Shown one piece after another: positions 1 to 64,000 of a stretch of DNA of 64,000 bases. Positions within the stretch are counted from its first letter, which is position 1; each line of letters begins with the position of its first letter. Origin of the DNA: Ustulina deusta. Lineage: Eukaryota; Ascomycota; Sordariomycetes; Xylariales; Xylariaceae. The DNA is taken from the NCBI GenBank assembly GCA_023159155.1, contig JAJNNX010000018.1, positions 372,001-436,000 of the forward strand, in the 5' to 3' direction. A program made the translations under genes and the position numbers. Below the pieces are notes generated by a model. That model did not search any database. It was not told where the DNA came from and saw only the letters and a list, made by a program, of their open reading frames with translations.

Positions 1-1569
1 TGAAGGAGACCAACTAATCGGTCCAACAAGGGATAACATATATCCAACAATACATATATGTGAATATGGATATCGCTATAACCATGCCGCCGTTAGCTCA
101 CCGTCATCGTGACTTTATATAAATTGCTAGTAATATTTTTCTCTCCATTCTCCGTTCTTAGGTCTTTGATTTCCCGCTCGTATTCTCAGCACTCCTTTAT
201 AATTATGGTCCCAGCACGAATGATCCCATCGTTTCAATTCTTTCCAGCCGAAGTCCGCCAGATGGCTTAGAATGTTTTACTCTAGGTTATAGCGTGGTAA
301 AGTTGACTATAACAATGGCAGGATCACTGTGAGGCGTCCTACAGAATAGAGGTTTTGAGGATAAGGGTAAATCTATTGACTGATTGATTCTTGCCCCCTT
401 CGCGATCTAGAGCGGTCAAAACTAGATCTATTGTACAGCTTATGCCGATTCGAATTTGCAGATAACACAAAAAAAGAAGTTTCTTTTTTGATAACGCCTT
501 ATTTTAGTCACCTATAGCATGGTCTTTTCGTCATATATGTTTTCTCTTGTTATAGATGTAGACCTCTGATTATTGGTAACTTCGCTAGATACCAAAGTCG
601 TCGTATTCGTCTTGGCTTGGAGCCTTATGACGGGCTAAAAGATTATTCCCGACAGTCACTTGGGTACTGCACCAACTGATGCACGGTCTCATGGAAGGCC
701 GCGCTATTTGTCTCCGCCAATTTCTAGATATTCTCGAGTTGGAGATGAAAAGTAGCTTCCTGTTAGCTTTGGCTCTGATCACTCATATCCCCGAGAAGGG
801 TGTGGTATCGTGACCCATGGCTTGAATGTTGAAAATGATCAAAGCTAGAAACATTCGTCAGAACCCATATGTATTCCAGGCGTATTGTGGCCCTACCATC
901 GTCTCAACGTACCAAACAAGGGTTAGCGCAGCAAGTTAGAACTAACGCACATCTCGACATCATCATCTTAAAGCGGCAACTGGACGAGTCGTCGGCGGGG
1001 TGATGAGGACGAAGCATGAGAATCAAAGTGATATCGCGCCGCTCTGATTTCGTAAGGAAGCAAGGGTGTCAGATTTATGACGTGACACGGTCCAGATCTA
1101 AGCAGAACCAAGCTAGTTGCCACAAAACAGAACTGCAGCACCATACCGCAACACTACTAGCAAAAGTAGAACGTAGTTAAGCCGGCCGCTTGACCTGTCT
1201 GCAGCTATTATATACGTACTGCGACACTAACGGATGAAATGGCCGCTCAACGGGAAGACAGGCAGGCAGACAATCGCCCTAGCAGAGGTAATAGAACTTG
1301 TTAGAACATGGACAATTTACATGGCTTCAATCAAGTGGTTTGGTGACTTGATCGGGAGATTTATTCGACTTTAAAGACCTTGGGCCGTCCGCGTTGCTGG
1401 AATGAAGGGGAGAAGGAGAGCTCGACAAGTACAACCTTCCACATTTTACTATATCGAGAATTCTCCAAGCCCTTGTTACAAGAGTGCCGGCCTATATCTC
1501 CCACTCGCCGTATGCCAGGTCCCTATCTAGATGCGCGCCATGCTCGTGTGTATGGATCGTGGCCTTTCT
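1..1569. other. Intergenic, no gene recognised
   Basis: Only short open frames occur here and none resembles a known protein. The sequence is AT-rich with no obvious repeat array or RNA gene. The last part, up to about 1569, is the 3' flank of the zinc-finger/coiled-coil gene on the minus strand. Confidence 0.6.
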
Positions 1570-4289
1570 TTATAAACCCTTGGCCTTTTTACCTTGTATT
1601 ATTGCTGAGACTTCGTTCTCGTCGAGACCGGCTTTGAGCAACTCTTCCTGGAGGCGCTGCTCATACTCGCGGCTACGCTTTTCGGCCTCTTCTTTTTCCT
1701 TTAGGTCGCGCTCAGCTTCTTCTTTATATTTCTCAATAGCCTCTTTAGCCTCCCTCTCGCGGTTCTCCATTTCGGCGAGGGCGGCTTCCTCCTCCCACAA
1801 ACGATCAAGCTCTATCCTCTGCTTAATACGGTACTCTAGCTCTTCGCGCTCCGACTTCTCACGAATAGCGTCGAGCTCCTTCCTGGCCTCGCGCAGCTCG
1901 TGCTCCTCGCGCGCGGTCCGATCGCGACGCTTCTCATCTTGTTCAATCTTGGCGGCGAGTTTAAGTTCTTCAAGTTCCTTTTTCTCACGCTCAAGCTCGG
2001 ATTCCTTCCGAGCGGCTTCTCGTTCGCGTGAGATGCTAGGTAAGGCGAGAGAATTGTGCTGATCGTGGGATGTACGGCTATCCTCTTCATCAGATTCAGA
2101 GTCGTGCGGGACGCCATCGGTGATGATGATGTGGGTGGAGGGGGGGAAGCGTTCGGCTATGGGCGCCGCAGGGGCTGGCTCCTCCGGCGAATCTGGGGGG
2201 TGTACAACCCCAAGTTCCTGCTCGGCATCATCAAGTTTATCGACAAATCCACGGTCCCGCATGTTAGATCCTTCCGCCCGCACGCGGCCTACACTAGGTA
2301 TTAGCAAAGGAGGACTTAGACGATCAGACACCTAGATTCGCGGGGGAGCCGCCCCCTCTGCTGCCCACAGCCAAACCGGTCACCATCGAACGAGAGATCA
2401 TCACTCACTATCGAAATATCGACTATGGCGAATTTCAGCTTCGCGAACTCTAATCTCAACATCATCGCTTTCATCGGCGGACCGCTCACTATCCTGCCCC
2501 TCTGCCTCATTGTCGACAATCTCTGTTTCATGTACTTCGTGAATTCCGATAATAGATGAAGGAGGTGAGGCTATTGGCGAGTAGGGGCTGTCGCCACTCA
2601 TTGCTTCGGGTACTTCGTGAATTCCGATAATAGGTGTGCGCGGTGAGGCTATTGGCGAGTGGGAGCTGTCGCCACTCATTGCTTCGGGTACTTCGTGAAT
2701 TCCGGTAATAGATACAGCCGGTGAGCCTAATGCCCAGGGGGAGATGCCGCCACTCATTGCTTCAGAATAGCTTCCGCTGTGTGTAGATATGGTTTCATGG
2801 TCTTCATTTGTTTCATCAGGCTCGTCGTCGTCGTCGTCGTCGTCGTCGTCTTCAATTTTCGGAAGGGCAAAAAGGGCCAAATCGACCTGATGGCGACCCA
2901 CGTGCCGCTGGTATTGCTGAACTGACTCCAAGGCATCTTGGCAAAGGGGACACTCGACAGGCGAGGATGGAGATATTGATCGAGTTCGACCGCATCTTGC
3001 AATCATCGCATCGAGCTCCATGTCCGTTTTGGATCCGTGGATCCTGGTAATATGCTGGCGTAAGTTTGTTTCAGTTGTGCCATCCAATCCGCACTGATAT
3101 GGACATGCCCAACTTTTCCAATGCTTCTGGAACATGTGGTCCATCCACTCGTGGCGGCGACCGTATTCTCTACTAGCTGCTGTACAGTCTTCGGCCAAAC
3201 AAATATATGGCCGTAGGTCGCGCAGAACGTGTTTCCTGTCTTTATAAGCACCTGTCCAACCTAGCAAGTGAATTTATCATAGCGCACTTACTTCCATTGA
3301 TATGTACTACTCACTGAGATCAGCATGAAACAGAATGGGCACTCAAACGGACCATCGTAGGCTCTTTTCGGTAAAGGCGGTATCCTTAGACGGTCAGACT
3401 CTGGAGCAGTGGTAGCGAAAGAGGTTTGAGAGAAACCTGTGTCGGAACGTTCATCTTCGTCGAGTTCTCCAAATACTGGTGTAGCTCCAGGGCCTCTCAT
3501 TGCTATAGGAATAGATGATGCGACTGTGCTCTGCGCACCGGCTTCAGACCGTCCGGAATCAAACAACCCGCGAGCCAATTTCTCATGATGTGATTCCCGG
3601 TATCTGAAATACTGTCGCCTCTGGGATAATGCTTGACCCAACCTTATGATCAAGGTTTGACTCGCACTTGGGAACTTGGCTTCCACATGGGCTTTATCGT
3701 TTGCTTCGAGGTAGTGGACCTTTGCGTATTCAGTCGACATGAAGCGGTCGTGTGGCGCAGGATTGCGGAGCGATATCGAAAGTCGTAGCAAATTGCCAAC
3801 GACGTCGGTAATTTCTTTCGTCAACTGGCCTAATTCCGAGTTGAATTCGAAATCTTCGTTCATGAGCAGATCCTTGAGCTCCTCGTCAAGTTCATCCGCT
3901 TCCCCCAAGTCCTGATCCCACGGGAGTGTTTCTCCGGATAGGATTGCATGCACTGGACCCCGTCAGAGATTGGTTTACATCTCGGAAGTGATTCGTATCA
4001 GACCTTCATTCAACGAGGCAATTAAATCGCCAAGCAGCCTCATTACCTGAGTGTGGAGGTGAGACGAGTCTCGGAGACGATAATCTAAAGAACTCCGTCC
4101 GGTTCGATGCGCCCCTATATTGCCGGCCCATAGCTTGAACTTGGACAGTTGGTCGCCTATCGTTCGCACCCAGACAAATTGAGAGTCGCCAGGCTCTGCT
4201 TGGGTCTCAACTGTATCAATTGCTTCAAATGCGGCCAAACTCTTCGCAACGCGGTTTGCGATAGACTCCGTGGCCGGCTCGGAGGCCAT
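1570..4289 (-). CDS. acuF-like C2H2 zinc-finger protein with coiled-coil C-terminus
   Basis: Four exons on the minus strand, approximately 4289-4004, 3952-3308, 3251-2409 and 2288-1570, about 830 residues. The intron at 3953-4003 joins the frames into the family motif LNEVHAILSGETLPWD. The intron at 3252-3307 restores the expected spacing between the CPFC pair and the following KHV. The third intron (2289-2408) is the least certain. The N-terminal about 95 residues match the Pezizomycotina family annotated as acuF-like C2H2 proteins (WAGNIGAHRTGRSSLDYRLRD). Three C2H2-type fingers follow (CPFC, CPYQC...H..H, CPLC...H...H), then a poly-Asp run, three 26-residue repeats and a long Glu/Lys/Arg coiled coil. 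The ATG at 4289 is chosen because the open frame upstream of it starts only with TTG. In relatives I remember a further conserved C-terminal stretch after the coiled coil; here the frame stops right after GKKAKGL. A nuclear regulatory role is inferred only; no target is known. Confidence 0.75.
2533..2766 (-). repeat. Three 78-bp in-frame tandem repeats
   Basis: The same 16-bp string (tacttcgtgaattccg) begins at 2533, 2611 and 2689, a spacing of exactly 78 bp. This gives three 26-residue protein repeats of the form EAMSG...SP...IIGIHEVP inside the zinc-finger gene. The period is a multiple of three, so copy-number change would keep the frame. Confidence 0.9.
2822..2853 (-). repeat. (GTC)n microsatellite encoding poly-Asp
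   Basis: An uninterrupted GTC/GAC triplet run encodes about nine consecutive aspartates between the third zinc finger and the 26-residue repeats of the C2H2 gene. Confidence 0.9.
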
Positions 4290-4687
4290 TTCTACATCCG
4301 AAGCGCGAATCAACTTATTCGAGAATCAAGAAAGGACTCTTCTATAGCCTATGTTGGCGGGTTTGAATGAGATGTTTGGCAGGCTTCGATGCGAACTGAC
4401 TTTGCAGCGCGGTTAAGTCGCCTACAAGGAATCAGGCTCACCCCTCATGGGCTTACATGATTACGTCGGCGTAGTAGGTAGGGTTACAGTGCATGACTCC
4501 GCTCAGCTCGCTTACGGTCTACTTTGCCGTAATGAGTTTTCAGCCGCAGAACCCCTCCGCTTTCCAAGGAACCCTTCTTTTTATCTGTTCCTACCTCGTT
4601 ATTGATACATAGCGTCGGAGTATAGAGCTCTTTTGTGGTAGGGGTTTCGCACCGGCTGTGCAAGAGTCGCACGTTGAAGCCGTCAGA
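4290..4687. promoter_or_regulatory. Divergent promoter region
   Basis: About 400 bp separate the start codons of the minus-strand C2H2 gene and the plus-strand DUF7580 gene, so both promoters must lie here. I see no canonical TATA box that I would defend. Confidence 0.4.
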
Positions 4688-6680
4688 ATGTCAGGCTTTG
4701 AAGTTGTCGGTATTGTCCTCGGTGCTATCCCCCTTCTCATCTCCGCTCTCGAGCACTATGAGCGTGGAATAAAAACGATACAGATAGTGCGGCGTCGCGC
4801 AAAGGTGATGCACTCGCTGGCCACAGCCCTCAGCACCGAGCAGACCATACTAAGGAACACCTGCGAGACCTTGCTGGGGGGAATCATAGACGCCAAAGAC
4901 ATGAAGCCTCTGCTTGCGGAACCTTTCGGGCCATTATGGCAGGACCCCGACACTAAGGCCCTTGTCGAGCGAAGGCTTGACCACACGCTGAAGGATTTCA
5001 AGGTGCTAGTACAATCTATGAAGGAGGCAGTCGAAGAGATAAGGTCCAAGCTAGGTCTTGGACCAGATTTTGAGGTCAGTCCCATTCTAGAATCCGAAAG
5101 CTTCAGATAGTAGAGAGCATGGGGTAGACGGTACTAGTATCTCAAGCCTCATCTGACAAAACAGGTGGGATGACTTTCCTGATTTTAGTGCTAAGAAGTT
5201 GAAACAGATTAAAATCGACGACGGGGCGATTGGTAAGCGGGACATGATCAAGATCGCTTTACAATTTTCCACTCACGAGGACTCCTTGAAAAGACTGGCT
5301 GATATCAATCAGAAACTTGATCTGATGATGACTGGTAACCTGCGAAATGAGCCCTATCGGAAGGTTCGTTCACAAGAGAAGCTGTTCAGCTTGTTACAAG
5401 CAGTATCGAGAAGTATCTATAACGCCTTGAGATCTAGCCTGTCTTGTACCTGTGCTCAATCGCACGGCGTAGGTTTCGGCCTCCCTACGCCAAGAATTAC
5501 AGGACGGGTGCAGGATGAAGAGGCGCTAGTTAAGCGACTGAATTTCCATCTTGTATTGGCCAATAATCCACAGGATGCTAAAGGGAAAACACATAGCAGC
5601 TGGGTGTGGGATGAACTTGTCCTCCGATTAGCAGAAGTTCCTATAGTGCATACAGCACCCGTGCTTCCTGCGGCTACCGATGTGGTGATAAAGAAGCCTA
5701 GGTTTGCGCACGTGAAATTTTTCGATGCTGATACGACTACACCCGTAGTGGGATACCCTTCGCGACTAGATAGGGGTGGATTGACGGCTGGTCGAGGATT
5801 TGATGCTTCCCATCAAACCATTACCGACCCCGTTGGGCACGTTTCGTCGCTTCCACCAGAGACTCGGCAACTTGTGCAAGTCAAGGACATTTGTCGCACA
5901 TTAAGCGGCAAGCGGCCAGATGTCAAATATCAGGACCCTTACGGGTACCTGCTTGATGAGACGACTCAAAATCGACGGAGATTTGAAGTGCTTCCCTTCA
6001 GATCTTCTTATGATAACGACGAGTGTATCACGGTCCACCTAAGGGACGTTTTCTCCCTGACGCATCGGCCCTCGCTCGCTCGAAAGTACCACATTGCCGC
6101 CACGGCAGCTTCTAGTGTATTATTCATGCACAACACGCTATGGATGCCCGGTACGCTTACGATAAAGGACGTGTTCCTCATCTCGCGCCATGGGAACGTG
6201 GATTTCGATGAGATTTACTTGGCAAAGAAGTCGCTTCACGACAAGGAGGGCTCGACAACAGCACCCAACCATGACCCCTCAAGCGAAGAAACAGGCGTGC
6301 CAATACTATACTACCTGGGTGTCTTTCTGGTGGAGGTTATGCTGTGGAAGCCAGTATACGAGTTTTGGAATGACGAAGGGGTTGACTTGAGCGATGTCCC
6401 GCTCGAAGACATATTCGACTATACGACTGCCAAAGGCTTTGCTAGGATCGAAGGGATACTAAAACGAATCGAGTGGATTGGCTCCCCTGAATTCAAGAAG
6501 GTCGTGGAGCACTGCATCAAATGTGATCTCAATGCCAGCAGCTTGTCTTTGGACAACGATGACTTCCGCCAAGCTGTTTACAGCGACATCGTGTTGCCAT
6601 TGCAAGACGCCGACCGACTTGCAGGTGGGAAGATGACTGCAGGAAAAAACAAACCTCTTACGCCTATCAAACAAACGTAA
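4688..6680 (+). CDS. DUF7580 domain protein
   Basis: The N-terminus MSGFEVVGIVLGAIPLLISA followed by LEHYERG is the hallmark start of the DUF7580 family, common in Pezizomycotina. The C-terminal half also fits, with the conserved end region CIKCDLNASSLSLDNDDFRQAVY and VVLPL-like ending. The family is often annotated as a kinase-like or prion-inhibition-related fold of unknown function. The first exon starts at ATG 4688, and the second open frame runs to 6680. The frames are best joined by an intron from about 5075 (GAG|GTCAGT) to about 5195, giving about 623 residues. An alternative acceptor at 5165 (CTGAC...ACAG) with the only phase-compatible donor creates a TAG, so the junction is uncertain and an expressed copy should be checked. 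It diverges from the C2H2 gene. No enzymatic activity is claimed. Confidence 0.8.
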
Positions 6681-7349
6681 GGCAAAGAAGGATTGCTGTA
6701 TAGTTTCGGAACCTATTGTTAGTTGTTGGCATAGGCTTTTAGCAGCACAACTCCAGAACAGATCGGTAGGCCCAGGGCGTTGAAGAAGGGGGATGGGGTA
6801 TGGACGAAGCAGAGACGGTATCGTCCGGAGCAGGACGGGCGAGTAGGGTGTTCCGAGAGTTCGACGGTGCTCTGGGCAAAACCGAACAGCGGCGGCTGGG
6901 ACGGAGGGCGGTCGGCAGAGACCTTCGTACCGAGTGTTCCATATTGCAAAAAAATGTTTATATATGAAGTCGCTCTAGCTATTGTAGGAAAGGTACGGGG
7001 ACAGTGTATAAGAATCTGACCTACCTAACAAGGGGCAATTCTCCACCTAATTCAATAACAGCATACCTGTGATGAGCAGACTACCTCCCGACTTCTATAG
7101 GTAAGGTAGTAGGAACGGAATAGGGGGTCTGGTTGTGGCTTAGGCCACCAGCCCCAGGGACGTGGCATAGCCACACACCCATGCCCCGGAGTGGAGCCGC
7201 GCATAGGCTAGGTAGCGGTATCTTAGCGGTATCTCAGCATTCGCACCAATCACATCTGCACATTCATCATTTTGCCACACTACTGCAAAGCAAACCATAC
7301 ATAAATCCACTCTGCACGACAGCAATCATCAATCAACTCATCAGAGAAA
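6681..7349. other. Intergenic
   Basis: 3' flank of the DUF7580 gene and 5' flank of the tRNA. Short overlapping open frames on both strands show no recognisable motif. Confidence 0.6.
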
Positions 7350-7459
7350 GGCAACGTGGCTGAGTGGTTAAAGCGTATGACTAGAAATGCATCTAAGCAT
7401 TATATGCATCTAGAGATCATATCCCTTCGGGGTCACAGGTTCGAGTCCTGTCGTTGTCG
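7350..7459 (+). tRNA. tRNA-Ser: tRNA-Ser(AGA) with intron
   Basis: The acceptor arms GGCAACG and CGTTGTC pair with one G-U, and G7459 is the discriminator base. The D arm (TGGCTGAGTGGTTAAAGC), the long variable arm (CCCTTCGGGG) typical of class II tRNAs and the T arm (ACAGGTTCGAGTCCTGT) are all clear. The anticodon stem TATGA/TCATA closes a loop with anticodon AGA at 7383-7385. A 29-nt intron (7387-7415) lies directly after the base 3' of the anticodon, the canonical nuclear position. Mature sequence is 81 nt plus CCA. Candidate Pol III terminator T runs lie downstream at about 7502 and 7529-7540. Confidence 0.95.
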
Positions 7460-8203
7460 GCCAACTGTCGGACAAACAATAACAGCAAGTCCTGACTTTA
7501 TCTTTTTGGTCCTGCACAATGTTAGGCCCTTTTTTTTTTCTTATTCTTAGCTATTACCAAGCTCATTTGTTTCCCCAACTCTCTGCAATATGACAGGTCA
7601 TGTTAGGGCTAAGGTTCTCCATCGGTTATACGGGACTTTTGTAATATCTACTGAGCCTAATGTTTTATAAAATCACCGGACAACAACCTAGAAAGACACC
7701 CAAGTCATTATTCTTTTTTAAATCGCATGAAGGAATATAATCATAACACGAGATGTATAGTGACCTCGAGAGAGCAAGCCCAAGGAGAGATATCTCAGAA
7801 GCGGCAAGACCTGCGCGAAGCGCGCCGCTGCTGTACGCATCGAGGAAGCGGCGAATACTCAGTAGGTAATTAATACACCCAGCATTGAGCAAGATCGTAA
7901 TGTAACAGATGCGGTATAGAAAAGATGCTATAAAGCGCATCGCTTACTTAAAGTGAGGCCAGTCATTGTGCCGCTCATGAACTCGAAGGATAATCAGATT
8001 GAATCGAAAATCGACGATGCGGGGACTTCCGTTCGGCCCTAACATGAATGCGCCCTTCCACGACATGGCCGAAGCTCGGTCCCAGAACGAGAATATATTT
8101 CAGCGAATCTAGCTCACTAGCTAGAACTTGTCAAGCATACCTGAAGAGGCCAACAGTCGTTGATACTCCAAGTCTTCCGTCGCACCTCTGACAACCAAGC
8201 GCG
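7460..8203. other. Intergenic
   Basis: T-rich stretch at about 7527-7545 after the tRNA, then unremarkable sequence. No supported gene. Confidence 0.6.
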
Positions 8204-9318
8204 ATGACCCCGTCGCAAACCCATTGGGTCATCGTCGCATTGGAGACGTTCTTCTGTCCCCTACCCAATTTCACTCTTCCCGCACCTCACACCTGCGAAT
8301 TCCGGAACTACGAGCGAACGAGACCGGACCAGATAGCGGAGAGGATCCGGGATGCCGATGTCGTGATTCTGACGATCCTGCCGTTGACGGCCGAGGTCCT
8401 GAGTGCGGAGGCAACTCCGCATCTGAAGAGTACGAAGACCTGCCCTATCTACCTGCTGAATGGCTTCCGCACCACCCACACAGCATTCGAAAGAGATGTT
8501 TAACGTAGACCACAACTCCTGCTGACCGCGAACCTCATGCAGTGGTATCTGTGATCGCCTCAGGCACAGACACCGTGGACCTCGCAGCGTGTCGAGCGCG
8601 AGGCATCGTCGTGGGCAACACGCCGCATTGCAACGTCACCACGGTGACGGAGCACGTGCTGGCGCTGTACTTCGCAACGCGCCGCTCCATCATGCTGACG
8701 CATTCGCTCACGCGCGCAGGCGACTGGGCGGCCAAGGGCTCGCAGCAGAGCACTATGGACGGCCCCGACGACAAGCCGCCGTGCACGTGCCGCGACGAGG
8801 TCCTCGGGATCATCGGGTACGGTGCAATCGGGAGGAACGTCGAGGTGACGGCCAAAGTGCTGGGTATGAAGACCCTCGTGGCCGGGCGCAAGGGCGCGTC
8901 GGCGCCAGAGGGCCGCGTCCCGTTCGAAACGGCCATCCGCGAGTCCTCGGTCTTGATCGTGTGTCTCCCGCGTTCGCCCGAGACGCTTAACCTCATCTCC
9001 TCGGCGGAACTCAGCCTGATGAAGCCGTACGCCTTGCTGATCAACGTGTCGCGGGGTGGGATCGTGGACGAGAAGGCCCTCGTCGCTGCGCTGAGGGAAG
9101 GCAAGATCGCGGGCGCCGGCACCGATGTGTACTCTCAGGAGCCGGCGGAACCGGCTAGCAACGTCTTGCTTGCTGCGGACACGGCGGACCTCAATTTAGT
9201 GACGACGCCGCATGTGGCCTGGTACTCGGAGGAAAGCTTTGATAATTATAGCCGCACGTGTACAGCCAACGTGGCCGGGTTTGTGACGGCCGGGGAGCCT
9301 GAGTACCGGGTTTGCTAG
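8204..9318 (+). CDS. D-isomer-specific 2-hydroxyacid dehydrogenase
   Basis: Two exons, 8204-8429 and 8543-9318. The 113-nt intron (GTACGA...CATGCAG) splices to read HLKMVSVIASGTD, the conserved family junction, giving 333 residues, a normal length. The NAD-binding Rossmann motif GYGAIG is at residues 167-172. The catalytic triad of the family is visible as Arg246 (INVSRGG), Glu275 (VYSQEP) and His299 (TPHVAW). The predicted reaction is NAD(P)H-dependent interconversion of a 2-oxo acid and a D-2-hydroxy acid; the substrate (glyoxylate, hydroxypyruvate or other) cannot be read from the sequence. The second exon is markedly GC-richer than the flanks. No targeting signal is obvious, so a cytosolic location is assumed. 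It stands alone, with no co-oriented neighbour closer than the tRNA. Confidence 0.9.
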
Positions 9319-10481
9319 CATTGGACAGACTAGGGCGCGGAGAAAGGAGTGGACGCCACATACAATGTAACCTGGTCACTTGCTAAGCGTCCGATGATGA
9401 GACGTGTTATGACTTATCTAGACTTCAACGAGCCCTTTAGATTAGACCAATATCAATTTATTTAGGCAAGGTCGGAACGAAGTAATGTGATATAGTGGTG
9501 CTCTGATCCCGAGTGTTGTTACCTGCCTGTATACATTGACGCAAATCCCAGGCTCTAGCACTATCCTTAGTTAGGTATTTCTCCGGATTTCTGAGTGAAT
9601 GCGGGTGGATTCCATGTCAATTACCTACTCCATTCCATCCACAACGTCTGCTGTCCAACCAATTGCAATAACAAGTCCTAATACACAAGCTAGGTACTAA
9701 AACTATCCAGATATCTTGTGCTAAACCATAATTAGTATTACATGTAATGAGGGATTGGAGGCAGTGCACGACGTGGCTGCTAGCCCAAGGTTTGTTTGTT
9801 TCTTTGCCTGCCAGCTCTCTACTTCCCGATGCGTTGCATAATCGGCTGGATGTTATGCCCCGAGCGCCTACGAATGAAAGGTCTTAGTTTGTTCCTGTTT
9901 GCGGGTGTGAAACTAGATCGAGGGATCGTGTCGTCATTTCCAAGATGCCCCTGCACGGATAGGAACCAATCAAACCATGACATTTAGGAGAGGCGATCCT
10001 AAAACGGCAATGAACGACTTCGGTTCAGAACTAGGTGACGAAGGAAAGGAGCTACTCTTGCCACAGTCCGGGGTAGATTTAATTGTCCAACGTGCTCTGC
10101 AAAGCGGTGAATATGAGGACTCGCCGATTAGGTAGGTAGGTATGGTACGATAATGTACCTGGGTGGTCGAGTAGGGTCTACTTTACGCCCCTGTTGCAAA
10201 AAGCTGTTAAGGGCAGAATTAGGGGTATTATCGAGATCCATAGCTTGTGTATAGCCCAGTTCTCGAATAAAGTCCCCAATTAGTACCGCAATAAATTGGC
10301 TGGGAGAATACGGTTAGGCGGTGATCGTCGATGACTCTGCCAATGATCTACATGCCTTGCAAAGTATAGGGTTATTAAAAGCCAGTTGTGACCTCATGTG
10401 TCTCATGCCACCCTTTCCCACCTTTTGCATCACTAAACTAAATGACAACAACTCAATTACACGTGAACGCACCTTCTCGTC
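9319..10481. other. Intergenic
   Basis: No open frame resembles a protein. The sequence contains scattered TAGG/TACC motifs (for example around 10130-10145). It separates the dehydrogenase from the broken kelch gene. Confidence 0.6.
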
Positions 10482-12731
10482 ATGACGTCCACTCAAGCTC
10501 GACATAGCACTTCAGATCCGGGCGAACAGCGTCCCAGATTCGAACGCCCCCGTTTCAACTCCCAAATCACTTCCGACAGGCTAGCAGAGGGATCCAGATT
10601 CGTGAGCTTTGTGAGAAGCGGTAAAATCTGCAAAGGGAGGAAGTCGGTGTTCCGCGAAATGGGGTTGGATGGCGATGATGTGGAGAACGCTGAGCATTCG
10701 GTCAGGAGGCAGAGCTTTGAGGAGAAACAGGTTAGCGAGACGACAAGGCGAGTGTCGGAATCTGCACCCGAGCGCAAAGACGCTGGTGGAGGGGAGTCGA
10801 CGCGGGAACAGCCTGGATGGCTCTCGAAGTTGATACCGGAAAAACGACCGAAAAGATCAAATCAGCTGCAACTGCGCCTCCCGCTCCAATAGCGGGAATC
10901 CACAGATTTACCTCGATCGCCTTACTAATCGCGGTTATTCTACCTGCCAGAGGCGATAATACTGGCTGTGACAAGGTTGAAATAAACGGTGCAGATGCGG
11001 GTGTAATTCGGGAACCGATGGTCACATCTGCACTAGAAGATCGTGCAAATGGCTCGGCATGTGTGTGTAAGAGATGGGCTGGGCAAAGTTAGTATTGTCG
11101 GATAGGCGGGTTATGGGTCAAGTAGGTGTTAATAATAACAGGTGCTGTACTGAATGGTACGTTTTATTATTTGACCATCTGTATCTGTAAGGGGGGGGGT
11201 TCGATTTTCCATCACCCGAGCCACTGCCTGTCTCAACGTGGATGTATGATATAGAGTCGTCGACCTGGACCGAATTTTGAGGCCGTAAAACGTCTGCTGG
11301 CAAATATTCCGATCCAGGGCATGCATCCGTACATCGTGCCGCGGAAGGAGCTGGTGTGTCAGTTCCAGAATTGGGTCGGAGTTGGTACTTTGGCGGCCAC
11401 GTTGACTGGGCGATACTGCCGAGATGGTCCAACCAGATCCCTCGAGTGTACCTAAAGAGTCTCTTCGAATTCACACATCCTGGCTACTCAAACATACAAG
11501 TCAACGGGCTCCAAAACTCGGGCGCGCCAGACAGCGGCACATACTACAATACTACGCGGGCTGGAGAGCACAATCAAATCAGGTTCGCAGAACGTGCCGA
11601 CGGCGTCCTTGTGTACGTGCCCGGCTGGGACCTGGGTGGGATTTTGCTGGGTCTTGGGGGTGGCGTGGTCGGCGACAACGACACAACGGACGCCTTCTCA
11701 TCCATGACTACCATCGACGTGTACGATATCGCGAGCAGTCAGTGGTACCACCAGGAGAGATCCGGCAACGAGAAGCCCCAAGTGCACGTCAATCCCTGCG
11801 CCGTTGTGTTTTCGGCGTTGGACGTAAACTCCTTCAACATTTATATGTACGGTGGACAGAACCTGCTACCGGTAGGAGAACAGGTCAGCACCCTGGGGTC
11901 TCTCTCCCGCCCGCATGTGACGCGTCTCGGTAGCATAATGTGCCTAATCAGGTATTGCTTACTACAAACGACAGCTACTAACTCTGAATTCCCGTAGAAG
12001 CAGTATACTGACGTATGGATCCTGACGATCCGATCATTCACGTGGATCAAAATCGATACAACGAGCAACGAGCCACCCGCTCGCGCAGGACACTCGTGCG
12101 CAGCCCGGGACGAGCAGATTGTGGTTATTGGCGGGTCATCAGATGGTGGCGCAACGGCCACACAGCCCGCTTCGGGCCCCGCAACAGACGGTCCGTTCAA
12201 GACGGGTGTGCCTCCGGGTTTCACGGTGACGGGCACGGGGACGGCGTCCACAGCAACCGTGACGAACTCCCGAGGTGCAGACACAGGCTCGTCATATAGC
12301 GCCAATACCCGTCGGGGCAGCACTATAGCTGCGGGTGTCATTGCGGGGATGGCCGGTCTGTTAGCCGTCGACCTGGGATTCTAGTTCGCGCCTACAAGAG
12401 GCACATAGCAGTAGTCAACAGGTACAGCGAAGATGACTTCGAGCACGGCGGCATGGCAACAGCAGCGGCCGGTGGCGGAAAGCTGCGCAAGAAAGACTGT
12501 AATCCTACTCGCGGTCCGGGTAGTCGTGGCACCATCGATAACGACAAGGACCACTTCTCCTGCGTTGGACAACTGCATCTCAAATTTATGACCAGTAGTG
12601 ATGAGCCAAGCCCTGGATCTGGACCTGGGTTCGGAGATGGAGGAATGAAGATGTGTAACTACACTCACTTCGCCCGGGTACTGTGCCAATCTTCATCTGT
12701 GATAATATCCACCAAATATAACAGGTCATGA
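10482..12731 (+). pseudogene. Broken kelch-repeat membrane protein gene
   Basis: Segments in several frames together match a fungal family of two-TM kelch-repeat (galactose-oxidase-like propeller) proteins. From 10482 (ATG) the N-terminal cytosolic segment RPRFERPRF and GSRFVSFVRSGKICKGRKS is intact. A frame change near 10850 is needed to continue into the TM segment FTSIALLIAVILPA and CKRWAGQS, which ends in a stop. About 11215 onward resumes with a kelch blade but meets an in-frame TGA at 11278-11280. From 11281 a long intact stretch (GVSVPELGRSWYFGGH...MYGGQNLLPVGEQ) continues through a well-formed intron (11884-11997, branch CTAAC) to WILTIRSFTWIKIDT. The coding then jumps from one VIGG motif directly to GGATATQPASGP, lacking a blade seen in relatives. 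A last frameshift near 12355 separates the C-terminal TM from the tail AYKRHIAVVNRY. Several independent lesions make a working protein unlikely. Family knowledge is from memory; the lesions are seen directly. Confidence 0.75.
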
Positions 12732-12983
12732 CTACCGACACTCAAAGAGAATTTGCTCTAGGGGATGTTGAATAGAAGGAATATTTGGAAAGTGCGTATC
12801 ACTTGTATTGCTAGATAATAAAGTAGTTTGGATATGCTCCTCATATGGCGAAACTATTTACGGCCAACCCACTGTGTTATTTGCAGTTTTTCGGAGCAGT
12901 ATAGGTATATATACTTGTAGATTCTGGAAACAGGTAAACCCTCTCGACCGGAACGCCAACCCCATGATATCTCCATAATTATG

Positions 12984-14267
12984 CTATACCGAAACGCCGA
13001 GACGTGATTTCGTTATTGAGAATCCCTTTTGAATTGGGATGGTGGAGTTTAGAGAATCTCCTATTTGAATATTCAAAACCCCAAGGTTGAGTCTTTCGTA
13101 AATAGCGCTCCTTAGACGCTCTACCCAAGGCGCTTCAGCAACTTGACCAGTTTGTTTGAGCCTCTCAGCAACGTCTAATATTAGACATAAGACTCGTTGC
13201 TGCATCGATGGTTTCATGTTGGACATGTCTTCCACTATCTGCCGCCGGAGGCGAAGGTACTCAACTGCGGCGGAGTGAGTGGGGGTAGTCGGATGATGGA
13301 GATCTAAATGCGCTAGGTGGAGGGGAAGATTCAACGGTCTTCCAATGTCGACGAAGTTTTCAAATAGGGGCACAGACGGCTTGCGGCGTCCCACGGCATC
13401 GACAGTCGATGCCCACGAGAGCTTAACCCATGACTTTTTAACAGCAGCGGTGGCAGCGGGATTCTCACGTGGAAGCATGCCGTTAGCTTTTGCTAGCGCC
13501 GCAAAAGAACTATCTAGACTAATTGAGGACGGCGAGCCCGACTCGGTATTTTCGTCGATAATGGCGGACATTAGTCTGGACAAGGTTCGAGCATTGACCT
13601 TGCCGGGAGTTTTCTCGAACTCTAGTTCGGCTGCCCGGGCAGCCAGCTGCGCTAACCAGCTCCAAGCAACCTCCTGGAGGCCTTCGGCATACAAAAACGG
13701 TACTATGACTTTGAGCAGAGCATGGTCACTGAGGAAATGAAGATCACTTTCTTGCCCGGAAGCGCGGAGCCACCGCAATACACAGAGCCCACCCCCCGAC
13801 GCGCCCATTCTTTGGCGGATATTATCGGGAGATTCAGCTACGAGTTGTGCTCGTATCGTAGCTAAAAAGCCGGCAGCGCGGCGCGGAGTCATCAGACCTT
13901 TCGACACAGCCGAATCAAAAACGTCGAAGGCGTTGTTGCGAGGAGGGTGTAGAGATGTTGGAAATGTGTTGAGGTTGGCATTGTGCGGTTGGGCGAAAAG
14001 AGGATTGGAAAGAATGGCGCGCAGATGACGGTCGGTTGGGCGATGGCCAGTTGTAGACGGGGATTCAGCCGAGCCCGGTCGTGAGTCTGTCGGCGTGTTC
14101 GTGGATGTCTCGGCCGTCTCCCATGGATGCGCTCTGTCGAGGTTCTTGCGAAACGAGCTCGTGATTGTTTTGAGGAGTTGCTGGGACTCGCGCTGGCTCA
14201 GCGGCAGAGGGTGATGGATCTGTGGCAGGAACCTCAGTGAGCTGAGGGGTGGTGTTCGGACAACCAT
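12984..14267 (-). CDS. Conserved fungal protein of unknown function, possibly mitochondrial
   Basis: One uninterrupted frame of 427 residues beginning at ATG 14267. The first about 50 residues are rich in Arg, Ser and Leu and almost free of acidic residues, as in mitochondrial presequences. The middle is helical (FDSAVSKGLMTPRRAAGFLATIRAQ; LLKVIVPFLYAEGLQEVAWSWLAQLAARAAELEF) and resembles repeat-type helical proteins, but I cannot assign a family. There are no catalytic motifs and no internal TM segment. It converges with the remains of the kelch gene and diverges from DEF1. Codon use and length support a real gene; function is not assigned. Confidence 0.7.
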   Translation of the reverse strand: MVVRTPPLSSLRFLPQIHHPLPLSQRESQQLLKTITSSFRKNLDRAHPWETAETSTNTPTDSRPGSAESPSTTGHRPTDRHLRAILSNPLFAQPHNANLNTFPTSLHPPRNNAFDVFDSAVSKGLMTPRRAAGFLATIRAQLVAESPDNIRQRMGASGGGLCVLRWLRASGQESDLHFLSDHALLKVIVPFLYAEGLQEVAWSWLAQLAARAAELEFEKTPGKVNARTLSRLMSAIIDENTESGSPSSISLDSSFAALAKANGMLPRENPAATAAVKKSWVKLSWASTVDAVGRRKPSVPLFENFVDIGRPLNLPLHLAHLDLHHPTTPTHSAAVEYLRLRRQIVEDMSNMKPSMQQRVLCLILDVAERLKQTGQVAEAPWVERLRSAIYERLNLGVLNIQIGDSLNSTIPIQKGFSITKSRLGVSV

Positions 14268-16308
14268 TGTCGACCTTGTGCCGGTGGTGACGAAACTGAG
14301 TTCGAGTTCGAGATCAGGGTCTATGGGGACAAATGATGGAGTTGCCGACTCAGCCCACCATCACCCCATCCTTGCCAACCTAACCTAGAATTGGAACTGG
14401 GGCAGCAGGACGAGGTACACGCACGTGACTCGAATCCCTGACCCCCCCACGAAGTGGAGATACATGACAAGACATATGTAGCATTAGGTAATTTATACCT
14501 ACACATGACCATGGATCTTTGGTACCACAGCTTGAAATTTTAAATTGACTGTAAGACCAGTCAAATAAAAAGACAACCTTGGAAAGAAGTAAAATATGTC
14601 ATACTGGCAAAACCCCTCTTCAAATACCTCTCCCTCCTTGTTAGAGATACGAGTATTCTCGGTAAGTAGTTAGTACAATAACTTGACAACAATGTTATTA
14701 TGATACCTGGTACATTCTCTACTGCACTACTTAAGTACGTACTAGGTACTATCCTGCCATTATGAAGGCTCCATTGCTATGAGCAAGGGACGGGCTGGCC
14801 AGTGCTTCATTGCCAGCTTTAATAGGTAATCTAGCTACCTGGCTGTATGCAAGAATTGCTTTTGAATACCTACCCAGTTAGCACGGTGGGCTAATTTCTG
14901 AGATAAGAGGTAAGGCAGTCTCTGTATCGAACTAAGTACCTATTTACAATAAAAATATAAAAAGGCCAAGTCTGTAAAAAGAAACAGTACCTACCTAACC
15001 TACCTAGTATCGTAATTACATAGTGACATCACGTCGATCGGCTACCTACATACCAGGTAGTGTAATTGAGGTAGGTAGATACCTAGGTACCTAGTACTAA
15101 CCGAGATACCTTGTACGAAAGTATGCCAGTAGTATAACACTGTATCAGCCTTTCTAAACACTCGTTTTTGCACCGAGGTAGCTTTAAGATATTCCTAGAT
15201 TGTGAGACCTGTGCACCCTTCTCAAAAAAGATGCCCATATACTAGTAAGCTGAGCATTGTTTGTACCTACATTAAGTCTGCTTTGGTTGAGTACTTGTGC
15301 ACTGGACTAGGGGAAGAAGCACGTACCTAAATTGGGTCAGATCCCTCCCTACCTCCTTGCGTATTGAACAGGAGGAATCCAAGATACCTAATCCATCCCG
15401 AAACCTTTTAAAAAAGGTGAGTGGAGTGCCTACATGTAATTGTCCCATCAGTGCAAGGTATCCCCATCCCTGCCCTGAGGTTACGCAAGGTTCAATGTAC
15501 TAGACCAACAACGATATTTACGTCTAAGTACCTACTCTATATTGGGTCCATCACCTGTCGCGAGCTGACGGCCAGTCTCTGCCAGCCACTGCCAGCCCCA
15601 GATTTTCCATTTGCCTGCCCCCAAGCGCGCCCCCCCCAAACAAGCCCTCCCTGCCTGAGTCCACAGCCTCAATAGCAAATAGCCCCATTCCTCTTCGGTA
15701 CCGCTTGCAGCAAAGCCTTGACAGACGAAAAAGGCCCCCCAGCTCTCTCTCCAGGTTCTTACTGGTGTGTACCTTTCCCATGATTGACCTTGCCACCATC
15801 GTTCCTCCACCTCTACCTTCACCACAATAACCCGAAACAAAAACAACAATTATTATCGCCGTTGATCGCTGCGTCGCGTCGCCGAGGACTCTGCATCCCA
15901 TCTAAAAGCGTGTGATTGCCGTTGTCAGCAGACAATTGGCTGGTCCTCCAGTCATAACCTCGTCACGCCACGTCCTCGGAAAAGTCAGTACACTGCAAAT
16001 CCAACCTGCTGACCTCGCCCAGCCTTGCTCTGCTTCCCTTGTTTGTCTCTACACCGTCATGCTGCCTCCCCCTAATCTCGTCTCTGGTCCCGTACTGACG
16101 ATTACTTCGCCATCTCCAGCTATAGCCCATTGACCTTGTGTCAGCGACACCATTTCTACCGTCTCTCTGCCGAGTCGTGCCCTATCGTGTGAATCCCACC
16201 CTGATCCACGCGTGTGTGTTGGTACTTCCGATTTGATCACCACCAACCATCGTCTCCCTTCTTTACGAAGGACCTCACTTATCCATATTCCACAACTTCA
16301 CCATAGAA
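14268..16308. other. Long intergenic/5' region with TAGG/TACC motifs
   Basis: AT-rich sequence with many ACCTAGG, TAGGTACC and ACCTACC motifs, densest at about 14990-15110. From about 15540 the plus strand becomes pyrimidine-rich (CCTC, CACC tracts), typical of a long 5' UTR or promoter of a highly expressed fungal gene, here DEF1. No gene is supported. Confidence 0.55.
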
Positions 16309-16624
16309 ATGGCTGAAGTACAAACCAGGTCGCAAAACCCAACTACTCGGGGCAGGGGCGGCGGTCGAGGCGGCCGGGGAGGCTTTGGCGGTCGCAACAC
16401 GACTGCACGACGGGCTAACGGTGACAAAACCGTTACCACGGAACCCGCTGCCGTTGACGACGATGGAGATATTGCTCAGCTAAGAAAGCTATACGGCGAT
16501 AAGCTTGGAATGATCAAGGAACTATTTCAAGACTGGTCTGATGCCGACATTCTTTACGCTCTGAAGGAAACTGATGGCGATGTTGAGCTTACAGCCACCC
16601 GAATTGCTGATGGTGTGTCTCCCG

Positions 16625-16661
<37 letters not shown>

Positions 16662-19431
16662 CGTTTTTCTCCCCTTGTATCGCTCCTATGTCAGCTTTTC
16701 TATGTTTCTCCCGCAATCGTTCAAGCCATACATCCTTTGTTGGTTTCCTGGTTGTACTGACATGAAGCCTAATCGCAGGAACAATCTCTCAATGGGGCGA
16801 GGTTTCAAAGACAAAGAAGCCCGCCACACGACCCAAGACCAAATCTGACGCTCCCTCGACTGGTGCTGCTGAATCATCTAGTAACGGCAGACCTGCCCGT
16901 GGTGGTCGCTCGGATGGTGGCCGAGGTGGACGTGCTCGTGGCAACGAGAGAGCTCGCGGTGGCCGCGGTCGCGGCACTGCTCACGCGACTACCAATGGTC
17001 ACCGTGCCAAGGATAACCAGTTGTCGGTCCCGACTGAGGAAGCTTCTGTATGGGGCAGTGCTGTTACTACCGATGAATCACACTCGACCGAATGGACCAA
17101 CCCGACTTCCGCTGCTACCGATTCCACAAATGATAACGCCCCCGTTGCTCCTGTCGCTCCCGTCGCTACCTCTGAACCTGCCCCCAAGCCCGCCACTACT
17201 CTAGCTGCTCCAAAGACCTGGGCAAGCATGCTTAGACAGTCGACCGCCCCCAAGCCTGCACCCAAGCCAAAAGAGGCACCAGTACCTAAACCTGTCGAAG
17301 TCATCGAACCTCTACCTCCCACTGAACCTGTTGTCCCAGAGCCTGAACCCGAGCCACAAGTTGAAGAGCCGCCTGCGCCCACCGAGGCGCCTGTCGAACA
17401 ACCAGAACCCACAGAAATAGTCAAGATCATCGAACCCGAAGTTGCACTACCCCCGCCTGAGGATGATCTCACGAAGGGAAATCTCGATTTGCTTCCTGAC
17501 GAATCGCACCCTCCAACAACTGCGACCGCAGCCAGCACCGCAGCTGACTCCTGGGACGCCCGCCAACTCGCACAACCTAGCGCCGCTGTAACACCTCTGT
17601 CCGCATCACAGGCCCAGCATCAAGCCGCCCGGCCTGCCGCTAGCGGTTACGCAGCCACCGCACTAAAGGCAACCGAACGCCCTCCAGCCCGCATGCCTAG
17701 CTACCAGCGACGCCTTTTAGAACAAGAAGAGGCAGTTCGTATGCCTGGAAATCGCGAAGTTGACCGCGCTGCGGTACAGTTCGGTGCTTTCAGCCTCAAC
17801 GGAGCTGAGGACGACATCGACGGCGATCGTGAAGATCCCGAAACTCGAACCCAGCCCCCTGCCGAGTCGCCAGCAGCGCCTCGAGCCTCTCTCCCTCCTA
17901 TTGCGCAGCCCACATCAGTTCCTGATTCATTCCCCTCTGCTCAAAAACCTACAACATCTCAGCCTCAGGCTCCCAGCGCAGCCGGTATATCTCCCCGTCC
18001 CCCGTCAGAGAAGAATCATAGAACTCATTGTGTATTAGTGACACCCGTAGCGCCGCCCACTGGTCCTGCCTCATCAGTTGTCCAGCGTATGTTCCCCCCT
18101 CCTCCCCCAAGGTGGCGCCCACAGCTAATCATCCTACAGCGCCACAAGCGCCGTCAAGTAATCAGCCTTATGCCCGATTCCCTCCGACAAGCAGTCATGA
18201 GCCTGCCGGGTTTCCCCAGAAACCCTACGATACTTTTGGTCAACAGCCAACAACTACCTCATCAAGCTTTGACAGCTTCCCAGCTACTACGACCCAAGCT
18301 CCAGGGCCTCAAACCAGTGCTGCCTTCAGCTCTGGGCCCACTGAGTATTCTTCTTACTACACTGCAGATCAACAAACCCGGAACGCATACGGCGGATACT
18401 ATGGCTACGGCCAGCAGCAAGGTGGACAGAACCATGGCGAACCCAACGCTACTAGTCGCCCATTCACCGCCTACAATGCCTCCCAAAGTGATAACCTAAG
18501 CCAATACCCCCAGAGCGGGGCTCAGCAGTCCCGTTACCCTGGCGCTGCAACTGCCGATGCCCACAACAGCGGGCATAACACTCCAAATCCTGTTGGTCAG
18601 AACCAGCAGCAAACTTCTGGTCAAGGCACTCAACCTCAATCTAACATACATCAGCAACAGCCCTCTTACCCTTATCAGCATCCTTATTACTCGAGTCCCT
18701 ATTACGCTCAATATATGAACCAACCATACGCCGGTTACGGCCAAGGCGGGTATGGCGGAGCCCCTTATGGCAAGGGTGGTATCTATGGCCAGGCCCATCA
18801 TCAGTACGGCATGTCTCCCCAAGGCCCCTTCGATCATGGATCTACGGCAGCTACAGCGGGCTTTGGACAGTCCTCTGTTGGTAGTCGCGAAACTGGTTTA
18901 ACTTCTGGCATCAACGATTTTGGTCGTAGTGGCACGAGCCAGCAGTCGGGGGCTCCGGGTGCGCTCGGTAGCGGCGGATTTGGCGGCGTCCACGATTCTT
19001 ATGGGCGAGGTGCGGGCTTTCCCTCCCAAGGTGGACAAGCTTTCAACACTGCCAATGCACCTGCTGCGACTCCTGGTAGTGGAAACGACGACCTGAAGCC
19101 GTACGGAGAATCCAAGGCTGCTGGTGGTCCTAGTCCTTCCCTTGCCTCCGCAGCGCGTCCGGGTTCCACTAACGCCACCCCCGCCGCATCTGGTCTACCG
19201 CCTCCTCAGTCTACCCAACAGGGTATGGGCGGTTACGGTGGTTATCCGAGTCATCTAACTCAAACCCTTCATGGTGCCCAGACGGGAGCCAGCGGTTACG
19301 GGCTCGCCGGCTCCGGTAGCCAGGGTCACGGAAGCACTCCTTACGGTGGTTATGGTGGTAATCAGGGGTTCGGAACTTACTACGGCGGGCGACAAGGTCA
19401 TCAAGGTGGATGGGGCGGCAATTACCACTAG
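16309..19431 (+). CDS. DEF1: RNA polymerase II degradation factor DEF1
   Basis: Three exons, 16309-16612, 16779-17984 and 18086-19431 (second junction probable), give 951 residues. An RGG-type start (RGRGGGRGGRGGFGG) is followed by a CUE ubiquitin-binding domain at about residues 50-100 (LRKLYGDKLGMIKELFQDWSDADILYALKETDGDVELT). The first intron (166 nt, CT-repeat-rich) splices to DGTISQWGEVSKTKKP, a signature of fungal Def1. The rest is low-complexity: Pro/Ala/Glu-rich up to about 17980, then Gln/Gly/Tyr-rich. In yeast Def1 promotes ubiquitylation and removal of stalled RNA polymerase II and is processed to enter the nucleus. The switch of frame at 17985-18085 is explained by a 101-nt intron (GTATAT...GTCCAG); a sequencing frameshift is the alternative. 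Confidence 0.9.
16627..16660 (+). repeat. (CT)n microsatellite in DEF1 intron 1
   Basis: A run of about 15 CT dinucleotides lies just inside the first DEF1 intron, near the donor site rather than near the branch point. Confidence 0.9.
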
Positions 19432-20023
19432 GTGTCGAATCTGTCGCTGAAACGTAGAGGCAACTTGCGTTCATGGAAACACAGGCGATACTTGAGAGAT
19501 ATCCCCAAGACAGGCGGTGCTCCGGTCTCATGAAATTTTTTTTAGAGCAACGCGTGTATGATGCTCCTTGGTTGGCGGGTTTATGCATGGGAAGGGCAAA
19601 AGTTCTTACTGCTACTCCGGACGGTGAATCAAGTGTACTATTGTTTTCCTTAGGAAATGGTTTGCTCCTCAGATCCGGCTGGGCATTACCCATTATCAGG
19701 AAATAGGGGTACTGAAAAGCACAGCTATTTTCACTTGGCTGGGCATGCAGTTTTATAGTAGAATTGTAGATTACAACCCATTTCCAATTCAGCACTTTAC
19801 CTAGGAACTAAATATGAGAACATTGTGCTGTGCCGATTGGTCTACAGGACTAAATTCTAGCTAGCCCTTTCTAGCTCGCTCTTCTATTCACTTCTCTATT
19901 GCCTAAAGATTTGGTATCTCGAAGCAGAGACCAAGTATGTATACGTCGATATTTAGTAAGCATCAGGCAATATAGCGCCAGTAGCTGCTTGATCCGGAAG
20001 ATGTCTCTTTCCTGATCCCCAAT
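19432..20023. other. Convergent 3' flanks
   Basis: Sequence between the stop codons of DEF1 (+) and the DUF1330-like gene (-). It is AT-rich toward the right side and contains no supported gene. Confidence 0.6.
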
Positions 20024-20881
20024 TTATAACTTCATCTGGTTCTCTTTCTCTGCCCGACCTACAACCTCCCCATCGTCTGTTATCTCTAACACACAGAGAA
20101 TAAATGTGTCTTTCAAGGCCCCCAACCGATATTTATGATTCACGTCTTGGTAGTCTTTATCGCTCGCCATGGAAGCGAAATGCGCAATGCTGGGATAATG
20201 CACGAACGCGATCTCGTCCCAACCCTCCTGCTGCTTCGCAGCGTCTTTTTCTTCTTCTTCTTCTTCTTCTTCTCCTTCCACGACCCCAGAACTCGTCACC
20301 TTGCCCACGATCTTCACCCGCCCGCCATACCGCGCGCCGACCCGCGCGCTGAACTCCTGCCCGTACCGCACGTACTGCGCCTGCTTCCCCGGACGGAAGG
20401 CGATGAGGTTGAGCATGCTGACGGGATGCGACCGCAGATGCGGCGGCAGCGCGGCGATGAAGGAGGCCAGCTCGGGCGTCAGCTCCAGATCCCGCGACGA
20501 CGGGGCGCCCCCCGCCGCCGCCGCCGCCGCGAGGTCGGGGATCTGCGCGGCCGGACCCAGCAGCAGCAGCGACGCGTTCAGCGACGCGTAGTCCGACAGC
20601 AGCTTGGCCGACGTCCCGACCTCGGCCGTCCACTCGGCCGCCACCGCCGCCGCGCGCAGCGACGCGCCGATCCGCGACCCCCCCGCCAACACCAGCAACA
20701 GGTCCCAGCGCACGTTCCGCGCCAGCAGATGACCCGCCGACAGCTGCGTCGGCAGAATCATCCACCGGAACACGCGGGCCTGCACGAGCGGCGCGAGCCC
20801 GGCGGCGCGCAGCGAGGAGAGGAAGGAGGACGGCGGGGTGCCGGCTTTGAGGGCGATGAGGTGGATGCTGCAGAGGACCAT
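20024..20881 (-). CDS. DUF1330-like dimeric alpha/beta-barrel protein
   Basis: A single exon of 285 residues from ATG 20881. The C-terminal half contains a DUF1330/EthD-like pattern: MLNLIAFRPGKQAQYVRYGQEFSARV, then HYPSIAHFASMASDKDYQDVNHKYRLGAL and a final strand ILCVLEI. The N-terminal half (VLCSIHLIALK...FRWMILPT) looks like a degenerate copy of the same fold. An eight-Glu run at residues 204-211 comes from a GAA/TTC microsatellite. These ferredoxin-like barrels are often small-molecule-binding or monooxygenase-like domains, but no activity can be assigned. The coding part is very GC-rich, hence the long antisense open frames over it, which I treat as shadows. It is convergent with DEF1. 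Confidence 0.75.
   Translation of the reverse strand: MVLCSIHLIALKAGTPPSSFLSSLRAAGLAPLVQARVFRWMILPTQLSAGHLLARNVRWDLLLVLAGGSRIGASLRAAAVAAEWTAEVGTSAKLLSDYASLNASLLLLGPAAQIPDLAAAAAAGGAPSSRDLELTPELASFIAALPPHLRSHPVSMLNLIAFRPGKQAQYVRYGQEFSARVGARYGGRVKIVGKVTSSGVVEGEEEEEEEEKDAAKQQEGWDEIAFVHYPSIAHFASMASDKDYQDVNHKYRLGALKDTFILCVLEITDDGEVVGRAEKENQMKL
20240..20276 (-). repeat. (TTC)n microsatellite encoding poly-Glu
   Basis: TTC triplet run on the plus strand, read on the minus strand as eight consecutive Glu residues in the DUF1330-like protein. Confidence 0.85.
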
Positions 20882-21514
20882 TTTTTATCTCTTTTGTTCT
20901 GTTCTCTCGGAGGGGGGGGGGGAGGGGGTTGTGTTGCGTTGGATATGGGGGATTGTGGCTGAGGAGATAGGTATCTAGATGGGGCGCTCGGTGGTGGAGG
21001 GGAAGGTCATAGGTAGGTAGGTTGGTAGATGTGTATAAGTATGCATGCAAATAGAAATATATAACTTGCAGCCGAGGTTGGCTGGAATAGGGAATCGAAC
21101 TCCGCATTTTTTTGACATGATGGTACCCGAGAGGTGTGCAAAATTACCTAGGTTCGTTTCCTGGATTCCTTGTCGTGGGTAATGCGTTGCATATTGAAGT
21201 ATCACGTAGGTTTTCCCACCATTTACATATGAAATACTATAAAGGGCCATGGTTGTGCCCCAGACATAGTCTTCTCCTTTTTTTTTTTTTTTGGTTTGGG
21301 TAGGGTTTCCTGGGCTGCATGTAGATGTTGCCCTGCTCACTAAGTATCTATCTAGCTCATCGAGTACAGTGTTGTATTGAAAATGCACGAATATCAAGTT
21401 CTTGAAAAGGGGTCGAACAATATTTAATTAATTAAAAGCTAGGATAGCAACGATCAAACTAGCATTCCAACAAGTAAATCGAAGGGAATCCAACTAGAAT
21501 TCTCGGAGCCTGAC
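20882..21514. other. Intergenic
   Basis: Contains a G-rich stretch at about 20911-20925, TAGGTAGG motifs at about 21010-21022 and a 14-T run at about 21278-21292. No gene is supported. Confidence 0.6.
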
Positions 21515-23260
21515 CTAGGCTCCATAGAGGTCCTTATGAGCGGCCTTCAGCAGGTCCGCACCCTTCTCGGCAATCATGTACACCGAGTTTTGAATGCGAC
21601 AGTCGGGAATGATGGGGATGACCGAGGCATCTATGACCCGCAAATTTTTCACTCCGTGCACCTTGAGCTCAGGGTCAACCACGCCTTGGCGGATATCCTT
21701 GGAAAGGCGCGCAGTGCCGCAAGGATGGAACGCCGTCTGACATCGGTCGAGAACGGCGTGGCGCATGGCGGCATCGTCGTCGAGAGGCATGTCCCAGGGG
21801 TACTCCGAGACCACAATGTCCTTGAAGCTGTCTCCTTTGGTCAGCACGTCGTAGCTGAAGCGGATCCCCTCGCGCATTCCAATGATGTCCAGCTCGTCGG
21901 CAAAAAAGTTGAGGTTGATATTGGGCTGCACGAGAGGGTCTGCGCTGTTCAGCTTGACCTCACCAGCGGGGGAGATAGGCCGCACAAGGTCGACGACAAC
22001 ACTGACGTAGGAACCCTCCTTGGGAGTCGGGTAATGCCACTGGAAAGCGCTGCCGAACATGGAGACGAAGTCGAGCTCGAAGTGAGGCTGGCCCTCGGGG
22101 CAGAAGGGGTCTTTGCCACCGTTGGCAGCCTTGCGCTCACGGTAGAGAGCATCGCGTTCGAAGTAGTCGTCGATGCGAGGGAAACCTACAAGCTCGAGGA
22201 GACCGGAGCTTACAGGTCCCCGGCTGCTCTTCTTGTACGTCTCGATGGCCGCCGTGTTCTCGGGTCCTTTGCGAAGCACGTAGTCATCCATACAAAAGCC
22301 GTCCTTGACCCGTAGGACAAATGGGACGCCAGGGTGGTCGATTAGGTTCTGGCCAACGTGAGCAGAGTCAATGATGGTGCGGATTCCATGTTGGGAGAGG
22401 TGGTTCTTAGGCCCAATGCCAGAGAGCATGAGAAGCTTCGGAGACTCGAAGACGCCTTGGGATACGATGACCTCGCGAGTCGCATAGAAGTGGAGTTCGT
22501 TGCCCGTCTTGTCGATGACGGTGACGCCCTTGGCAGTCTGTTCCGTCTCATCGATAATCAGCTTCTTCGAATGTACCTCGGCTAGGATCGTGATGTTGGG
22601 CTTGTTCTTGACAAAAAGGAATGAACCCGATCTCTTTCCACGATAGATGGAGTCCACACAGTGGGTTAACCCAATCATCTCGCCGTCATAGATGTTCTCG
22701 GTAAGCTTGTGGCCCCGAGATAGCCAGGCTTGCGTGAGGCGCTCGCGGAAAGGGGCAAGCTCATCTAACAGCTCGGCATGTGAAATAGGCAGTGGCCCCG
22801 AGACACCCAATTTCTGTAGGTCCTTGGAATATAGCCCGTTGTCGTCATGGTAAGTAGCAGACTTGCGGAGGTACGGGAGTAGAGGATCCCATGTCCATTC
22901 CTCACCGCCGAACTCAGCCCAGTTGTCGAACGTGGGCTTGCAGCCGGGTATCCAGGTGAAATAGTTCAGGGACGAGCTGCCTCCTAGAACCTTGCCGCGG
23001 GTGTTGGGCTTCTCGATGCGCTCGTAATCGTCCCGCTTCACAATGGTGGTCTTGTATGCCCAGTCATACTGGCTACCTCTCAATGACATGGCCGACGATG
23101 GCGTGGTGATTTGATCGATCAGCTCAGGATGCGCGACTCCCGCTTCGAGCACGAGAATGCGAACGTTTGGGTTCTCGGCAAGTCTCCCTGCCACGACATT
23201 GCCGGCGGTGCCTCCACCAACAATGATGAAGTCGTAACGTGAACCGCCAAGGGGTGTCAT
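21515..23260 (-). CDS. GMC-family FAD-dependent oxidoreductase
   Basis: A single exon of 581 residues from ATG 23260, the usual length for glucose-methanol-choline oxidoreductases. The N-terminal FAD-binding motif is GGGTAG at residues 15-20, with the ribose-binding acid at Glu39 (LVLEAG). The GMC signature GKVLGGSSSLNY is present. The active-site pair is His512 (FHPCGTA) and Asn558 (RIQNSVY). This His/Asn arrangement fits alcohol, choline or aryl-alcohol oxidase/dehydrogenase members; the substrate cannot be told. There is no signal peptide and the C-terminus (LYGA) is not a peroxisomal signal, so an intracellular soluble enzyme is inferred. Confidence 0.92.
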   Translation of the reverse strand: MTPLGGSRYDFIIVGGGTAGNVVAGRLAENPNVRILVLEAGVAHPELIDQITTPSSAMSLRGSQYDWAYKTTIVKRDDYERIEKPNTRGKVLGGSSSLNYFTWIPGCKPTFDNWAEFGGEEWTWDPLLPYLRKSATYHDDNGLYSKDLQKLGVSGPLPISHAELLDELAPFRERLTQAWLSRGHKLTENIYDGEMIGLTHCVDSIYRGKRSGSFLFVKNKPNITILAEVHSKKLIIDETEQTAKGVTVIDKTGNELHFYATREVIVSQGVFESPKLLMLSGIGPKNHLSQHGIRTIIDSAHVGQNLIDHPGVPFVLRVKDGFCMDDYVLRKGPENTAAIETYKKSSRGPVSSGLLELVGFPRIDDYFERDALYRERKAANGGKDPFCPEGQPHFELDFVSMFGSAFQWHYPTPKEGSYVSVVVDLVRPISPAGEVKLNSADPLVQPNINLNFFADELDIIGMREGIRFSYDVLTKGDSFKDIVVSEYPWDMPLDDDAAMRHAVLDRCQTAFHPCGTARLSKDIRQGVVDPELKVHGVKNLRVIDASVIPIIPDCRIQNSVYMIAEKGADLLKAAHKDLYGA

Positions 23261-25991
23261 GGTGGATAAAGGTATGATGGTGTGAGATATGCAAGGCAGA
23301 GATGGGACTTAGAAAGAGTCGGTGTTGATATTGGTGTGTTGGGGAATGTCTGAAGATGTCTCTGGTGTCTGGTTCGACTGGGTAGAGCAGGAACTCGACG
23401 ATGATTTATAAGATTGTGCGAGCCATCCGCCTCCGTTGTTGCGTTTCCCATCGTGGTGTGGCTTTGGCGCTCGCCAGGCTTCTTCGAGCGCTTCGATGAG
23501 CTCTCCTCTCCAGCTCCGAGGCCTCTGGCACCGAGATAGCGAACAGCGTCGGGCTGCAGCATGCATGCAGCCAACCAGCCACGCATGGCAACCATAGCAT
23601 TTCGACCCTGAAAGTTGGGCCTCACGGCGTCTGGACTGGCTCTGACGATGCGAGACGGTGCGACACGAGAGCTCAGTGGCCGTTCGTTGGTGTTGGCTTT
23701 TCTGTTTCGGTATTCGGAGAGCACGGTGTGGCCGGCCATTCTCGGACTCTGAGTGGCTGAATAGTACTTCCCGAAACGGGACTTCATGTCGCTTACTGCA
23801 TATTTCTGCATCCATTGTTCAGGGAACTCGGGAATAAGCAACAACAGTATCCCGAGTTGTACAAACTCCTCTATGTAAGTACACAGACAAAAATGGCTAG
23901 TTCACCTACCTGGTAGGTAACCGGTTCAACCAATCGAATCCATATTCTCCATCGAGTATAGTAACATGATACCTTTTTTTCATTTACGAATATGGGACTC
24001 TAACACACGTGCATTCCTGTCTATCTTCCTTGTTATAGTGCCCTTTTGCCGACTTATCCATAGAGTAACTTATTGAAGCTGGAGGACTGGTACAATGTCC
24101 GGATCACGAACGGCTGCAGATCCCATACCAGTCAGTACCTATGTATAGATCTGCTAGCAGCAGCACTTGCAATTCGCAAGAATAGAAGCTATTCCAACCT
24201 CACACAGAGCGTGAAGGGCCGTATTACTATCGCAATCCTGGGAGCTGGGTGGCCGGACCATCACTCGGTCGTCTCCTCTTCCCGTCCCTAAATCAAAATC
24301 AAACGTGTAGCTAACTTCTCGATCAATTTCAACGACTCGATATCTCCCTCCTCTATGTTCATCAGTTCCTCTGTTCCAGCTGCTAGCATATCCGCCGCCA
24401 AAGCCGATAATGTACATCGATGAGCACATTATTCGATTGCTCATGTCGCCATACCACGCCCATGTCGTGCAGCCGAGCGACGTCTCCCCTATCCGCAAGG
24501 ACCACCTCTTCCACTGATCGAGCTCAACCGCGCTGGCCTTGCCGATACGGCCTAGGTTTGAGATCTCATAGGTCTCGACGTGCGACATTTACTCCTAGGC
24601 AATGCTGATCTGGCGACCGTCATTGGTCGATCCAAGAAGTCGCAGAAGCTTAGACATGCGGGGGGTATCTGTGTAAGCGAGACCCCGCGATCTTGAGCAG
24701 ACAGTCGAACCCTCGCTGCACGGCACGATGGCTTCAGTCATCAGACACCCTAAGTCCCTCGATCGAGGCGCTGTATGACGTCGGTGGCTTTGGTTAAGTG
24801 CCGGGTCAGATCTTTGACTTGATGAGTGTTTCTGAGTGATGAACGTGGATATAGTCGTCCTTGCGTACTCGTCATCCTCGGTGCGCCCCTACTAGAAGCG
24901 GCGTGGCCGAGGTTGTGATCCCGTTTGGATACATGGTAGAAAACCGATCTACCAGGTTCTGCTGTCTCGAGTATATGTAGCCCTACACCAGATTGCCTCT
25001 CACAGAACATTATCCACCATCTCTTCTATCACTCATACAGACATTGGCTTATGAGAGTTGCACCATCTCTCGAGTTGATTTTGCTTCCTGTGATAATTCT
25101 TAAATACCACGGAGAGCCCCCGCTTTGAAGGAAAAGCGACGATGAAAAATGCAGGAGATGGGTTGTGTGGCTATTAGTAAGGACCACCCTGGACATAGAC
25201 GGAAGAGCTTCAGAAGCCGTCGACAGACCCTGTAATCCATTGGCGCTGTAATACACCAATTTCCTGTATCCAGCCTAGTTAGCAGCTCATTGTACACCAT
25301 GGCAATGAAGTGATATGCTATCGACGCGGATGTACTAAATAGTGGTAGCACAACATCGCATACCTACCATATGTTGCTGATGTTGACTTAGGGTTGGCAT
25401 TACTTTGAGTTGATTGACAAGGGGTAAACCTGGATCCACTAGACTACTGCCCAGGTGCATGATGCATCAATGATGCTGGAATATAGTCTAACCACAGGAG
25501 GAAAACCATAGAACCAATGAGCGAGCCAAGCCAAGAGATCTCGAAGCGCAATACGGAATCCACCAGCCGAGATCATTAAGGCCGAACCATCCCCGCAACT
25601 GTAAATTCGGCAATGTACGTCATTCACCAGGGTTGGCCTGTTCGAGGTAATGGGTCTGCTACACCGTATCCTGGCCTCGAGTTGGGATGCTACCATTCAC
25701 AAGCGGCTCCAGCCCGACATGCATATCTGGAATGGCTACCTACAGTAGCATTCTAATGCTGACCGCGCATCCCGAACCTTCGCCTGTGTGGACGTTCCCA
25801 TCTCCCCGTGTCGCCGGTTGAAGACAACGGGGGATACGAACACCCCGAACCAAAAATCCAGCAGCATGCTTCTTAAGACGGCACTGGGCCGACCCCTCGT
25901 ACAACTCCCAAGTCAGTGGGCAGCAGTCAAAACAGGGAACCAACCCGTGCACAGTCTTCTCAACCCCATTCGCCACCAAGCTGCGGCCACC
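23261..25991. other. Divergent intergenic region
   Basis: 2.7 kb between the GMC oxidoreductase (-) and the DyP peroxidase (+). The part at 23261-23850 is the GMC 5' flank, with a TATA-like TTATAAATC on the minus strand at about 23402-23412. A possible gene remnant lies at 24154-24659 (listed separately). Otherwise nothing is recognised. Confidence 0.5.
24154..24659 (-). pseudogene. Possible gene remnant of unknown family
   Basis: The minus-strand frame ending at 24154 begins MSHVETYEISNLGRIGKASA and continues with ELDQWKRWSLRIGE, protein-like in composition. Just upstream, in the same frame, an ATG at 24659 opens 20 residues (MSKLLRLLGSTNDGRQISIA) that end in TAG, with a TAA two codons later. 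The two parts read as if one gene had been interrupted. I do not recognise the family and no intron fits the gap, so this may equally be chance. Confidence 0.3.
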
Positions 25992-26924
25992 ATGAGCCGA
26001 AGCCAGCCCGTCGACGCCGGCCTTACCAGGTCGGCGACTTTCCTGGTCTTCTCGGTCATGCCGACCGACGGCTCGACGCAGGCCGTCCGGGGCGTGCTCT
26101 CGAGCCTTCCCGACATCACCAAGAACATCTCCATCCGCGACGTCAACGCCAACCTGACATGCGTCGCGGGCATAGGCAGCCGAGCGTGGGATTCCCTAAC
26201 GCGGCTGCCCCGGCCGGCCGAGCTCCATCCCTTCCCCGAGGTCCGCGGCGCCAAGCAGACGGCGGTGTCGACGCCGGGAGACCTGCTCTTCCACATCCGC
26301 TCCGAGCGGCGCGACATGTGCTTCGAGCTGGAGCGGCAGCTGGTGGAGAGACTGGGCGACGCGGTCCGCCTGGAGGACCAGACGGCGGGGTTCCGCTACT
26401 TCGACGCGCGGGATCTCCTGGGCTTCGTGGACGGCACCGCGAACCCCGTGGGCGCGGCCGTCGCGGACGCCGTGGTGGTTTCCGACGGCGAGGCCGTCGG
26501 CGGCAGCTACGTCGTCGTCCAGAAATACCTGCACGACCTCGCGGCGTGGCGGGCCCTCTCGACCGAGCAGCAGGAGGCCATCATCGGCCGGACCAAGTCG
26601 GACAACGTCGAGCTCGAGGACGCCGAGGACGGGCGCCAGCAGGCGCACAAGACGCTCGCGACCGTCGAGGACGCGGCCGGCGCGGAGCACGCCGTCCTCC
26701 GAGACAATATGCCGTTCGGCGCCCCGAGCGCCGGCCAGTACGGCACCTACTTCATCGCCTACTCGCGACACCTGTGGGTCGTGGAGACGATGATGGAGCG
26801 CATGTTTCTGGGGCATCCGCCGGGATTGCACGATCGCATCTTGGACTTCTCGACGCCCGTTACCGGGACTACCTTTTTTGCGCCGTCACTCGGCAGTCTG
26901 AAAGCCCTTGGGGACGAGGAGTGA
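25992..26924 (+). CDS. DyP-type (dye-decolorizing) peroxidase
   Basis: 310 residues from ATG 25992, which has a strong context (CCACCATGAG). The diagnostic motif GFVDGTANP carries the distal Asp (GxxDG), and the C-terminal DyP region is complete (DNMPFGAP...GTYFIAYSRHLWVVETMMERMF). The length and lack of insertions fit the compact type-B/P class, which resembles bacterial DyPs. These haem peroxidases oxidise dyes and phenolics with H2O2. The frame stays open upstream: an earlier ATG at 25866 would add about 42 residues rich in Arg, Leu and Gln and poor in acids, resembling a mitochondrial presequence. There is no intron. GC content is clearly higher than the flanks. The 3' end converges with the DUF3468 gene 82 bp away. 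Confidence 0.9.
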   Translation: MSRSQPVDAGLTRSATFLVFSVMPTDGSTQAVRGVLSSLPDITKNISIRDVNANLTCVAGIGSRAWDSLTRLPRPAELHPFPEVRGAKQTAVSTPGDLLFHIRSERRDMCFELERQLVERLGDAVRLEDQTAGFRYFDARDLLGFVDGTANPVGAAVADAVVVSDGEAVGGSYVVVQKYLHDLAAWRALSTEQQEAIIGRTKSDNVELEDAEDGRQQAHKTLATVEDAAGAEHAVLRDNMPFGAPSAGQYGTYFIAYSRHLWVVETMMERMFLGHPPGLHDRILDFSTPVTGTTFFAPSLGSLKALGDEE

Positions 26925-27006
26925 CGGGGGATGGGTCTATGTATTATTATGTTTTTCCTTTCTATCGTTCTACGGCGGCATGCAGCTATCTACCCGTGTA
27001 TCTTCT

Positions 27007-28795
27007 TCAGTGGCCTTCTATACATGCTAGGAGACTGTCTGGGGTCCAGTCGTAGTCAAGGGTGGTCCGAGCATCCATCAGGGCTTGGCAGAGGATCTGC
27101 AGCATACATCTCTCTACGCCTCTCCGGGCCTCTCCGCTCATCGAACCGAGGATGTTGGTCAGGTCTAATGCGTAACGCAGTTTGTTGGGAGGGGTCTGTG
27201 CCGCGATGGCGCCGTGGAAGAGGCATTGGGATAGGTTTTGAATAGACCCTTGCCACTGGGCATAGCTCCGGGCGAGGCATTGGTCGAAAGACGTAATCGA
27301 ATAGTTGTGGTGAAAATCCATGGGCACCGGGCTGCCGAAGTCAGATTGCGAAACTGAACCTTGAAGTATGACGCAGATGTAGAAGAGACAGGCTAGTCGG
27401 GTTCGCTCCCGTTCGTTGATGTCACCCTCGGTCTGGAGGTCTTCGTCGTGTAGATATAAATCGGACTTGACTACGAGTAAGGCATCTCGTATAAATGCGT
27501 AGTGAGCCAGCCCGTGGTTGTATATCTCGGGCGAGTTGCCCAGGAACGTGCGCATGTCCTGCATGAACGAGAGCAGCCAAAGGCAACGGGTCTTGTACAG
27601 ATTTCCCAAATGTCCCAGGACGGGATGGGCGGCCACAGATTGCTGCGAGATTTCTCTTAGTTGATTGGAACTGTCAAACCATGACGGCCTAGTCATCAAC
27701 GTTACGCTGCTCATTGGCGCTATTAGTGGCACGACTACAGAGGGGAGGAGGAGAGTCATGAGACTCACAGGAAGGTAGTTATTTCAAGCCTCCAGTTGCT
27801 CTGTAGTGTTGTGATGCCGCCTCGCGCCTCAATGATCTGCAATAATCCATTATGGTGAATACGCCACTCGACCTCCGATCCCCAATATCTCTAAGTGTGT
27901 TGGGATCAATATCAGTGTCTCGTCTCTCTCTACGGATTAGATTATAAGGGGCCCTTGTAGCCTTACCTCAAACGATAAGAGCCTCAAAATTGCTGCAATC
28001 GTATCATCACTCAGCGCAAGAGCTGGGTCCCTGGCCCAGAATTGCACGATTCCTACGGCCTCGACCTTGAATCGCACTGCTTCATTGGAGACCGGAAAGC
28101 CCTGCATACGAGCAAGGTGTGCCGCGGAGTGAGCCATGATTGCATTGAAAGACGCGGCATTCGACAGGTCCAAGGGAAACCAAACATCGCGCATGGGGTT
28201 GAACGTCGACGTATGGATATTGAACATCATGCCGGCAAAGGTGCTGAGCCCTGTGATCGACGGAGTTAGGCATGGCTGCTAGGACTTTCATTTGTAGACT
28301 GCTCACAGCGACAATGTTTGAGGACGTACAGTGGTGCAGAAGCCTGTGGTGTTGTGAAGTGAGCTTGACAGGGAAGCGGTCAAAGGGATCTAGACGGCTG
28401 GACCCGAGAGCGATATTCATTCTCGATAAAGCCTGTGCCGGTATTCCCTCCAGCCTGCCTGAAGCAATTCCACTCGGCGGGACGGAAGGGTCTCTTGGAC
28501 TCTGGTCGGGTGAGTTTGCTACGTCTTCTTCAGGTGCCTCGCGGGAATCAAGGTGTGGTTCTGACGTTAGTGGTATCTGTGAGGTCCCGGCATCATCTGA
28601 AGAACTGCCAGGGCCGGGCAGAATTGCCCTCGGTGGTCTCTGTTCTTGCTCTTCTCGTTCCCTTCGCTGCCTTTCCATTCTCTGTCGACGTTGTCTCCAA
28701 TGGGCGCGTATTACATGACTGCGTCCCTCACGGCTATTGTCCTCGGTGATAAAAGTATATGTTGGCGGGGTATCACCCGCTTCCGAAGAAGACAT
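27007..28795 (-). CDS. DUF3468 fungal transcription-factor-like protein
   Basis: Four exons: 28795-28330, 28250-27967, 27836-27769 and 27709-27007 (or from 27706), about 506 residues. The first intron (79 nt) has GTACGT, a CTAAC branch and ACAG; the second (130 nt) has GTAAGG...TTGCAG. The N-terminus ends its first block with ITEDNSREGRSHVIRAHWRQRRQ, the typical start of the DUF3468 (fungal transcription-factor-like, tachykinin-family) proteins, which lack an N-terminal Zn2Cys6 cluster. The helical middle homology region follows (HSAAHLARMQG, then TRLACLFYICVILQG). A nuclear regulatory role is inferred from the family only. It lies between the DyP peroxidase and the P450, and a pathway-regulator role for either is possible but unsupported. 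Confidence 0.75.
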
Positions 28796-29568
28796 GCTAA
28801 TTCACTTGGTGAAGCGTTGCGAGTACGCCGTAAGGATGCGAAGGGTAGAAGCTGACACACGCGGGCCATACACTCTCTGTCGTGGGTGGGTCATCATGGC
28901 CTCTCAGCAACACACATACGTGTATATATAGAGAGAGAGAGCCTCGCCAGGTGCAATCTGATTGTGTCTGGCGGGCCGGTTATTGCAAGCTCGGACTAGG
29001 CGGAGGATTCGCCCGTCGGCGTTTCGTGCATTAACTTTTTCTACATGCCGAAATACGGTTGTTGAAAGATGAGATGCTTGGATGATATTCCAGTGTTGAA
29101 CCATCGCATGCATTCCCTGATCCGATGTCACCGCCGTGAGTAAACAAGCGAACCAAGCTACATCATTGAATAGGCATAGCAAAATTTTACTTCGGAGCCT
29201 GTCGGGGAAGATGCCGAGCGAACACCAAGGCCAATCACATTCGTTATGATAGCATCTGGCAGTCGTCTCACCTACCAAGCATCTTTGATAAGTCTTGGTG
29301 TCTGGCAACTTGTTGGTTTGGACCTCGACCGCTATCGTCTTCCAGGTGCGAATGTGAAGGTCAAAGAGCCGGGACCCAAACGAGACCAAGTTCCACCGGC
29401 TTTTCCGGAGAGTGTCCTCTGCACTCACTGGTGGAGCTCGCGTTGCCAAGACATTAAAGATACGAAAATTCCGAACAGATTTGAAGTTGTCTATAATTAT
29501 CTCATCTAATATTGCACACGATACCCGATTTCCAGCCAAGTTACATCATGGGAATAAATTCTCGCCAG
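28796..29568. other. Intergenic with one long open frame
   Basis: Promoter of the DUF3468 gene and 3' flank of the P450. A minus-strand frame at 28904-29539 stays open for 211 codons but starts with TTG and has no recognisable motif. A (GA)n run is at about 28929-28941. Confidence 0.5.
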
Positions 29569-31283
29569 TTATGCATTCGTCCGCGGTGGCCACTTTACGC
29601 GACGTTCCGCTCGTACATAGAGGTTGTTTGGTCTTATCAATTGAAACATCGGGTCATAGTCAACGGGACCATCCTCGGCTAGAGTGAAGTTGTATCGGTA
29701 GACCAGCTTTGGCAAGAACGTCTTAATCTCCATTAATGCGAAGTTGAAGCCGATGCACATCCGAGGTCCCGCTGCAAAAGGGATATAAGAGCCGTTGGGT
29801 CGGCTCTTCACCTTGTCCGTGTCCCATCTATCAGGGTCGAATCGCGCTGGATTGTCCCATAGCGCCGTGTTGTTATGGATGTGGTGAATTGCAGGGATCA
29901 CGATGGAGTCTTTCGGAAGCTTGTAGCCTCCTGGCAATATCATGTCGACCTTGGCAGTCCGAGCTGGCTGATATGATGGGTTGTGTCGACGTTGCGTCTC
30001 CTTGATGTATTTGTCGAGGAATGTGAGTTTGCCGATCAGGTCGGCGTCCATCTGTGTATCCTCATCGATGTCATTGTCGACAAGCTCCTGCAAAAGCCGC
30101 TCCTGCATCCCTGGGTACACCACTAACCCATAGATGAGCCAAGACAGCAAGCTGGAAGTCGTAGTAAAGCCAGCGCCGGTTGCAACGACGAGTGGCTCAA
30201 GCATTCTCTCCTTGGGTAGCTTATTGCCTTTATTGTCGACTGCCCGGCAGATGTAGTCAACCATGTTTTCAGCCTTCAGAGCTGCCTCTTGGAGGTCGAG
30301 ATCCTCCTCGCCTCTGGCCGCCTTTTTAACCGACTCTGTAAGCAATTCCTCAACGCGTCCTTGGATATCTCTCAGCCTCTTAGGGTCGCCGAATGGGAGC
30401 TTGGCATACCAGCTGCCCATCGATGAGATCCTCTTGTTGAGTTCCAGGGACTCTGCAATCATCCTAACCATCTCGTGTGGTGGGGCATCCACAGAGGTGA
30501 AATGCTCAAAGTCCATTCCAAGCATGAGTTTTCCCACGGCTTGGGCACCGAGCTTCAGCATGTAAGGATAGACATTCCATGCTTCTTCTCGCTCGTCTAG
30601 CTCATCGAAGACTCTGAAGCTGTCTTCTACCGTCTTCTGCATGGTTGGGGCGTAGTGACGCACAGCTTTGGGTCCCAAGGCAGGGGGCAAAAACTTGTGC
30701 GCGGTCCTCCATTCCTCTGTGTCCGTGTCGCCTAAAAAGACACCTGCCTCCTTGTTCTTGATGGGATATAGGGGATGGCCTTTGATCATACTCTTCGTAA
30801 AGAAGTCGCTCTCGGAGAACACGATATTTGAGAGTTTGGGCTCATTTGTGGAATATATGGTACTCCCAAAATTCGTCGTCTTTATTAGCGGGCCATAGTT
30901 GTCAAAGAGACGCTGGTGGTTTCCAAGGTGGTCTGGGTAAACTTCGAAGTAATTTCCTACGTAAGGCAGCCCCTTCGGTCCAGGAACCTCGCGAACAGCC
31001 TTGCCATCAATACTGATAGCCACTGGGTCTTCGGAGGATAAGATGTCGGCTACGGTGGTCAAGAAGGTGTCTTGAGACGCAAACCCAATCCCTTGAAAAC
31101 GGATCAGTCTACAGGCTACTAAGTGGGAAAGACTGTGCAGTGTGACATACCCCGAGCCTCGACGATGGCAAAATGTGAGGCGACTAGGTGTTGAAGACCT
31201 TCTTGGTCGATCTGCGGGGGGATTTCGATTTCCCGGGCACTCGCCGGGCTCTCACCCAGAAGATAGAACTGCTTTGTCGACAT
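29569..31283 (-). CDS. Cytochrome P450 monooxygenase
   Basis: Two exons, 31283-31151 and 31091-29569, with a 59-nt intron whose removal reads IVEARGIGFASQDTF; 551 residues. The haem-binding loop is FAAGPRMCIGFN with Cys490, the K-helix ExxR is ETQR, and the aromatic region is FDPDRW. The I-helix reads GAGFTTTSS: the usual acidic residue before the conserved Thr is replaced, as I recall for this fungal family. There is no N-terminal membrane anchor; the first about 85 residues form a soluble prodomain-like segment (REIEIPPQID...VAISIDGKAVRE) before GPKGLPYVGNYFEVYPDHLGN. The ending RRVKWPP is family-typical, so the gene is complete. It is divergent from the cytochrome b5/b5-reductase gene and may use it as redox partner (inference). 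The substrate is unknown. Confidence 0.93.
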
Positions 31284-32488
31284 GGTAAAGTTGTGGAATA
31301 TCAAGGAGTTCTGGGTAGGGCCTGGCTGCACTGTGTTGCTGGCTGGTCGCTCATGGCATGAGAGGCCAGCACTGTTATATTTATTCCATCCATGATGGGG
31401 TTTGGGACTTGAAGAAGCCGACTTTCTCTTTCGCTCTATCGCTCTTGCAATCCTTCGCCGACGCTTACATGATATGGCATGACGATACACACCAAGACTG
31501 CCGAGGCAAGTTCTGTAAGGAGTTAGGGTAATGTGTTGGAGGAGAGCCGGTCTTGAAGACCCTCTTATTTAAGCCGGCTTGGCGCTTTTTACTTATCTCT
31601 CTCTTTTTTTTTTTCTCCTCTTTTTTTCTCTCCCCTTGCCAGGTATCATTTCCCATTCGCTCAACGAGGTTATAGGTGTACGCTTATTAAGATACCCACT
31701 AAAACACGCCGCGTTCCCTAGAGCTAGATACTAGAAGTAGGTACCGAAGAGGTAGATAGGTAAATTGTAGGATCACCGTGGAAACACTTCAACATTAATG
31801 AACGCAATGCAGAAAACGACATGTAATGACACTCGAAGATCCAGCCATAGTGACAGGAAGTTAAAGGAGACAGCCAAATAGGTAGTATACGACTATCGGC
31901 AAATTTGACCATTATGCTGTCACCGCCTTACTTCAGCCCTATAGGACGCAGGTAATACCTTTAACAACGTAGGTACACTAGTGGACGTAGGGTACCTTAC
32001 CTACATTAAGTAAGTAAGTATCTAGTGCTTACAGGTTTATTAAAAGATCGCTTTTAATTCGTGCATTGGCAGTCCACTATCCACAAGCTAGTGTCCACTA
32101 CCGGTTTTCAACAGAGCGCGTGGCAGCGTGCCATTAGTCTTCGGCGACAGCGCCACGCCTCGGAGATTGCCGACCCGCTCTGCTGGCTCCGTCCCGGTCG
32201 ATGATCCGCTTCAAAACGATGCCTAGGCTGCCATACTCTAGCTCCGCTAAAGCATTCGTGAACCTCGGCACGCACTGGACATATCCTAACTTGCTATAAT
32301 AGCGCACTCCGACATACCGCTATTTGTAAGACACAATGGCCGGCGATGATCAAGACGCGAGCACGAGCTTGGGCGGTTTAAAAGGCAGAGCCGATTCCTT
32401 CGACTGAGCGACTGAGCGACTGAGCGAGTTCGGTGCCCTTCCAAGATAGCATATATTAGTCACTGCACAGAGAAAGTCTCGAAACGAG
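31284..32488. promoter_or_regulatory. Divergent promoter, P450 / cytochrome b5 reductase
   Basis: 1.2 kb between divergent start codons at 31283 and 32489. A TATA-like element (AAATATAAC on the minus strand at about 31372-31382) lies about 90 bp from the P450 ATG, and TTTAAAAG at about 32377-32385 lies about 105 bp from the reductase ATG. Pyrimidine-rich tracts occur at about 31595-31635. An 8-bp tandem repeat sits at 32401-32428. Confidence 0.4.
32401..32428 (+). repeat. 8-bp tandem repeat
   Basis: CGACTGAG is repeated three times plus a partial copy, in the probable 5' UTR of the cytochrome b5/b5-reductase gene. Confidence 0.9.
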
Positions 32489-34075
32489 ATGGCTGTCGAA
32501 GATATCGAGTACACGGCGAAAGAAGTCGCCGTTCACAACACGCCGGGGGATGTGTGGATGATTATTCACGGCCAAGGTAAGCCGCCCTCTCGTGTTATCC
32601 CCGCATGTAGCGTTAACTTCTCTTCGCTTAGTGTACGATGTGACGGGCTACCTTGGAGACCACCCTGGCGGTGCCGAAGTCCTTGTTGATGTCGCCGGTA
32701 AGGATGCGTCGGAAGAGTTCGACAATGCTGGTCACTCAGAGGATGCTTCTGAGATAATGGCCGCGTACCGCATTGGCAAACTGCAAGGCGGCAGCAAGAA
32801 GAAAGCAACATCTGCCGTTCGGCTGTCCACCGGAGTCACAGCACACAAGCCCGATACAACTAAGAGTTCTGTGAAGACGGTCATGAGTTTCGGCGCAGTG
32901 ACAGCTGTTGTTTTGAGCACCGCGGGTCTATATCACGTAGCCAGCCAACGGGGATTATTCACCGCTCTACTAGACCGCTCTATGTTTAGAAAGACCCAAG
33001 GCCTCGGCTTCTTAGAGGGCTTTCTCATCGCATCGGCGGTCTTTGGTATTTCCGGCACTGTCCTGTCTCGGAATCTTCTCAAACTTCTGCATTCTCATCC
33101 CAGCTTCATGAACTACCCCCCACATATGACTTTGCCAAAACGCGCCAAGCCAGAACTCCTTAACCAAGGCGGGTGGCTTCACCCAACCACATTCCAAAGT
33201 CTACCCCGTAAGTAATTCTCTATGTCATTTTCTAGCATGGCCACTCGGAGATTATAACAGGTTTTTGAGTTGTAATCATGCCAGAGAAGTTATCTGTGCT
33301 TCAAGAAACATATGGCCATCATTCTCGAAACGGCGTCAACTAACCCCTGAGTGTTATAGTGGTCAAGAAGGATCTAGTCGCGCCAAACACATATCGCCTA
33401 GTACTTGAACTACCGACACCTGAATCAGTCCTTGGCTTGCCCATTGGGCAGCACGTCGCTATTACAGCCAATATTGATGGTCAAGCAGTGACTCGATCCT
33501 ACACTCCAATTTCCAACAACGCTGATCGTGGCACACTTGACCTAATAATCAAATGCTATCCTGATGGCAAGCTCACAGGCGGTTATCTAGCGAACCTCTC
33601 AGTTGGAGACGAGGTGAAGTTCCGTGGGCCGAAGGGAGCCATGCGTTACAAGCGCGGCTACTGCAAGCGGATTGGTATGCTGGCGGGCGGATCAGGAATA
33701 ACGCCCATGTACCAGTTGATCCGTGCCATATGTGAGGACCAGCGAGACACTACCAAGATTAGCTTAATCTATGCCAACCGAACAGAGGCCGACATATTAC
33801 TCCGGGGCGAACTCGAAGCTTTCGCAAGGAAGTATCCCAATAATTTCCAGTTATACTACATCTTGGATACCCCCTCGCCGGATTGGCGAGGAGGAAAAGG
33901 GTACGTGACGAAAGAAATTTTTGCAGAGCGTTTCCCGCCCGCAGATATAGACTCGAAGGCCTTGATCTGCGGTCCACCGGGGATGGTAAATGCGGCAAAG
34001 AAGGCCCTTGTTGAGTTAGGCTTCGAGAAGCCAGGTGCGATGTCAAAGATGAGCGACCAAATCTTCTGCTTTTGA
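32489..34075 (+). CDS. Cytochrome b5 - cytochrome b5 reductase fusion
   Basis: Three exons, 32489-32576, 32632-33207 and 33360-34075, give 459 residues. The intron at 32577-32631 splits the b5 domain and restores [16 protein letters not shown]. Haem ligands are His40 (HPGG) and His64 (NAGHS). Two hydrophobic segments follow ([40 protein letters not shown]), so the protein is membrane-bound, probably in the ER or outer mitochondrial membrane. The C-terminal ferredoxin-reductase module has the FAD motif RSYTPIS, the NADH motif GGSGITPMY and CGPPGM, ending DQIFCF. Predicted role: NADH-dependent electron delivery through its own b5 domain to a desaturase, hydroxylase or P450. The adjacent divergent P450 is the obvious candidate acceptor (inference). 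The second intron is 152 nt with a GTTATAG acceptor. Confidence 0.93.
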
Positions 34076-35232
34076 AGCGCTCCTTTTTCTCGTCGCTACA
34101 TGTGTCGTGGCAATCAGTGTAAGAGGGGTCTTCTTGGTTTAGAATGTATAATTATAATAGAAGCTATAGAACAGGGGAATGAGAGATACGACATATACCG
34201 AAACAACTATTGTATACATTTCTTGCTTAAATTATATTGCGCATCGAATTATCGCAACCGTACTAGTCTTAATAGCACATTATAATAAACCCCCTATTTT
34301 CATGACTTCTATACCATGCGTATATATTAATTAAATATATTAATCCACGAAACAAGTATTTAAGCTCTTAAAGAAAGTTCTAAGAAATTATGCATCTGAC
34401 TCTTTGCTTATGTAGAGTACATGACTTCCTGAGGTAGAGCAACTTCACTGTTGTTTACACAATTATGTAATCTTAAATATGGAGTGTTTCCAACGTCTAT
34501 CTTTATAGGTAACTCGCTCCCTCACTGCAGCATTGTTTATTGCTCCTAACGCAGATAAATAGAGCAGAAGGGTGTTACTAATATGTGACATAACCGAGTG
34601 GAGTTGGTGTCACGCTTGTAGGCCGATTCACGAGCCTTTCAAACGTCCTTTTCAAACAAACTACAGCTTAAACACATAACTGCGAACCTTAAACTACGGC
34701 GCAGGAATATTCAAGAGCTTTGTACGCATAGTAGAGTGCAAGTCCAGGTCATGAATCACTCTAAGTACGACTTAGTGTATGAAAGTGGTCTGGTGAAGAA
34801 ATATGGGCACGCTGTGTAAAAAAGCAAGAGTCCAAGCTATAAATTGACCCAAGTACCTATTATAGTAAGTACTCCGTTATATATATTTACAGAGCAAAAT
34901 CAAAAGGTCAAACAACTCACGCTATATTAATATCATAATGTTGCGCCAAGGCATTGGGCATTGACATATACCTGCATTCACATGAAAAGAGCCCACGCCG
35001 ATATTCCCTTTTGGTACATCAATGAAATGAATGCAGTCATATCCCATTAGTTCTGTGGTATTAATTTATCACGTAAAATACGATATCTATACCTTCCAGA
35101 AGAAAAATATAATCTGAGTTTTAGTTTACTTTATATTTTCTTCTTTCTTGTAGCTTAGTACAGTCGTTTTCTCAAACATGGCGGAGCCATAGCCCAGTGA
35201 GCTGTAATTATATGTTCAAATCGCTTCGCTCA
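34076..35232. other. AT-rich intergenic region
   Basis: Convergent 3' flanks of the b5-reductase fusion and the repeat precursor. Strongly AT-rich (for example 34310-34350 and 34860-34930), without a supported gene or inverted repeat. The AT bias could reflect decayed, RIP-affected DNA, but I cannot show this. Confidence 0.5.
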
Positions 35233-35622
35233 CTACTCGACAGTAGGCCCGTCCTTGGCTACATAGAGCGGCCATGGCGCAGCAGCCTCCTCGTTTCTCT
35301 TTGCGTCCTTAGCTACGTATAGCGGCCAAGGTGCTGGGGCTTCAGCGTCTCTCCTCGCGTCCTTAGCTACATAAAGCGGCCACGGTGCGGCAGCTTCGTT
35401 GTCTCTCTTTGCATCCTTGGCCACATAAAGCGGCCATGGCGCCGGGGCTTCACTGATATGGCCCGTCTCGGTTTTGGCAACACTCTCACTCTTCTTGACT
35501 ATATTTCAACATCAGCACCAATACCCTTGCTATGCGTAATGGATGATAGTGGTACCTGTACTTGCTGGGGCTGCGTAAACTAAAGACGCGCCGAGAAGAG
35601 CCGTGACGATGGAGAAATGCAT
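35233..35622 (-). CDS. Secreted repeat precursor peptide, dikaritin (UstA-like) RiPP type
   Basis: Two exons, 35622-35556 and 35498-35233, with a 57-nt intron (GTACCA...AATATAG), give 110 residues. Residues 1-18 are a signal peptide (MHFSIVTALLGASLVYAA). After a short leader to about residue 36, four 18-residue repeats follow at about 37-54, 55-72, 73-90 and 91-108. Each has the invariant core PWPLYVAKD, with Trp at 44, 62, 80 and 98 and Tyr at 47, 65, 83 and 101. The first three end in KR, RR and KR, Kex2-type sites; the fourth runs into the C-terminal tail GPTVE. Signal peptide, multiple core copies and dibasic sites are the architecture of ustiloxin, phomopsin, asperipin and epichloecyclin precursors, which are trimmed in the secretory pathway and macrocyclised by UstYa-family oxidases. 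Such an oxidase gene is the divergent neighbour. The core sequence is unlike those I know. The ORF is too short for most gene callers. The product and its activity are unknown. Confidence 0.88.
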
Positions 35623-36373
35623 GGTGGTTGAGTGTAAGTTGGGTGATCTCAAGAGGTGACTCTAGTGCTAGCACTGGAAGTTGTCCGAACCAGTTGACCT
35701 GCGAGTCAAATCAAACTTTGGCACGGCCGAGGCTCGTTCTTTATACTACTCTATGAGCACTCTTCTCCGCATTATTTCGTATCTTCACAGTAAGATTTAT
35801 CAATATCTAATGGCGCCCCGCAGTCCAACCGCCACACACGTACATTGACGTCAGCATTGGCAGCTTTTACGACGTACTCTCGACCAATTATAAATTGCCA
35901 ATGACACGAGGTCCGAGTGTCGACCTGCGATCTAATCTCGATGTGAAAAATCACCGATACCTTGGTCAACTGTTGGCCAAGTACCACAATCTTTCTCCGC
36001 AAAATGTGGGTGATGAGTGTGAGTTGCCTGATGTCGATGGTACGACTAGCATCCTATTTGAGTCTAATTGCAAATCACCACAGATTTCGTCATCTTATCG
36101 TTCCGAGACCCAAGCAAGCAGGTGCTTTAATGAGGTGTAGTGAGTTGCTGATAGGCAGATGGTTTGCCTCTTGGCCGTGCGAGTCGTGCTTTTGCCAACG
36201 AAGGATTACACGGAAGCGGGGTGAATGAAGTACGAGTGAGAGGTTGCGGGTTTAAACGATGATGCCATGCAGACACGAACTTCTGCTTCGGAAAAACGCT
36301 TCAGTCAACGGACCGCCACCATCTCGTCGTGTATGGGACAAACTCATCACTCGGAAAGCACATATTGGAGAAA
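35623..36373. promoter_or_regulatory. Shared divergent promoter of precursor and UstYa genes
   Basis: 750 bp between the two divergent start codons. It contains the TATA-like box for the precursor and a CCAATTATAAATTGCCAA stretch at about 35883-35900. Open frames here on the plus strand (35895-36228) have no recognisable motif and are regarded as chance. Confidence 0.5.
35738..35746 (-). promoter_or_regulatory. TATA-like box of the precursor gene
   Basis: TATAAAGAA on the minus strand about 120 bp upstream of the precursor ATG at 35622, a usual distance for a fungal core promoter plus 5' UTR. Confidence 0.4.
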
Positions 36374-37396
36374 ATGACTGAGAAGAATCGCGACTCGCTT
36401 TCTAGTGATGATATTCCTAGCCAGAGTGAGAGGCTCCTTTCTGAACCCTCTCAAGATGTCCGTTCCGACGGACAAAAGAAACGTACTCGACGATTGTATC
36501 CATGGCTATTAGCGGCAATAGTCCTCGTCACCTCAAATTTGCTGACCGCTGCACTCTGTATCGCATATTTCACGTACGGCAATCATTTATTGAGATGGAC
36601 CAGTTCATATTGTAAGTGTTGCACAATTCGACTCCGACGTGGAAATTCTAGGTATACTGACGTTCTAGCTCCTATACTTGATCAGTTATATATACCTACA
36701 ACCCTACGGGATCTCCATATCCCACTCATCCCCAATGCCACGGAACCCCGGGATATTTATCGCCTACCTCCTTCTCCAGCAGTGGATGAAGCCTGGGATC
36801 GAATCACTCGTGTCAATTTGATCAGCATTACCGAAGATGAGATTCGCAAGCTTGGAAAAGACCCTTCTCTGACCATCCCCTCGCCTGAGTCGTGGTGGTC
36901 TGAGGCGTGGGGTAAGGGATATATGGGCCAGATCGACGTATTCCACCAGATCCACTGCCTCAACATGCTCAGACAGGGACTCATTACCAATTACAACTAC
37001 TATTGGGGAAAGAAATATGGCCTGACGCCCCCGATCCAGTTTGGCATGCACCTAAACCATTGCCTAGGTACGATTTTAGAGAATCTCATGTGCCACGCTG
37101 ATGTCGACATCGTCACATTCAATTGGAGGGAGAGTCAAGACGAGCCTTTCCCAGACTTCGAGATTAAGAAGCAATGCAGGGACTTCGAGGCTATCGTGGA
37201 GTGGCAGAAAGAAAAGAAGCTTAATGACACTATTGAGCGCTGGAAGGCTCTCCAAAAACCCGTCGATGCGAAGCAGAGGAAAATGCCGCCTGGCTTGGCG
37301 GAGATTGATCCCTTGGGTGATGGCGAGGTCGATGGCGTCAGGGTACTTAGGTTGGAAGACGTGCCGGCTGATTGCTCGCCAGGAGCGTCAACATGA
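36374..37396 (+). CDS. UstYa-family (DUF3328) oxidase
   Basis: Two exons, 36374-36611 and 36669-37396, give 321 residues. The 57-nt intron (GTAAGT...CTGACGTTCTAG) is a multiple of three without a stop, so an unspliced reading frame also exists; splicing restores SSYSPILDQL, matching the YSP motif of the family. The start is ATG 36374 because the frame upstream begins with GTG. There is a cytosolic tail, one TM helix at residues 42-68 (PWLLAAIVLVTSNLLTAALC) and a lumenal domain. The diagnostic HxxHC pair is complete: HQIHC at 172-176 and HLNHC at 207-211. UstYa proteins in dikaritin pathways form the oxidative ether or C-C crosslinks of the precursor core. The adjacent divergent precursor is its likely substrate (inference). 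The C-terminus extends about 110 residues beyond the second motif and is acidic and charged. Confidence 0.93.
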   Translation: MTEKNRDSLSSDDIPSQSERLLSEPSQDVRSDGQKKRTRRLYPWLLAAIVLVTSNLLTAALCIAYFTYGNHLLRWTSSYCKCCTIRLRRGNSRYTDVLAPILDQLYIPTTLRDLHIPLIPNATEPRDIYRLPPSPAVDEAWDRITRVNLISITEDEIRKLGKDPSLTIPSPESWWSEAWGKGYMGQIDVFHQIHCLNMLRQGLITNYNYYWGKKYGLTPPIQFGMHLNHCLGTILENLMCHADVDIVTFNWRESQDEPFPDFEIKKQCRDFEAIVEWQKEKKLNDTIERWKALQKPVDAKQRKMPPGLAEIDPLGDGEVDGVRVLRLEDVPADCSPGAST

Positions 37397-37910
37397 AGGA
37401 TATGTTTGGTAGGCACAGTTGGGCATAGCTCTAACCAAGGAGTTCCCCTCTCCTCACTTAGTCCATCATTCTAGGGGGTTAAATGTACATCATCATCATG
37501 GCGAATTATTGTTTATAACCTTAATCGTAATCAATCAGTGGTCAGTTTTGTATAGATGGCGTGGCATTGCAAGATGTGTCGCTATGCTTATGCATGATGA
37601 ACTTTGATAACCAAGTTTTGGCAAAATAAGGTCTATATGGATGATTGCTTGAGTTTGGAGCGTCGCTTGTCCAATTGCATATGATCTCAGATCTTGAGAA
37701 TATGGAATGTTGATTGTGAATAAGTTTGCCACATGACATGAGTCTTGAGCTTCGGGGAGAGTTGTGCATTGTCGATTATTTTTAAATTAAACATTATTTA
37801 CGTATCTTATCTGATGCTTTCGGAGGCTCTGATACTCCGCTTAATATGAGGAACACATCCAGACCGTTCGTTCAATTACAGATTGAGCATGGTCACTTCT
37901 GGTAGTCCTT
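37397..37910. other. Convergent 3' flanks
   Basis: AT-rich sequence between the UstYa gene (+) and the viroplasmin-domain gene (-). No gene is supported. Confidence 0.6.
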
Positions 37911-39194
37911 TTACATTCGGGGTCGTTTATGTAGACTTGTCGAAACGACTCCGTCCTCAGAGATATCTTCTTCCATAAAATCGTGCAAATCCCTCTTAGT
38001 TCCCGCTTGACTATTAATTAGAATCTCAACGACTGATGATCCTATACTGCTGGGGCTCCATGGTGGGATGTCGTCGGCCTCCTCCTTGATGGGCCCAGGT
38101 GACGGTGAGCAGTCGGAATCCGTTCCGTGGATGGATATGACTTCGCAGGGCGTGCTTGGCTCCTCCTTAACAATCGAGAGACGTCGTTGGATCTTCTCGT
38201 CAGTTATATTGTCCGAAACACGACTGGCGCAACCCTCTCGGGCTATTACTGCACGATGCCTTCGGTGCTGGTACACCCCAGCAGCGTTTCTAGATCTGAG
38301 GACCTGCAATAGAGCTGCCAAAAGTCCATCACCACTCATCGCTGTTTCGAGGTCCATTCGGTGTTTGTCACTCAGTGTGTATTCCCTGAATTCCTCAAAT
38401 TTATCGGGCGGCCAGACCTTGATTGGCATACCGTTTCTCCTCGCGTTGACGTAGTCGACAATATTGATGAGCTCGCCTTTGAGATTGGCGACGCAGCCGT
38501 CGATCGTGTCAAGAGGCTCAATCTTGGCCTCCCGACACATGTTCTGGAGGATTTGAAGCTTCCGCCTGCGCTCTTCCTCCTCTCCAGAGAGGCCTAGATG
38601 GTCTTTGTCTTCTTCCTTGATGTCATCTTTGATGTCATCTTCATCGTCGGAGTCAACTTTCTGAGAATAGTGAAATACCATCTCATCTGCATTAAACGGG
38701 AGTAAGTGCCTTTGAGCTTTAGGGCTTCACGTTTCGCTCAGCTACCAAGACTACTTACGGCGAATTACATCCGTACGTTTTTGTCTCCATGCTTTAGAAC
38801 CGGGTGCTATATTCTGCGACGAGGCGAAGCGTCCGAATTCGTCGTCAAAGTCTGCGTCGGCATCTGGCTCGAAGTTTGGAAGTTGAGAGAAGTAGGATTG
38901 CGATGAGTCAAAGGCCTCGGCTTTGATCTGCGGCGTCTTTTCTTTCTTGACATTGTTCGCGGCTATTTTCGCTCGTTTGGTGCGCTTCCATTCAGCGAAG
39001 AGTGCTTCGCCGTTCTCTCCGTCGCACACCTGGCCGGTCGCAACATAGAATGTGGCTTCATCTTTGCTTTCAAAGCCGCGGTATACGCACCCCCTGTACT
39101 TATCTACCTGTGCCTTGCAGTCGTCCCAGTTGTCGTAGACCCCGGGAATCCGGCCTGCACGGACACCATAGAAATTCTTGCGACTCTTGGCCAT
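37911..39194 (-). CDS. Viroplasmin/RNase H1 N-terminal domain protein
   Basis: Two exons, 39194-38759 and 38686-37911, separated by a 72-nt intron (GTAAGT...AATGCAG), give 403 residues. The start is ATG 39194; the open frame three codons upstream begins with GTG. Residues 2-50 form the RNase H1 N-terminal (caulimovirus viroplasmin-type) fold: KSRKNFYGVRAGRIPGVYDNW, then KYRGCVYRGFESKDEATFYV. In RNase H1 this module binds RNA/DNA hybrids or dsRNA. No RNase H catalytic domain follows. The rest is acidic, with a disordered linker, a helical segment (EEERRRKLQILQNMCREAKIE) and a Ser/Glu-rich C-terminus. This is a normal cellular domain, not a viral gene. Its role is unknown; nucleic-acid binding is inferred. 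Confidence 0.85.
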
Positions 39195-42100
39195 TTTTGT
39201 CACAATAAATGAGCCGTTGCTCGTAGCATGACGGGGAAGAGGTCAGATTTCCTACCTGTTAGCCAATTAATAGGTAATGTTCTTGGAAGCGCGTTGGTAG
39301 CGCGTTGGTAGGCACCATTTCGTTTGATTTACAGGGGTGGCCCAGACCAAGACCCCAAGCTCTTGAGGAAAAGCTCGCTATTAATGGCTAAGAACATTCG
39401 TTGCCAAGATCCCGAGAGTTTGGAAACATAGGTGCTTAAGTACCTAGTAGAATTATGGAGTACAGTGCACCTCCCACTTCAGAAACGGAATCGCAATATA
39501 TGTTTTCGACATATCCGACGTGTTCGAAAGGCAGGGCTTTCTATCTATGTTCTTTCCACGAGGACTTTAGACTAGCCATATACGAGTATACAGCAGATAA
39601 TTACCCGAGTTCAACTGTTTCGGGGGCACTAAACAATTAGGTACCTCACACTTTCTTCAAGCCTTGCCTAGCTCGGTTCAGGGCACGTACAAGGCACTCG
39701 AAAGGGTGAAGATCCCTCAGTCTTCCTTCTATCTAATGCTCATACTCCTACGACGTGCATCCAGGCAAGGGACGCCGAACGGGAAGTGAAAGGGAGCTTG
39801 GATATAACGGGCGAGTCTCAAGAAGTACATAGCATTCACCGACTATAAGCGCTACCAGAACCACACTCCTTTTGAATCCCACATATCCTACGTGACCTTC
39901 AACCGTGAAATCTCACCGCTTGCCTAGGCCTAGGTTGCCTTCTATTTCTACTCAAAGATATGCATGGATTCTCGTTATCCCTGGTCGAACGGATCGGGGT
40001 TCTGGCATTTAATGTGGCCAATAGCGCATCCGGTCAACCAGTACAGCGCTCTGAGCAGTTCTGATGAAAAGGTGCATATCTACTTCATGTCTATCAAACT
40101 AATAACATTCCAATTTTTTTCGGGCCAGCTATCTAGAAGGCTGCTTATTTGAAAGTTGGTAAACTGAAGCAGGAAAGACCTGGTACGGAGTTTTCCTTTG
40201 ATGAAATCGGGTGATAATATCCCGAGCAGTGCCATCTAGTTACGGTAGTCTTGCCCACCGTAGGGAGCGCTTGGTTGTCTATGCAAGCAGTGACCGTAAA
40301 AGGTGAGCATATCTGATGCAAAGGCGTCGGTGCAGCTAAATATGTTGTCTCCTCGTACTGGAGTAGGACATAGACCTCTAAGTTTCAACAGCTTGTACAC
40401 GAGAAAGAAAAGATGTAGAACAGAGGTAATAGGTAGTCGTATATGGTCTCTACTTGTTCTCAATCAATGCCGTGATAATGGAACTCCCTTAATCCTATAC
40501 ATAATTTGTATCGGTAGCATAGTAACGAGAACTATTTCTGACACTGTTGGAACGAGATCGTATACTAGAACACAAGGGCAAGCCGCAGTACATTTCGTAC
40601 AGCAGCTCTCGAGTGATTACTATATGTTTCACTACTCTCATAATCCCCTTCCTAGGGTTTGCTGAAGCACTCTTGGCGTTGCCAGGGTTTCGGATAGCGT
40701 TTGATCACCCGACCAACGTTAAACGGATATGTCCTTGAAGAGAGCGACCCGACGCTTTACAAGGCCTCACCGCCTAAGTACTGGGTCGCGCCACAATCGA
40801 GACAATGCTGTAGCGATAAAGCAATAAAGAAGTTTCCAGGAATCTTGTTAGCAAGTGCTAGACTTCTCAATAGCTGGGACTCTAATGGTATGAGCGAGCG
40901 CTTATATATAACACTTGAGAATATCGACCAGTCCGTGCTGATGCGCCATGTTGAACAAATCAAGGGTTAGAGAATCAGCCAGGCGGTATTGTAGTGTAAT
41001 TCTTCTGAGATGACCAATAATGATAGCAATATAGCTATTACCCGGGTTCGCTTGAACCTATATTCTAACCTTCTAGATAGCAATTCCGTTTTCCTCGATA
41101 CTATACTTATACCTCCTGCAGCCGAGGCGCCGATCACTAAACAGAGCGCGGGCGGCTCCAAGTTGAAGGCTACCGGAGAGAGGTAGAACCCGTGGGTACC
41201 GCTCAATAAGTAAGCCAAAATTTATGTACTGGATGTTCAATATTGCAATTGCAAGTTGCCGGGTGCGTAAGACTTTAGTTGTGACTCTGCGTTGTTAGCT
41301 TGAAAACGGATGTCGAAGGCATCAGCAGCCTGAAGTCGGATCTCCTGCGAAGCAGTCGGGCCATCGCATTTTCTTAACAATTAGTTTGCAATAAACAAAC
41401 CTTGAGGCCTCGCAACCAATTAGAACTAGTTGTCCACAGCGACTTCTTGAAAGAGGAGGATGATTACAATACTTACCTGGTGTGAGCACGGTATCACGTG
41501 GTTAGGTATCTACACAACAAATACCTACCTAGGAGTTTGTGATCACCGAGAGATGCCAGACTAAGTTTCGACCTGCGACCGCTTGCCCTGTAGTCCTTGA
41601 AGTCCTTCACGTCCGAGGCGGCCAAGTTTCGTTGGGCTCAAACTTTGCCACTAGATTGACCTCGAGTGACTTAGGGAAACCGGGCTATGTTGGTTTAAGG
41701 AAAAGTGCACAGTGCTGAGATGTGGAAAGCATAAACTGGCCAATTCGACTAATTCCATTGTTGGTTCCTTGATACAGAGCCGGGGAGGGGCCAAGGATAG
41801 GGGCGTTGCATAGGATCCCAATATTATGGCCGATTTAACATGGGGTACCTATTTGATAAGGCGAGACACAGTTCCTAATGTCGGCAGAGAATTTCTCTTG
41901 TGAGTGGTCACGCTAGCACTCGGGATGAAATCGAGTTGGCTAATCGTCTCTGGATTGTAGTGTAGTGCAGGCAACATTGCCCCAGCTTAGTGAGTCGACT
42001 AGATAGGTACTCGTATTCTGGGAATTTTCGAGCGTCCAAATCCTTGGCAGCGACGTTTGGCAGCAACGTTGCGGCTCGGCATCCACCCCATTAGCTAGCT

Positions 42101-42858
42101 ACCCGTAGAGCTACACTAGTACTGTTCTAGGCTAGGATAGAGACTAATTGACAGGCATCCACGGTGAGGGGTAGGTATGCACTCCCCCCGTACCTTCCCA
42201 ACACTACATACCCGAAGACCACTACCTATTTAATAATAAAGGCTAATAACAACAATGTTTTAAATAAGATTAAAAAAATAGCAATTGATCAGAACTTTAA
42301 TTGGAGTATATAAAGGTTTTTTCCCCTTCCTATTACCTTTATGCAGTATATGTACAAGAAAAATGTATACCTAGATTATCGGGGCAGGGCGGGTGCCATC
42401 CCTGCCATATGTAGGAATTTTTCATGTCGCCAACGGCTCGCTAGGGCTCAATTAGGACACTACACCGGCTGATGTTTCTTAGGTGGCGACGGCGTGAAGC
42501 TTGGCATCATCTTATTTTAGGCGAGCAAAGGCACCTCACCAACAACACTCCAGACCAGTCAGTAACGACTCTCCTTTTTAATCCATTTTTCTCTCGTTGA
42601 CCGTTGGGCCGAGTTTTCTCAGCTGAACTTTCATATAGTCTAATAGTGATTTAAACCGTCACGTTGTCATTCGTTCTTGCATGATTCGCCGTTGCACACC
42701 ACACTCGTTTTTCGTCGCTTTCTGTTTTCTCATTCTTTTCTGCTAACTCCTGGTTGGAGGCTGATATTTGGATTTGCATTTACCCAGATTGTCACTGAGC
42801 GGAATAATCATCAGGGCAATTGAGTTTGCGGTTGACGAGCGGACTCTCTGATATCACG
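39195..42858. other. 3.7-kb region without a supported gene
   Basis: Divergent flanks of the viroplasmin-domain gene and the four-TM gene. At 40300-41220 several short open frames on both strands are protein-like in composition but match nothing I know, and could be decayed coding or transposon DNA. AT-rich stretches and TAGG/TACC motifs occur at about 41520, 42000-42240. The stretch 42540-42850 is T-rich, probably the 5' UTR of the next gene. Confidence 0.5.
39288..39311 (+). repeat. 11-bp tandem duplication
   Basis: AGCGCGTTGGT occurs twice head to tail about 100 bp upstream of the viroplasmin-domain gene start. Confidence 0.85.
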
Positions 42859-43959
42859 ATGACGACTCCGGCACAAACCTTGCCAATGGCGACAGGACAC
42901 AGGGATGAAGTGTCGGACACAGTTCCCGCCTCGGCGACAAGTCCAGCGGACAGAACCGATGAGGCGCCAGCACTACCGCCACGTCCAATATCTACACATC
43001 TCCAGCCTCTCCCGCAGCCATTCCATAATCAAAGCCAACCGGTCTATATCCCATATACTGGACAGCCAAATCAACAGCCTCCCTACGCGACTCCTGTCCG
43101 ACCCCTGCCGCACCAATCATCCGCCTACCTTGCCACCAGACTTGGTCTGACTGCACTGGCTTCGGTCTGGGGCATCATCATCGTTGCGCTGACAAGCATA
43201 CTCTTGAGCCAGGGCGGGACTGCTGCGAACGTATCATTGTATGCGTATATCATCGTTGTAATCTCCATCATTTGGAACACGTCAGAGCTCATCACGTACT
43301 GCGTTCGTTTACGCACACAAACCCAGAGGGGCATACATCCGGGCGCGCACGTTGGATTGCATCTGCTCTTCTGGCTAGCCGGTATCTTCGCGGTTCTCCT
43401 GACCGTCTCCCTCTACGTAGGCGTATCAGCCAGTGTTCGGCTCTGCGAGAACAAGGGTGATGATGATGACGACTATTATTTCTACTATGGAGACTCCTAC
43501 TGCAGCGAGTATCAGTCTTTTGAATACTATAAGGGGCATGTCCTCCCGGTCTTCCGCGCACTCGTCGCTATCTTTGTGCTATGGGCCATTAACCACTTCG
43601 TCCTTTTCGTGTTGGCTTGCATCGAAACTCACAAACGCAACGCCCTGAGGCCAGCTGCCTTTATCATGCCGGCACAGGCACTAAACACAATTCCTGCTCA
43701 GGGCGTGTATTATCCTCCGCAAGCCGGCACGCAACTGATGCAGCCAATGCAATATTATCCATATCCCATCATGATGCAACCGCAGCCAACGCATGTATCA
43801 GGGGTCGAGTCGCGATCACAAATCGCAAATGAGGAGCAACCCGCACCAGTTTCTCAAAACATTGCTGGGTTTTACGCGCCTACCCTAGGGCCATCAGTGG
43901 GAGCGTCATCGAATAACGCCAGCGCGACCTCGCCGCCACGAAACATGGAACAGGCGTAA
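42859..43959 (+). CDS. Four-TM (MARVEL-like) membrane protein
   Basis: A single exon of 366 residues from ATG 42859; the open frame extends upstream only through a TTG. A Pro-rich N-terminus of about 85 residues is followed by four hydrophobic helices: LGLTALASVWGIIIVALTSI, YAYIIVVISIIWNTSELITY, LLFWLAGIFAVLLTVSLYVG and ALVAIFVLWAINHFVLFVLA. An acidic, Tyr-rich loop (GDDDDDYYFYYGDSY) with two cysteines lies between the third and fourth helices. The C-terminus is Pro/Gln/Tyr-rich. The topology resembles MARVEL-type proteins of fungi, which act at the plasma membrane, but I see no subfamily signature. The T-rich leader before the ATG suits an expressed gene. Confidence 0.8.
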   Translation: MTTPAQTLPMATGHRDEVSDTVPASATSPADRTDEAPALPPRPISTHLQPLPQPFHNQSQPVYIPYTGQPNQQPPYATPVRPLPHQSSAYLATRLGLTALASVWGIIIVALTSILLSQGGTAANVSLYAYIIVVISIIWNTSELITYCVRLRTQTQRGIHPGAHVGLHLLFWLAGIFAVLLTVSLYVGVSASVRLCENKGDDDDDYYFYYGDSYCSEYQSFEYYKGHVLPVFRALVAIFVLWAINHFVLFVLACIETHKRNALRPAAFIMPAQALNTIPAQGVYYPPQAGTQLMQPMQYYPYPIMMQPQPTHVSGVESRSQIANEEQPAPVSQNIAGFYAPTLGPSVGASSNNASATSPPRNMEQA

Positions 43960-45225
43960 TGGAGACGAGTGGCCATCTACTTTCCAACACAACAAACCAC
44001 CAGCGAAGGAATTATGGTACTGGTATTATTGAGTGTGTAAGGGGCATTGAAATTCTGTGATGAGATATATGTCTGCGACGTTTGGCATGAGTCACTAATA
44101 ATAATCGGATGATACCCTCTGCACTCGCTACCGCCTACTGTTGTTAAATCTCAGTTTTCTCTCATGCTGATACGGCGCTCTGGAGGATTTGTAATAAGCT
44201 CGTACTGGTTCCTATAGTCTACTTGCCACCCAAGGTGCTGGACTAAATTCATTGTTGAGATGAAGCTTATTTAGAAGTAGGTGTAGTAGGGCAATGTGGA
44301 TGTTTTGAGTGTGAGCTTGTGATAATTGGGTTTTCTAGGTAGCTTAGGAGTTCCCCATTGAGCGAGTAACGGCTTGCTCCTCATCCGACACGCCCTTTTA
44401 GTTTTATCATCGCCTATATTTTCCAGAATTTGATCCCGGCTATGAATGCTGTGGACGTTTAAGCTTGGTCATCATTCGTCCACCACTCGAGTCTAGAATG
44501 TCGAGATAAAAGTCAAGTGACACTACATTTGCCTAGTCGTGTAGTCGTGTCCTAGGTGCCCAAAGGCAAGACTAACCGAGGGTCAGGATATCGAAGCGGA
44601 TGTGACGCTATATGTTACATGGTAACGAAGTTGTCAAACTTAACCAGGAGTCCCTGGGCAGTTCGTAGCCAGCGACTTCGTTGGGAACACATTCGGAACA
44701 GGTCTGACATCACATAAAACCAGCTCCTTACACGTCAGTGCTGGGCTGGCTGTCAACCTGACAGCACAACTTGGCTTTTAACCTGTTTTCCGGTCGAAAA
44801 TGTCTGCTTAGGTGGTACCTTCCACTAGTACCCAACTTTCTGGGAATAAAAGCACATAGTACTAAGGCAGAATCTCGATACCTGCTGGTTAGTGGTGTTT
44901 TGGTGTACCAGTATATTATCAATTACAAGTGGAATCGCAAAAGAGAGAAAAGTAAGGGCTCGCGAAGAGGCAGAAATAGGGGGCGGTATGGAGTGACAAG
45001 AAGAGGGTACCGTCTTCGTCGAAGGGAATGATCTTGAGCTTCACGCAATGCCTTCATCTACTTATTCGTCTTATGGTCTATTTTGTCAACGGCCATCTTG
45101 ACTCAAGAATGAAGTTTCACGCCGAATTAGTTTTTAGAGGCGTCCAGATACCCTTCGCAGCATCTTGTCACATATTGTCAGTCATCTCTTGAGGCAGGAG
45201 CCCAAACACACTGCCAAATTTGCCA

Positions 45226-45513
45226 TCACAGTGGAAGCTTGGGCCGTTCGATGAGATGCAGGTAGGGCGTCAGGCTCGGTAGGCCGGACTCACTAGGTGC
45301 CTTTATTACCAGCCGTGCTTTTCCTTGGGCCTCGCCATCGCCGCCTCCATTATCTGAGATAAGGACTCCCGTGATGGGATCACCGACGCTGACTGGTTCT
45401 GATTCTGTCTTGGTAGACGGAATCCAAGATCCAACCATGAGAGCAGAGACCCCTGGCGTGGGTGGTGATTTCAATTTTAGACTGGTGCCGGTTCTCGCCG
45501 TCCGGCTCGACAT
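45226..45513 (-). CDS. Small hypothetical protein, doubtful
   Basis: A 95-codon frame opens with ATG 45513 in a good context (TTTAAATGTCG) and encodes a Ser/Pro/Gly-rich peptide (KLKSPPTPGVSALMVGSWIPS) with no domain. It is the only tidy ORF in this 3-kb gap. No splice extension or homologue is recognised, so it may be chance. Confidence 0.2.
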   Translation of the reverse strand: MSSRTARTGTSLKLKSPPTPGVSALMVGSWIPSTKTESEPVSVGDPITGVLISDNGGGDGEAQGKARLVIKAPSESGLPSLTPYLHLIERPKLPL

Positions 45514-46280
45514 TTAAATGTGTAACTTGAGCAAGAATTCTCGCGAGGTGTGACTTGCTCGGAACGCAATATGGATTTCCAACCCTAGCCTACGATGACC
45601 TATCGCATTGATACTTCCCGTTGACGTGTTCGATATCGGTGCCTGGCAGGACCAACAAAGAATTCGGCATGGGCGTTATTCCAGACGGTTCCACGTCCAT
45701 GCATGCTTGTAGGATTACTTTGACGGAGTAGAAGCCTATCTAGATCCGCTCATGAACCAGGTTCTGTATACACCTCTCATTCTTGCATCTGGATGAAACT
45801 CACGTAGACGGCCGAGTAGGGTCCATGGTTTTAACACTGTTTATATCGGATCACCTGTACATGGATTCTTCAAGCCGCGGGATTCTGAGACCGAGGCTCA
45901 AACTCACCTAGGAATGCTCTGGTACTAAGGTAAGTACCTAAAGCTAGCAAAACTCAATTCATATAAATAGCATGTTTAGGAGGCAGTGCAGAGTCTACTA
46001 CATACAAGCCAACTACTTAGGTAGTAGTAACCTAACTGAGCATCGCCATATTAATCCCTCTACTTAGGTCTAAACTACAGTGTACATTATCCGCCTATCG
46101 ACCTACCTACTACTGTAATGGTGGCACTGTAGGCTGCCTCCTTCAAGTTTTGTTGTTTGATGCACGAGCCATCTACCCCTCCTTCAAGCGGCCTATCATA
46201 TCTCGGTCAGAGGGGAAGTCTGTTCGAGGTAGCGGGCAGAAGTGGGCGGGCTACTTACCTACCCTGGTTAGGTAGGTAGA

Positions 46281-46304
46281 TGGGCTGCCCGCTGGGCTGC
46301 CCGC
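46281..46304 (+). repeat. 12-bp tandem duplication
   Basis: TGGGCTGCCCGC occurs twice head to tail, directly after a TAGGTAGGTAG run. Confidence 0.85.
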
Positions 46305-46965
46305 TGCACAACACAAAAAACCCCGCCACAAAATACAGCATTGCGAGACTAGGCAAAAGACATGACAATCACTCCTTTCTTCGCTGCTACTTACTGTAGG
46401 TGCCTAGGTAACCTACGGTAGTAGTACAGCGATGCACTGATGACATCCCGATCCATCTCCATTCTCGTCTCCATTCAACCCACACATCCCACGTCTTGTC
46501 GTCTTACCTGCCTTGCCTTACTTAACCTACCTCCACCTATCTACCTATCTACACCACCACCTTCAGCTGTTGCACCCGCGCACCAGCTTGAGCAGCCCAA
46601 CCACTCATTCTGCCTCAACTGCCTGGTTTTTTGTTGGCCCCTTCGCTAGCTACCCTGCTCCTCCGCTTTGGAGGGATTACCGTCGTCCGCTGTCCTATCG
46701 CTTCTCTGGACGCCCTAGTGATCAGACCGTGTTGTGTTTGTGTTTGTGTGCGTGCTGTTGTTGCTGCTACGTGTGGGGTTTTGGAGAGAGTTCGTTGAGG
46801 GAGATGTGCCGAAGGCGACAGAGAGATAAGACGAGAAATAAGGAACCATTCACCATCGCCGTCAGGAATTCCCCAAGCCTCACTCTGTGGTCTTGTCGAA
46901 CCTGCTCCTGCTCCCGCTGCCGCTTCAGCCGGGCGGACCTCTTGATACCTACCTAGGTGTCCCTC

Positions 46966-46994
46966 CGAAATAGCGAAATAGCGAAATAACGAAA
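46966..46994 (+). repeat. 8-bp tandem repeat in PKC1 leader
   Basis: CGAAATAG, CGAAATAG and CGAAATAA follow each other, ending about 60 bp before the PKC1 start codon. Confidence 0.85.
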
Positions 46995-47052
46995 CAAACA
47001 CCGATCTCTCTCCACGGTCCCGCGCGTGACAACGCGTAACCCTCCGCCCATC

Positions 47053-50891
<3,839 letters not shown>

Positions 50892-52164
50892 GATCAAACT
50901 TGACTCGGGAATAAAGAATGGGCCGAAAAGCTTTCAGATCAATTGTGGCACATCTTGCGATAGAATTAGAGCTAGGTGTGAGCTGGGATAGCATCCATCT
51001 GCAGTTGAATCCGATCAGAGACTGCAGATTGGGTCACCACACGTGCAGGCCTATCGCCTACTATAGCCACAGGCGCATGGCATTCTCCCGAAGCTCGACG
51101 GCACATCGGTGATTGAGACATGCCGGAAAAGTTTTCGCTTCAACATGCGTCTCCGGCCCACACTGACCTAAGAGGCGTCAGGGAATGAGTCATGGGAGCG
51201 AGTAACTTTTCCCTCATGTGGAGTTGTCCAGACAGGATTCTGCTCGCCCCTGACAAGCAGAATCATATTTGGGTTCTGAAGTAGGGGTTTGGTACTGCGC
51301 TTGGTACATTCCCAGTTATAGATATTGTGAAGACGTTGAGGTAGATAAAGCAAAGGTCTTGGCTTCCGTTTCATTTCTATTTATACCAAAGAACATGTAA
51401 TTGGATCCGCGAGCACTTAATATGCTGGATGTCCCTGTTATTTGTACCCTGATTAATCATCCTGTGTTACCATATGTACACGTGAACCACTACGAGGCTC
51501 CGCCAGGTTGGTTGTCACCATATCTCGTCTACGCTTCCGTAAATGCGGCGTTGTGGCTTGAATCTGATGCCCGTCAACTGACCAAACCACTGTTAGCTTG
51601 AAAGGACCTAACTCCAAGAAGGAAACCCCCACGCAGGGTCAAAGGCATAAATGCAAAACTACATGTCTTGGGGACCTCTCGCATAGAACACCTAGGTAAC
51701 TCAACAGGTGCCTAGGTATTTGGGATATTGTTATCTACATGAACGATGAGGCTATCGACTTGAAGGAGAACGTCACAACCCCAGCCAAGCTTATCAGAAT
51801 ATCGGTCTGATAGGTGGTCTAACAATATATATAGGTAGATAGATAGCAGCATGACTCTAATATCAGGCGATCTTTCTTGGTATTTGTACAATTCAAGCTG
51901 CGGCTCGTATAGTACAATGTTGGGTCATTTATCTCTTGGTCGGCCCTACAGGCAGGGTGAGGAAAGCAGAATAGAGATTTCGGTGACCAGTGTGTGAGTG
52001 GCTCTTCTGTAACTAGGTAGGTAGGTAGTTTGATCCAACTGATAGCCAAGAACGCACTTTCCCACATGTCTTACGCGGGTGTTCGTGCTTCACCTTAGCT
52101 CGAGGCTGCGCGCACGACGGTTTATTTGGTTTGTTGCTTCTCTAATGAATATATGCTGTGGTCA
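50892..52164. other. Convergent 3' flanks
   Basis: Between the stop codons of PKC1 (+) and SHE9 (-). It has TAGGTAGG and ATAGATAG motifs at about 51830-51845 and 52015-52030. No gene is supported. Confidence 0.6.
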
Positions 52165-53604
52165 TCATGTACGGCGGAACAAGAAGATGGCGACAACCCC
52201 TGCGAGAGCGGCACCCGCTGCCACGCCCTCGATGGCGATGAGCGACACGTCCCTCATGCGAAGTGCGATCTTCCGGTCGCTTACTAGATCCACGAGGATT
52301 ACGCGCCAATAGTCTAGGTGCGTGAGTGCTTCACGCCACGATACCTTAGGCAAGCTATTATTTGGATGAGATTCCAGACTCGGGGATGGGGGCGGGATCA
52401 CATCGGATTCGGGTACAGCGACGTCAGGCACTGTCACGACGACCGGCTCTCCGTCATCTTCACCACCAGCCGTCTTCACCTCGCTATCTGCTCTTGAGGG
52501 AGTAATAGCGGGGGCGGTAGTGGCAGCGATACGCTCGGTCTCTTCTCTCAAAACCCGTTCATCAGCGAGCGCCTCGCGCACCTTCTCCTCGAATCCCCGG
52601 ACAAGCCGTTGCCGCCTCCAGGGCTCGGCGCCGAACTGCAGGAGCAAGAACAAGAGGATGTTCACGCCCATGAGACCCCAGGTGCCCCAGGTGCTCATGC
52701 GACGGATCTTGTCACTCCAGATCTGCTCCTCGTGGTAGCGGGCGAGGATGCTAGCGCCGAGCTCGCGGCCCAACCGCTCGGCCTCGCGCTCGGCCTCTTC
52801 GAGTTCGACGGCCCGCGCCCCTACGGACGCCTCGAGCTCGTAGTCCTGCCGGTACAGCTTTGTGAAGCGCTCGAAGTCGACGGGCGTCCAGGTCTTCTGG
52901 CGTGCCAGAAGCGTCGTGACCTCTCGCTGGGTGGCGGCGCGGTCGGACACGGCACTCTTGTAGGCGCTGCGCGTGGCCGTTAGGTGGGATTGTGCGGCGT
53001 GGAGTTGGGATTCGAGGGCTGAGATCTGGGATTTGAGGGTTTCGATCGAGGAGTACCCCGTCAGATTATTGATGCGTTGCGAGGCGGTGAATAATGTGGT
53101 TTGCGCGCGGTCCATGAACGAGGAGAGGGATTGGTTTAAGGCCGAACGTCGCGAGTTCTGAGCCGAGGGGAGGTCGGGATTCGGCGTGGATGGTGACGGT
53201 TGCCGCGATGGCCTATCTTGCTCTTGTTCTAGTGTAGATGGGCCTATCGAGGCTCCTTGCGTATAGGCGTCAGTGGTTGTCGAATGGGAAGACGGCGAGG
53301 AAGAAGAAGAGGAGGAGGCGGAGGAGGCGGAGGTTTGTCGCTCGTATTCGCTCGTTCCGGCATGAGTCGGAGGCTTTGGAGACGAGGACGAGAAGCGCAG
53401 ATATTGCCGCCGCGACACATGGTCATGTCGGCAGCTCCAACATATTGATCCGGGCGCGCGCGTCGAGCCTCGGGGTGAGGCGGCGCTGTGGAAGAGCTGC
53501 TTCCATGGCATCCCGGTTGCCGCAGCCGAGGTCGGGATGAATTGGTCGGCAACCCATCTCGAGCCGACCCCAAAAAGGGGCCTGATTGCTCGGGATGTCG
53601 ACAT
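52165..53604 (-). CDS. SHE9: Mitochondrial inner-membrane protein She9/Mdm33
   Basis: A single exon of 479 residues from ATG 53604. The Arg/Ser-rich N-terminus is a likely mitochondrial presequence and is followed by a disordered Ser-rich stretch (poly-Ser from a GAG/GGA-type microsatellite). The conserved She9 region starts at about residue 160 (LNQSLSSFMDRAQTTLFTASQRINNLTGY) and continues as a long coiled coil (ALESQLHAAQSHLTATRSAYKSAVSDRA). It includes TWTPVDFERFTKLYRQDYELE and the TM segment TWGTWGLMGVNILLFLLLQF. A second hydrophobic helix (LIAIEGVAAGAALAGVVAIFLF) ends the protein. In yeast She9/Mdm33 shapes the inner membrane and is linked to mitochondrial fission-like remodelling. It diverges from the EIF1AD-like gene. 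Confidence 0.93.
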   Translation of the reverse strand: MSTSRAIRPLFGVGSRWVADQFIPTSAAATGMPWKQLFHSAASPRGSTRAPGSICWSCRHDHVSRRQYLRFSSSSPKPPTHAGTSEYERQTSASSASSSSSSSPSSHSTTTDAYTQGASIGPSTLEQEQDRPSRQPSPSTPNPDLPSAQNSRRSALNQSLSSFMDRAQTTLFTASQRINNLTGYSSIETLKSQISALESQLHAAQSHLTATRSAYKSAVSDRAATQREVTTLLARQKTWTPVDFERFTKLYRQDYELEASVGARAVELEEAEREAERLGRELGASILARYHEEQIWSDKIRRMSTWGTWGLMGVNILLFLLLQFGAEPWRRQRLVRGFEEKVREALADERVLREETERIAATTAPAITPSRADSEVKTAGGEDDGEPVVVTVPDVAVPESDVIPPPSPSLESHPNNSLPKVSWREALTHLDYWRVILVDLVSDRKIALRMRDVSLIAIEGVAAGAALAGVVAIFLFRRT

Positions 53605-54493
53605 TGCCAGCCTGATGGCGAGGTATCAAGCTCCGGTCGCCGATTGAATCGCTGGCTGCAGGATCAAGGGCTCGACAGTCCAACATAATCGAGGGACATA
53701 GGATAGGATGAATGGAATCTTGAATGGAGCTCGGGCCAAGCAGGAGCGGGTGGGTGACGCTACGCTACTAGTATGTTAAGTATGTATGTACCTCTCCTGG
53801 CAACAACGGTACGCAGGAACATCGTCGCACGAGGAGATACCTAGGTATTGGCTGAGATATTTAATTCTCGACACCATTCGGCAACATACATATAAGGTAT
53901 GAATCGGTAGGTACTACCTACTTATACAGCAGGTACCTCTTTATGTCTATTACCTACCAAGCAACTATTAAATAAATTTGAAAACATAATACCTAGGTAG
54001 GTAGGCATAGGCATAGGCATACCTACGTACTATAATACTACCATTTACGGCATTATAAAGACCCAGGCTTTCGGGCCGGTCCCCAATAACTTGCATAGCA
54101 CCATGCAAGAACTTTATCAAGGTACTACCTAGGTAGTTCGTGAGTTCGTGAGGTCTGAGCTAATCATCAAGTTACTCAACCTTACAAAACAAACCTGTCA
54201 ACATATAACAGCCTAATTTCCAGAATCGTGTATCGAACCCTCCACCGTATACATTCTATTCAATCACTCAACATATCAAACACGGCCGGCATATAGCCGA
54301 TCCCTATCTAACTACGGCGGATATTAACTCACTACCTACTAACTATACACGTCGGGAAAACTACGGCAGAGCTGCCCCACTATATTGTGCACTGAGTCGA
54401 TAGGGTGCTTCGTTTGGTAAATTCAACACATCACATCACATCACATCTACAAACCTTATAGGCCGGAAAGCAGATACATCATAACATCTCAGC
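53605..54493. promoter_or_regulatory. Divergent promoter with dense TAGG/TACC motifs
   Basis: 890 bp between the SHE9 and EIF1AD-like start codons. ACCTAGGTA, TAGGTACC and GGCATAGGCATA motifs are dense at 53835-54140. A short CACAT repeat is at about 54427-54447, about 50 bp before the plus-strand ATG. Confidence 0.45.
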
Positions 54494-54951
54494 ATGGCTC
54501 GTCCCAAACGCGATGTTCGTGCGGCCGCCGAAGAGTCTACAACTCCGCCTGACGGGTTGACCCCGTCTCAGAGTCTTGCTCGGGTCATCAAGGCGGAAGG
54601 GAACAGCCTCTACAGCTGCTCATTGCCCAATCAGCAAACTGTGCTAGTCGAGCTTGCAGCCCGTTTCCGTAACACCATATGGATCAAGCGTGGTGGTTAT
54701 GTGTTAGTAGATTTGACGCCTCTCGATGAGAAAAAGGGCAAAGTGGAGGGTGAGATCGCAAACGTTGTCCGCGAGGAGAAGGAATGGCGCAAACAGAGCT
54801 ACTGGTAAGTTCGTTCAATATCACGCTTCACGCAGGGCTGACACGAAATCCTAGGCCTAAAGAATTCGCTAAAGCAACTTATGATGACGAGGAGAACGAG
54901 GGGTCCATCGTCGGCAGGATGCCGCCGTCAGACTCTGAAGGTGAAGACTGA
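54494..54951 (+). CDS. eIF1A-like S1/OB-fold RNA-binding protein (EIF1AD type)
   Basis: Two exons, 54494-54804 and 54855-54951, with a 50-nt intron (GTAAGT...CTGACACGAAATCCTAG), give 135 residues. The domain at residues 25-95 is an eIF1A-type OB fold: LARVIKAEGNSLYSCSLPNQQTVLVELAARFRNTIWIKRG, then YVLVDLTPLDEKKGKVEGEI. The acidic tail DEENEGSIVGRMPPSDSEGED is typical of EIF1AD rather than of eIF1A itself. In animals EIF1AD is a nuclear protein with proposed roles in late 40S maturation and stress; the fungal role is inferred. Its stop codon lies only 22 bp from the stop codon of the convergent ALG3 gene, so the 3' UTRs must overlap. Confidence 0.92.
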
Positions 54952-54973
54952 GGGTCAAGCTATCGCAAATGAC

Positions 54974-56393
54974 TCACGCCGCCTTTCTCTCGCGAGAGGG
55001 GTAACTAGATGAGGTGGGTGTTTGCTCCCTACTAGCGGCCGCCAGAACCACCGTAGCGGCTAAAACGGCTACTACAACTCCCGAACTGACATTTGTACTA
55101 GGAAAGACGTTCCATGCCCATTCCTGAAGCGCCCAAATGCCGTATTGGACGAGCGGGTGAGCGCCGCTGCGCCACAGAAGATATGGGGTGGACCAGGCGA
55201 GATACGAGTAGAATTGGTAATGCAATGAGCGTGCGAAGAGCAGCCCAATGACATTAGCCGAGAGCATGGTAGCCATGACATATTCTGGTGTGACTTGCGC
55301 TGATACTCGGGGCTCCTCCTGAGAGTCAAACGGGGAGCTGAATCTCAGAATTGGTGCGACAACGGATAGCCAGGGCTTTCTGGCTGGTGTTAACCACTTC
55401 TTCACACCGAACCATACGAGGACTGAGGCATGCATTGCCAGCAGGCCCAGTGCAAAGGGCCGACTCAGAAAAGTATCTTCGCCAACGAAGCGCCAATTGA
55501 CGGTCCATTTGAAGAAGAATTGACGAGATAGTTCAAATGCCCGAGACAGATAGCCTTGTGCGTTTTCGCGGAGGAAGGGGACAGCTAACAGGAATTGAAC
55601 CTGGGCAATGATGGCAGCCAGTTGAAGACTACCGGTGAACCCTCTACCCAGGAGGAGAATTACGCCGACCGCTGGCAAAACTAGTAGCAATGACATCTTG
55701 ACGCCCAAACCCCAAGTATACACGACAGTGCCAAGTGTCCACGCTCGCTTTTGGAACAAGTAGATGGTGAGCCAGAGGAAAAATACGGCGAAACAGTCGT
55801 TGAAACAGCGGAGGACGAATATGCTGTGGAGGCGTTTCGACAGGATCAGCAACGGGAATACGTATGGTGGCACCTAAACGCTCACAGTCAGTCCAGCGAG
55901 CTCCGGGATCGATAGGCAAGCGCCACGTACCTTTGCTCTCCAGTAGCAGGCCATCACCACGGCCAACGTCGCCATATACAAGACGGCAAAAAGCTGCTGG
56001 GCCAGAAATATATCTCTCCCCTTGTCGGTCACGTAGTATAGGCCGGTATACAAGTAGACGTGAGCTGCCGGGTAAACGAGGGGGCCTGTTCCACCCTTTA
56101 TGACGGCGTAGTCGCGTTCGCCTGCGACGAATTGCTCGATCTGCTCCATGTACGCCTTCCAGTCGATTTCGGTGTCTGTCATTACAGGCATGGTCAGCAG
56201 TGTCGTCCAAAAGATCAGGTTACCCGGCGAGGATCTGACATGGGACTTTCCAGATGACAACCACGCAGAGCAGCGCATCTAGGAGAAAGAGGGCGGGCGG
56301 TATGAGCCACGATAGTGTCCGGTTCCGACCATTGGCAACATCAAAGGCCAGCTGGACCGCTCTCGCGATCATTCCAGGCTCTTTATCAGCCAT
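54974..56393 (-). CDS. ALG3: Dol-P-Man:Man5GlcNAc2-PP-dolichol alpha-1,3-mannosyltransferase
   Basis: Three exons, 56393-56240, 56175-55931 and 55873-54974, with introns of 64 and 57 nt, give 432 residues. The family motif [22 protein letters not shown] and the loop [22 protein letters not shown] carry the catalytic acidic residues in the first lumenal loop. [15 protein letters not shown] and the ending [20 protein letters not shown] are equally conserved. Ten or more hydrophobic helices are expected, in the ER membrane. Alg3 adds the sixth mannose to the lipid-linked oligosaccharide for N-glycosylation, using dolichyl-phosphate mannose. The start is ATG 56393; the frame extends 19 codons upstream from a GTG and was not used. 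Confidence 0.96.
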
Positions 56394-56794
56394 TTTAATT
56401 GCTGCCGTTGTTGTTGAATCGACCTGCGACAAACTGAGGACTTGTACCACGATAATACGTGGAGCTTTAGAGCTCTGGGAAGAGGGCGAAACGAGTTTAT
56501 CGATAAGATGTTAGCATCTAAATGCAGAAATACTACCTACCAGTACCTCTCAGTAACCCCGCCTACACCTCCGGCAGGTAGGTACCTGACAGAGTGCTCC
56601 TGCATGGTCTAATTAGTACCTATATGCATGTTACACTTTATATACATATCGTATTGCAGCATGGAGCATATACCTAGTTGGTGAGGTCCCGTCGAAATGT
56701 ATCAATTTCAGGTTGTCAGACCCTCCCGTCGTCTCGATACATATGACATGTATAATTTGAAGGGTTAGAAGCGTACCTAAGTACCTAAGCATAA
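56394..56794. other. Short intergenic region
   Basis: Promoter of ALG3 and 3' flank of the D-amino-acid oxidase gene, which lies upstream on the same strand. Contains TACCTACC motifs at about 56533-56585. Confidence 0.6.
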
Positions 56795-58029
56795 TCATAG
56801 CTTCGGTCGATTCAAGACGTCTCCCACAAGCGCGACTACATCCTCTGCGCACCCATAAGATCCCTGGTATCCCCATCCAGCATGCCCGTAGTTGTGAACC
56901 ACCCAGGTCTCTCCAATCTTCTCCTTCTCGATCCTCACGCCGCCGTTCCTATACGGACGAAGGCCGACCGCATGGCGAATGATGTCGAAGCCTTCCACGC
57001 CCTGGCCGTTGGTGATTTCCGGCATCATCTCAACCACGCGACGCATGATGCGCATTGCCTGGTTGGGATCGGGCTGGCTCTCCCATTGGCCTTTCGAGTA
57101 TGTGCCGCCGAGCACTGTGCCTCCGCCTGCGGCTCTGGTCATCACATAGCAGAGCTCGTCGTCGGCGTCGTCCGTGCCAGACTTGGTCAACATGTACGGT
57201 GCCTCGTTTCGGACCACCACCACTTGACCTCGCAGCGGCGTGACCTTCTGGTCCAATACGCCGCCGAGTCTCGACGCCATCAGGCCAGTAGCATTGATAA
57301 CTACGTCAGCAGTGCCGCCAGTGTGGCTCTTGCGAGATGCTTCGGTGATGTGCCCCAATTGCCCACGTCGCAGGACGACTCCGTTCTTGCGACACTGGCC
57401 AACCAGCCAGGGCAGATAGAGCATCACATTGATACACACCGAGCCAAATTCACAGCCTGATGCCATGCCCTCAGGCAGCTCCTCTTTGGACAGCTCTCTA
57501 TAGTCGTCAAACAGAGACTGGTACCAAGGATTCTCAAGGAACAAGTCATCAAAACTATAGCCACCTTTTCTCAACTTGTCCAGGTCTTTCTCGCGCCGAT
57601 AAACTCGTGATTCTGCGTGTATCAGTCCTAGTATGTTTCCCGTATAGAAAGCTAATACTTACTCTGTAGGTGAATGCCAGCCTCAGGGACCTCCACAGCC
57701 AGCCTCCTCAACTCTCGCCATGTGCGACGTTCCCAGCTGCTGTTCTTCTCGCTTGCCATACTACTTATTGTTACTCGCAGTCCTAGATATAAGCGCAGAT
57801 ACTTCTCTTACGGGAGAACATTAGCGCCCGCTATCGGTGAAGCATATTCTATATCGTAGTCACCAGGCATATGCTTTGCTATGATGGTGACGGTATTCTC
57901 TTTCTGTTTCGACAGCAGGTAGGCACAAGTTAAGCCAGATACACCGGCGCTGCGACTACATAAGCTCTCACACTCAGACATACAAACGATGAAATGCTCT
58001 ACGAACCCGACGACAACGATGATGGGCAT
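56795..58029 (-). CDS. D-amino-acid oxidase (DAO family flavoenzyme)
   Basis: Four exons: 58029-58007, 57949-57812, 57760-57663 and 57612-56795, with introns of 57, 51 and 50 nt, give 358 residues. The first coding exon is only 23 nt; splicing reads MPIIVVVGAGVSGLTCAYLL, the dinucleotide-binding GxGxxG of the family. GYSFDDLFLENPWYQSLFDDY and VINATGLMASRLGG are DAO motifs. The active-site region includes CYVMTRAAGGGTVLGGTY and the substrate Arg in IRHAVGLRPYRNGGVRIE. The conserved HNYGHAGWGYQGSYGCA follows near the C-terminus. The enzyme oxidatively deaminates D-amino acids to keto acids, NH3 and H2O2. The last three residues (PKL) resemble a weak PTS1 peroxisomal signal, the usual location in fungi. 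D-aspartate oxidase specificity cannot be excluded. Confidence 0.93.
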
Positions 58030-61000
58030 GTTCCTCAATGCTAGTTACCACTCTAATCGAGGAGTGGACAAGAGAACAATGAAGTTAAGACTCCAGCGAA
58101 ATATCCGCTCCAAGTCGCATAACAGACGAGAACAATTTGTCGTTAGAGAAATGAGGCATGTAGTTCTCGACTCTTCACGTTTGGATGTACTAGTCATCGT
58201 CCGGCTGATACTGGCCGATAGGGAACTGCGGGCCTAACTACTCCGCTGCCGGCTTCGGCCCGCCGAGTCTGGTTGGTTGACAGCTTGCCAACGGTTCAAC
58301 TACCTCAGTTCTTCAAGTTTTCACCGATTTTGATATTTATCTTGATACGACAACTTACCATGGATGCATACTCGTCAATATACCTACCTATCGACAATCG
58401 AGGGCAATATCGAATTGGAATATTAGACGTATATAGTGCGGTCTAGGGTCAACGCCTATTTTCATGATAGCCGCAGCGCCAATGTAACGGCACTTCAGGC
58501 CTCCACGTAATTGCCTCATCGTAATTTAGTTGCCCACGGATCATAATGACATGGCAGTTGGGCGGTCTATGTATTAACTCATACTCTGTATTGACACGTG
58601 CATCGTTTTTCTGACGCCTTGATACCATTGATGCAGCAGCCCCCAATTAACACGCAAGGCATTCTAGCCCCCTTTTTTCCTTTCTACTATACAAAGGGTT
58701 GTTTCTGGATTGAGAGTTGCACCCCATTCGGTCGTTTGCCGGCTTTTCTTCAAAACGAGACACTATTCCCCTGTGAAGCTGTTGATCTCGATGCTTATTT
58801 GGGGGGGAAATGGTATCGGGTCCAGTAGGAATATTACTTGAAATCTCGGGTTCTCTTATATATACGAAAAAAAAAAGTTGATTAGGGGCCCTACGTCTTG
58901 TGTTCTGGAACGCGGGAGTAGAACTCTAGCAGAGACCTTCCCTCGCCTTCTACCTGGTCGTCACCATCACCAGTGTCGCTCTTGCATGATGGCCTAGAGA
59001 TGGCGGCCGAGATAAAATGTAGTACTCTGCTCCTGTTTTCTTGAATATGGCGCTTAGGGACACGGGCTGACACGTTGGTATAGCCGCAGTAAGCGGGGGG
59101 CCAATACCTTCAATCAAGAACTGGTGTCATAAGAAGTGACCATAAATTACATTAGGAACCTGCGTATAAGATGTAAAAGTCCCGTTGAAAGAACAGTTCG
59201 TGCTACGTTAAATGTAGCTAGACACGTAAGACGTACAGTCTTTGCTATTTCAATATGTATGTCAGCACCTGCTCCCTACCCCGTTGGATTGCTCCATGTC
59301 AGCTTCGATGGCACTGAATGTTAACATATATAGTATTTTAGAAGGTCACAGAGACTCCAGGAAAGATTATGCGGTTTACGGACAACACCCTTCCTCTAAA
59401 TGGGCTACTCGGTAGGTACATTATATTCGAAGCGCGTGTACCAACTAACGATCCTTACAACAACATCCTTGACACCTTCCGTAGTTGCCAGCTCATATCG
59501 TGAGGTTCCAATCAACTACCGTGAAGGGCGAAGCCACCAAGATCTAGCAGTTGTAATACGCCCGAGTTTTCTGCCAGCTGATCCTCGGCTGACGCCACGT
59601 AGCCCAACCTAAGACCTCTTTACCCCGTGGCCTCCGTTCTCGTGAGTCCAAGCACCCTTCCCAATGCCTCGATATAACACACAGGTATAGGTAGGATGCC
59701 TTTTCTTAGGTCTGGGATGGATATGTAACGTTGCTCTTAGTTGATAGCAAACTATTTCCCACTCACGGGGTCTGAAGTCTCTATCGTAATAGCCACTAGA
59801 GAGCAAGTATGTGGATAGGTCTTCTCCGAACTACCGAGGTCGGAAAATGGAGGCAGATGAGTAATGGTGCAAACCACCAGCTGAGACATAGCAGTCTTAG
59901 AGAGACATTAAGCATCTGACATGACCTCATCCTGCCTGCTGGGCTGACCAACTACTGCGACGTAGAAAGTAGGATGAATCATCATCTTGAAGGGTCCGAG
60001 CCATCTGATCTCACCTCATCTCATCATCGCGCTAAAGCACATACTCCATCAATCGCTCACCGCCGCCCCGAACGGAGAGTATGGAATCGACCGATCTAAT
60101 GTCTGGTTCTTATAAATCCTACGGAGGAGGCCTACTCTCCACTGGGCTGCATATGAGGCGTTTTGCGTACACAATGTTTCTTATTCCGGAGTTAGCGGGA
60201 CTTTGAAATGAGAATTAGCACCCCTTCAGTGGCATAATCTGGCATCTAGTATACCGTGGGTGGTTCATATTCCACGAAGATAGAATGCTACTCATATCTT
60301 CACCGTGAAAACTTGCCCGTAGGTTTTCGTATGCCCCGTCTTACTTTTCTGATACCGTCAAGTGACAGTTACATGTCATGTGCGGTTTAGAGTCGAACCC
60401 AGACCAGCCCAACAAAGAAAAAAAAAAAACCAAAGAAAAACAAACTGCTGACAGCCCGCCACAGCAGGGAAAGGATAGCAGAGGATTTATTACCCATGGG
60501 TTGTCAGACGTGCCGTCCCGTTTGCGGCGCAGTAGAAGCTGGGGTGAAAAAGGCCTCAGTGAAGCTTACTTACACTATTATATCTTGAACGCCAGAACGC
60601 GCGCGGATGCTCTCCGAAGGATGCAGAATAACAACTGGGAAAGGCAGAATGATGGTCGTACCAGTATACTCGAAACAGCCAAGTACCGTAGTTTAGGAAC
60701 TGCCGGACCGAAATGAAGAAGGATTGCTTAAGGGTTTTTTCTTCATCGTTAGGGACGTACTAGTGGGAGGCTACACTGCGCCATTATCCTGGGGAAACAA
60801 GGCGGTAGGGTAGGCACACCGATTTCTTATTTCGTTCTCTCATTTGTTTGCGTCCTCGCTGGGATTTTCCTAGCCGGTGGAGTCTGCCCAGTGAGCCGTG
60901 GCTGCGCCCTGCGTGAGACGAAGGCTGTTCAAAATCGAAATTACATAGAATGTGCTATATACCTACTGCGTTGTAATGGTATCCTTATATGATGTGAGAG

Positions 61001-64000
61001 TTGTCTCATAAGCCACAGCTGGTCCTAGTGTAGCCGGGCTAGCCAGGCCCCTTGTTTGATTCTCTTCTTTTTATTTCACCGACATGTGTACCTTACACCG
61101 AGGAACAAACCGCGATGATAAGCTTTGTATCCCGGAGCCTCAGATCCTATTTGCTAAGTAGGCAATGGATCTAGGATTAGTGTAAGTAGCTGGCAAAGCG
61201 ACGTCTGGCCCTACAATATGTGCTGATTATGCCTACGTAGATCTTACGATGTCTCCCCCTTGACACACTAGCTGGCAAAACGCCGGTCTAGGCATCGCAG
61301 GTTGTGATTTGGTGGGTGTCTTAGGCTTCAGGTCAACGGGCTTAGACCGAGTCAGCTTTTTTGGCGCTCTAACTAACTACATAGAGGAGCAAATCTACAC
61401 TACACCAGATGCGTAAATCCAATGGCCATTGAGTCTATATGGCTCCCCGGTCGCGTAAGTTAAATAGGAAACCCGTATGGGCTAGAGCTAGGAGACTTCC
61501 GTGACAGGTAATGAACTGACCAGGAATGTACTCTGATTTATGGTCCTAAATGGGATAATTACCATTGTTAACCCCCCAGGCTGTCGGCTATCTCTTCTCG
61601 ATTTGTCTCCGTCTCCCGATTCCCAGCAAGATTCGAGTCTGACCCGGCGGAGAAAAAATCGCGAAATGGATCCTGAGATAGGGAAGAAAATGCACGGGCC
61701 AAGGTAATACCGGGATGTGGTCGAAAATTGAAAGTCATGAGAGGTACACAAAATAGAGGGAAGAAAATAATAATAATAAAATGGCGTGGTACCCAAGTAC
61801 CTAGGTAGTACAGTTACGCGACGATGAGCTGATTGTCGGAACCAGAACCAGCGTAAGTCATCTCTTCAGCTCCCTTAGTCTGCCTTATCTGCAGACGCTG
61901 TCTAGGCCACCTAATCAGCTCGAGAAATTGCACTTCCAACACCGTATATGCGAACCACTCAGATTGGTACTTCATACATAAATGATGAAGTGTCGTCATG
62001 TAACAATACCAAACAGCAACCGCCTTATCTATACCCAGTATAATTGGACCTAATACTTAGAGATGGTGTATATAATATAGGTTGTATAGCTGCAGAGAAC
62101 GTGTATCGTTTTCATGGTGCCAGTTCAACAATGCCGATTCCCGAGACCCTGGAATGGGGTGGGAGGTATACTATTAGACCTGGCTGACATGTACTGATAC
62201 TGTAAGGGTTAATTAGTATAGTATTGAATCCTCCTTAAAAGAAAAAAGGCGCCAACCGACCAGGCTAATACCTAGATAGTATACACTAGGAGAGAAGGTG
62301 AGGTTAGCGCGGAATTGAGCTGGGGTAAAGAGGGCAATTGTGAAAGTGTGAGCTGACCTAGCTAATGTAGGAATTCGATATGAAATATGTACTATAGTAG
62401 GTACTTTGCCCATTTTCACGGCGATGCTCCGGTGTAAATGTATGTCCAATTTGGTACACTGGGCTGACCAGCTTCATAATTATGGCTTGATGTCTCGAGC
62501 TAAGGGTGCTTAGGTACCAAGCCTAGCTGGCCCAGGCCAGCCCAGGCTACTTTATCTTTCATGCATGAGATGAGATTATAATAAGCCGAGTTGTTATTGC
62601 ACGGTTTCTGTCATGGGTTCAAAAGGTGAGATTGTTGACGTTGTTCGAAACCACCATTTGAATAAGCTTGCGCTGTGTCCCACAATGTGCATGAACTGGC
62701 GACCCGAGGGCCCGGTAGTGGGGATCGTTGGTACATGAGTTGAGTAACAGAGGCCATGCATGCAGTTGGTATATTGTAGTGTATTTCTGACTGTATCTTT
62801 ATCTACCCGCGTACCTGGAATATGGATTGCATCATACTCCGAGTCCTTGCCAATTGATGCACTTTTCAAAGTGTATGGTAGAGTTATCGACGATCCCAAA
62901 CACTGCGACGATTGTTAATTAAGTCTTTACGGACTGACTCTGCAGCCTGAATAACGACCAGGGATACCGGGCCAGAGGAACTGTAGAGAGATTTTGCCAC
63001 CACGAAAAAGAAGACGAAGTCAGGATCCTCGCCTTAGTGTACTATAGGAGTCAGTGTCCATGACACGAAGTTGCTGTGGTCAAACAGACGCAATCTAAAT
63101 TTTCAGCGCTTGTGTCAAAGTGTTCCGGGGTCAAACACGTGTTTCTGTTCCCACCCTGAACGTGTTCATCCGATGCGACCAAGACATCTTGACACGTCAC
63201 ATTTTGTCTGTTGGAAATTTTAAAAATAAAACACGAAAACGATGTTTCGGCGAGTTTGCTTCGGGTCTGCGCTGCGCGCTACGAGTGGCCAACGCACGTG
63301 CGGGAGGACGCAGAGGCGCAAAAGCGGTGAGACAGATCAGCACCACTCTCGTCATCCCAATGGGAACCTGCTGCGGAGTGTATGCGGCCGTTACCAGGAA
63401 AACCCCTCGAGCCGGTACCGCGCTGCTGGGACCGGCAGGTCGGGTTCGTTTGGAGATTGCGCGCCTGCGGCACAGGCTGCTGCGTGGTGATGAACAGTTG
63501 GCGCCGGAATGGAGTCGTTCTATTGGAAGATGACATTCGATCTAGATTCGTGGCTGCAATCGCATGGCTTGACTCGCAGCGCGATGTGTTCTTGGCTACC
63601 ACAAGTAACACCACGAGGGAGCGGCCGAAAAAAATACGCCAGGGATAATGCGTTCCAGACTACTGGGAGACGAGCAGAATGAAATGCCCCACGTTTTTCT
63701 CCCTTTCTCTCGTCTTAGTGCAGTATACGAACGGCCCGAGTGTCCAATTCGTTGGGATTCGATAGAGCGGATGGGGTTTGGCTGTCAAAAACGGGCTGCC
63801 TTATTGAGCCGGGTTTCATGCAACTAATAACACATTGGAGTCCACATGTTGTTTGACAGATTCTTGATACCTAGCTTCGCTAGGGTTGCTCTAGGTAGTC
63901 TAGCCCCAGCCCCAGTTCAGAACCCGGGTCTTCCCAGTTCATTGCAGCATATCTATTATCACGGGCAGCTGAGACCGGTATTGCCTACACTAGACCTCAA
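58030..64000. other. 6-kb stretch without a supported gene
   Basis: Open frames are short, overlap on both strands and match no family. A plus-strand frame at 60378-60716 begins with an ATG but has a lysine-rich low-complexity start. The region 63240-63650 is GC-richer than its surroundings, with long open frames in several phases, and might border a gene outside the window. An A run sits at 60417-60430 and TAGG motifs occur at about 61800. No tRNA, rRNA, CRISPR or terminal-repeat structure is visible. Confidence 0.5.

Follow-up and report, generated by a model that had tools for sequence, protein, structure and literature searches.

A probable dikaritin-type locus with a four-copy PWPLYVAKD precursor in Ustulina deusta

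Ustulina deusta, a wood-decay fungus of the Xylariaceae (Xylariales) also known under the genus name Kretzschmaria, carries a small gene for a protein in which the sequence PWPLYVAKD occurs four times. This raises the question of which type of peptide is made from it, a modified natural product of a known class or a linear signalling peptide. The gene was analyzed together with its surroundings in a window of 64,000 nucleotides, which is the whole stretch of DNA under study.

Structure and conservation of the precursor gene

The coding sequence of the precursor, including its intron and the stop codon, covers positions 35233 to 35622 and was found on the minus strand; the original prediction had named no strand. 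Exon 1 (35556..35622) contains the start codon, a predicted signal peptide and the first residues of the leader. It is followed by a GT-AG intron of 57 nt (35499..35555) with a CTGAT branch-like site and by exon 2 (35233..35498), which codes for the leader, four repeats of 18 residues each and the stop codon. Removal of the intron yields a protein of 110 amino acids, which is letter-for-letter identical to the GenBank hypothetical protein F4824DRAFT_461603 [Ustulina deusta]. This identity confirms the predicted 110-codon gene with an intron, but it also shows that the expectation of such a gene being missed by automated annotation was wrong for the genome of U. deusta, where the protein is annotated.

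An alternative donor 6 nt upstream would result in a 63-nt intron and a precursor of 108 amino acids. This form was rejected, since both the GenBank model and the residues at the junction in two Xylaria homologues (S-T-V and S-P-V) agree with the 57-nt form. The RNA fold of the precursor stretch has a z of -0.84, and a Pfam search with the precursor protein gave no match.

Residues 4 to 17 of the precursor are hydrophobic (mean hydropathy 1.84) and are accompanied by an A-x-A site, so that a signal peptide is predicted, as judged solely by hydropathy and this site. The hydrophobic N-terminus is conserved in the alignment of three species. About 20 leader residues lie between the end of the A-x-A site and the first repeat unit. 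The PWPLYV copies begin at residues 43, 61, 79, and 97, with a spacing of 18 in each case. Copies 1 to 3 of PWPLYVAKD were located by a back-translated core search at 35413..35439, 35359..35385, and 35305..35331 on the minus strand and are followed by A-K-R, A-R-R, and A-K-R, which comprise the predicted Kex2 sites KR (35404..35409), RR (35350..35355), and KR (35296..35301) on the same strand. Copy 4 (35251..35277, minus strand) is followed by G-P-T-V-E and the stop codon and has no dibasic site. The repeats are thus present as predicted, four in number and three of them closed by KR, RR, and KR, and an arrangement of multiple cores with KR, RR or KK between them is one of the criteria for dikaritins.

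A repeat arising by chance can be ruled out. The window contains four matches to the degenerate DNA of the 9-residue core, 100 shuffles yielded none, and the open frame of the precursor reaches a repeat-plus-dibasic score of 15 versus a maximum of 4 among 20,990 residue-shuffled frames.

The four copies did not arise by recent duplication, because their core codons differ at many synonymous positions. When all six pairs of copies are added up, 23 synonymous differences in 36.5 sites (0.63) and no nonsynonymous difference in 125.5 sites were counted for the nine codons of the core. For the five spacer codons before it, the corresponding values are 15.7 synonymous differences in 19.5 sites and 22.3 nonsynonymous differences in 70.5 sites (0.32). 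As the core copies differ only synonymously, the peptide is kept by selection: purifying selection acts on the core peptide, and the DNA has drifted while the peptide has not.

Homologue and profile searches returned the same three precursor proteins, all of them Ustulina and Xylaria hypothetical proteins; the protein database search was limited to relatives sharing short exact words. The two relatives come from Xylaria longipes and X. digitata. In the 11 full copies of the three species PWPLY and KD are invariant, while V is replaced by I once and A by V once. The residue preceding the first core proline is A, E or V, and the conserved block therefore starts at the proline.

In the X. digitata protein (P0003), copy 1 is shortened to APLPKDAKR, by which Trp and Tyr are lost and KR is kept; this copy was left out of the count of 11. 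The other three copies retain the core, and degenerate homologue repeats devoid of dibasic sites, which the original prediction had named as evidence against itself, were consequently not found in this species. The loss of one copy could be read as a sign of a decaying or untranscribed locus. With an open frame, conservation in three species and no nonsynonymous core difference, decay is extremely unlikely.

The neighboring UstYa gene and the class of the locus

Directly adjacent to the precursor gene and divergent from it, with 751 nt between the start codons, a gene for a UstYa-family oxidase was identified on the plus strand (36374..37396; Pfam PF11807, E 2e-52). Removal of a 57-nt intron (36612-36668, GTAAGT...TTCTAG) leads to a protein of 321 amino acids, which is also the length of F4823DRAFT_631597 from another Ustulina deusta record. 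The protein has one membrane-spanning stretch, as judged by eye, and contains the motifs HQIHC and HLNHC, i.e., both HXXHC motifs of the family, which are suspected to form the active site (PMC12048977). The family is described as having a dicopper site and as forming the ether between the Tyr oxygen and the Phe beta carbon in asperipin-2a (PMC12186524). The genome of 56 Mb has at least 45 matches to PF11807, of which the one in the window is the best. An alignment of 34 relatives, chosen from 78, shows no variation in the H, H, and C of either motif. A shortened relative from Xylaria acuta (P0023) was left out of it; in an earlier alignment of 14 sequences this protein lacks the first HXXHC, and in the second motif its second H is replaced by Y. 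A search of the PDB with the UstYa profile gave a single match with an E of 0.24 to a protein of unrelated name.

The closest named relatives of the UstYa protein belong to the Xylariales, followed by a protein of Talaromyces atroroseus (P0015) with 52% identity over 95% of the query. As Talaromyces is far from Xylariaceae, this relative points to a possible horizontal transfer or an old shared cluster. Six records have at least 70% identity, namely U. deusta F4823, Xylariales sp. No.14919, X. bambusicola, X. cf. heliscus, X. arbuscula, and X. longipes. The list of three precursor proteins shares just two species with these, X. longipes and U. deusta (another record), and the pairing of precursor and UstYa is therefore incomplete among the listed proteins. 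Where other Xylariaceae have a close UstYa protein but no listed precursor, the precursor may have been missed in the annotation.

Dikaritins are RiPPs derived from Kex2-processed repeat proteins and cyclized by UstYa homologues (PMC10512285). As precursor and UstYa together define the class, the locus is with good confidence a dikaritin-type, UstYa-dependent RiPP locus, for which the genes are observed and the chemistry would follow that of the class. The dikaritin-like architecture had been proposed from the repeats, and it gains much from the adjacent UstYa gene, which was not cited at that time: a UstYa (DUF3328) gene in the cluster and two HXXHC motifs, both criteria for the class, are present. 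In a large survey, the frequency of UstYa/DUF3328 genes is highest immediately beside Kex2-repeat precursors, 22% of which have one (PMC7329392).

A linear, secreted and Kex2-processed signalling peptide resembling a pheromone or hormone, with an unrelated UstYa gene next to it, has also to be considered. The spacers between dibasic site and core, with a length of six residues in 7/9 and of seven in 2/9 cases, are rich in the dipeptides E-A, A-A, and P-A, like precursors of pheromones trimmed by Ste13. Such signatures are associated with pheromone-like peptides and are described as absent from the precursors of toxic cyclic peptides and epichloecyclins (PMC6339444), which is why the count of strict ladders matters. 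A strict X-Ala/X-Pro ladder was found in only one of the nine spacers; they are Ala/Glu-rich and pheromone-like, yet fail this test. Furthermore, the 110-residue precursor lacks Cys, whereas alpha-pheromones of subgroup I have two conserved Cys, although a subgroup from Pleosporales is reported without them (PMC6339444). The adjoining UstYa gene also argues against a mating factor, as these have, according to the same survey, no such neighbor apart from three exceptions (PMC7329392). A first genome search with the alpha-pheromone pattern gave two matches, neither of them a credible precursor, and a second one gave 17+20 matches versus 10+11 in the reversed control; neither search carries weight in either direction. 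Altogether, a linear signalling peptide seems quite unlikely, and a dikaritin-type product is preferred.

Further candidate members of the cluster were found in the neighborhood. A cytochrome P450 gene (29572..31251, minus strand; PF00067, 1.3e-65) has a RiPP P450 model as its best NCBIfam match, far below the cut-off, and none of the five proteins compared with NCBIfam had a match above it. Open frames for a cytochrome b5 and FAD/NAD reductase (32562..34075, plus strand; PF00173, PF00970, PF00175) are oriented divergently from the P450 gene and end 1.2 kb from the precursor; they may encode redox partners. A GMC oxidoreductase and a Dyp peroxidase are also located nearby. Pfam searches with 20 of the window's 84 open frames found no tyrosinase, peptidase or transporter.

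Proposed maturation and crosslink chemistry

The precursor would enter the secretory pathway via its predicted signal peptide, where the membrane-anchored UstYa encoded next door may oxidize each PWPLYVAKD core. The phenol oxygen of Tyr would most likely be joined to the beta carbon of a neighboring residue, either the Trp three positions before or the adjacent Leu or Val. Kex2 would cleave after KR or RR and Kex1 would strip the basic residues, in a presumed order, whereupon aminopeptidases may trim the acidic, Ala-rich spacer up to the proline that opens the core. Bonds before proline resist most aminopeptidases, and for this reason N-terminal trimming is expected to halt there. The cyclic peptide, with ends as predicted, would then be secreted. 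For PWPLYVAKDA, the predicted [M+H]+ is 1159.6146 in the linear form and 1157.5989 with one ring or desaturation. The corresponding values are 774.4185 and, minus 2.016, 772.4028 for PWPLYV, and 1730.8384 and, likewise minus 2.016, 1728.8227 for the 16-mer DNEAAAPWPLYVAKDA.

The rings known from UstYa enzymes are closed through the Tyr oxygen (PMC7329392; PMC12186524), and a bond from this oxygen to a beta carbon is therefore a simpler guess than a Trp-Tyr crosslink and the parsimonious form of the predicted ring. In the survey, 65.6% of the UstYa-associated repeats contain Tyr versus 38.2% of the others, while Trp is not enriched (20.5% versus 24.5%; PMC7329392), which favors Tyr and not Trp as the usual reactant. 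A crosslink from Tyr to Trp is possible. The specific proposal of a Trp-Tyr side-chain crosslink, formed by one UstYa within a W-P-L-Y ring bounded by proline, with the aminopeptidase stop at proline setting the start of the core, is unlikely to be correct as a whole; in the consulted parts of the literature, this type of ring is not mentioned for the UstYa family.

Alternatively, UstYa could leave the core without a ring and instead hydroxylate, desaturate or halogenate it. Hydroxylation and chlorination (PMC12048977) as well as desaturation (PMC10512285) are known for the family, and the two prolines flanking Trp may resist the closure of a small ring. Against this, Tyr is invariant in all 11 full copies, in agreement with the ether rings through Tyr known from ustiloxins, asperipin-2a and phomopsins (PMC7329392). 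Such a ringless product is considered somewhat unlikely, and a ring involving Tyr is preferred. With a single precursor, a single UstYa, a single core sequence and sharply conserved core boundaries, the locus is compact, and it could therefore be used to test how a single UstYa picks its residues, Trp included.

Other UstYa loci and comparison with known systems

The exon-level PF11807 matches of the genome were grouped into 26 loci. All 26, represented by the window plus 25 further 10-kb stretches, were scanned for open frames with repeated words between dibasic sites. An open frame with repeats and a score of at least 5 was found at 11 of the 26 loci, two of which (L019 and L022) have only two copies; a 60-kb stretch without UstYa, which is a small control, reaches a score of 2. 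At 15 loci the scan, which split genes and single cores escape, detected no such frame, so that a UstYa gene alone is no proof of a precursor pair. All eleven repeat units contain Phe, Tyr or Trp, as seen by eye and without an estimate of chance.

Besides the window, dibasic repeat frames near UstYa are located at L026:5158-5553, L020:5306-6190, L016:6945-7427, L013:7108-7389, L014:6195-6635, L030:2201-2722, L023:3508-4020, L018:7842-8186, L022:7967-8113, and L019:3948-4163. Examples of these ten are units of DIDVADAF-KR (nine copies), VDAVQNTVY-KR (ten), AAWSNFVKSYVDGAEQV-KR (six), DNDDIWLW-KK (six), and VDGTQIAEGW-KR (two). At a twelfth locus (L025:5693-5918), a 54-nt tandem repeat near UstYa encodes a Tyr-containing DDSDDTQIYTI..TK unit with a single Lys instead of dibasic sites.

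The PWPLYVAKD precursor is one of about a dozen such loci in the genome of U. deusta, and with repeats at 11/26 UstYa loci this genome is a good source for the class. Few dikaritin products are known, five as of 2022 (PMC10512285), compared with thousands of predicted precursors (PMC7329392).

The strings PWPLYV, APWPLY, and WPLYVA had no match in the searchable literature, whose scope excludes subscription papers and supplementary tables, and nothing in it links Xylaria with dikaritins or Kretzschmaria with ribosomally synthesized peptides. Together with the lack of a known precursor among the relatives, this supports, as far as searched, the earlier view that the core is unlike the known dikaritin cores. 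A survey of Kex2-processed repeat proteins (KEPs) by Umemura in 2020 lists 7878 precursors from 1345 of 1461 strains, with 838 types and 2560 stand-alone precursors that have no homologue (PMC7329392), and a novel precursor sequence of this type is therefore to be expected. In the related family Hypoxylaceae, RiPP pathways are described as not yet fully countable, being found by similarity to known precursors (PMC8403587). The locus thus probably encodes a new natural product of the known dikaritin class.

The KEPs of this survey have the same architecture as the PWPLYVAKD precursor. Among them, type P-3 has Trp with Pro, and 4/7 members are located beside a UstYa-family gene; its members, compared by description only, come from Fonsecaea, Cladophialophora, Galerina, Psilocybe, and Coprinellus and not from Xylariaceae (PMC7329392).

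The ustiloxin and phomopsin clusters share with the U. deusta locus a multi-copy, Kex2-released core with Tyr as well as the UstYa family. However, they are described with two and five UstYa genes, respectively, plus a tyrosinase (PMC7329392), whereas the window has one UstYa gene and no tyrosinase among the scanned open frames.

Finally, the asperipin-2a locus of Aspergillus flavus differs in that the searches for relatives of the PWPLYVAKD precursor did not return the asperipin-2a precursor, and no transporter was seen among the 20 scanned frames of the window. A b5-type reductase lies near the U. deusta precursor and may or may not correspond to the reductase of the asperipin-2a cluster. 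Both loci have a repeat precursor with Kex2 sites and a single UstYa (PMC7329392; PMC12048977).
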